A DNA stretch of 38,016 bases from positions 1-38,016 of the forward strand of contig NZ_JARHYI010000069.1 in the NCBI RefSeq assembly GCF_029258575.1. The letters run 5' to 3'. The first letter of the stretch is position 1, and each line of letters starts with the position of its first letter. A program made the position numbers and the translations under genes. Origin of the DNA: Brachyspira sp. (GTDB lineage Bacteria > Spirochaetota > Brachyspiria > Brachyspirales > Brachyspiraceae). Below are positions 1 to 38,016 of the stretch, in pieces. The notes below the pieces were generated by a model. That model was given only the letters and a program-made list of their open reading frames with translations. It did not search any database and was not told the DNA's origin.

Positions 1-127
1 GCGAGTAATTTTTATTAGCAATAAATTAAATTGTAATACTTAAAATTATTAGGAGATTATAAAAATTACGAGTTTCTATTAGCTTTAGCTGATAGAACTA
101 ATAGCGAGTAATTTTTATTAGCAATAA
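1..127. repeat. 24-bp direct repeat pair with inner inverted repeat
   Basis: A 24-base sequence beginning gcgagtaatttttattagc occurs at 1-24 and again at 104-127, directly before the first gene. A diverged third relative (cgagtttctattagc) lies near 69-83. Between the copies, ctattag at 76-82 and ctaatag at 98-104 form an inverted pair. No gene fits in 1-128. The pattern suggests a duplicated leader, perhaps from tandem paralogous genes to the left of the window; that origin is inferred. Confidence 0.7.
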
Positions 128-128
128 T

Positions 129-1088
129 ATGAAAGAAATAGAAAAAATATTAGAAGAATGCCGAAGTAAGGTAATGAAAAAAATCAGCAGTGCTAATATA
201 GTGGAAACTGAAAATAATGATAATTTTATCAATGCCATGAAAGAGGATCATAATAATAGTTTTGAAATTTTTTATAATATGCTTGAAGAGGATTATTCAA
301 AGGAGTTATTTAAAAAAATAGTAAGGTATAGATATTTACTTGCATTCAATAAGGATGCCTATAGTAATACTAGAGAAAAAATAAAATTGAGTATCAAATA
401 TGGTTCTATTAATATATTTTCATGGGGACTAAAAAGGTTTTTATTTCTTTTAGAAAAAAGTAAATATCCCAAAGAAATAGAAAATTTTCTTCTTTTTTAT
501 ATATTCAAACTTGAACAGTATAATATTAAAAATATTTTTGAGGTATGCGGAGATAGTGTAATATTTGATGTAGGAGCTTGGAAGGGGGACACTGCTTATT
601 TCTTTTCAAAAAAATGTAATGATAATGCTAAGATTTATGCTTTTGAACCTGATAAAAATGCCTATGATACATTAAAATCAATTAAACAAAAATATAATTT
701 AAATAATGTAATATTGGAGAATGTTTTATTTTCTAATAAAAAAGAAATCATTGATTTTGTATCTATGACACCTAATACGCCTGCAGTTAAGATGAATGCT
801 ATTACTTTAGATGAATTTGTTGAAAATAATAATATAGAAAGAATAGATTATTTAAAGATGGATGTAGAAGGAGCGGAGAAGCATATACTTGAAGGAGCTG
901 TAAAAACAATAAAAAAATTCAGACCTTCTATTGCTATTGCTATTTATCATGGCGGCGAGCTTTTTATGGAAGATTTTTATAAGGTACCAATATTTATCAA
1001 AGAGATAACAGAAAATTATGATTATTATATAAGAACTTTCTCGCCTTGGGGAGGAGAGACAGTACTTTTTTGTATACCTAAAAAATAA
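129..1088 (+). CDS. FkbM family SAM-dependent methyltransferase
   Basis: The 319-residue product has an N-terminal region of about 135 residues without recognised motifs, followed by a class I SAM-methyltransferase domain of the FkbM type. The SAM-binding loop VIFDVGAWKGDT starts near residue 144, an acidic strand-end FEPD follows about 28 residues later, and the FkbM signature ITLDEF...YLKMDVEGAEKHIL lies around residues 220-258. FkbM enzymes O-methylate sugars or small metabolites, and in bacteria they often sit in glycan loci; the substrate here cannot be read from sequence. The ATG at 129 has no obvious Shine-Dalgarno sequence, because the 24-bp repeat occupies that place. The next internal Met codons would cut the N-terminal part but not the catalytic domain, so the start is moderately sure. 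Confidence 0.85.
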   Translation: MKEIEKILEECRSKVMKKISSANIVETENNDNFINAMKEDHNNSFEIFYNMLEEDYSKELFKKIVRYRYLLAFNKDAYSNTREKIKLSIKYGSINIFSWGLKRFLFLLEKSKYPKEIENFLLFYIFKLEQYNIKNIFEVCGDSVIFDVGAWKGDTAYFFSKKCNDNAKIYAFEPDKNAYDTLKSIKQKYNLNNVILENVLFSNKKEIIDFVSMTPNTPAVKMNAITLDEFVENNNIERIDYLKMDVEGAEKHILEGAVKTIKKFRPSIAIAIYHGGELFMEDFYKVPIFIKEITENYDYYIRTFSPWGGETVLFCIPKK

Positions 1089-1162
1089 AATTATGTTATA
1101 ATTAATATAATATTGACTTTTTATAACTATCTTATAAAATCAAATTTTAGGAGTTAGAATTT

Positions 1163-1645
1163 ATGGCAAGAAAAGACATAGTAAACAGCGTTATAGGAGA
1201 TGGTTCTTCTTTTAAAGGTACTTTTATTGTAAAAGGTTCTTTTCAGATAGACGGAAAATTTGAAGGAGAATTGAAAATAGACGGACATTTGATTATAGGA
1301 CCTAATGGTAAAGTAAAAACAAGTACAATTATAACAGAAAGTATTACTATAGCAGGAACATTAATCGGAAATATCGATGCTCAAAAAGAAGTTGTATTAA
1401 TAGAAACAGGAAGAGTTTTAGGAAATATAGAAGCTCCTAAAATAGATGTAGGGGAAGGTGCTGTTATACAGGGTGAGATGACTATTACAGGCGGACAGAA
1501 AAAAGATATTACAAAAGTAGTTCAAGAATCATTTACAGGTATGAAAATTGAAGATGAAGAATTTTCAAATAATAATACTGTTAATAATGATAGTTCAAAT
1601 AATAATTTAAATATGAATAATAATAATTCAAATAATATAATATAA
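1163..1645 (+). CDS. Bactofilin (polymer-forming cytoskeletal protein)
   Basis: The 160-residue protein has a short N-terminal tail and a bactofilin (DUF583) beta-helix core at about residues 10-112. Regular short strands carry glycines, as in GSFQIDGKFEGELKIDGHLI and later GNIDAQ and GNIEAPKIDVGEGA. Bactofilins polymerise without nucleotide into membrane-associated filaments and often scaffold cell-wall or shape enzymes. The C-terminal 25 residues are low-complexity Asn/Ser, encoded by aat-rich DNA at 1565-1642, probably a flexible tail. A Shine-Dalgarno-like aggag lies 9 bases before the ATG. Methionine aminopeptidase follows 14 bp later, so the two are probably co-transcribed. Confidence 0.93.
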   Translation: MARKDIVNSVIGDGSSFKGTFIVKGSFQIDGKFEGELKIDGHLIIGPNGKVKTSTIITESITIAGTLIGNIDAQKEVVLIETGRVLGNIEAPKIDVGEGAVIQGEMTITGGQKKDITKVVQESFTGMKIEDEEFSNNNTVNNDSSNNNLNMNNNNSNNII

Positions 1646-1659
1646 GGTGAATATGTAAA

Positions 1660-2454
1660 ATGGCTATAAAAATAAAAACACAAGCGGAAATAAATTTAAT
1701 GCGTGAAAGCGGACATATATTGGCTAATGTATTTAAAGAGGTTAGTAAGATAGTTCAGCCCGGCATCTCAACAAAAGAAATAGATAAATTTGTATATGAT
1801 TATATAAGAAAACATAATGCCAAGCCTTCTTTTAAGGGATACGGTAATCCTCCTTTTCCAGCTTCTGTATGTGCTTCTATCAATAATGAAGTAATACATG
1901 GTATACCTAGCAAGAATAAGATCTTAAAAGATGGGGATATTATAGGTCTTGATATAGGAGTATATTATAAGGGATATCATTCTGACAGAGCATTTACTTA
2001 TAAAGTAGGAAATGTATCTGAAGAGGCAGCAAGATTAGTAGAAACTACTATGCAGTCATTCTTTAACGGTGTAAAAAAAATTAGAGACGGCGTTCATTTA
2101 GGAGATGTTTCTCATGCTGTGCAGAAAACTGCAGAAGATGCAGGTTATTCTCTTGTAAGGGAATTTCAAGGTCATGGAGTAGGTGCTAATTTGCATGAGG
2201 AGCCTGCTGTACCAAATAGAGGTAAGCAAGGATCAGGTCCTATACTTAAAACTAATATGGTTATAGCTATAGAGCCTATGGTTAATATGGGACATCATGC
2301 CATTTTAATAGAAGATGATGATTGGACTATTGTAACAAGAGATGGTTCATTATCTGCTCATTATGAACATACTGTAGCGGTTACAGAAAATGGTGCTGAA
2401 ATATTAACAGCTTTAGAAGATGATGAGATAGTAAATAAATATTTCAAGAATTAG
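1660..2454 (+). CDS. map: Type I methionine aminopeptidase
   Basis: The 264-residue product matches the usual size of bacterial MetAP-I, which removes the initiator methionine from nascent proteins in the cytoplasm with a dinuclear metal centre. The metal-ligand motifs are visible in order: aspartates in DIGVYYKGYHSDRAFTY, the histidine in EFQGHGVGANLHEEP, the glutamate in AIEPMVN, and the final glutamate in HYEHTVAVTENG. Its Shine-Dalgarno (aaggtga, 1644-1650) overlaps the stop codon of the bactofilin gene, which argues for one operon and translational coupling. A nearer ATG at 1653 is followed at once by a stop, so 1660 is the start. Confidence 0.96.
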   Translation: MAIKIKTQAEINLMRESGHILANVFKEVSKIVQPGISTKEIDKFVYDYIRKHNAKPSFKGYGNPPFPASVCASINNEVIHGIPSKNKILKDGDIIGLDIGVYYKGYHSDRAFTYKVGNVSEEAARLVETTMQSFFNGVKKIRDGVHLGDVSHAVQKTAEDAGYSLVREFQGHGVGANLHEEPAVPNRGKQGSGPILKTNMVIAIEPMVNMGHHAILIEDDDWTIVTRDGSLSAHYEHTVAVTENGAEILTALEDDEIVNKYFKN

Positions 2455-2539
2455 ATTTGTTATAAAAAAATCATTTAATGTAAAAATTTATTATACCGAT
2501 ATATTAAATAATAAAAAAAACTTTATTTTGATGCAGATT

Positions 2540-3370
2540 ATGAAACGTATATTTTTAACATTTAATATATTAGTATTGATTCCTTTATCAATATATGCTA
2601 AAGGTCAGTCCCTTAATATCCCAAATAGAACAGCTGATACAGTAAGAACTATAAATATAGATACAAATACTTATAGTTCATTATTCAACGGTAAATTAGA
2701 ACCTGCTTGGGTATATATAGGGGAGGCTAAAAGGGCTATATATAAAGGCGATATAGCTTATGCTCTTTATATAATGAATAAAACTTTGATGTATTATCCT
2801 GATAATGCTGATGCTCATTATTTTTTGGGCTTAATATATGAGAAAGAAGCTGGAAGTCCTGCAGAACAAGGCGGTGCGGCATCATATCGTTTGGCTATAG
2901 AAGAGTATAGAAAAGCTATAAACTTATATACTAATCTTACAATACCTGCTTATAAGTTGGATTCGTATTTCAGCCTTTTGTATATTTATGAGAAATTAAT
3001 AGATGAAAATAATTATGCTAATGTAGAAAAAGAAATCATTGATATGGCTGATAAAACATATAAAAAGTATGAGAAAGGAAGAATATATTTTAGATTAGCA
3101 GAACATTATGGAAATAGAAACCGAGGTACTGCTGCTATAGATTATTATAGACAAGCTTATTTAAATGGATATAGACAAAAATTATCACTTTTCAGAATGT
3201 CTTTAATTTATAGAAGAATGCGTAATTATGTTCAGGAGAAAGAAACTTTAATACTTGCTAATAAATATGATTTTGATAATGTAGAACCTAGTAACTTTGA
3301 TGTTCAAAAAGCTATTGTTCAGAGATTAGAGGCATTGAGAAATGTTAGAATACCTAAGAAATTAAATTAA
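2540..3370 (+). CDS. Secreted TPR-like repeat protein
   Basis: Three starts are possible in frame (TTG 2528, ATG 2531, ATG 2540). The last gives the best signal peptide: Lys-Arg, then a hydrophobic run ending near SIYAKG. The mature part of about 255 residues is rich in Ala, Tyr and helical repeats: AYALYIMNKTLMYYPDNADA followed by HYFLGLIYEKEAG, then YRLAIEEYRKAINLY, and near the end FRMSLIYRRMRNYVQEKE. This is typical of tetratricopeptide repeats, which act as protein-interaction scaffolds. It is probably periplasmic or outer-membrane-associated. It precedes an outer-membrane protein gene by 34 bp, so the two may act together. No specific family name is supported. Confidence 0.75.
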   Translation: MKRIFLTFNILVLIPLSIYAKGQSLNIPNRTADTVRTINIDTNTYSSLFNGKLEPAWVYIGEAKRAIYKGDIAYALYIMNKTLMYYPDNADAHYFLGLIYEKEAGSPAEQGGAASYRLAIEEYRKAINLYTNLTIPAYKLDSYFSLLYIYEKLIDENNYANVEKEIIDMADKTYKKYEKGRIYFRLAEHYGNRNRGTAAIDYYRQAYLNGYRQKLSLFRMSLIYRRMRNYVQEKETLILANKYDFDNVEPSNFDVQKAIVQRLEALRNVRIPKKLN

Positions 3371-3404
3371 TTGATGATTTAATTTTTAGGAATTAAGTAA
3401 TATT

Positions 3405-4424
3405 ATGATATTTTTGTTTATAAATGATTATGTTCAGATTTTTTATTTAAAATCACAGCAGAGCTTTAATTCTTATTTAAATAAAATTTTTGCAGCTACA
3501 AAATTTAATAGCAAAATTTATTATACAATATTTATTTTACTATTTATATCTATTGCAAATTTATATACTCAAGAAAATAACTTAAATTATATTAAAAATG
3601 ATTATAGCTTTAAAAATCCATTTCGTATATATGAAGTTGACAAATATTATATGGGCTGGCAGGATCCTAGAGCCTTTATAGGAAGAATATTATTTGCTAA
3701 AAACTTTAATGTAGATAAAAATTTATCACTTATAGATCCTAATGTTAATTGGGATTTCAAATCGGTAGCATTATATATTGAAGGGCGTTTGGCTAGTGAA
3801 ATAATGTTTTATAGGAATAAATATTTTTCTGTAGGTATGGGCGGAGCTATGGAAATTTATATACTTGGAAGAAATAATGGATTATTTGATGTTTATGATT
3901 TTTCTGGGCAATTTATGGTATTTGCCGATCTTTGGCTTCAAAATCTTGTAGGTATTAATATGAAAATAAGATTTATACCTATGTATCATCAATCTACTCA
4001 TTTGGTTGATGGTTTTAAAGGCGATACCAAAATTAGAAGCGGAAGTAGTTATGAATTTGGTTCTATATCAGTTTATTATTATATAAAAAATTTCAGTATT
4101 TATTTAGGATCTGAAATTTCTTATAATGCTGTTGGAAATAGTCCGCAATTATTTAGAATACATACAGGTCTTGATTATAGATTTCCTTTATATAAAGATG
4201 AGATTAGCTTGATAACAGGAATCAATATTGCTGCTATTTTGGATAAAAAAGACAGATTAGGATTGATAAATGATACTTGGCATGCAGCTGTTAATTTTGG
4301 TATAGGAATAGAGTTTTATAGATATGCAGTATCTTTAAAAGTTGGATATGGAAAACCTAGAGGTGCTTCAAGTTATTTCGGATATGAAACTAAAGTCGGT
4401 CTTGAAATAAGTTTATTATTTTAA
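3405..4424 (+). CDS. Probable outer-membrane beta-barrel protein (DUF1207-like)
   Basis: The 339-residue protein has a hydrophobic leader (TIFILLFISIANLYTQ) at residues about 42-57, preceded by an unusually long polar stretch of about 40 residues. The true start may therefore lie later at a non-ATG codon. The rest is rich in alternating aromatic strands typical of barrels and ends in an aromatic/hydrophobic strand (VGLEISLLF), as outer-membrane proteins do. Segments such as WQDPRAFIGRILF and MYHQSTHLVDGF resemble my recollection of the DUF1207 family; that assignment is tentative. It follows the TPR-like gene by 34 bp with a Shine-Dalgarno-like tagga upstream. Function is unknown. Confidence 0.7.
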   Translation: MIFLFINDYVQIFYLKSQQSFNSYLNKIFAATKFNSKIYYTIFILLFISIANLYTQENNLNYIKNDYSFKNPFRIYEVDKYYMGWQDPRAFIGRILFAKNFNVDKNLSLIDPNVNWDFKSVALYIEGRLASEIMFYRNKYFSVGMGGAMEIYILGRNNGLFDVYDFSGQFMVFADLWLQNLVGINMKIRFIPMYHQSTHLVDGFKGDTKIRSGSSYEFGSISVYYYIKNFSIYLGSEISYNAVGNSPQLFRIHTGLDYRFPLYKDEISLITGINIAAILDKKDRLGLINDTWHAAVNFGIGIEFYRYAVSLKVGYGKPRGASSYFGYETKVGLEISLLF

Positions 4425-4562
4425 TTATTGAAATAATTTTATTAATAGTAATTATCAATATTTTTTCATATTTTTTTATTCTCTGTTTATAAAAAATTAA
4501 AAAAAACTATATTCAAAATTTATTTATTATGTTAAATTATAGTTATAAATGGAGGATATTTT

Positions 4563-5237
4563 ATGGCTACATTATTCGATATAATAGGTCCTGTAATGAT
4601 AGGGCCTTCAAGTTCGCATACGGCAGGAGCTTGTCGTATAGGGAAGCTTGCTAAAAATATTTTAGGTGAAGATGTAAGGGAGGCTAAAATTTATTTGCAT
4701 GGATCTTTTGCATTAACTTGGAAAGGACATGGAACAGATAAGGCTATTTTAGCAGGTCTTTTAGGATTTGATACAGATGATCCTAGACTTAGAGATAGCT
4801 ACGATATTGCTTATAAATCAAATCTAAAATATGAATTCATACCTACAAAATTAAGGGAAGCTTTTCATCCTAATACTTTATATATTGAAGCTAAAGGGGA
4901 TAATAATGAAATTAATATATTGGCTTCTTCCATAGGAGGAGGTTTGATAGTTTTGGATAAAGTTAATGGTATTGAAGTTCATTATAAGGGTGATTTTCCT
5001 ACTATTGCTATAGTTAACAAAGATGTTCCCGGTATTATAGCTAAAGTTACTTCTATCATATTTGAAAATGGTATTAATATTGAAAATATGAATGTAACTC
5101 CTCAATTTGAGGGTCCTAATAAGGGATATGCTATTATTGTTATAGGTATGACTGATGTTATATCTGAAGAGATTGAAAATAAAATAAGAAATATAGAGAA
5201 TATAAGAGACTTTGTATTTTTAGATAAATTATATTAA
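4563..5237 (+). CDS. sdaAB: L-serine dehydratase, iron-sulfur type, beta subunit
   Basis: The 224-residue product carries the family signature GPVMIGPSSSHTAGACRIG at residues 9-27 and, after about residue 148, an ACT regulatory domain (IAIVNKDVPGIIAKVTSIIF). With the alpha subunit it forms the oxygen-sensitive [4Fe-4S] enzyme that deaminates L-serine to pyruvate and ammonia. This route is typical of anaerobic amino-acid fermenters. The start is fixed by a strong ggagg 7-8 bases upstream of the ATG. The alpha-subunit gene begins 22 bp downstream with its own ggag, giving a two-gene operon that ends at the terminator 6149-6176. Confidence 0.95.
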   Translation: MATLFDIIGPVMIGPSSSHTAGACRIGKLAKNILGEDVREAKIYLHGSFALTWKGHGTDKAILAGLLGFDTDDPRLRDSYDIAYKSNLKYEFIPTKLREAFHPNTLYIEAKGDNNEINILASSIGGGLIVLDKVNGIEVHYKGDFPTIAIVNKDVPGIIAKVTSIIFENGINIENMNVTPQFEGPNKGYAIIVIGMTDVISEEIENKIRNIENIRDFVFLDKLY

Positions 5238-5259
5238 TATTATATGGAGATAAAATATT

Positions 5260-6141
5260 ATGGATATAAAATCTATAGAATCATTAGTTACTTTAGCTTC
5301 AGAAAAGAATGTGAAAATAAGTGATATAGTAATAGATATAGAAGCTAATAGCCAGAAATCCAGTAGAGAAGCTGTTATTGCAAATATGAGCAAATACTAT
5401 GACATAATGAAAGAATCTGTTGTAAATGGAAAAAAAGATAAATTTAATTTTGTAACAGGTTTGCAAGATGAATGTGTTGAAATAGTAGATAAGTTTTACA
5501 GAGCTAAAAAGGGTATATTAGGAGAGGTAGTTGGAGAGGTTGTAACTGCTGCAATGGCGGTAAGTGGTTATAATGCTTGTATGGGTAAAATTATAGCTGC
5601 TCCTACTGCTGGAAGTTGCGGAGTAATGCCTGCTGTTCTTACAGTATGTGAAAATAGGGGATATAATAAAGAAGATGTAGTAAAATCAATGTTTACTGCT
5701 GGAGGATTGGCAGATATTATTGCTCAAATAGCTACATTTGCTGGTGCTGAAGGCGGATGTATGGCTGAATGCGGTTCTGCTGCGGGAATGGCTTCAAGTG
5801 CATGTGCTGAGATTATGGGCGGTACTCCTCAGCAATGTGCTGACGCATTTGCTCTTACTATATCAACTATGCTTGGACTTATATGCGATCCTATTGCTGG
5901 ATTTGTTGAAGTGCCTTGTATGGGAAAAAATGTTATGTCTGCCGTTCATGCTATTGTTTCTGCTGAGATGGCTTGTGCTGGTTTTAGAAGTGTTATACCT
6001 GCTGATGAAGTTGTACTTGCTATGAAAGAAGTAGGAGATGGAATGGATGAGAGATTTAAAGAAACTTCTATGGGAGGACTTGCCAATACTCCTACAGGAA
6101 GAGTGATCGCTGAAAAACTTTTAGGTAAAGTAAATAAATAA
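5260..6141 (+). CDS. sdaAA: L-serine dehydratase, iron-sulfur type, alpha subunit
   Basis: The 293-residue product is the catalytic subunit. Visible family features are GKIIAAPTAGSCGVMPAVL around residues 109-127, the cysteine-rich stretch GGCMAECGSAAGMASSAC around 165-182 and CDPIAGFVEVPC around 212-223. These cysteines are the expected ligands of the labile [4Fe-4S] cluster that activates the serine hydroxyl. The subunit is split from the beta subunit, as in Firmicutes, rather than fused as in E. coli SdaA. The length is normal for the split form, and nothing suggests inactivation. Confidence 0.95.
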   Translation: MDIKSIESLVTLASEKNVKISDIVIDIEANSQKSSREAVIANMSKYYDIMKESVVNGKKDKFNFVTGLQDECVEIVDKFYRAKKGILGEVVGEVVTAAMAVSGYNACMGKIIAAPTAGSCGVMPAVLTVCENRGYNKEDVVKSMFTAGGLADIIAQIATFAGAEGGCMAECGSAAGMASSACAEIMGGTPQQCADAFALTISTMLGLICDPIAGFVEVPCMGKNVMSAVHAIVSAEMACAGFRSVIPADEVVLAMKEVGDGMDERFKETSMGGLANTPTGRVIAEKLLGKVNK

Positions 6142-6148
6142 TTAATAT

Positions 6149-6176
6149 AAGGGCTTTCTATTATTTGTAAGCCCTT
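6149..6176 (+). terminator. Rho-independent terminator of the sdaA operon
   Basis: A perfect 8-bp stem (aagggctt / aagccctt) with a 12-base loop is followed by ttatttttg. It starts 8 bases after the sdaAA stop codon. Confidence 0.88.
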
Positions 6177-6242
6177 TATTTTTGATATTTATAAATAATT
6201 TTAAATATATTAATATAAAAATTGTCATTATTATATTTGTAA

Positions 6243-6271
6243 TTGATATAATTCTTAAGATATGTTAATAT
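6243..6271 (+). promoter_or_regulatory. Sigma-70-type promoter for the ankyrin lipoprotein
   Basis: TTGATA at 6243-6248 and TAATAT at 6266-6271 are separated by 17 bases. It lies just upstream of the mini-ORF at 6292, giving a very short untranslated leader. Confidence 0.5.
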
Positions 6272-6291
6272 GTTTAAGAGGGAGAGAATAT

Positions 6292-6318
6292 ATGGTTAAT
6301 TATTGGGGGATGCTATGA
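6292..6318 (+). CDS. Eight-codon leader mini-ORF (MVNYWGML)
   Basis: A strong Shine-Dalgarno (gagggag, 6278-6284) stands 7 bases before ATG 6292. The reading frame gives Met-Val-Asn-Tyr-Trp-Gly-Met-Leu and stops at TGA 6316-6318, which overlaps the ATG of the lipoprotein (6315) as ATGA. The codons tgg ggg supply the G-run that can act as Shine-Dalgarno for the lipoprotein. Translational coupling is inferred from this arrangement. The mini-ORF could be a chance frame, but its ribosome site is better than that of the main gene. Confidence 0.45.
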   Translation: MVNYWGML

Positions 6319-7292
6319 GATTTATCATATATGCATTTTTATTATTATCATTTTTATCATGCACTCAAAAAAATACCGACTATATCAATAAAGATGCTCA
6401 AAATGATGAAAAAACTCTAGAAAGTAATGATATAGTTCAGGATTTATCTTTAGAAGATGCTATAGCAAAATATGATGGAAGTCCTTCTATAAATATAATA
6501 AAAAATTTGATTTCTTCTGGTAATATAAATAATACTTTAACAGCATCTACAAATATAGTAAATTCTGAAGATACAGAATATGATCTTAGTGTAACTTTTG
6601 ATGAGGGTACTACTGCTTTAATGATAGCTTCATATTATGGTTATGCGGATTTGGTAAATGCACTTATACAAAATAATGCTGATGTTAATTTGAAAAATAA
6701 GAAAAATTATACTGCTCTTTTATATGCTACTGATATATGGGCTAGACAGGGTATTGGAATATATGACAGTAATTTTAATGTAGTTGAACTTTTAGTTAAT
6801 GCCGAAGCAGATGTTAATGTTGCTAATAATTATGGCTGGAGTCCTTTATTTTTTGCCGCTGATAATTCTAATTCTGATATAGTGATTTTTTTGGTAGATA
6901 ATGGTGCCGATATTAATTTAGTATCTTCTGAAGGTATTACTCCTCTTTTAATTGCTAATGATGTAGAAAGTGTAAAAGTGTTAGCAAAAACTACTAATAT
7001 TAATAAAGCAAATTTGGCTGGTATAACTCCTTTAATATCTTTTTCAGGCAGAGAGATATCTACAGAGGCTATTAATATATTATTAGAAAATGGTGCTGAT
7101 GTTAATATAGTTGATAAAGATGGAGAAACTGCTCTTTCTTATGCTATAGAAAATAGTAATTTTGAAACAGCATTAATACTTCTTAATAATAATGCCAATC
7201 CTAATCTTGCTAAGAAAAAGGCTAAAGAGCTTGCTGAAATCGCAAGAGAATTAGGAGATGAAGAGGTAGCTGCTATATTAGATAAACATTGA
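6315..7292 (+). CDS. Ankyrin-repeat lipoprotein
   Basis: ATG 6315 is preferred over the in-frame TTG at 6303 because it follows ggggga and gives a clean lipoprotein signal: MRFIIYAFLLLSFLSC, with the lipobox cysteine at residue 16. The mature protein, about 310 residues, has a polar linker and then ankyrin repeats from about residue 95 to the end. Recognisable units are GTTALMIASYYGYADLVNAL, YGWSPLFFAADNSNSDIVIF and DGETALSYAIENSNFETALI, each followed by NNADVN-like turns. Ankyrin repeats bind proteins; the lipid anchor places it in the cell envelope. The partner and function are unknown. Its translation may be coupled to the mini-ORF at 6292-6318. Confidence 0.88.
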   Translation: MRFIIYAFLLLSFLSCTQKNTDYINKDAQNDEKTLESNDIVQDLSLEDAIAKYDGSPSINIIKNLISSGNINNTLTASTNIVNSEDTEYDLSVTFDEGTTALMIASYYGYADLVNALIQNNADVNLKNKKNYTALLYATDIWARQGIGIYDSNFNVVELLVNAEADVNVANNYGWSPLFFAADNSNSDIVIFLVDNGADINLVSSEGITPLLIANDVESVKVLAKTTNINKANLAGITPLISFSGREISTEAINILLENGADVNIVDKDGETALSYAIENSNFETALILLNNNANPNLAKKKAKELAEIARELGDEEVAAILDKH

Positions 7293-7317
7293 TATATAAA
7301 TATTATTATAAATTATT

Positions 7318-7346
7318 TTGACAAAATTAATTTATTTTGATATATT
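7318..7346 (+). promoter_or_regulatory. Sigma-70-type promoter for the 112-residue gene
   Basis: TTGACA at 7318-7323 and TATATT at 7341-7346 have a 17-base spacer, about 38 bases before ATG 7384. Confidence 0.6.
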
Positions 7347-7383
7347 TAATATACTAAAAAATATATAATTTGGAGTTTTTATA

Positions 7384-7722
7384 ATGTTTGATAACAATGT
7401 TCATTATATAAGAAAAGAACTTGAATCTATTTATAAGATTATAGTAGAAAATTTGGGTAAGGAATTATTAAATACTGAGATTAAACGTTTAGAGTATGAG
7501 CCTAAAATGGATAGAATTAATATAAATAACTTTATCTTTATAAGACTTACTTTTGAAAATGAGTATGATCATAAAGAATTATATTATGATATTTATATTG
7601 AAGATGAAGATGGAAATAATGTTGAGAGAGCTTTAATTAGTGTTGAGAAACCTTTCACTAAAGTTGTTGATAAGATTGATTATTTGGTGAAATTAGATTA
7701 TATGGCTAATAATGATGATTAA
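7384..7722 (+). CDS. Conserved-looking small cytoplasmic protein, unknown function
   Basis: The 112-residue product is acidic, has no signal peptide or membrane segment, and is not recognised. It looks like a compact alpha/beta protein: an N-terminal helix (VHYIRKELESIYKIIVENLG), then alternating strands rich in Tyr, Ile and Asp, and a helix near the C-terminus. It has its own promoter (7318-7346), a Shine-Dalgarno-like ggag about 9 bases upstream, and a terminator just after the stop. It is therefore a single-gene unit and very likely a real gene. Confidence 0.75.
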   Translation: MFDNNVHYIRKELESIYKIIVENLGKELLNTEIKRLEYEPKMDRININNFIFIRLTFENEYDHKELYYDIYIEDEDGNNVERALISVEKPFTKVVDKIDYLVKLDYMANNDD

Positions 7723-7734
7723 AAAATAATTAAA

Positions 7735-7761
7735 AAAGGGACTTAAAATTTAAGCCCCTTT
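7735..7761. terminator. Bidirectional terminator between convergent genes
   Basis: Arms aaaggg-a-cttaa and ttaag-c-cccttt pair except for one central mismatch and enclose a tiny loop. A T-run follows on the plus strand and an A-run precedes it, so it can serve both the gene ending at 7722 and the minus-strand lipoprotein gene ending at 7774. Confidence 0.8.
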
Positions 7762-7773
7762 ATTTTTATATAT

Positions 7774-8427
7774 TTATAATGGTTTTGTAGATAATACGAA
7801 TTTATCATCTCTGTATTTTGTAGTATTTCCATTTATTATATCATTTAGTTTTAATTTTACCATCTCTATATTATCGCCATCAACTATATATAAAGTATCT
7901 CTGTCTTCTAAATAATAACCTTCATATTCAACATCATATCCAAAATTATCTTTTTCGATATTTTGAACTATGCATGCATTTCTGCTCTTCTTATCATCTT
8001 GAACCTTAAGAGCTATATCTTCAATATGTTTTAATGAAGAATATTCATCTTTTTCATCCATTCTTCCATTTTCATATTCTCTTTTTACCATTTTTGAAGT
8101 TGGATCAAATAATACAAACTCTTCTTCTGTTTCTAATCTTCCGTCATCAAAATCTGATTCTGATTGATACCAAACAGTATTGTATAATCTTTCTAATAAT
8201 GTGTAGCCATCTTGATTATATGTAACATTATTAGCTTTAATAGATGCATTCACTTTTAAAGTTTTGCTGTTTCCATCCCAATCAGCCAATGGAGTACCTT
8301 CTTTTTTTGTTTTATCATCACTAGGTACATTTGATGTTAATGGTTTATCTATAGGACCTTGTTTGCTATTACATGATACAACTGCTATAAAAGATAATAT
8401 AGTTAAAACAAATATCATTTTTTTCAT
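7774..8427 (-). CDS. Lipoprotein of unknown function
   Basis: The frame is open back to 8520, but the start is ATG 8427. It has an excellent aggagg 8 bases upstream and yields a standard lipoprotein leader (MKKMIFVLTILSFIAVVSC, lipobox Cys at residue 19). The mature part, about 199 residues, is highly charged. It has an Asp/Lys-rich linker and then a domain that looks beta-rich (VWYQSESDFDDGRLETEEEF; DVEYEGYYLEDRDTLYIVDG), perhaps a small beta-barrel or lipocalin-like fold. No family is recognised. An inverted repeat at 8442-8485 abuts its ribosome site and may regulate it. Confidence 0.82.
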   Translation of the reverse strand: MKKMIFVLTILSFIAVVSCNSKQGPIDKPLTSNVPSDDKTKKEGTPLADWDGNSKTLKVNASIKANNVTYNQDGYTLLERLYNTVWYQSESDFDDGRLETEEEFVLFDPTSKMVKREYENGRMDEKDEYSSLKHIEDIALKVQDDKKSRNACIVQNIEKDNFGYDVEYEGYYLEDRDTLYIVDGDNIEMVKLKLNDIINGNTTKYRDDKFVLSTKPL

Positions 8428-8441
8428 GTAATTAACCTCCT

Positions 8442-8485
8442 CTACATTTTTTATTATATATATAATAACATAATAGAAAATGTAG
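8442..8485 (-). promoter_or_regulatory. Operator-like inverted repeat over the lipoprotein promoter
   Basis: Perfect 9-base arms ctacatttt (8442-8450) and aaaatgtag (8477-8485) flank an inner 18-base palindrome (ttattatatatataataa, 8451-8468). The 3' arm directly abuts the aggagg ribosome site (8436-8441). On the minus strand a plausible promoter, TTTACA (8491-8486) with TATTAT (8467-8462), overlaps the repeat. It could be a repressor site or, if transcribed from further up, an mRNA hairpin masking translation. Confidence 0.5.
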
Positions 8486-8645
8486 TGTAAAAAAAAATTG
8501 TTTAAATATATTAAATTCAAAATATTTTTTAAATTTATTAATTTTGAAGTAAAGAAAAAGTATGAAAATTATATACTATTATATTTTTATGTAAATTTTA
8601 TTGATATTTCATGTTTATTAGTATAAATTTAATTTATAATATTTT

Positions 8646-8674
8646 TTGACAAATTTTTATATTAATTTTATAAT
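8646..8674 (+). promoter_or_regulatory. Consensus sigma-70 promoter for trkA
   Basis: TTGACA (8646-8651) and TATAAT (8669-8674), both perfect, with a 17-base spacer, 29 bases before ATG 8704. Confidence 0.8.
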
Positions 8675-8703
8675 ATATAAAACTAAATTTTAGGGGTATT
8701 ACT

Positions 8704-9390
8704 ATGCTTCAATATGCTGTTATAGGTGTAGGAACTTTAGGTAAAGCATTAATTAATAGACTTATGACAAAACCTTCAATAGAAGTATTTGCTATAGATA
8801 ATGATATTAATGAGATAGAGGCTATAAAAAATAATGTTACTCAAGCTATGAGACTTGATTCTACTCAGAAAGAGGCTTTAGAGGCTATAGAAATCAATAA
8901 ATTTGATGCTGTTATACTTACTATAGGTGAAGATATGATGACAAGTATATTAACAGCATTACTTTTAAAAGAACTTAATGTAAAAAATATTATAGCAAGA
9001 TATTCTAATGAGAAGCATAAAGCCATACTTAGTATGATAGGAGTAACACATTTAGTTAGTCCTGAAGAGTCTATGGGTATACATATTGCAGAACAGCTTG
9101 AAGTTGGAGATACTGTTTTACTTTATGATTTAACAGAGTATCATTCTATAGTAGAATTTCCTGTTCATGGCAGTCTTGCTGGAAAAAATTTCAAAGAGCT
9201 TGATTTAAGAAAAAAATATAAAATTAATGTTGTGGCAGTGAAGAAAGAGACAGTCGGTATATTGGGAGAGAAAAAAATAGTTGTTGATTGTACACCTGAT
9301 CCTGATGAGCCTATGGTTGAAGGTGATATACTTATTATTGCAGGACATGATAAAGATATAGAGAAGATGAATAAAAAAATGGCTGAATGA
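8704..9390 (+). CDS. TrkA/KtrA-type potassium transport regulator
   Basis: The 228-residue protein has an N-terminal RCK (TrkA-N) Rossmann domain, with the dinucleotide loop AVIGVGTLGKALINRL at residues 5-20, an acidic residue after the second strand (FAIDND) and the family-typical DAVILTIGEDMMTS. A TrkA-C domain at about residues 140-225 (VEFPVHGSLAGKNFKELDLR ... GDILIIAGHDKDIEKM) follows. Such proteins form cytoplasmic rings gating TrkH/KtrB K+ channels in response to nucleotides. No channel subunit is in the window. The length matches the single-unit KtrA type. Its stop overlaps the start of the next gene, so they are co-translated. Confidence 0.92.
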   Translation: MLQYAVIGVGTLGKALINRLMTKPSIEVFAIDNDINEIEAIKNNVTQAMRLDSTQKEALEAIEINKFDAVILTIGEDMMTSILTALLLKELNVKNIIARYSNEKHKAILSMIGVTHLVSPEESMGIHIAEQLEVGDTVLLYDLTEYHSIVEFPVHGSLAGKNFKELDLRKKYKINVVAVKKETVGILGEKKIVVDCTPDPDEPMVEGDILIIAGHDKDIEKMNKKMAE

Positions 9391-9605
9391 TGAATACTTA
9401 TCTTGCAAAAATTTTTATAGTTATTGGTGTAATATCAATAATAATTGGAATATTATTCTTATTTAAGATAAAAATTCCTTTTGGTAAATTGCCCGGAGAT
9501 ATTTTTATAAAAAAAGGAAATTTCACCTTTTCATTTCCTTTGACTACAAGTATAATTGTAACCTTGATACTTGCTTTCATTAGATGGATAATTTCTAAAT
9601 TTTAG
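9387..9605 (+). CDS. DUF2905 family small membrane protein
   Basis: The 72-residue product has two hydrophobic helices, at about residues 7-27 and 50-70. They are joined by the family's characteristic segment GKLPGDIFIKKGNFTFSFPL, recognised as DUF2905. The function is unknown. The ATG overlaps the trkA stop codon (ATGA), and a second ATG follows at 9390; either could be used. The tight coupling to a potassium regulator may hint at a membrane-transport link, but this is inference. Confidence 0.85.
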   Translation: MMNTYLAKIFIVIGVISIIIGILFLFKIKIPFGKLPGDIFIKKGNFTFSFPLTTSIIVTLILAFIRWIISKF

Positions 9606-9708
9606 CAATTTGCATAATATATTTTTATTAATAATAAATTACTTTTTCTATTGAAAAAAAAATTAATTGATATACTATTATAAAGTCTAAAAGTAATGGA
9701 GGAAATAT

Positions 9709-10887
9709 ATGATAGTAAAACCGCAAATAATAAATAATGTATGCAAAACATCTCATCCTACAGGCTGTGCGAAAGAAGTTGAAAATCAAATAAATTATGT
9801 TAAATCTCAGCCTAAAATAACATCTAATATAAAAAATGCATTAGTATTGGGAGCTTCAGGAGGATATGGGCTTGCAAGCAGAATAGTATTAGCTTATAGT
9901 ATGGGAGCTACAACTATGGGGGTATCTTTTGAGAGAGCTGCTTCAGAAGATAAAACAGCTACTCCGGGCTGGTATAATAATAAGGCATTTAGTGAATATG
10001 CCAAAAGAGATGGTCTTAAGGAAAAAACAATAATAGGAGATGCATTTTTAAAATCTTCTAAAGAGAATATTACAAAAGAGGCAAAAGAATTTTTCGGCGG
10101 TAAAATAGATTGTATTATATATAGTTTGGCTACAGGAATAAGAAAAGATGAAAATGAAGGAATAACATATCGTTCTACTTTAAAACCTATAGGTAAAGAT
10201 TATAGCGGTTTTGGCACTGACTTTATGAAAGAGGAATTAATTAATGTAGAGATGCCAGCTGCAAGCGATGAGGATATAAAATCTACTGTTAAAGTTATGG
10301 GTGGAGAGGATTGGAAAGATTGGATTGAATTATTAATAAAAGAAGATATGCTTTCAGAAAATTGTATTACTTTGGCTTATTCATATATAGGACCTGAAAT
10401 GACTAAAGCTATATATAGAGATGGTACTATTGGAAAGGCTAAAGACGATTTGGAAGCTACTGCTTTAAATATGGATAAGATGATGCAGGAGAAATTAAAA
10501 GGACATGCTTATGTGAGTGTTGCTAAAGCTGTTGTTACTAGAGCTTCTGCTGTTATACCTGCTATGCCTTTATATATCAGTATATTATTCAAAGTTATGA
10601 AAGATAAAGGTATACATGAAGGATGTATTGAACAGATGTACAGACAGTTTGCTGAAAAAATTTATTCTGGTAAAGGCTTTATACTTGATGAAGAAAACAG
10701 ATTAAGATTGGACGATTGGGAAATGAGAGAAGATGTACAGAAAGAAGTTGCTGCTGCTTGGGATAAGATTAAAGATAATGATTCATTGAAAGCTAATGCT
10801 GATTTAGCACAATTTAGAGATGAGTATTTGCATCTTCATGGATTTGGTTTGGATGGCATAGATTATGATGCTGATGTACAGATATGA
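9709..10887 (+). CDS. fabV: Trans-2-enoyl-CoA / enoyl-ACP reductase FabV
   Basis: The 392-residue product is a full-length FabV, a single-domain NADH-dependent reductase that reduces trans-2-enoyl-ACP or enoyl-CoA. It works in fatty-acid elongation or, in some anaerobes and spirochaetes such as Treponema (Ter), in butyrate formation. Visible features are the early segment CKTSHPTGCAKEVENQI, the NAD loop ALVLGASGGYGLASRI near residues 44-59, and the FabV-specific Y-X8-K active site with Tyr236 and Lys245 in AIYRDGTIGKAK. A ggagg precedes the ATG by about 7 bases. It is a single-gene unit ending at a strong terminator. The physiological direction (FabV or Ter role) cannot be decided here. Confidence 0.95.
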   Translation: MIVKPQIINNVCKTSHPTGCAKEVENQINYVKSQPKITSNIKNALVLGASGGYGLASRIVLAYSMGATTMGVSFERAASEDKTATPGWYNNKAFSEYAKRDGLKEKTIIGDAFLKSSKENITKEAKEFFGGKIDCIIYSLATGIRKDENEGITYRSTLKPIGKDYSGFGTDFMKEELINVEMPAASDEDIKSTVKVMGGEDWKDWIELLIKEDMLSENCITLAYSYIGPEMTKAIYRDGTIGKAKDDLEATALNMDKMMQEKLKGHAYVSVAKAVVTRASAVIPAMPLYISILFKVMKDKGIHEGCIEQMYRQFAEKIYSGKGFILDEENRLRLDDWEMREDVQKEVAAAWDKIKDNDSLKANADLAQFRDEYLHLHGFGLDGIDYDADVQI

Positions 10888-10913
10888 TAATTAAATAATT
10901 TAAATATATTATA

Positions 10914-10943
10914 AAGGCATGCTGATAATTTTCAGTATGCCTT
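10914..10943. terminator. Strong terminator after fabV, probably bidirectional
   Basis: A 12-bp stem (aaggcatgctga / tcagtatgcctt, one G-T pair) with a 6-base loop is followed by attttt. The end of the minus-strand methylase relic lies inside it. Confidence 0.88.
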
Positions 10944-12201
10944 ATTTTTATCATCATAAGTAATATATTTAATTACTTTAATTTTTAAGCCTCTCAAAAT
11001 ATCAACACTCTCTATACTGACAGCAACTATTCTAGGTATAATATCAATAATATATTAGCGTATTGAAACCCAGTCATAATTTGTGAGTTATTCTCTATGA
11101 GTGTTTTATGATGAAGTTCTTTTTCAGGCTTTAACTTTTTAGGCTTGTAATAATCGCAAATACAGTCTAAAGTAGACCTGCTTCCTATTTTATAATCAAA
11201 AGCTTTTGATGATATATTTTTGATAATGTTTTTTGAATCTAGTATTATTGTGCCTGTTTCTTTATTTAATTTTAGAGAGTCAAAGAAATTATTTTTATTA
11301 GGGTTGTCTATCTTTTTAGGAATGTAATTTAAATTGCTTTCAATTTGTAAGTTGGTGTACGGTTCTATGTTTTCAAGTAGTCTTTTGTGTCCCCACACAT
11401 TTTATAGAATAGTCTAAATTATTATTCATCTATGCATCATTCAATTCTTTGCAAGCCATTTTTTTCTTTCTTTATTATAAACTTTCAAAAAATATTTTAT
11501 TTTTCTTTCAAGCTGTTTTTTATCAAAATCATAATCCCAGTCATCTCTTGCAGTTAATGCTCCTAAACTAAATATTTTAAAAATAGCTTTCTGTTCTATG
11601 CCTTTACCAACCTTTTGATTTTTTACATTTTTGTCTATTAATGCTATATGCTCATAAAAGTCATTATCCGTTTGATTCAGCCATTGTCCTTTATCTGTTG
11701 TAGGCACTATGTCTTCAAAATCTATTTCTGAAAGTTTTTTTATTTCAGACAAATTCAAAAGTTTTTCATGCCTGCTTAAACTGTCGCCCATATTATAGTA
11801 TTTGATATCAGCTTTTTTATTTTCTGCTTTTATTTTGGCATCTTTTATCAAAAACATTATAGCAACACCTGTTTGTATATTAAAAATATTTTCGCCTTCT
11901 CTCTTATCTTTTTTCTAAGATTGCCTTTTAAATCTACTATGTAAATATAATCAAAATCTTTCTGTACGCTTATTCTAAAGCCGTCATCTTGTTTTGAATC
12001 TAAATAGGCATTATTTGTTATAAATGCTATTATACCGTTATCATCACTTTTTATTCTCTCGCTTGCCCATCTTATAAATCTTTTATATATGTCATATTGT
12101 TTAGTTTTTTGAGCTTTACTGTTGGCTATGTATATTAATTGTATTCTTTTATCGAGTTCCTGATACAATACAAGTGTTTTTGAGTTTTCAAATATAGTAT
12201 T
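10932..12201 (-). pseudogene. Decayed type ISP-like restriction-modification methylase
   Basis: Consecutive minus-strand fragments in shifting frames form one broken protein. From 12201: an N-terminal piece with IYKRFIRWASERI and GIIAFITNNAYLD, the region after the NPPY motif of N6-adenine methylases. A frameshift near 11900 falls just before NIFNIQTGVAIMFLIK. A second piece ends with VYNKERKKWLAKN at 11441. A stop and another shift precede VWGHKRLLEN (11398). A last shift near 11045 restores RIVAVSIESVDI and a stop at 10932-10934. The order and motifs resemble the C-terminal half of type ISP or related single-chain R-M enzymes. The helicase, nuclease and SAM-binding N-terminal parts are absent. 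It is non-functional and lies between fabV and nhaC. Confidence 0.85.
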
Positions 12202-12222
12202 TTATAAAGGATATCCTTTTTT

Positions 12223-13647
12223 TTATTTTTTATTATCCTTATTTACAGCTACAGCAAATTTCGGAAGTATAAGCATATAAATAAAAGATATTGCTATACT
12301 TATAAGATTAAAGAAAGAATAAGGCATATATTCTAAAGTATGCACTCCAAGTATGCTAGTCATGTAAACACCTGTAAGTGTCCAAGGAAGAAGCACTTCT
12401 GTGAGAGTTCCTCCTTCTTCCATAGTTCTTGAAAGTACTCCTCTATTAATATTATATTTGTCATATACTGTTTTTAATACAGAGCCTAGAGTTAAAAATG
12501 TAAATTGTAAACTACTTAATGCAGAGTTTATTATGAATGTTGTAAACCAAGTTATAAATATTAAACTTCTCACTCCAATTATAATTTTTATTAATAGATT
12601 CATAAGAGTATTAAAAGTACCTATTAATTCAAGCATAGCTCCGTATGTGAGTGCAAGTATCAAAAATAATACACTAGGCATCATACTTATCATACCGCCT
12701 CTGTTTAATAAGGTATGCAAATTGGAAGGTATAGTATCTGAATTAATAGTTTCTGACATTGAAATATTAAATCCAGTTACAAAAGATTTCATAGCATTAA
12801 TTATTCCAAAATCTTGAAATAAAGCACCAAGTATTATAGCGATTAAACTTCCTATAAACATTGTTATTATAGGATTAACTTCTTTAATGCTTGCAATTAA
12901 TACGAATATAGGCGGAATAAGTAGAAATATATTGAAATTAAATATATTATCCAATGATATTAAAATTTCTTTTGCTTCTTTTAGATTTAAAATGTCTGTA
13001 TTTATAGGATATGCATTAAAACCTAATATAGTAAAAACAATTGCTGCTAATATTGCAGAAGGTATAGTATTTACAAGCATAGTTTTTATATGATTTTGTA
13101 AAGTTGTACCTGCTCCAAGTGCTGATAGTACTGTAGTATCGGATATTGGAGAGTTTTTATCTCCTAAATATGCTCCACTTATAATAGCCCCTGCAACCAA
13201 TGGAAGAGGTATATTTGCTGCCTGAGCTATACCTATAAATGCCACTCCTGCAGTAGATGCTGATCCCCAAGAAGTACCTGTAAATATTGATAAAAATGAT
13301 GTTACAATAAATGCAGTTAACGGTATGAATGAAGGGTGAATAAATTTTATTCCATAGTATATAAGCATAGGTACTGTACCTGAATACATCCAAGAACCCA
13401 CTACAATGCCTATAAGTATGAATATTAATACTCCAATCCAAGTATCAATAATTTTTTTAATAAATGCATTTTCTATATCTTTCCATTTATATCCAGCAGA
13501 ATATGCTATTATACATGATATTAATGTGCCTATTGAAAGTAAAAATTCTATAGGTACTGAATATTTAACAGTGAATATTAAAACAGTAATTATAATAAAT
13601 AAAAGCGGAAATATCTGCCAGAATTTATTTATAGTTTTTATTTTCAT
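12223..13647 (-). CDS. nhaC: Na+/H+ antiporter, NhaC family
   Basis: The 474-residue integral membrane protein has about 11-12 hydrophobic segments. It carries NhaC-family features such as GTSWGSASTAGVAFIGIA followed by GAIISGAYLGDKNSPISDTT, and near the C-terminus EGGTLTEVLLPWTLTGVYMT. NhaC antiporters exchange internal Na+ for external H+, or in relatives malate/lactate, at the inner membrane. The length is normal and the frame intact. It has a TTGACA-type promoter at 13688-13716 and lies just upstream of the decayed methylase, with no clear terminator between them. Confidence 0.93.
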   Translation of the reverse strand: MKIKTINKFWQIFPLLFIIITVLIFTVKYSVPIEFLLSIGTLISCIIAYSAGYKWKDIENAFIKKIIDTWIGVLIFILIGIVVGSWMYSGTVPMLIYYGIKFIHPSFIPLTAFIVTSFLSIFTGTSWGSASTAGVAFIGIAQAANIPLPLVAGAIISGAYLGDKNSPISDTTVLSALGAGTTLQNHIKTMLVNTIPSAILAAIVFTILGFNAYPINTDILNLKEAKEILISLDNIFNFNIFLLIPPIFVLIASIKEVNPIITMFIGSLIAIILGALFQDFGIINAMKSFVTGFNISMSETINSDTIPSNLHTLLNRGGMISMMPSVLFLILALTYGAMLELIGTFNTLMNLLIKIIIGVRSLIFITWFTTFIINSALSSLQFTFLTLGSVLKTVYDKYNINRGVLSRTMEEGGTLTEVLLPWTLTGVYMTSILGVHTLEYMPYSFFNLISIAISFIYMLILPKFAVAVNKDNKK

Positions 13648-13687
13648 AAATAATCCTAATTTTATATATTATAGTTTTATTGAGTAA

Positions 13688-13716
13688 TATATAAACTATT
13701 TTTGTTGTAATGTCAA
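13688..13716 (-). promoter_or_regulatory. Promoter for nhaC
   Basis: Read on the minus strand, TTGACA (13716-13711) and TATATA (13693-13688) are 17 bases apart, about 40 bases before the ATG at 13647. Confidence 0.55.
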
Positions 13717-13740
13717 TAGTTACAACTATGAAATTTATCA

Positions 13741-13769
13741 TTGACTTTTAAGAAAAAATGATATACAAT
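13741..13769 (+). promoter_or_regulatory. Promoter for cheW
   Basis: TTGACT (13741-13746) and TACAAT (13764-13769) with a 17-base spacer. The start codon is at 13898, so the 5' leader would be about 120 bases and would contain the hairpin at 13789-13806. Confidence 0.55.
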
Positions 13770-13788
13770 ATAACATACTGTAAAATAA

Positions 13789-13806
13789 AATAGCTTATAG
13801 GCTATT
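13789..13806 (+). promoter_or_regulatory. Hairpin with U-run in the cheW leader
   Basis: A 6-bp stem (aatagc / gctatt) with a 6-base loop is followed by atttttga. It resembles a weak terminator placed between the promoter and the gene, so it could be an attenuator. The stem is short, and chance formation is possible. Confidence 0.3.
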
Positions 13807-13897
13807 ATTTTTGATTGCAAATATTTCTTATTGATATAAAATATAAGAGAATATTTCCGATAATGAAGTAATTGTAAATTTTATGGAGGCATAATAA

Positions 13898-14410
13898 ATG
13901 GCAGAGCAGACAGAGCAACAACCTATTGAAAGTACCGAAAATAGAGTTGATCTCGAAGATAGTACAAACCTTGTTACTTTTAGATTAGGCAGCGGTGAGT
14001 ATGCTATAGATATCATGCAGGCTAAAGAGATAATTAAAATGGAAAAGATTACTCTTATACCTAATGCCCCAGATTTTGTAGAAGGTGTAATCAATTTACG
14101 TGGTAATATTATACCTATAATAGATTTGAAAAAGAGATTCAATTTAGAAGAAACAGAAGGAGATAAAAATACAGGTATCATCATAGTAAAAATAGAAGAT
14201 GTTGATATGGGTATTATTATAGATGCTATATCAAAAGTAGTATCTATTGCCAATTCAGATATTCAGCCTCCTCCTCCAATGCTTTCAGGTATAGGGCAGA
14301 AATATATTAAAGGTGTTGGTAAATTAGAAGACAAATTATTGGTAGTATTAGATTTAGAGAAATTATTCACTACTGATGAAGAGGAAGAAGAAACTGTTGC
14401 AGAAAGCTAA
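13898..14410 (+). CDS. cheW: Chemotaxis coupling protein CheW
   Basis: The 170-residue product is a single CheW domain (about residues 26-155). It has an acidic N-terminal extension and a Glu-rich C-terminal tail. Typical motifs are VTFRLGSGEYAIDIMQAKEI, the strongly conserved FVEGVINLRGNIIPIIDL, and the late DKLLVVLDLEKLF. CheW links chemoreceptors to the histidine kinase CheA at the inner-membrane array; two receptors lie in this window at 31401-35044. A ggaggc stands about 9 bases before the ATG. The gene ends only 4 bp from the convergent cyclo-ligase gene. Confidence 0.95.
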   Translation: MAEQTEQQPIESTENRVDLEDSTNLVTFRLGSGEYAIDIMQAKEIIKMEKITLIPNAPDFVEGVINLRGNIIPIIDLKKRFNLEETEGDKNTGIIIVKIEDVDMGIIIDAISKVVSIANSDIQPPPPMLSGIGQKYIKGVGKLEDKLLVVLDLEKLFTTDEEEEETVAES

Positions 14411-14414
14411 AATA

Positions 14415-15020
14415 TTAGAAAGTAGCAGTTATAACTTTACTCTCGCTGATAATTATATCAAGTATTTCATCATTATCATCTTTTGGTATTGATGGAAGTA
14501 TTTGATAATCGTATGCCAAACCTATTCTTAAAGCATTTTTATTTGTTCTTAAAATATTATCATAGTATCCATTACCAAATCCTAATCTCCCACATTTTTC
14601 ATCAAATGCCAAAGCTGGTATAATAAACATAGATACTTCTTCTATATTACAATCTTTGCAATATTCAAAAGGTTCTCCGCATCCGAATTTGGTATTTCTA
14701 TTTATATCTTTATCATAATCATTAATATATTTTAATTTCATATTATGATTATCTATAATGAAAGGCACGGATACTTTGATATTATTTTTTAAGGCATAAT
14801 TGATTATTTCATATGTAGAAACTTCATTATTGAAATCTATATATACGGATATAGAAGCGAATTTATTGATATTTACTATATTTTTAAATTTTTTAAAAAT
14901 TACAGCACTTTTATCTCGTATAAAATCATCATCTAAATTATTTCTAATGAGTTTAAATGATTCTCTTATAATTTTTTTTGCTTCTTTAATATTGTTATCA
15001 TTAAGAAGAGAAGTTTTCAT
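14415..15020 (-). CDS. 5-formyltetrahydrofolate cyclo-ligase
   Basis: The 201-residue protein matches the size of the family that converts 5-formyl-THF to 5,10-methenyl-THF with ATP. The family hallmark is present as RLGFGNGYYDNIL (canonical G-x-G-x-G-Y-Y-D) near residues 145-158. It is preceded by MFIIPALAFDEKCG and followed by ALRIGLAYDYQ, both typical. The start overlaps the 3' end of the PilZ gene by 20 bp and has no clear Shine-Dalgarno, so translational coupling is likely. There is no room for a terminator between this gene and cheW. Confidence 0.93.
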   Translation of the reverse strand: MKTSLLNDNNIKEAKKIIRESFKLIRNNLDDDFIRDKSAVIFKKFKNIVNINKFASISVYIDFNNEVSTYEIINYALKNNIKVSVPFIIDNHNMKLKYINDYDKDINRNTKFGCGEPFEYCKDCNIEEVSMFIIPALAFDEKCGRLGFGNGYYDNILRTNKNALRIGLAYDYQILPSIPKDDNDEILDIIISESKVITATF

Positions 15021-15762
15021 CTTTAAATTCTACTAATAATTCTTGTAATAATTTATCTCTAATAATTTGATCTATAATTTTCTGTGAAGCCATACCTATA
15101 TCGATAAATTGTACAGCAAAACCTTTAGGTAAATCAGGTTTTTGTTTTTCGTTATTTATCCAAACAACTTTAGCCTCAGTAAATAATTTGAAATCTTTAA
15201 AAGATATTGTAAGACCTAACATATCGCCTTTATCAGGTATATTAGTATCAGATGATATATAAGCTCCATTTCCACTAATAGAAAGTATATTTCTGTCTAT
15301 AGTGCCTCTAATTTTATCTTTATATGCTATAATAACATTCAAAGGCCAATTTACTCTTGAATATTGTCTTCTTTTCTTATTAGCTTCCTCATCCGATATT
15401 TTATTTACTTCAGATTGTATAGCCTGTACTATTACATTAGTATCCGTATTCTTATGGAATATTAAAGAATTAGGATATAAATTAGTATCAAAATCATCTA
15501 ATATATCTGTAAGTACCAATCTTATTTGAGGATTAATTTTTTTGATTTTTTCTATGAAAGTATTAATAACATCTTTTTCATTTTTATTATATCTTATTAT
15601 ATAAAAGTATATATCTAAATTGTTTTCTAATATATGTGCCAAGGAAGAATTAGTATCATGAAAAGTACTTATATCAAATTCATTATTAAAAGCATTTTTA
15701 TATTTCATTAAAATAGCGGGATTATTTTCTATAATTACACCTTTTATTTGTTCTTTATCCAT
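15001..15762 (-). CDS. PilZ-domain protein with receiver-like N-terminal domain
   Basis: In the 253-residue product, residues about 1-115 look like a degenerate response-regulator fold (GVIIENNPAILMKYKNAF, then IRLVLTDILDD and SLIFHKN), without a sure phospho-acceptor Asp. Residues about 128-240 are a PilZ domain. The c-di-GMP-binding elements are visible: an arginine pair in KKRRQYSRVNWPLNVI and the N-x-S-x-x-G motif in NILSISGNGAYIS. It is probably a cytoplasmic c-di-GMP effector, plausibly acting on motility or the envelope. It is expressed with the cyclo-ligase gene, which overlaps its end. Confidence 0.85.
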   Translation of the reverse strand: MDKEQIKGVIIENNPAILMKYKNAFNNEFDISTFHDTNSSLAHILENNLDIYFYIIRYNKNEKDVINTFIEKIKKINPQIRLVLTDILDDFDTNLYPNSLIFHKNTDTNVIVQAIQSEVNKISDEEANKKRRQYSRVNWPLNVIIAYKDKIRGTIDRNILSISGNGAYISSDTNIPDKGDMLGLTISFKDFKLFTEAKVVWINNEKQKPDLPKGFAVQFIDIGMASQKIIDQIIRDKLLQELLVEFKDENFSS

Positions 15763-15915
15763 TATTAATTATCCTTATAATATTTACAATAAGTATAACA
15801 TAATTTTTTATTTATGCAATATTTGAATAGAAAAAATACTTATACTATATTATTTATAATTTTTTATTAATATGTTATAATTTACAAATAAATCTTAATT
15901 TTAAAGGTATTATTT

Positions 15916-16383
15916 ATGCGAGCAAAAGACAAGGCAAAAGAGATATGGGATAGTATTTCTTTAGACATTACTTTGGAAAAATTAAAATCTATTATTGATA
16001 AATCCAAGGATATATTAAATGTATCTTCATCTACACATCTTTCAAAGTTTCTAAAAACAATTCAATTGATGATAGATATGATAGGTGATTATATTAATGG
16101 TAATTATAAAAATATACCTTGGAAAACTATTGCATCTATAGCAGCAGCTTTGTTATATATAGTAATACCGATAGATGCTATACCTGATATTATACCTTTA
16201 GCTGGTTTACTGGACGATGCATTTATAATTGGTTTATGTTTGAAATATTTTTCTGAAGATCTAAATAAATATAGTGAATGGAAGTATGGAAAATCAGAAG
16301 ATATTGAAGATACAGAATATGCAGATATAGAAAAAGATATTGATGAAGTAGAATATGAAATAGTGGATGAGGAAAATAAATAG
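15916..16383 (+). CDS. DUF1232 (YkvA-like) membrane protein
   Basis: The 155-residue protein contains a DUF1232 domain at about residues 73-118. Its hallmark YIVIPIDAIPDIIPLAGLLD is followed by DD-type acidic residues and a second hydrophobic helix. The N-terminal 60 residues are helical and charged, and the C-terminal 30 residues are very acidic. The family's function is unknown; it is a small membrane or membrane-associated protein. An aaagg lies about 7 bases before the ATG. RecG starts 11 bp after its stop, and the aggaa used by recG overlaps this stop codon, so the two genes form an operon. Confidence 0.85.
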   Translation: MRAKDKAKEIWDSISLDITLEKLKSIIDKSKDILNVSSSTHLSKFLKTIQLMIDMIGDYINGNYKNIPWKTIASIAAALLYIVIPIDAIPDIIPLAGLLDDAFIIGLCLKYFSEDLNKYSEWKYGKSEDIEDTEYADIEKDIDEVEYEIVDEENK

Positions 16384-16394
16384 GAAATATAGTT

Positions 16395-18467
16395 TTGTAT
16401 ACAGAAGATATATTTACAAAGAGTATAAAATATTTAAAGGGTGTAGGTTCAAAATATGCTGAAATACTTGCAAAAAAGAATATAATTACTTTATATGATT
16501 TAATAGCTTTTTTTCCAAGGGCATATGAAGATAGAAGAAAAACTTTAAAACTTCATGAGGCATTAGAAAACAAAGAGAAAACAAGTGTTGTTTATGTTGA
16601 AGTTATAGATATATCAAGCTTTACTTTTCAATATAAAAATAAGCCTTTAGTAATAGTTACTGATGGAGTTTCAATATGCGAAGTACCTATTTATGGAGGA
16701 AGACTTCCTGCTGGAGTTGCAAAAGGAGAAAAGCTATATTTAACAGGTAAATTTTTGAGAAGCGGTAGAGGTAAACTTCAATGCAGAATGACGGAATTTG
16801 AAAAACCTTCTTCTAATGCATTATCATATGGTAAAATTGTTCCTATATATCCTCTTACAGAAGGGCTTTCTCAAAAAAAATTAAGAACTTTAATTGTAAA
16901 TGAGCTTGTCAATTTTGAAAAGAATATGAAATATGATATTCCAAGTATCATTAAAAAAAAATATAGACTTAAAAGTTTTGTATCTTCAATTATGGAGATG
17001 CATTTTCCAACTTCTTTTGAGGCTCTTGATGAAGCTAGGGAAAGTTTAATTTTTGAAGAGTTTTTAACTTTTCAATATATACATTTAAGCGAGAGAAGAC
17101 CTAATATTTTAATAAAAGAAGAAAGATATAATTCTTCAAATTTATTAGAGAAGATAAAATCAAGTTTAACTTTTGAACTTACGGCTGATCAATTAAATAC
17201 AATAGAAGAAATAAAAAATGATCTATTTTCAAATAAGCAAATGTTTAGATTACTTCAGGGAGATGTTGGAGCAGGAAAGACTATCGTAGCATTTTTAACT
17301 TCTTTGATACCTGTAGAATCTGGTTTTCAAACTGCATTTTTAGCTCCCACTGAAATATTAGCATTGCAGCATTATAATACATTCAAAAAGATTATTAAGT
17401 CATCAGGTTTAGAAGATATTATAAAAATAGATATATTAACTTCATCTGTTAATCAAAATGAGAGAGGATATTTACTGAAAAGACTTAGAGAAGGAAAAAG
17501 TAATATATTGGTAGGTACTCATTCTATACTTTATGATGAAGTTGTATTTAAAAATCTTTCTTATGCAATAGTAGATGAACAGCAGAGATTCGGAGCGGCA
17601 CAGAGAAATAAATTACTTTCAAAAGGAACAAATGTTGATTATCTTCTGATGACAGCAACTCCAATTCCGCAGTCTTTAGCTTTAACATTATTTGGAGAGC
17701 TTGATTTATCAATAATAAAAAGTATGCCTAGCAGTCGAAAAGGTGTGCTTACAAAGTATAAAGAGCTTTATGAAAGAGATCATTGTTACAAATTCTTAAA
17801 AAGCAGAATAGCAAAAGGTGAGCAAGGATATGTCGTTTTTCCGCTAATAGAGAATAATGATTCCAGCTTTATTACTCTATCAAGTGAATTTCAAAGAGCA
17901 AAAGAAACTTACTTTTCAGATATTCAAATAGAAATTATACATGGTAAGATGAAAGATGAAGAAAAAGAATATATAATGAATAGATTTTCAAGAGGGGAGA
18001 TAAAGGTATTATTTTCAACTACAGTTATAGAAGTAGGAATAGACAATCCAAATGCTACTACAATATTAATAGAAGGTGCTGAGCGTTTCGGTTTATCTCA
18101 GCTTCATCAGTTAAGAGGTAGGGTAGGCAGAGGAGATAAATTAGGGTACTGTTATTTAATATTACATAGCGAGCTTAATGATATAATAAAAGAAAGAATT
18201 AACATAATATGTGAAACTACTGACGGATTTAAAATATCTGAAAAAGATTTGGAATTGAGGGGAGCAGGCGAGTTTTTAGGAGATAAGCAAAGCGGTATAC
18301 CTGATTTTAAACTTGGAAATATTATAAAAGATAAAGAGATAATGCGTAAAGCAAAAGATGAAATGCGTGATATACTAAAAGAAAATAAAGAAAGTTTCAT
18401 AAAAGAAAATAGTATTTTTATATTCAAAGCTAATTATTTAAAATCGAGAATAGTGAAAGATGAATAG
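16395..18467 (+). CDS. recG: ATP-dependent DNA helicase RecG
   Basis: The 690-residue product has the RecG layout. It starts with helix-hairpin-helix-like SIKYLKGVGSKYAEILAKKN and a wedge/OB domain to about residue 260. The SF2 helicase core follows: Walker A GDVGAGKTIVA near residue 291, a DEQQRFG box where DEQHRFG is usual, MTATPIPQSLALTLFGELDL, and motif VI QLRGRVGRGDKLGYC. The C-terminal TRG-type region follows (LELRGAGEFLGDKQSGIPDF). RecG remodels stalled replication forks and Holliday junctions. The start is TTG, chosen because aggaa lies about 8 bases upstream and no ATG fits. The H-to-Q change in the DEQH box is notable but not clearly damaging. Confidence 0.96.
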   Translation: MYTEDIFTKSIKYLKGVGSKYAEILAKKNIITLYDLIAFFPRAYEDRRKTLKLHEALENKEKTSVVYVEVIDISSFTFQYKNKPLVIVTDGVSICEVPIYGGRLPAGVAKGEKLYLTGKFLRSGRGKLQCRMTEFEKPSSNALSYGKIVPIYPLTEGLSQKKLRTLIVNELVNFEKNMKYDIPSIIKKKYRLKSFVSSIMEMHFPTSFEALDEARESLIFEEFLTFQYIHLSERRPNILIKEERYNSSNLLEKIKSSLTFELTADQLNTIEEIKNDLFSNKQMFRLLQGDVGAGKTIVAFLTSLIPVESGFQTAFLAPTEILALQHYNTFKKIIKSSGLEDIIKIDILTSSVNQNERGYLLKRLREGKSNILVGTHSILYDEVVFKNLSYAIVDEQQRFGAAQRNKLLSKGTNVDYLLMTATPIPQSLALTLFGELDLSIIKSMPSSRKGVLTKYKELYERDHCYKFLKSRIAKGEQGYVVFPLIENNDSSFITLSSEFQRAKETYFSDIQIEIIHGKMKDEEKEYIMNRFSRGEIKVLFSTTVIEVGIDNPNATTILIEGAERFGLSQLHQLRGRVGRGDKLGYCYLILHSELNDIIKERINIICETTDGFKISEKDLELRGAGEFLGDKQSGIPDFKLGNIIKDKEIMRKAKDEMRDILKENKESFIKENSIFIFKANYLKSRIVKDE

Positions 18468-18495
18468 TTTTATACTTTTCAATTTTAATTACATA

Positions 18496-18805
18496 CCCCT
18501 CCCTTTATTATTTTATAATATACTGTAAATTCTAATCTAATTTATTTTATTGTATTATTAGAAATTTTAGTACCCACCCAAGTTATGATTAAATTTTGAA
18601 TTTATTTAACGCACGGTGAACTGAATTTGATATATAATGAAAGTTATAATTGACAATAAAACTATATTTTTTATTTTGTTCTGCGTGCGGGAAAGTTCAT
18701 TTTAAATTTAAATAAATCTAGGGTGGGTGTTATATTTTTTATTTGAGTTTGAATGAAATTTTTTATTATTTTTTTACTTAAAATTAACAAGGAAATAGGG
18801 CGGGG
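18496..18805. repeat. Three-tier spaced inverted repeat of G/C blocks
   Basis: The 558-base interval 18468-19025 has no gene. Six short G/C-rich blocks stand out from AT-rich DNA and mirror each other. Outer pair: cccctccct (18496) against rc ccccgccct (right copy ends 18805). Middle pair: acccaccc (18572-18579) against gggtgggt (18721-18728). Inner pair: gcacgNNgaac (18611-18621) against rc gcacgNNgaac (18678-18688). Spacings are nearly equal on both sides (outer to middle 68 and 69 bases; middle to inner 31 and 32). The function is unknown. Confidence 0.65.
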
Positions 18806-18868
18806 AGTTAGAGTTAAATGCTCAATTAAATAATGATGCTTTTAACTTCAAATTTCATATGGCATAAA

Positions 18869-18901
18869 AAAAGAAGTTCCATTATGAATAGAACTTCTTT
18901 T
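18869..18901 (-). terminator. Terminator for phosphoglucomutase, bidirectional
   Basis: A perfect 11-bp stem (aaaagaagttc / gaacttctttt) with an 11-base loop. On the minus strand it is followed by a T-run, as expected for the gene ending at 19026. On the plus strand it could end transcripts from recG. Confidence 0.82.
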
Positions 18902-19025
18902 ATTATTGTTAATATTACTAATTATATATCAATTATGTTTTTAATTTGTTAAAGCAATAAATCATTAGCTAATACTTTAGTTGTAATCTATATTTAATCA
19001 GTTTCTCGCTAGTAGTATTAAGAAA

Positions 19026-20717
19026 TTATTCTTTAATAAATTTTTTGAAATTAGCTACTTTTTCTTTAGCAACAGCAAGTCTTTTATCTTTACTTTCTTT
19101 TACACAAACTTCAAAATAGAATTTGATTTTTGGTTCAGTACCAGAAGGTCTGATAGTAATTTTTGTCTTGTCTTCTAATATATATTGAAGTACATTAGAT
19201 TTAGGCAAAGTAATATCTTTTATTTTTTTACCGCTGTTATCATAAACTTCTTTTTTCTCATAATCACTTATAGTTTCTACTTTAACACCAGAAATATCTT
19301 TAGGTAAATTGTTTCTATAATAAGTCATCAAATCAGCTATAGCTTTGGCTCCGTCAGCACCTTTTTTGGTTATTGATACAGTTTCTTCATAGAAATAACC
19401 ATATTTTTCATAAATGCTTTCTAAGTAATCAGCCAATGTTATATTATTATCTTTACAATAAGCAAGTACTTCAGCTAGAATCAAACATGAACTAACGCCA
19501 TCTTTATCTCTTACATTTGAGTTTATACAATATCCAAAACTCTCTTCAAATCCAAATAAATAAGTTCCGTCCTTTTCTCTCTCTATAACATCAGCAATCC
19601 ATTTAAATCCAGTAAGAACATCATAAATTTTTACATTATTAGAATTAGCAATAACTCTTGCAAGTTCCGTAGTTACTATAGTTTTTACTATAAATGGATT
19701 TTGTATATTTTTTTTATTATTAATTAGATAGTATGATATTATAGATCCGATTTGATTACCAGTAAGATACATATAGCTTCCGTCTTTAGTAAGCAAAGCA
19801 CATCCCATTCTATCACAGTCAGGATCAGTACCCATAACAAGCTCAGCACCGATTTCTTTAGCTTTATCAACAGCTATTTGCAATGCTTCAGGATTTTCAG
19901 GGTTAGGGGAGTCAACGGTAGGGAAATTTCCATCAGGTGGTTGAGCACCTTCTAAAGTTGTTAAATTAGTAAATCCAGCCTTTTTTAAAGCCATAGGAAC
20001 CATTTTGTATCCAGAACCATGAATAGGAGTATAAACTATTTTTATATCATGATGTTTTTTAATGATATCAGGATTAACAAGATAAGACATTAAATCATTC
20101 ATGTATTTATCTTCAATATCTTTTCCTATAATAGTAACTTTTGAGGAATCTCCCATTTTTACTTCTTCGGGCTTAACTTTTAAAACTTCATCTATTATGT
20201 TTTTATCATGAGGCGGTACAACCTGAGCACCGTCAGTCCAGTAAACTTTATATCCATTATATTCTTTAGGATTATGGCTTGCAGTAACAACTATACCAGC
20301 AATACAGCCTAAATCTCTAACAGCATAAGAAAGTAGGGAAATAGGGTGAATATCATCATATAAATAAACTTTTATACCATTTGAAGAAAGTATCTCAGCA
20401 GCCGATTTAGAAAATACATCAGAATTATTTCTAGAATCATATCCTATAGCAACTTTATAATCACTTTTACCTTGTTTTAATATATAATTTGCAAGACCTT
20501 GAGTAGCAACACCTACAGTATATTTATTCATTCTGTTGGTACCTACTCCCATTATTCCTCTAAGTCCACCTGTACCAAATTCTAAATCTCTGTAAAATGC
20601 ATCTATTAATTCTTTTTCATTTCCTGCATCTAATAATGCTTTAATCTCTTTTTTTGTTTCTTCATCATAAGATCCATTAAGCCATGAATCAATTCTTGCT
20701 TTAACTTCTTGTTCCAT
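19026..20717 (-). CDS. Phosphoglucomutase / phosphomannomutase
   Basis: The 563-residue protein is a full-length alpha-D-phosphohexomutase of the PgcA type (longer than ManB types). The four signature loops are present in order: the phosphoserine loop VVTASHNPKEYNGYKVYW (about residues 141-158), the Mg2+ loop MGTDPDCDRMGCAL, the sugar-binding loop LFGFEESFGYC, and the phosphate-binding TIRPSGTEPKIKFYFE near the C-terminus. It interconverts glucose-1-P and glucose-6-P (or mannose phosphates), linking glycolysis to glycogen and glycan precursors. The branching enzyme at 28495 acts in related metabolism. It has a promoter at 20787-20815, an agaggtg ribosome site and a downstream terminator. Confidence 0.95.
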   Translation of the reverse strand: MEQEVKARIDSWLNGSYDEETKKEIKALLDAGNEKELIDAFYRDLEFGTGGLRGIMGVGTNRMNKYTVGVATQGLANYILKQGKSDYKVAIGYDSRNNSDVFSKSAAEILSSNGIKVYLYDDIHPISLLSYAVRDLGCIAGIVVTASHNPKEYNGYKVYWTDGAQVVPPHDKNIIDEVLKVKPEEVKMGDSSKVTIIGKDIEDKYMNDLMSYLVNPDIIKKHHDIKIVYTPIHGSGYKMVPMALKKAGFTNLTTLEGAQPPDGNFPTVDSPNPENPEALQIAVDKAKEIGAELVMGTDPDCDRMGCALLTKDGSYMYLTGNQIGSIISYYLINNKKNIQNPFIVKTIVTTELARVIANSNNVKIYDVLTGFKWIADVIEREKDGTYLFGFEESFGYCINSNVRDKDGVSSCLILAEVLAYCKDNNITLADYLESIYEKYGYFYEETVSITKKGADGAKAIADLMTYYRNNLPKDISGVKVETISDYEKKEVYDNSGKKIKDITLPKSNVLQYILEDKTKITIRPSGTEPKIKFYFEVCVKESKDKRLAVAKEKVANFKKFIKE

Positions 20718-20786
20718 ATATTCACCTCTATTTATTATTTATTATATAAAAATTTTAACAAAAAAATTAATAATTTCTATATATAA

Positions 20787-20815
20787 ATTATAGTATACAA
20801 AAAGTATATAATCAA
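20787..20815 (-). promoter_or_regulatory. Promoter for phosphoglucomutase
   Basis: On the minus strand TTGATT (20815-20810) and TATAAT (20792-20787) are separated by 17 bases. Confidence 0.65.
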
Positions 20816-20830
20816 GTGAAAATATGTTAA

Positions 20831-21120
20831 TTATTTAGGCATAGATTTACCGTAATGTATATTAGCCCAAGTAACTCCTAAAAAATTATACCATCTTTTA
20901 TCATTAGTATCTTTAAGAAAAAACTTTGCCTTCAGTACTTCCTCATTTTGTTATACTATCAGGCGAACTTATAGTTGTTAATGATGAGCAAAGATTAAAT
21001 GCATTATTATCTGTTGTAGTTAATTTGTCATTTAATTTTATAGTTTTTAACGATTTTACATCAAATATGAAATGTAGATACTACTATAGTTTGTAAAGTT
21101 GATGGAAAATTAATATATAG
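20831..21120 (-). pseudogene. Relic of a BspA-like leucine-rich-repeat surface protein
   Basis: This gap between two genes is not empty. Minus-strand translation in shifting frames gives LRR_5/BspA-type repeats. NFPSTLQTIVVSTFHI then stops. After a shift come VKSLKTIKLNDKLTTTDN and NAFNLCSSLTTISSPDSIT, which stop near 20944. After another shift a C-terminal tail ends in WYNFLGVTWANIHYGKSMPK and a stop at 20831-20833. The motif N-A-F-x-x-C-S-S-L-T-x-I is typical of Treponema-type LRRs of surface adhesins. At least two frame breaks and no start show that it is dead. An intact paralogue probably exists elsewhere. Confidence 0.62.
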
Positions 21121-21143
21121 AATTATTATAGTATTTTTTGTTA

Positions 21144-21782
21144 CTATAATTTAGGTACTTTGAATCTTATTCCAAGTAAAACCTCATGATATCCATCTAT
21201 TTTGGTATCTAATAAATATCTGTATCCCAAATCAATAGACATATAAGGCAACACATTAAATGCCATTCCTCCACTAAATCCGAAAACTATTGTGCTTTTT
21301 GAAAATCTATTTTCTATTTTATTTTCTTTATTTATAAGATAATCATTTATTCTAGTTCCTACCGAAAGTCCTAAATATATAGTAAAAGGTGGGTATTTAT
21401 TTAAAAGTGTTTGTCTATAACTTTCATCTGTTAATTCTTCTTTAATAAGGAAAAAGTTAATATCAAAATATACAGAACCTAATAAGGTATGCATTGCAAT
21501 ATCATTTGTCATTCCTATTACATTTCTTCCCATATATTCGAATTCAAATCTTACAGGAGATGATTTATTTATAGTAGGTATACTGTATCCTAAAGAGAAA
21601 CCGCCTCCCAAATAATTAAAATATCCTCTATTGCCGTCATCTTTGATATAGGTATGATTTCCGTCATGTGAAAATATAAATTTAGGAGTGATGTATAATC
21701 CTTCAGGAATAAATGAAAATAATTTTTGAGTATTTCCTAATATTAATAAAAACATAAATACCATTAAACAATATTTTTTCAT
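21144..21782 (-). CDS. Small outer-membrane beta-barrel-like protein (paralogue A)
   Basis: The 212-residue product has a signal peptide (MKKYCLMVFMFLLILGNTQ) and a mature part of alternating hydrophobic and aromatic strands. FSLGYSIP, VRFEFEYMGRN, YLGLSVGTRI and SIDLGYRYLLD lead to a final strand (VLLGIRFKVPKL). This layout fits an 8-stranded OmpA/OmpW-like barrel. It resembles its upstream neighbour (VRLEFEYLYRNP; SLDLSYRL), so the two are likely a diverged tandem duplication. It is the last gene of the five-gene cluster 24664-21144, 11 bp behind its neighbour. Its aggag overlaps the stop codon of that gene. The function is unknown. Confidence 0.75.
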   Translation of the reverse strand: MKKYCLMVFMFLLILGNTQKLFSFIPEGLYITPKFIFSHDGNHTYIKDDGNRGYFNYLGGGFSLGYSIPTINKSSPVRFEFEYMGRNVIGMTNDIAMHTLLGSVYFDINFFLIKEELTDESYRQTLLNKYPPFTIYLGLSVGTRINDYLINKENKIENRFSKSTIVFGFSGGMAFNVLPYMSIDLGYRYLLDTKIDGYHEVLLGIRFKVPKL

Positions 21783-21793
21783 CTAATCCGCTC

Positions 21794-22450
21794 CTAAAAA
21801 TTCAACCTTAAAGATGCTATAATATCATGATTAGATTGAAGTTCTGTAGTGAAAGTTAGCCTATAACTTAAATCCAAACTAATTAAAGATGTTATATGAA
21901 ATGCTACCCCTACACCTAAACCGTAAAGAAATTGTACTTTGTTATAGTAGTAATTATTTTGAAAAATTCCGTTATACTCAAAACTCGTTTTTGTTATATA
22001 TGTATTTAATGCAGCCCCCATTAAAAAACCGCCGTAAACTGACATAACAGGTCTTTTACCGCCGTTTATTTTGTTTCTAGCTGAGTCTGGATTATTATAA
22101 TTTATATACCAAAAATTATAATCATAATAGGCAGCAAATAAAAATGTATGCGACTGCATAGTTTGTATTGTTGATATGTAAGCATTTCCAGGAACAGGAT
22201 TTCTATAAAGATATTCAAATTCAAGTCTTACAGTAGAGTATTTATGAAATATATCAAAATTATAACCTAAAGCAATACCTCCTCCTACATATAGGTTTTG
22301 AATATTTTTTTTATCTTTAGGTTTTTTTATTCCAGAATCTTCTATTTCAAATAAAAATTTAGGTGCTAAATATGCTCCTATATCCATAGCCATAAGTATA
22401 TTGCTGAAAGATACAATAATTAAGCAGTTAATAACAATTTTTTTTATCAT
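21794..22450 (-). CDS. Small outer-membrane beta-barrel-like protein (paralogue B)
   Basis: The 218-residue product has a signal peptide (hydrophobic run INCLIIVSFSNILMAM). Its strand pattern matches the downstream gene: IALGYNFDIFHKYSTVRLEF, YGGFLMGAALNTYI, YGLGVGVAFHI, SLDLSYRLTF, with a C-terminal aromatic residue (SLRLNF). The C-terminal Phe is typical of proteins assembled into the outer membrane by BamA. It lies 32 bp after the 22483 gene and 11 bp before its paralogue. No ligand or activity can be inferred. Confidence 0.75.
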   Translation of the reverse strand: MIKKIVINCLIIVSFSNILMAMDIGAYLAPKFLFEIEDSGIKKPKDKKNIQNLYVGGGIALGYNFDIFHKYSTVRLEFEYLYRNPVPGNAYISTIQTMQSHTFLFAAYYDYNFWYINYNNPDSARNKINGGKRPVMSVYGGFLMGAALNTYITKTSFEYNGIFQNNYYYNKVQFLYGLGVGVAFHITSLISLDLSYRLTFTTELQSNHDIIASLRLNF

Positions 22451-22482
22451 ATTATAAACACCATAAAATTATTTCATAAATA

Positions 22483-23172
22483 TCAAAATAGTATTCCAAT
22501 AGCCAATCTTGGAAGCGGTACAAATCTTAATATACTTTTATATGACATACCTATCTCTAATATTGATACATCTAAAAAAGGACGAATACCGCTATTTATA
22601 CTTAAACCTCTTGATATATCTATTCTAAATCCCATCTCTCCTGATACATAAAAATCCCATATATTTGTATTTCTATTAGTGTATGATGATTCTGCTTTTT
22701 GATACTCTTTTCCATGAGTTATAAATAATGTTGTACCTATTTTAGGCATTAAGAAAAATCCTGAAGCTCTGTTTTTATTATTAAAATAGAATCTCATTCC
22801 TGCAGAAAAACCAATACCATATACATTTCCATTATATTTAGCTTTGGCATTATCATAATAAGTTTTCATAGTATAAAATCCAGCATCAGCATTAATTTCC
22901 ATTTTTTCTGTAAGTCTGTATGTATAAGTGATATCCAATCCAAAATTACCTTGAAGTTTTAGATTATTGGGATCATTGCTTGGTAATACAAGATTCACAA
23001 CTGATGGAGCTATAAGCATATAAAATATAGTAGGTCCGAAATTCATGCCTATTGAATGTCTATGTGAATTGATACCATTTTCATTATTTGTTGAAATTGT
23101 ATTAGTTTCAGCTGCAAAAATGCCGTTAGTAAGTATAAATAAAAATAAAGCTATTAATATATTCTTTCTCAT
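22483..23172 (-). CDS. Outer-membrane beta-barrel-like protein
   Basis: Two ATGs lie in frame (23178 and 23172). The ribosome site gagg is only one base from the first and seven from the second, so 23172 is chosen (229 residues). A signal peptide (NILIALFLFILTNGIFAAE) is followed by strands such as LDITYTYRLTEKMEINADAG, GFSAGMRFYF, SGEMGFRIDI and a C-terminal LAIGILF ending in Phe. This is a probable transmembrane barrel with a short His/Asn-rich start. It differs from the two paralogues downstream but shares their architecture. It begins 12 bp behind its upstream neighbour. Confidence 0.75.
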   Translation of the reverse strand: MRKNILIALFLFILTNGIFAAETNTISTNNENGINSHRHSIGMNFGPTIFYMLIAPSVVNLVLPSNDPNNLKLQGNFGLDITYTYRLTEKMEINADAGFYTMKTYYDNAKAKYNGNVYGIGFSAGMRFYFNNKNRASGFFLMPKIGTTLFITHGKEYQKAESSYTNRNTNIWDFYVSGEMGFRIDISRGLSINSGIRPFLDVSILEIGMSYKSILRFVPLPRLAIGILF

Positions 23173-23184
23173 ATTCATACCTCA

Positions 23185-24123
23185 CTAAAATCTCAAACTG
23201 AAACCTATTCTTGGGAATATAGCAAATCTTATTGCTGAAACATAATTAGCCCATGTAGGAAAAGAATCCCAACTTGGTATTATAGTGTTAATATCAATTA
23301 AGCCGCTTCCAAAAAATCCTATTCCCTCTCTTATATCCGCATAAAGACCTGGAATTCCAGAACGTACATAATATCCTATTTCAAATAATGATATATCTAT
23401 ATAAGGCTTAACAGGCCATTCTTTATCTGGGAATAATTCTATAGTCCAACCAAGTTCATAAGAAAGATACATTGTAGTATCAACTGTATGTCTTTTTGTA
23501 TGAAGTCCTGAAACACCGTTTTGAGTTTCAATATCATACATTAATACTTCAACTCCAAATCTGAAAGTATTTACAACCTGTTTCTTTTTTCCACCGTAAA
23601 ATTTTAATCCTATTGTAGCAGGAAAATAGTATAGAGAAGTCTTAAGATAAGTATCAGAACCTACTAGAGTGTCAATATTATCTTTTATACCTCCTGGCAG
23701 TCCTCCTGTACCAATAGGAACAATATCTCCTACTTTGTCCCTAGGTATACTAAGTTGGAATGTCATAGATTGAACACCAAATCCTATTTCTACTCCTATA
23801 CGCGGATGAAGCAATAATGTATATGATATAGTAGGTACATACCAAAAACTCCCTTTAGCATCTAAAGCAGTTAAATATTTATCTATTTCTCCTAAATTAA
23901 TATTTGCTAAACCTGTAAATGTCTCATAGTTATCAAATATTGTATTAACCATAGGAGGAAACAAACCTGCATATCCTGGGCTTAGATTAAAGCTTATAAT
24001 CTGTCTTCCTTTAATCCAGCTATAAGTATTTGTATCAGATTGTGTTGATAATGCTATCCCTTTAGCATATAAATTAATAAAAGATATATTAAATACTATA
24101 ATAGCTATAAGGAATTTTTTCAT
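23185..24123 (-). CDS. Outer-membrane beta-barrel-like protein, larger
   Basis: The 312-residue product has a signal peptide (MKKFLIAIIVFNISFINLYA) and a mature part with strand-like segments. These include IISFNLSPGYAGLFPP, ISYTLLLHPRIGVEIGFG, TFRFGVEVLMYD and MYLSYELGWTIELFPD, and the protein ends IFPRIGFSLRF with a terminal Phe. Near-identical sentence-like spacing with the downstream 22483 gene (an IDISLFEIGYYVRS segment against LDVSILEIGMSYKS) suggests that they are distant paralogues. It sits 19 bp after the lipoprotein gene and 12 bp before the next barrel, in the same transcription unit. Confidence 0.75.
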   Translation of the reverse strand: MKKFLIAIIVFNISFINLYAKGIALSTQSDTNTYSWIKGRQIISFNLSPGYAGLFPPMVNTIFDNYETFTGLANINLGEIDKYLTALDAKGSFWYVPTISYTLLLHPRIGVEIGFGVQSMTFQLSIPRDKVGDIVPIGTGGLPGGIKDNIDTLVGSDTYLKTSLYYFPATIGLKFYGGKKKQVVNTFRFGVEVLMYDIETQNGVSGLHTKRHTVDTTMYLSYELGWTIELFPDKEWPVKPYIDISLFEIGYYVRSGIPGLYADIREGIGFFGSGLIDINTIIPSWDSFPTWANYVSAIRFAIFPRIGFSLRF

Positions 24124-24142
24124 AAAATATGACCTTAAAAAA

Positions 24143-24664
24143 TTATTTTTTTGGACCTATTGTATTAGGGTTTCCAAAATTATTGCTGTTTAACCCTCCA
24201 AATAATTCTTCTAATCTCTTTTTTTCTTCTTCTGTGGCACCTGAATTCTGAGCTATTTTATCAACATCTATTTTACTTGGATCTCCTCCACTGTTTACTA
24301 TTTCGCCCATAACTCCAGTCATATTTTCTTCGCCTACTATATTCATAACTTCATCAATACTCTCTTTTGCTTTATCATCCATTTCTACTGTATATAAATT
24401 ATCTCCGCCAGGAACTACTACTATATTGCCTTTGTTTCCTCCAGTATAAATTCCTCCGATTCCTAATATAGTATCTTGAAATGTATAATCTGTTCCAGCA
24501 ATATTTAATTTATCTCCATTTACAGATACACCTTGCCAAGTGTCATTTTTCATTTTGCCTAAAAAGAAATCAGGTCCGGGTTCTGTTATAGTTAAATTTG
24601 TTTTTTTACATGAAAATGCAAATAAAAAAACAAAGAGTATTATGCAATATCTTTTTAACTTCAT
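24143..24664 (-). CDS. Lipoprotein heading the envelope cluster
   Basis: The 173-residue product starts MKLKRYCIILFVFLFAFSC, with the lipobox Cys at residue 19. It has no recognised family. The mature protein has a beta-rich first half (DTWQGVSVNGDKLNIAGTDY) and a helical, acidic second half ending in an Asn/Gly-rich tail. An aggaga stands about 6 bases before the ATG. It is the promoter-proximal gene of five tightly packed minus-strand envelope genes, so it may be a periplasmic or outer-membrane partner of the barrels; that is inferred from position only. Confidence 0.78.
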   Translation of the reverse strand: MKLKRYCIILFVFLFAFSCKKTNLTITEPGPDFFLGKMKNDTWQGVSVNGDKLNIAGTDYTFQDTILGIGGIYTGGNKGNIVVVPGGDNLYTVEMDDKAKESIDEVMNIVGEENMTGVMGEIVNSGGDPSKIDVDKIAQNSGATEEEKKRLEELFGGLNSNNFGNPNTIGPKK

Positions 24665-24887
24665 TATGATCTCCTAAAAGAAAATTATAATTTAATTATA
24701 TAATTTTTATAAATAAAAACAACTAAAATAAAAATAGCATTATATAAACTCGGATATTTTTATATTAAAATTTAATATTGGTATATAGGAATAGTGTTTA
24801 TATGGTTAGTATAAATAATATTTGTAAAATAATTAATTATGAATAATATGTATTATAAATATTTTGGTAATTGTATTAGATAATGTC

Positions 24888-24916
24888 TTGACAGAAAATT
24901 TGAATTGAAGTAAAAT
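24888..24916 (+). promoter_or_regulatory. Promoter for the HIRAN-holA pair
   Basis: TTGACA (24888-24893) and TAAAAT (24911-24916) with a 17-base spacer, 44 bases before ATG 24960. Nothing else is seen in 24665-24887. Confidence 0.6.
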
Positions 24917-24959
24917 TCCAAAATATGCATTTAAGAAATTAAGGTAAATCTTTTATTTT

Positions 24960-25400
24960 ATGAATAAAAATACAGAACATATTACTTGTCTAATTAATCA
25001 TGAAGAAAGTTTTAAAAGAATTATTATAAATAGAAACTATAAGACAAAAAGATATTATATAGATTTTTTTGTAGCAGGATATAAATATAATAATGGGAAA
25101 GATGTAATAGATTTTCTATTAGATAATGAGCCTGTAAATTTACTTCGTGATATAACAAATCCTTATGATAGATTTGCTATAGCCATTTATGATAGAAGTT
25201 ATGATTTTAGATTAGGATATGTTCCAAGCATCATTTCCCCTTTGATATCGTATAAATTAGAAGATAAAAGAAATAAGGTATATGCTAGAATAAAAAAGCT
25301 AAAATTAGATGAATCAGATGAATGTAAGATAGAGATTAGAGTATTTATAGATATAGCCAAAAAAAGAAAAAAAGATATAATTTATAATGATTGCATATAA
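24960..25400 (+). CDS. Stand-alone HIRAN-domain protein
   Basis: The 146-residue product is a HIRAN domain with little else. The core spans about residues 33-115: DFFVAGYKYNNGKDVIDFLL, then EPVNLLRDITNPYDRFAIAI with the characteristic NPYDxxAI motif, then LGYVPSIISPLISYKLE, the LGYVP hallmark. In eukaryotic Rad5/HLTF and some bacterial helicases HIRAN binds the 3' end of single-stranded DNA at damaged forks. Here no helicase is attached. The gene has its own promoter, and DNA polymerase III delta starts 24 bp later, which suggests a link to replication or repair. The ribosome site is weak (aagg, 15 bases away). Confidence 0.85.
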   Translation: MNKNTEHITCLINHEESFKRIIINRNYKTKRYYIDFFVAGYKYNNGKDVIDFLLDNEPVNLLRDITNPYDRFAIAIYDRSYDFRLGYVPSIISPLISYKLEDKRNKVYARIKKLKLDESDECKIEIRVFIDIAKKRKKDIIYNDCI

Positions 25401-25424
25401 ATTGATATATGATATTATATACTT

Positions 25425-26447
25425 ATGATAAATAAAGTTTCCGTAAAAACAGAGATTGAATTTCAAAAAATAAAAGACAATTACATAAAAGAGCCTTTCA
25501 AATACTGTATTTATATATTAACAGGAAAGGAAAGACTTTTTAAGAAGGCATTTGTAGCGGCTATGCATTCATATATGTTTCCAGATGAAGGCGATAGTGA
25601 GATGAATTACAGTGTTTTTTATGATAAAAATGATGCTGTAGGATTTGCACCTTTAGAGGTGGCAGATACTCCTCCTTTTGGCTCCAAATTGAGATTAATT
25701 GTAATTTATAAATATAATAATTTTCAGGAAGATTTTTTAGAGTACTGCTTAAATCCATCAAAAACTGCTGTAGTTATACTTGAAACTGAAAATACTTTGG
25801 AAGATGATCCCATATATAAATATTTTTCAAAGAAGCAAAGCAGTAATAATTTATATTTTATAGATTTTCCTTTACCAGATGAGAAAGATTTCAGGGGATT
25901 GATTAATGCTTATATTATTAAACAGGGAAAAAAAATATCTACTGATGCTATAGAATATTTAATTAATAATATAAATTTAGATTATGATTCTCTTTATTCG
26001 GAACTTTCTAAAATATGCAGTTATAATGATAAAGAATATTTAAATGTTGAAGATATAGTTGATTTTACATATGTATCTAAAAACAGGAATATTTTTGATT
26101 TTTTAGATGCTGTTTTTGAAAGGGATAGAAAAAAATGTTTTATTATAATGAATAGATTAGATCAGGATGCATCTTCATCTTTGGCATTAATGATGAATAA
26201 TTTTCTAGCCATATACTATATGAAAATATTTACTCCTCAAACTACTTTAAATGAAATAAGCAAAATAACAAAAATACCAGAATTCATATTAAAGAAGAAA
26301 AAATCTTCATTGAAACTATTTAGTATAGAAGAAATAGTTAACATAATGTCGAAAATATCATATTTAAATACATTAAGTGTAACAACTCCAAATAATATTT
26401 TTAAAGCACATTTTGAATTATTTTTATTTACAATTACAAAATTATAA
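25425..26447 (+). CDS. holA: DNA polymerase III subunit delta
   Basis: The 340-residue product has the length and layout of HolA: an N-terminal AAA+-like domain without a Walker A, a middle helical lid, and a C-terminal collar domain. Recognisable family segments are YILTGKERLFKKAF (the early Y-x-x-x-G-x-E box), VVILETENTLEDDPIYKYF, and DYDSLYSELSKICSYNDKEY followed by VEDIVDFTYVSKNRNIFDFL (the N-I-F-D/E-x-x-D-A box). Delta is the clamp-loader subunit that opens the beta sliding clamp. Sequence conservation in this family is low, so the call rests on the combined pattern. It is co-oriented and probably co-transcribed with the HIRAN gene. Confidence 0.88.
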   Translation: MINKVSVKTEIEFQKIKDNYIKEPFKYCIYILTGKERLFKKAFVAAMHSYMFPDEGDSEMNYSVFYDKNDAVGFAPLEVADTPPFGSKLRLIVIYKYNNFQEDFLEYCLNPSKTAVVILETENTLEDDPIYKYFSKKQSSNNLYFIDFPLPDEKDFRGLINAYIIKQGKKISTDAIEYLINNINLDYDSLYSELSKICSYNDKEYLNVEDIVDFTYVSKNRNIFDFLDAVFERDRKKCFIIMNRLDQDASSSLALMMNNFLAIYYMKIFTPQTTLNEISKITKIPEFILKKKKSSLKLFSIEEIVNIMSKISYLNTLSVTTPNNIFKAHFELFLFTITKL

Positions 26448-26541
26448 TTATATAGTATGTAATTATAAGGTTATTAAATGATTGAAATTATTTTAATGTA
26501 TTCGTTATTAAAATTTATTTGTTATTAATAAAAAATTATCT

Positions 26542-26570
26542 TTGACAAATAATGGTTTATTTTGTATAAT
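26542..26570 (+). promoter_or_regulatory. Consensus promoter for the ComFB-domain gene
   Basis: Perfect TTGACA (26542-26547) and TATAAT (26565-26570), with a 17-base spacer. Confidence 0.8.
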
Positions 26571-26596
26571 AGATTATTATTTGTAGGAGAATGCTT

Positions 26597-27271
26597 ATGT
26601 ATTTAGTAAACCTTATGGAACAAAAAGTTTCAAAACTAGCAGATTCATATTTGAAAGAGAAAAATATTCCTGTTAACACTAATATGCGTATGGATATAAT
26701 AGCATACACATTAAATAGAGTTCAGTCTCAATATGTTACAAGTGCTAGAGGTGTTCTTCATAGTTATAACAAAGATCCTATACAAAGCAATACAGAAGTA
26801 TTAAGCATTATAGCAGATGCATGTGAAATAGTAACTAGAAGAAAAGAAAATACATTGTTAGAATCAGTTCCATCTATTTATGAAAGTGGATATTATTTAA
26901 CTTATCCAAGTATAATGGGTAATATTACATCTTCCAATAATTTTGAGAAGATTGATAATGCTTTAGTTTATATATTTTCTGAAGGAAATATACTTCATGG
27001 ATATGGAGTTAATTTCCCTAATCCTGCTATAGTATCAAGTAATGTTCCTGGAAAATTCATGTTTTGCTTTATGCCTAGAAAAGTAAATTCAAATCAAGAT
27101 ATAGAAGTAAAATTGGATATAATTATAGAATCTGAAAAATACATGCAATATGAAAATGTACTATCGTATAAATTAAGACCTTCATATTATAATGCTGGAG
27201 ATATGCCTTTATTTTCTATAGAGGAAGTTAATGATATACTTCTTATAGAAAACAATAATATACCTAGTTAA
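26597..27271 (+). CDS. ComFB-domain protein
   Basis: ATG 26597 is preferred over ATG 26591, because aggag lies 7 bases from the former and 1 from the latter. Residues 1-85 match the late-competence ComFB family: YLVNLMEQKVSKLADSYL, then MRMDIIAYTLNRVQSQYVTS and RGVLHSY. In cyanobacteria ComFB-type domains have been linked to c-di-nucleotide signalling. The usual cysteine pair before the DI-A-ALN motif is replaced here by N-T-N-M. The second half, about 130 residues, is unrecognised and looks beta-rich. A membrane-anchored unknown protein follows 35 bp later. Cytoplasmic location and a signalling role are inferred. Confidence 0.75.
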   Translation: MYLVNLMEQKVSKLADSYLKEKNIPVNTNMRMDIIAYTLNRVQSQYVTSARGVLHSYNKDPIQSNTEVLSIIADACEIVTRRKENTLLESVPSIYESGYYLTYPSIMGNITSSNNFEKIDNALVYIFSEGNILHGYGVNFPNPAIVSSNVPGKFMFCFMPRKVNSNQDIEVKLDIIIESEKYMQYENVLSYKLRPSYYNAGDMPLFSIEEVNDILLIENNNIPS

Positions 27272-27306
27272 TTATAATATAGCTTATTACTGTTTAAGAG
27301 AAATTA

Positions 27307-27849
27307 ATGAGAGTAATTCGTTTCATAGTATTCGCTTGTTTTTTAGTTATTTTTATAGTTATAGCGAATATAATTCATAAAAATATGAGTTCCTATGAGG
27401 TTGTAAGCATAACAAGTCCTTTTACATATTATAATTTGATATCCTACAGTAATAATGATGTAAAATCTTTGGCTTCGCTTTCTTTTAAGGCATCTTTTGA
27501 AAGTTTATCAGAAATGTTTGATATTGATAGAGCATTTATTGCAAATAATATTTTAAGAAAAAATATTAAGATAAGAGAAGATGATGCTGAATTGATTGTA
27601 TTTACTGATAATGATTCTATATCGCAAATAACAATTAGCTGCTCAAATAATGTAGCCCCATTTTTAGAAAATATTTTGAATAGTTTATCTTCTAATAACA
27701 TACAATTAGAAAATCAGGTTTTAGATGATGAAGAGGGTAATATTTTAGCAGAAATATATTCTCATAAAACGGATAGCTATAAAATAATAGTAACAAAAAC
27801 ATATATGTCAAATAATACTAATTTATCTATAGACTATATTAAATTATAA
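27307..27849 (+). CDS. Single-pass membrane-anchored protein, unknown function
   Basis: The 180-residue product has one N-terminal hydrophobic helix (residues about 5-22, IRFIVFACFLVIFIVIANII) and no lipobox. About 155 soluble residues follow, probably outside the cytoplasmic membrane. The soluble part mixes helices (SLASLSFKASFESLSEMFDI) with strands (AELIVFTDNDSISQITISCS). No family is recognised. It lies 35 bp after the ComFB-domain gene without a promoter of its own that I can see, so the pair is probably an operon. Confidence 0.72.
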   Translation: MRVIRFIVFACFLVIFIVIANIIHKNMSSYEVVSITSPFTYYNLISYSNNDVKSLASLSFKASFESLSEMFDIDRAFIANNILRKNIKIREDDAELIVFTDNDSISQITISCSNNVAPFLENILNSLSSNNIQLENQVLDDEEGNILAEIYSHKTDSYKIIVTKTYMSNNTNLSIDYIKL

Positions 27850-27873
27850 ATATAATAATATATTTTTTGTATT

Positions 27874-27936
27874 ATTTGTATAAAACAAATTTTTTTTCTT
27901 GACAAATAATTTACTTGATATATAGTAATATTACTA
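27874..27936 (+). promoter_or_regulatory. perR promoter with a perfect 14-bp palindrome
   Basis: The promoter is TTGACA (27899-27904) with TATAGT (27921-27926), 16-base spacer. A perfect palindrome tagtaatattacta (27923-27936) overlaps the -10 element. A second inverted pair, atttgt and acaaat (27874-27879 and 27885-27890), lies upstream of the -35 element. The 14-bp site resembles the 7-1-7 Fur/PerR box without its central base, so autorepression is inferred. Confidence 0.6.
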
Positions 27937-27977
27937 AATAAGATTAATTATTAATTATTTTGCAAGGAAATTAAGTT

Positions 27978-28364
27978 ATGAATAATACAAGAAATACAAT
28001 ACAAAAACAAGTTATTTTAAATGCGGTGAGAGAATTACAAAATCACCCAACTTCAGAAGAAGTATATAACTATATAAAACCAAATTTCCCTTCTATAAGT
28101 TTGGGAACAGTATATAGAAATTTAAATTTGTTATCAGAAACAAAAGAGATACAGAAATTGTCTATAATAGATGATGCTGTTCGCTTTGATCATATAACAA
28201 ATGATCATTATCATTTTCAATGCAGCAAATGCAAAAAATTATTAGATATACCTATGGAATATCAGAAAAAACTAGATGAATTAGTTTCAAGTGAATATGA
28301 AGTAGAAGTATTTAAACATGATATAGTATTTTCTGGTATCTGTAAAAAATGCAGAAACTCTTGA
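27978..28364 (+). CDS. perR: PerR-like Fur family regulator
   Basis: The 128-residue product has a winged-helix DNA-binding domain (about residues 1-70; HPTSEEVYNYIKPNFPSISL then GTVYRNLNLL) and a dimerisation domain with both metal sites. RFDHITNDHYHFQCSKCKKL gives the Asp-His-His ligands and the first CxxC; LLDIP adds the last acidic ligand. C-terminal GICKKCRNS gives the second CxxC of the structural zinc site. This pattern is closer to PerR (peroxide sensing by histidine oxidation with Fe2+) than to Fur. An aagga lies about 11 bases before the ATG. The promoter carries a candidate operator for self-control. Target genes are not adjacent. Confidence 0.85.
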   Translation: MNNTRNTIQKQVILNAVRELQNHPTSEEVYNYIKPNFPSISLGTVYRNLNLLSETKEIQKLSIIDDAVRFDHITNDHYHFQCSKCKKLLDIPMEYQKKLDELVSSEYEVEVFKHDIVFSGICKKCRNS

Positions 28365-28429
28365 TTATATTATACTATCATTAATGAAATTGCGACTTCT
28401 ATTTTTTAGTAATAACTATATTGAAAGTC

Positions 28430-28458
28430 TTGATTTTAATATTTATATTTTATATACT
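28430..28458 (+). promoter_or_regulatory. Promoter for the GH57 gene
   Basis: TTGATT (28430-28435) and TATACT (28453-28458) with a 17-base spacer, 36 bases before the ATG. Confidence 0.6.
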
Positions 28459-28494
28459 ATTTATTATAATAACATTTTAAATTAAGGAATAATT

Positions 28495-30081
28495 ATGTCA
28501 AAAGGCTATTTAGCTTTAGTGCTGCATGCTCACTTACCTTATGTGAGACACCCTGAACATGAAAATTTTTTGGAAGAAGAGTGGTTATATGAAGCCATAA
28601 CAGAAACTTATATACCTCTACTAGACGCTTATGATCGTATGGTTAATGACGGCATAAACTTCAAAATAACTATGAGTGTTACTCCACCTCTTATGAACAT
28701 GCTTGCTAATGAGTTGCTCCAAAATAGATATGTTAATTATATAGAAAAATTGATTAAACTTGCAGAGATGGAATGCGAGAGAACTTCATTGGAGCCTAAT
28801 TTTCATCATACTGCTGAGTTTTATAGAGATAAATTTAAGAAGATAAGAGATATTTTTGTTTATAAATATAATAAAAACATATTGAATGGTTTTAGGTATT
28901 TTTTAGACAGAGGAAATTTAGAAATCATTACATGCGGAGCAACACATGGATTTTTTCCATTTATGCAGGAATATCCTAATGCTATAGAAGCACAATTGAG
29001 AATGGCTGTAAAAACGCATGAAAAACATTTAGGAAGAAAGCCTACAGGAATATGGCTTGGAGAATGTGGATTTTTCCCTGGACTTGAAAAACATCTTGCT
29101 AATAATGGAATAAAATATTTCTTTGTAGATACTCATGGAATAATGTATGCTGATAAAGTTCCAAAATATGGAGTTTATGCTCCTTTATACTGTTCAAGAG
29201 AAAGTAAAGTGGCGGCATTTGGAAGAGATATAGAAAGTTCAAGAAGCGTATGGAGTGCTGAAGTAGGCTATCCGGGTGATTTCAGATATAGAGAGTTCTA
29301 CAGAGATATCGGTTATGATTTACCATTTGAGTATATAAAAGACTTCATACAAAGTAACGGACTTAGAAAAAATACAGGAATTAAATACTATAGAATTACA
29401 GGTAAAGACTGTGCTAAAGAGCCTTATAATCCAGAGTGGGCTATGGAGGCTGCTGGAGATCATGCGGGTAACTTTATGTTTAATAGAGAGAATCAGATAG
29501 AATATTTATCCTCTGTTATGGATAAACCGCCTATAGTTGTATCACCTTATGATGCTGAACTTTTTGGGCATTGGTGGTATGAAGGACCTATGTTCATAGA
29601 ATTTTTAATGAGAAAGATTCATCATGATCAAAATACGATAGAAACTATAACACCTAGAGAGTATTTGGAAAGGCATCCTATAAATCAAATATCAATGCCT
29701 TCTATGTCAAGCTGGGGTGCTAATGGTTACGGAGAAGTTTGGCTTAATGGTACTAATGGATGGATATACAGACATTTACATAAGGCTGCTGAAAGAATGA
29801 TAGAATTAGCACATGACTATTATAATGAAACAGGGCTTTATGAAAGAGCATTAAATCAGGCTGCTAGAGAACTTCTTCTTGCTCAAAGTAGCGATTGGGC
29901 TTTCATTATGCATACGGGTACTATGGTTGAATATGCTGTTAATACTACTAAAATATATATAAAGAGGTTTACAGATCTTTATTATGCTATTAAAAACAGA
30001 GATTTAAACGAAGAATGGCTAAGTAAATTAGAATGGCGTGATGATATTTTCCCAGAAATGGATTTTAGAATATATAATTAA
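28495..30081 (+). CDS. GH57 1,4-alpha-glucan branching enzyme
   Basis: The 528-residue product is a glycoside hydrolase family 57 protein with a DUF1957-type C-terminal helical region, the layout of GH57 glycogen-branching enzymes. Features: N-terminal metal-free catalytic start LVLHAHLPYVRHPEHE, the nucleophile glutamate at residue 190 in GIWLGECGFFPGLE, and the acid/base aspartate at residue 353 in VSPYDAELFGHWWYEGP. A C-terminal domain with WGANGYGEVWLNGTNGW and QSSDWAFIMHTGTMVEYA follows. It would form alpha-1,6 branches in glycogen. No synthase or phosphorylase is next to it, but phosphoglucomutase at 19026 works in the same sugar-phosphate pool. A single-gene unit with its own promoter and terminator. 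Confidence 0.92.
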   Translation: MSKGYLALVLHAHLPYVRHPEHENFLEEEWLYEAITETYIPLLDAYDRMVNDGINFKITMSVTPPLMNMLANELLQNRYVNYIEKLIKLAEMECERTSLEPNFHHTAEFYRDKFKKIRDIFVYKYNKNILNGFRYFLDRGNLEIITCGATHGFFPFMQEYPNAIEAQLRMAVKTHEKHLGRKPTGIWLGECGFFPGLEKHLANNGIKYFFVDTHGIMYADKVPKYGVYAPLYCSRESKVAAFGRDIESSRSVWSAEVGYPGDFRYREFYRDIGYDLPFEYIKDFIQSNGLRKNTGIKYYRITGKDCAKEPYNPEWAMEAAGDHAGNFMFNRENQIEYLSSVMDKPPIVVSPYDAELFGHWWYEGPMFIEFLMRKIHHDQNTIETITPREYLERHPINQISMPSMSSWGANGYGEVWLNGTNGWIYRHLHKAAERMIELAHDYYNETGLYERALNQAARELLLAQSSDWAFIMHTGTMVEYAVNTTKIYIKRFTDLYYAIKNRDLNEEWLSKLEWRDDIFPEMDFRIYN

Positions 30082-30098
30082 ATAAGCTAAATAAAAAT

Positions 30099-30130
30099 AA
30101 AGAGTATGTATTTTTATATGCATACTCTTT
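30099..30130. terminator. Bidirectional terminator after the GH57 gene
   Basis: A 12-bp stem (aaagagtatg plus a U-G and A-T pair / catactcttt) with an 8-base loop is followed by ttttat. It is shared with the convergent gene ending at 30138. Confidence 0.85.
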
Positions 30131-30137
30131 TTTATAT

Positions 30138-30677
30138 TTATTGATTTTTGATATTTTTTACATACCACTCTGTATCTCCTAGATTTTCTTTTAATATTTC
30201 TTCAAGTCCTTTAAGATTATGAGAGCCTAGAAGTTCATCAGTATTTTTATTGTATAATTCTATATTTACAGAATCTAATAATATTTTTATTAAATTATCT
30301 CCCCTTATACCACTGTCTGATTCTGCTCCTATTAAGATATATATATTATCTTCATCATCTTCTATTATGTCTTCATCATTGTTGATTGAATAATTTATAT
30401 AATTGCCTGATTTTCTTTTTATACGGAAATAAAGATTTGTATTTTTTTTTATTTGAGTACTGAACACTAAAACTGTAGCAATTGAATCATTATCATAAAC
30501 TGATGAGAAGTCATCAGCAATAGCTGTATATACAGCCACAGCAAATGTTGATTCATTGTATTTGTCTATATTCATAAAATATATGATATCAGAATCTATA
30601 TTTACTTCCCATTGTGCTAAAAGATTTGAGCATAAAATAAAGAATATTATTAATGTAATTTTAAAAACTTTTTTCAT
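30138..30677 (-). CDS. Secreted protein of unknown function
   Basis: The 179-residue product starts MKKVFKITLIIFFILCSNLL and is cleaved probably after AQ, giving a mature domain of about 155 residues. The signal contains a Cys, but it lies in the hydrophobic core (ILCSNLLAQ), so a lipobox (LxxC) is possible but unconvincing. The mature part is beta-rich and acidic (YFMNIDKYNESTFAVAVYTA, ATVLVFSTQIKKNTNLYFRI) with an Asp/Glu-rich loop. No family is recognised. An agggg lies about 9 bases before the ATG. Confidence 0.7.
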   Translation of the reverse strand: MKKVFKITLIIFFILCSNLLAQWEVNIDSDIIYFMNIDKYNESTFAVAVYTAIADDFSSVYDNDSIATVLVFSTQIKKNTNLYFRIKRKSGNYINYSINNDEDIIEDDEDNIYILIGAESDSGIRGDNLIKILLDSVNIELYNKNTDELLGSHNLKGLEEILKENLGDTEWYVKNIKNQ

Positions 30678-30839
30678 TATTTAAAACCCCTATATTAGAA
30701 AATATATTTAAATATAATCAATATTATAGAAATATAACACTATTTTTCTAATGATTCATTAACATATTTTTTTATAATTATTGATATTGGAATATTTTTT
30801 ATTATTTCTTCTAAAGTTTAGAATATCTCTAATTAAATT

Positions 30840-30870
30840 AAAATCTATTTTTATAGATAAAATAGATTTT
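30840..30870 (-). terminator. AT-rich hairpin at the tmRNA 3' end
   Basis: A perfect 12-bp inverted repeat (aaaatctatttt / aaaatagatttt, 7-base loop) begins exactly at the tmRNA discriminator base. It probably ends transcription, and its 5' arm is trimmed away when the 3' end is matured. Confidence 0.6.
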
Positions 30871-31219
30871 GGAGATGGCGGGACTCGAACCCGCGTCCTA
30901 CGAAGCGTACCATATTCGTCTACATAGCATATCTTATCTTTAAAAGTTTCGCCTTATAGGTAGAAGACAAGCAGAAAAACTATAAGACTAGCATGAGTGT
31001 ACGTAATATTAGGCTCATACGGCACCTAATACAAGTTCTATGTGTTTTGGCACCGAAAAAGTAACCCATAGACAAATCACTTAATCAGCGGCAACTTCAA
31101 TCAAGCTGCGAGTGCATATTCATCTGCACTTATTCTTCGGTATGATATTAACGTGCATACACCTAGCACGACTATGCAAAATACGTTCCAACCATCGCAG
31201 TCGAAGCCGGAGCATCCCC
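30870..31219 (-). ncRNA. ssrA: tmRNA (trans-translation RNA)
   Basis: The minus strand shows both tRNA-like ends. The 5' end GGGGAUGCUCCGGCUUCGAC carries the family-typical CUUCGAC. The 3' end has a T arm GCGGGUUCGAGUCCCGC and the acceptor CAUCUCC plus discriminator A. The acceptor pairs with GGGGAUG over seven positions. CCA is not encoded. The tag frame reads from a resume codon GCA at 31127: Ala-Asp-Glu-Tyr-Ala-Leu-Ala-Ala, then UGA at 31103-31101. It is preceded by AAUAAGU, comparable with AAUAGUC in E. coli. tmRNA and SmpB free stalled ribosomes and tag the product for proteolysis. About 350 nt, of normal length. Confidence 0.95.
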
Positions 31220-31241
31220 TTTCAAAGAACGATACATGTAT

Positions 31242-31270
31242 ATATTAATTCATTAATAAGAATTTGTCAA
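31242..31270 (-). promoter_or_regulatory. Promoter for tmRNA
   Basis: On the minus strand TTGACA (31270-31265) and TAATAT (31247-31242) have a 17-base spacer. The 5' end of the mature RNA is about 23 bases downstream, so a short leader would be removed, presumably by RNase P. Confidence 0.65.
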
Positions 31271-31400
31271 CATAAAAAGTGATATTATATTAGAAATACA
31301 TTTCAAATTATTATTAATAATTTGATTTTTTACATATAAGAACTTGAATTTTTCTATAATTTTTATATGATACTTTAATATAACATAAATGGAATAATTC

Positions 31401-33221
31401 ATGAAAAATAGAATCAGACTTATATTAAGTTTCACAATACCTTATCTAATATTTATATCTATAATAGTAATAATCTTAATATCAATATTTATACCAATAA
31501 ACAGAGATTTTTATTTTAATAAGGTTTCTGTAGATATAGAATTAGCAGAAAATCATATAGAAAGTAAAGTAGATGATATTGTAAATTCTCTTAGTTTTTT
31601 AAGCTCATATGCAGAGATAGGAATTAATACACAAAATATAGCACAAACTATTACAAATGTGAAAAAGTTCGGTAGCTATTTTGATGTTTTTTACTGCAAT
31701 ACAGTACCTTATAATAGAGGTGGAATATTTATAAGTTCGAGAATACAATATCATGCTAATTATGATCAAACTTCGAGAGAATGGTATATAAATGCTTCAA
31801 ATGATTCTAGGAATTTATATATAACAAGTCCTTATATTGATTTTAATTCTGGAAAGCTTATAATAACATTCATTAATAAAATTATGATGAATAATCGATT
31901 GGCTGGATATTTTGGAATAGATTTTGATAATATGAATACTGTTTTAGAAGGTGTTGATGATTTCGCCGAATCTATAAATATAGTTACAGAAGATGGTTTA
32001 TATATTACTCATAAGGATACAAATTATATTTTAAATTCAAATTTTCTTATTTTTGGTGATGATTTATTTGCCTCTTATAAAAACAATATAAACAATGATG
32101 GAATTTATTTGAAGAATAATTATTGGTATTCTATAAAAAAAGTTACTAATGCTCCTTGGTATTTAGCTGTAAAAGTAGATGCATCGGATTATTATAATAA
32201 TATAAAATATTTAATATTATTTTTAATAGGATTTATGATTCTATTTGTGATTGGCGAATTAATAATAGTTTCTGTATCTATAATACCGCTTTCTGACAGA
32301 TTGGATGATGTTATAATAGTTTTAGAGGATATGTCAAATGGAGATTTTTCTTCAAGAATCAAAGAAGATAAATTTATGGGAAATAGTTCTACAAAGAGGC
32401 TTGCAAATGTTATAGAGAAGATGCAAAAAAATATTGGTAAGACTATGTATAAGATAAAAACAGGAGTAGAAGAGGTTAATAAAAATGGTGCATCTATAGC
32501 AAATGTTAGTATTGAATTATCTAATAAGGCGAATGAACAATCTGCAGCTTTAAATAGTTTAATAGGAGCCATAAATGCTATATCAACTTCTATAGATTAT
32601 GCATCCAAAAAAACAGATTATGCTAAAATAATGAGTGATAAATCTTTTGAAAACACTAAAATAGGCGTAGCTATGATAGGTGAAATAAAGAATAATATGA
32701 ATGAAATAAATGATTCTAGTAATAAAATAGCCAATATTATAGGTACTATACAATCTATAGCTTCACAAACTAATATACTTGCTCTTAATGCAGCAGTAGA
32801 AGCGGCAAGAGCAGGAGATCAGGGTAGGGGATTTGCTGTTGTGGCAAGCGAAGTTCGTTCTTTGGCACAAACGGTTACAGATTCGGCTGATAATATTACA
32901 GAGATAGTTGAAGGTGCCGTTTCTAAAATAGAGCATGGAAGTGAATTTGTAAGTAAATCATCTGAGGTGCTTACAAGTATAGAATCTTCTTCTTTGGAAT
33001 CTTCAAATTCTTTATCAGAGATATTTAGAATGTCTAATGATAAAAAGTCTGGCATTGATAATATAAATAATATAGTTGAAAAAATTAATGATATCACTTC
33101 AAGTAATGCTAAATTTGCAAATGAAAGTGCAAATTCCAGTGTAAAAGCTTCAAAAATAGTTAATGAAATCGTAGAAGAATTATCATTTTTTAGTTTTAAA
33201 AGTTCTAATAATAGGGAGTAG
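31401..33221 (+). CDS. Methyl-accepting chemotaxis protein, dCache type (1)
   Basis: The 606-residue receptor has TM1 at about residues 10-32, a periplasmic dCache_1 sensor to about 270, TM2 at about 271-295, a HAMP region ([20 protein letters not shown]) and a signalling coiled coil. The coil's tip, [20 protein letters not shown], starts near residue 454. The sensor contains Y-D-Q-T-S-R-E-W-Y, then TSPYIDF and GYFGIDFD. This is the pattern of dCache domains that bind amino acids through the ligand alpha-amino and carboxyl groups (dCache_1AA). An amino-acid ligand is therefore inferred. A second, similar receptor follows 5 bp later. Confidence 0.92.
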
Positions 33222-33226
33222 AATAA

Positions 33227-35044
33227 ATGAAAAATAATATTAAACTTCTTTTAAAATTGATTATTCCATACTCCTTATTTATTATAATATCATCAGTTAT
33301 TGTTTTATTATTATGTACAGCAAAATACAGAAATAATTACTTAAGACAAATTTCTACAGATATAAATAAAATATCATCTTCTATAGAAAAAGACATAAAT
33401 AATATTCATTTAGTATTAAATATATTAGATTCTTATGTATCAGCAGATTTAACACCATATGAGATTGGTTTATCTATGACGAATGTTTATAATGAAAGAC
33501 ATTCATTTTTTGACATACTTTACGGAAATACAATTCCTTTATATGAAGGTGGAGTATTTTTAAGTATAACTCATCAATATCCTTCTGATTATGATCAAAC
33601 TTCAAGGGTATGGTATAGGGGGGCTGTGAATACTAATGGCATTTATATATCAGAGCCTTATATAGATTTCAATACTAAACGGCTTCTTGTAACTTTTTCA
33701 AAAGCAGTTTATACCAATGGTAAATTAAAGGGAGTAGTAGGAATAGATTTCTCTAGTATAGATAGTGTTGAAACAATAGGAGATATAGATAAAAATAATG
33801 TATTTTTGATTACAACCGACGGGCTTTATATGATGCATAATAATAAGGATTATATTCTAAAGCAGGGTGTTACTATATTTAATAGCGATAAAGTTTTTGA
33901 GGGCACAGAGCAGTATGTTCATAATAGCGATACTCCTGTAATAGTAAAAAATGATTCTTGGTATTGTGTACGAAAAATAGACGGCACTAATTGGGCTTTG
34001 GCTGTTAAAGGTAATTTGGATACTTATGAAGCTTTTTTAAAAAAGATTATTATAATTGTTGTATTGTCAATTATATTTTTATTGGTGATGGGATTTGTAC
34101 TTACTTCTATGGTTCTTTTTCCTCTTTTAAGATATTTGGATATGGCTATTACAGCTATTGATAATATGGCAGAAGGTAATTTTGCTTATAGAATAGATAA
34201 ATCTATATTATCTAAAACTAATAGGGCTGGAGATTTAGCTCGTGCTATAGATAAGATGGAAGCAAATATTGGAAAACTTATTTTCAAAATAAAAAGAGCT
34301 ATAGAAGATATTAATATAGTGGGTTTGGAAATTTCTAAATCTAGTGAAAAACTTTTGGAAAGAGCTTATGTACAGGCTGTAAATCTTGAGAAACTAGATG
34401 AGGCTTTAAAGGATATATCTACTGCAATCAATTTATCATCAATCAGTATTGCTAGTTCTAAAGATTCTATGGAAAAAATGGAGAATACTACCAAAACAGG
34501 AGTTCATACTATTAATGAAATAGAAAGTAATATGAATGAAATACAGTCTTCAAGTAAAAAAATATTTGAAATAACTAAATCTATAGAATCTATTGCATTG
34601 CAAACTAATATATTGGCACTTAATGCAGCAGTAGAGGCAGCAAGAGCAGGAGAGCAGGGCAGGGGATTTGCAGTTGTAGCAAGCGAAATAAGAAAATTAG
34701 CTACTACAGTTTCTCAGGCAACTAAAGATATTACTGTGATAGTTGAAGATGCTGTAACTAAAATAAATAATGGAAGTATTTCTGTTTCTAGAACTTCAAA
34801 AACATTGGATTCTATAGCCAAAACATCTGTAGAAACTTCATCTGTACTTTTGGATATATCCTCTTCTTCAAATGAAGAGATAGATCGTATAAATAATATT
34901 AATAATGATATTGGTGTTATTAATGATATAATGATAAAGAATGAGGAACTTTCAAAAGAGGCATCTGAGGCTAGTACTAAAACTTCAAAAATGTCTGATG
35001 ATATAGTAAAAGAATTATCATTCTTTAAATTTGGCGGTAAATAA
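33227..35044 (+). CDS. Methyl-accepting chemotaxis protein, dCache type (2)
   Basis: The 605-residue receptor is collinear with the one just upstream and is a tandem paralogue. TM1 lies at about residues 10-32 and a dCache_1 sensor carries [33 protein letters not shown] and [11 protein letters not shown]2 is near 268-292, followed by HAMP and the conserved tip ([20 protein letters not shown]). The same amino-acid-type Cache motif as in receptor 1 is kept, but loops between motifs differ, so the ligand may differ. The start follows a gggag about 9 bases upstream. Translation may be coupled to receptor 1. It ends 9 bp from the convergent LysM gene. Confidence 0.92.
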
Positions 35045-35053
35045 TAATTCGTT

Positions 35054-36847
35054 TTATGATTTAGGAAGAAGTTTTATAGGATCTATAGATCTTCCCTGAT
35101 AAGAAATTTTGAAGTATAATTCACTTCTGTCTATCATTCCTGTATTTCCTATATCTCCTATATATTCCCCTTTTTGTACAATATCGCCAAGTTTAACATT
35201 AACTTTTGATAGATGTGCATATGAAGTATTGTATCCATTTTTATGTTTAAGTATTATAACGGTGCCGAAACCTCTAATATTATCAACATATTCTACTATT
35301 CCGTCATCTGAAGCTGCTACTTTATCACCAACATCTCCTAATATATTAACTCCTCTATTTGATAGTTTATCAGAAGTTACACCATATCCAGAAACTATTA
35401 TACCTCTATAAGGCCATATAAAAGAACTTTCAGGAAGTATTGAGTTATCATTAAAATTATATGCAAGCATTTTTTTGGTTTTTACCTTTATATTTGCCCC
35501 TATATATAATTTATATTCATTAACATTTTTTATATTGTTTAACTGTATTAAATCTCTCAAATCCATTTTATGTTTTCTTGCTATTGAATATAAAGTATCC
35601 CCATTTTGTACTTTATAATTTGATATAACTGATGCGGCTGTTTTTTGAGGATTTGCATATACTTTAAGAGTGTCGCCTATTTTCAAAACATATTTATCAT
35701 TAATATTATTTATAGAATATAACTCTACCAAATCCATTCCTCTTGAGAATGCTATTTCACTCAATGTATCTCCGTTTTTCACTTTATAATTTTCTAAAGT
35801 TCTGTATGATGTAGGATTTGATGAAGTGTTTATATTAACATTATCATAAACTTTAAGAGTATCGCCTATTTTTAATACATAATTATTTTTTAAATTATTT
35901 AATTCAAGCAAATCCTTCAAAGACATAGAATTTTTTAATGCTATTTCTCCAAGTGTATCTCCGTTTCTCACTTTATATGTTTTTATAGTTTTACTTTGAG
36001 TATTAGAAGTACTTTTTCTTGCATATATTTTTAATTTTTCGCCAGTTCTCAATTTATATTTTAGAGGATCATCTATATTATTAATTTTCAGAAAATCATT
36101 TACACTTATATCATTTTGAAAAGCTATTCCGTATAGAGTATCTCCGCTTTTTACTGTGTAGTATTCTGTTTCTTTTGAGGTTTCTTTTTCATTATTATTA
36201 TTATTATTATTAGATGACTTTACATACATCATTTTTCCAACATATAATTTGTATTTATCAGGATCATCTATATTATTAATTTTTAAAAATTCGTTAGCAG
36301 TCATACTATGAGCAAAAGCTATTCCATATAGAGTATCTCCGCTTTGCACTCTATAAGTATCATAGTTATCTGAATTATTATTTGATATATTATCAGTTTT
36401 TGTAGAATCATTATCTGCTACTTTAAGAGTATCGCCTATTTTTAGATTATATTTTCCAGCATCTTTTATATTATTTACAGCTAGAAATTCATTGGCAGTC
36501 ATACCATGAGCGAAAGCTATACCATATAAAGTATCTCCATTTTTTACTTTATAATCTTTATAAGACTTTTTTTCCTGTTTTAAACTATAAACATTATTTT
36601 GAGAATCGTATACTAAATTATATCCTGCTTCTTTTACTTTTAAAGTTTCGCCTATTTTAAGTCTGTATTTATCAGGATCGTCTATATTATTTACTTTTAA
36701 AAATTCATTGGCAGTCATATTATGTGAAAAGGCTATACCATATAAAGTATCTCCGTTTTTTACTTTATAATCCACATAATTTGCTGCAAAATTTATAGAG
36801 GCAAAAGTGCATCCTATAATGGAAGCATATTTAAAAATATTTTTCAT
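35054..36847 (-). CDS. Seven-LysM protein with degenerate M23 (LytM) domain
   Basis: The frame is open to a TTG at 36880, but ATG 36847 gives a normal signal peptide (MKNIFKYASIIGCTFASINF) and 597 residues. Seven LysM repeats follow from about residue 26 to 455, each with (V/S)xNGDTLYxIA and a closing LKIGDTLKV. They are expected to bind peptidoglycan. Residues about 473-590 are a LytM/M23 fold (WPYRGIIVSGYG; GTVIILKHKNGYNTSYAHLS). The zinc ligands are lost: the H-x-G-x-D motif is SNRGVN, and the H-x-H motif is ELYFK. So it is probably a non-catalytic amidase activator like EnvC or NlpD, in the periplasm. A (att)7 run at 36191-36211 encodes a poly-Asn linker between repeats 3 and 4. Confidence 0.9.
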   Translation of the reverse strand: MKNIFKYASIIGCTFASINFAANYVDYKVKNGDTLYGIAFSHNMTANEFLKVNNIDDPDKYRLKIGETLKVKEAGYNLVYDSQNNVYSLKQEKKSYKDYKVKNGDTLYGIAFAHGMTANEFLAVNNIKDAGKYNLKIGDTLKVADNDSTKTDNISNNNSDNYDTYRVQSGDTLYGIAFAHSMTANEFLKINNIDDPDKYKLYVGKMMYVKSSNNNNNNNEKETSKETEYYTVKSGDTLYGIAFQNDISVNDFLKINNIDDPLKYKLRTGEKLKIYARKSTSNTQSKTIKTYKVRNGDTLGEIALKNSMSLKDLLELNNLKNNYVLKIGDTLKVYDNVNINTSSNPTSYRTLENYKVKNGDTLSEIAFSRGMDLVELYSINNINDKYVLKIGDTLKVYANPQKTAASVISNYKVQNGDTLYSIARKHKMDLRDLIQLNNIKNVNEYKLYIGANIKVKTKKMLAYNFNDNSILPESSFIWPYRGIIVSGYGVTSDKLSNRGVNILGDVGDKVAASDDGIVEYVDNIRGFGTVIILKHKNGYNTSYAHLSKVNVKLGDIVQKGEYIGDIGNTGMIDRSELYFKISYQGRSIDPIKLLPKS

Positions 36848-36876
36848 AATTATTATTTTCAAGTTCAATAAAAGCT

Positions 36877-37155
36877 TCAATTTGCTATTTCAAAAATTTC
36901 ATCTATAAGCGGATCTGTAGGAGTAATTACAACATTAACTTCTTTTACACTGGACATTTGAGGCCCTATTTTTATTTTGTCTACAAATTCATCTATTTGG
37001 GCTTTTGTTTCTAAATATCCAATCACTTCAACAGAGCCATCATAATTATTCCACACCTTTCCGCCGATTTTCATTTCATCAGCTATTTGTTTTGCATAGT
37101 ATCTAAATCCTACGCCTTGAACTCTTCCTTTTAATGTGATATCTACTTTAAACAT
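36877..37155 (-). CDS. acyP: Acylphosphatase
   Basis: The 92-residue product has the normal size. The two signature motifs are intact: LKGRVQGVGFRYYAKQIA at residues about 8-25 (the phosphate loop GRVQGVGFR with the catalytic Arg) and GKVWNNYDGSVEVIGYLE at about 32-49 (the catalytic Asn). It hydrolyses carboxyl phosphates such as 1,3-bisphosphoglycerate or acetyl phosphate in the cytoplasm. The stop codon is 30 bases before the ATG of the LysM protein, so they are likely co-transcribed, though a functional link is not evident. Confidence 0.95.
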   Translation of the reverse strand: MFKVDITLKGRVQGVGFRYYAKQIADEMKIGGKVWNNYDGSVEVIGYLETKAQIDEFVDKIKIGPQMSSVKEVNVVITPTDPLIDEIFEIAN

Positions 37156-37206
37156 AGATAAATTATCGGAAATACATTTTATTGAATTTATATTAAGATT
37201 AAAAAA

Positions 37207-37235
37207 TTGACAATTTATATAAAGGATTATAAAAT
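37207..37235 (+). promoter_or_regulatory. Promoter for the methyltransferase gene
   Basis: TTGACA (37207-37212) and TAAAAT (37230-37235) with a 17-base spacer, 26 bases before ATG 37261. Confidence 0.6.
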
Positions 37236-37260
37236 ATAAAAAAATATCGATATGTGAAAT

Positions 37261-37917
37261 ATGCCTAATATAGAAACTACCATAAAAAATATTAATTTAC
37301 AATTTGTAACAGATAATAATTTATTTTCTCCTAGGAATTTAGATACAGCTACATTATCAATGCTTGATGAAATAAATTTTGAAAATGAAAATAAGGTTTT
37401 AGATTTGGGATGCGGTTATGGGGTTGTCGGTATATTAGCTGCAAAAATAATAGGGGAAAATAATGTTGTAATGTGTGATATAGATATTGAAGCGGTTAAT
37501 ATATCAAAAAATAATGCTATATTAAATAATGTTCCTAATATTAATATTATTCAAAGTGATGGTTTAAACAATATTACGGATAATGATTTTTCTTTGATAC
37601 TTTCTAATCCTCCGTATCATACAGATTTTTCCACAGCAAAACATTTTATAGAGAAAGGATTTTATAGACTTATATTAAATGGGAAATTTATTATGGTAAC
37701 TAAAAGACTTGATTGGTATAAAAATAAACTCACATCCGTTTTCGGAGGTGTAAAAGTAAAAGAAAAGAATGGTTACTATATATTTATATCAGAAAAAAGA
37801 AATTCTATTCCTTCAAATAAAATAAAGAAAAAATTAAAAATAGTGAATAAAGAAAAATCAGATAATTGTAATAAAGTTAATAAAAAGAAAAAAAATGGGG
37901 CTGTCCTAGATAACTAA
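37261..37917 (+). CDS. RsmC/RlmG-like class I SAM methyltransferase, 3' end altered by an IS
   Basis: The 218-residue product has an RsmC-type MTS domain at about residues 10-178. LFSPRNLDTATLSML precedes the SAM loop VLDLGCGYGVVGILAAKI; MCDIDIEAVNISKNNA follows, and the catalytic SLILSNPPYHTDF carries the NPPY motif of N2-guanine or N6-adenine methyltransferases. RsmC and RlmG modify rRNA guanines; an rRNA target is inferred. After the domain comes a 40-residue Lys/Asn-rich tail. The last codons (for GAVLDN and the stop) lie in sequence that looks like an IS terminus starting at 37897. The native C-terminus was therefore probably replaced, without loss of the catalytic core. Confidence 0.85.
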   Translation: MPNIETTIKNINLQFVTDNNLFSPRNLDTATLSMLDEINFENENKVLDLGCGYGVVGILAAKIIGENNVVMCDIDIEAVNISKNNAILNNVPNINIIQSDGLNNITDNDFSLILSNPPYHTDFSTAKHFIEKGFYRLILNGKFIMVTKRLDWYKNKLTSVFGGVKVKEKNGYYIFISEKRNSIPSNKIKKKLKIVNKEKSDNCNKVNKKKKNGAVLDN

Positions 37918-38016
37918 AAAAGCTCCTTCTTTGCTAAATTATATACTATTTCTAATTGTTTTTCAACTTTTGGAGTATTAAAGCGAAATTGACATTCTTT
38001 AATAAATAAATGAAAA
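37897..38016 (-). mobile_element. End of an insertion sequence (IS1595/ISXO2-like), truncated by the window
   Basis: The stretch begins with ggggctgtcctagataac, the look of an IS terminal inverted repeat. A transposase frame on the minus strand runs out of the window. The other end, the second inverted repeat and the target duplication are not visible. Confidence 0.6.
37914..38016 (-). CDS. Transposase, C-terminal fragment (3' partial at window edge)
   Basis: Minus-strand translation from 38015 gives FHLFIKECQFRFNTPKVEKQ followed by LEIVYNLAKKELF and a stop at 37914-37916. The segment F-H-x-F-I-K-E-C-x-F-R-F-N matches the C-terminal end of IS1595-family (ISXO2-like) DDE transposases. Only the last 33 or so codons lie in the window, so integrity cannot be judged. 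The overlap with the methyltransferase tail on the other strand supports an insertion event. Confidence 0.6.
   Translation of the reverse strand, partial: FHLFIKECQFRFNTPKVEKQLEIVYNLAKKELF

Follow-up and report, generated by a model that had tools for sequence, protein, structure and literature searches.

The window, i.e., the whole stretch of DNA analysed here (38,016 nucleotides of a Brachyspira sp. contig), carries recG and a convergent phosphoglucomutase/phosphomannomutase gene, and the gap between the two holds short G/C-rich blocks in an inverted arrangement (Table 1). The original prediction had described three pairs of such blocks facing each other across a common axis, and a check of the window coordinates located all of them where they had been claimed. 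This copy is symmetric about a dyad at 18649.5, with block centres at distances of about 37, 74 and 150-152 bp from it. The window has only four CCCNCCC/GGGNGGG words, and they are the four C/G blocks of the recG gap; moreover, ACCCACCC was observed twice in the window as against 0.09 expected, and GCACGNNGAAC occurs there twice without mismatch, both times within the element. A separate inverted repeat, GAAGTTC...GAACTTC, with an A-rich left end and a T-rich right end, is located at 18864-18906; it probably serves as a terminator in both directions, for recG and for the phosphoglucomutase gene, and a strict terminator scan did not report it. The window also contains a tmRNA gene at 30867-31219 on the minus strand (RF00023, 134.6 bits).

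Table 1. Features of the recG gap and its flanking genes, in window coordinates.
Feature	Position	Strand	Remark
recG, upstream neighbour	16395..18467	+	locus anchor for orthologues
Whole two-armed element, about 308 bp	18497..18804	.	between recG and the phosphoglucomutase gene
Left-arm outer C block CCCTCCC	18497..18503	+	outer arm site of the family
Left-arm inner C block CCCACCC	18573..18579	+	
80-bp dyad core	18610..18689	-	directional, with its CGCACGCAGAAC side on the minus strand and its ACCGTGCGTT side facing left
Left core half-site CGCACG	18610..18615	+	
Right core half-site CGTGCG	18684..18689	+	
Right-arm inner G block GGGTGGG	18721..18727	+	
Right-arm outer G block GGGCGGG	18798..18804	+	
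Phosphoglucomutase/phosphomannomutase gene, convergent neighbour	19026..20717	-	

When the genome of origin (G000) and its relatives were searched for the blocks at their spacing, a fixed-spacing family was recovered. In the genome itself, ACCCACCC-N15-40-CGCAC gave 19 matches and the core CGCAC-N68-96-GTGCG gave 35, as against 0 in either case for the reversed-pattern control, and a complete relative (G004) carries 117 cores. In a scan of the phylum, the core was present in 24 of 26 Brachyspira genomes, at 2 to 144 copies each and with no control matches, while counts in other genera resembled the reversed-pattern control. Arms were found in 23 of the 26 and in none of three genomes from sister genera; one Brachyspira genome (G019) has two core matches without arms. 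A longer pattern applied to the GTDB collection returned Brachyspira exclusively among the matches listed, namely B. hampsonii, B. alvinipulli, B. innocens, B. pilosicoli and MAGs. The element was not found in viral contigs by pattern search, or in plasmids and phages by blastn, and an origin in any of these was therefore rejected. The element, with as many as about 140 copies in one genome, is thus confined to Brachyspira, as the suggestion of a Brachyspira-specific intergenic repeat family had anticipated. Since copy number ranges from 0 to 144 across the genus, the element cannot be essential in it.

The family follows a common plan, in which a dyad core, CGCACG-N66-71-CGTGCG (78-83 bp, mode 80), is joined on one or both sides by an arm, CGTGCG-N30/31-GGGNGGG-N70/71-GGGNGGG. 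By the strict pattern, 327 unique cores, a sample chosen partly through arm patterns, comprised 105 two-armed, 203 one-armed and 19 armless forms; looking outward from the cores yielded these arms again. The two sides of the core read differently (CGCACGCAGAR on one, RYTNACCGTGCGTTRA on the other), which makes the core directional. Distances between blocks hold to within about 1 bp across the family, at other copies as well as in the window, whereas the filler is soft. The matching distances that had been noted in the window thus stand, and the statement that the filler is not conserved needs amendment, since a weak AT consensus can be recognised in it and its length varies by no more than about 1 bp either way. 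Measured from the core centre over 400 kb of G004, block centres lie at 73-74 and 150-153 bp, and further ones near 194 and 272 bp represent a neighbouring arm facing the first. Close core-to-core distances are mostly 343-351 bp, a two-armed period of ~345 bp, and one-armed series in other species have a period of 229-235 bp (~233 bp), the difference of about 112 bp being one arm. Beside one element (locus L005, G000:C40), a parS-like sequence, TGTTTCACATGAAACA, was observed on the reverse strand, ~80 bp to the left of the core.

Conservation was examined at the recG locus itself, the orthologous loci in 26 species being located via RecG and not via the blocks. An orthologous element lies 3' of recG in 14 of the 26, although in eight of these it sits about 1.1 kb further downstream, past an inserted gene, and one orthologue (L113) has lost its right arm. 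In the one inserted gene tested (L106, 2567-3460), the product is Abi_2 (PF07751); an insertion in the same place was also observed at L105, L107, L108, L111, L112 and L114, and a conserved inverted repeat, GGACCCCCAGCA...CATGGGGGACATTTTTTATTT, which may be a leader or terminator hairpin, is found just upstream of the Abi_2 insertion. In the 13 two-armed orthologues, 35 of 36 block bases are invariant, with a pairwise difference of 0.004, as compared to 0.247 for the filler, 0.345 for filler positions that are mostly G/C, and 0.535 for the middle N of the blocks. The blocks are thus conserved in the species that have the element after recG. Because they remain invariant in place though the genome drives G/C to A/T, these alignments offer strong evidence that the blocks are functional, and that the element is under selection in place through six short G/C blocks held at fixed spacing.

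Several observations bear on the form in which the element would act. One possibility is a structured RNA, terminator or cruciform, in which a strand folds into a three-stem hairpin; indeed, the window copy folds as a single strand better than its shuffles (z = -3.45), but this good fold is given by the inverted blocks themselves. In the core columns of the 327 cores, 4333 Watson-Crick pairs were counted against 4409 expected, i.e., there is no compensatory covariation, and the "large structured element" of the original prediction, if taken in the hairpin sense, could not be upheld. The arm filler within one element is no more alike than in shuffled pairs, and one core position has at most a weak left-right association (p 0.07). 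The facing middle bases of the arm blocks are usually mismatched, the majority of cores are one-armed, the direction of the core relative to transcription is random (17:17), and no Rfam family matched at the element; a hairpin or RNA is, on the whole, very improbable. A protein-coding reading, raised by the 'WVG..' translations of the arms, was also rejected, as stops are about as dense as in shuffled sequence and spacers differ in length by single bases. It is to be noted that the middle bases of facing blocks, read on the G strand, are one T and one C in 82 of 103 two-armed elements and both C in 2, and that the middle letters of the two blocks within one arm tend to agree. Two arm types, or an avoidance of pairing, were considered and set aside, since the filler GC skew runs in the same direction (rho 0.38, p 4e-4, for its correlation with middle-base direction); the pattern is more probably due to strand-asymmetric mutation acting on a free position, although replichore alone fails to predict it. 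Stiff spacing, soft filler and independent halves together lead one to expect a dyad-symmetric protein assembly on double-stranded DNA. The notion of protein-binding sites at fixed spacing therefore appears well supported, the stiff spacing, the conservation in place and the independence of the halves all pointing to it.

Descent could also account for such a layout, if the copies were relics of an old non-autonomous transposon (MITE) of which the inverted ends survive, the pattern then reflecting ancestry and not function. The inverted-repeat layout, the dispersal of copies, their widely ranging number, including absence, and the one-armed forms all agree with this, as does one distant pair in G004 that is 78% alike without shared flanks. 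That pair is, however, the best of its kind, higher identities belonging to recent local duplications with shared flanks, so that the near-identical, recently dispersed copies of a MITE are not seen. Neutral decay in an AT-rich genome would, moreover, strike the G/C blocks first, and yet these are invariant in 13 species; the element is also absent from phages, plasmids and viral contigs. The RAYT (Y1) transposase, PF01797, was found in 0 of 26 Brachyspira genomes, the controls being positive, and a REP/RAYT reading was rejected on this ground. With distant copies old, the element conserved in place and no RAYT gene, the non-autonomous mobile element that had been offered as an option finds no support as a description of the present state, and we regard even the relic as improbable. 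The main rival is instead a BIME-like supercoiling site, in which intergenic DNA, mostly at gene 3' ends or between convergent pairs, would hold gyrase or another nucleoid protein and so relieve or insulate supercoils driven by transcription. In a 400-kb tract, each of the 41 cores is intergenic; 11 of the 22 long convergent gaps there carry an element, convergent gaps being over-represented, and overall such gaps hold 37 of 101 cores. The tens of bp between sites would suit wrapped DNA. The sequence preference of gyrase is loose, which is unlike the strict blocks of the element. Divergent gaps hold 20 of the 101 cores by automatic gene calls, and an exclusion from such gaps, hinted at by that 400-kb tract, failed elsewhere; furthermore, convergent pairs occur all round the chromosome and the element does not. 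Although E. coli REPs are gyrase targets at ORF 3' ends (PMC3733652), we consider a supercoiling role for the present element unlikely.

The chromosomal distribution was followed on two complete chromosomes, and in both, copies crowd at the skew-defined origin and are missing or sparse at the terminus. In G004 the GC skew becomes positive near 1.3-1.4 Mb and negative again near 0; G007 has its minus-to-plus switch near 0/3.04 Mb, which is where its copies crowd. The origin-proximal half holds 80% of the clusters in G007 and, among the matches listed, 93% in G004. Also among the matches listed, a 1.04-Mb arc of G004 (2.76 to 0.61 Mb) is without match, longer than any empty arc obtained when 68 clusters were placed at random 5000 times; the G004 positions are 100 of the 117 cores plus nine arm matches beyond them, and the right-hand boundary of the arc is less certain. 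Among gaps of at least 300 bp, an element is present in 0 of 17 on the ter side and in 27 of 94 within the dense tract (p 0.011). The empty region of G004 is also compact, and the surroundings of dnaA in Brachyspira are highly conserved and syntenic (PMC2897892). Since the empty region is the most compact and syntenic, the distribution may reflect genome plasticity rather than function. In both chromosomes dnaA is found on the terminus side, a long way from the GC-skew origin; the skew switch, and not dnaA, was taken as the origin, in agreement with the published placement (PMC3163572). Where replication starts in Brachyspira is debated, dnaA not lying at the skew switch (PMC3163572), and the origin-biased distribution is relevant to this question.

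Taking these results together, we lean toward the view that the copy in the recG gap belongs to a dispersed family, established long ago, which acts as double-stranded DNA and would assemble a dyad-symmetric protein complex; the element looks like the docking site of a putative chromosome-binding complex. One or more sequence-specific proteins would bind at the CGTGCG half-sites and at the GGGNGGG sites of the arms, and the AT-rich DNA between the sites would be bent by a complex whose axis is the core. Neighbouring elements may be joined at the ~345 bp (two-armed) or ~233 bp (one-armed) period. The direction of the core, which such a complex does not as yet explain, counts against it. Because the copies crowd at the skew-defined origin and are missing or sparse at the terminus, the complex might act, much as Noc or SlmA sites do, in the organisation or segregation of the chromosome or in the timing of division. 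Among the partition, termination and nucleoid sites that had been proposed, it is accordingly the partition or nucleoid role that this distribution would tentatively favour. That about a hundred 310-bp multi-site elements near the origin constitute a chromosome-organising system, setting nucleoid architecture, segregation or division timing, is a doubtful but conceivable extension.

The identity of the putative binder was approached through known protein families. A search for full-length HU/IHF (PF00216) was positive in 9 of 14 control genomes but in none of 26 Brachyspira genomes, where only weak partial matches, lying within long open frames, were obtained; such a lack is unusual for a bacterium. 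As full-length HU was found in none of the 26, which leaves no contrast, the HU/IHF paralogue count is uninformative and was discarded as an explanation. Every species has a single full-length ParB, whether it carries the element or not, and a Noc-type ParB paralogue was rejected for this reason. In a genus where full-length HU/IHF was not found, the binder of the suggested system could, tentatively, be a lineage-specific protein. Large intergenic elements under strong selection in place, at up to ~140 copies, would point to a major DNA-binding protein in Brachyspira, intestinal spirochetes on whose chromosome biology there has been hardly any work, and the element is a ready bait for finding this protein.

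Comparison with known systems places the element beside several classes. MITEs (e.g., NEMIS/Correia, ERIC) are dispersed non-coding intergenic inverted repeats, a layout that the Brachyspira element shares, although it is conserved in its spaced blocks only, old at each site and selected in place. Phage attP-type intasome sites likewise have core and arm sites at fixed spacing around AT-rich, bendable DNA, but the present element has tens to more than 100 chromosomal copies, no evidence of recombination, and no representative in phage collections. The Noc sites (NBS) and SlmA sites (SBS) are single short palindromes, and Noc is a ParB paralogue, in contrast to a multi-site element of 310 bp in genomes with one ParB each. 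The likeness to these sites lies in many dispersed palindromic copies depleted from terminus regions (PMC4726725), a trait seen in the two complete Brachyspira chromosomes, where it is confounded by the compactness of the depleted region. REPs and BIMEs are also many, intergenic and dyad-symmetric, single or arrayed, and often at gene 3' ends (PMC3733652), and the intergenic placement and the 345-bp and 233-bp arrays of the element are similar in kind. The REP unit, however, is a hairpin palindrome of 20-40 bp, in many cases with a RAYT transposase, whereas the Brachyspira element consists of six spaced blocks over about 310 bp, with no hairpin covariation and no Y1 transposase in the genus. 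The open-access Brachyspira genome papers searched contained no description of such a repeat. Interspersed intergenic dyad repeats are a known kind; the six-block, non-hairpin design, conserved in place, is new.
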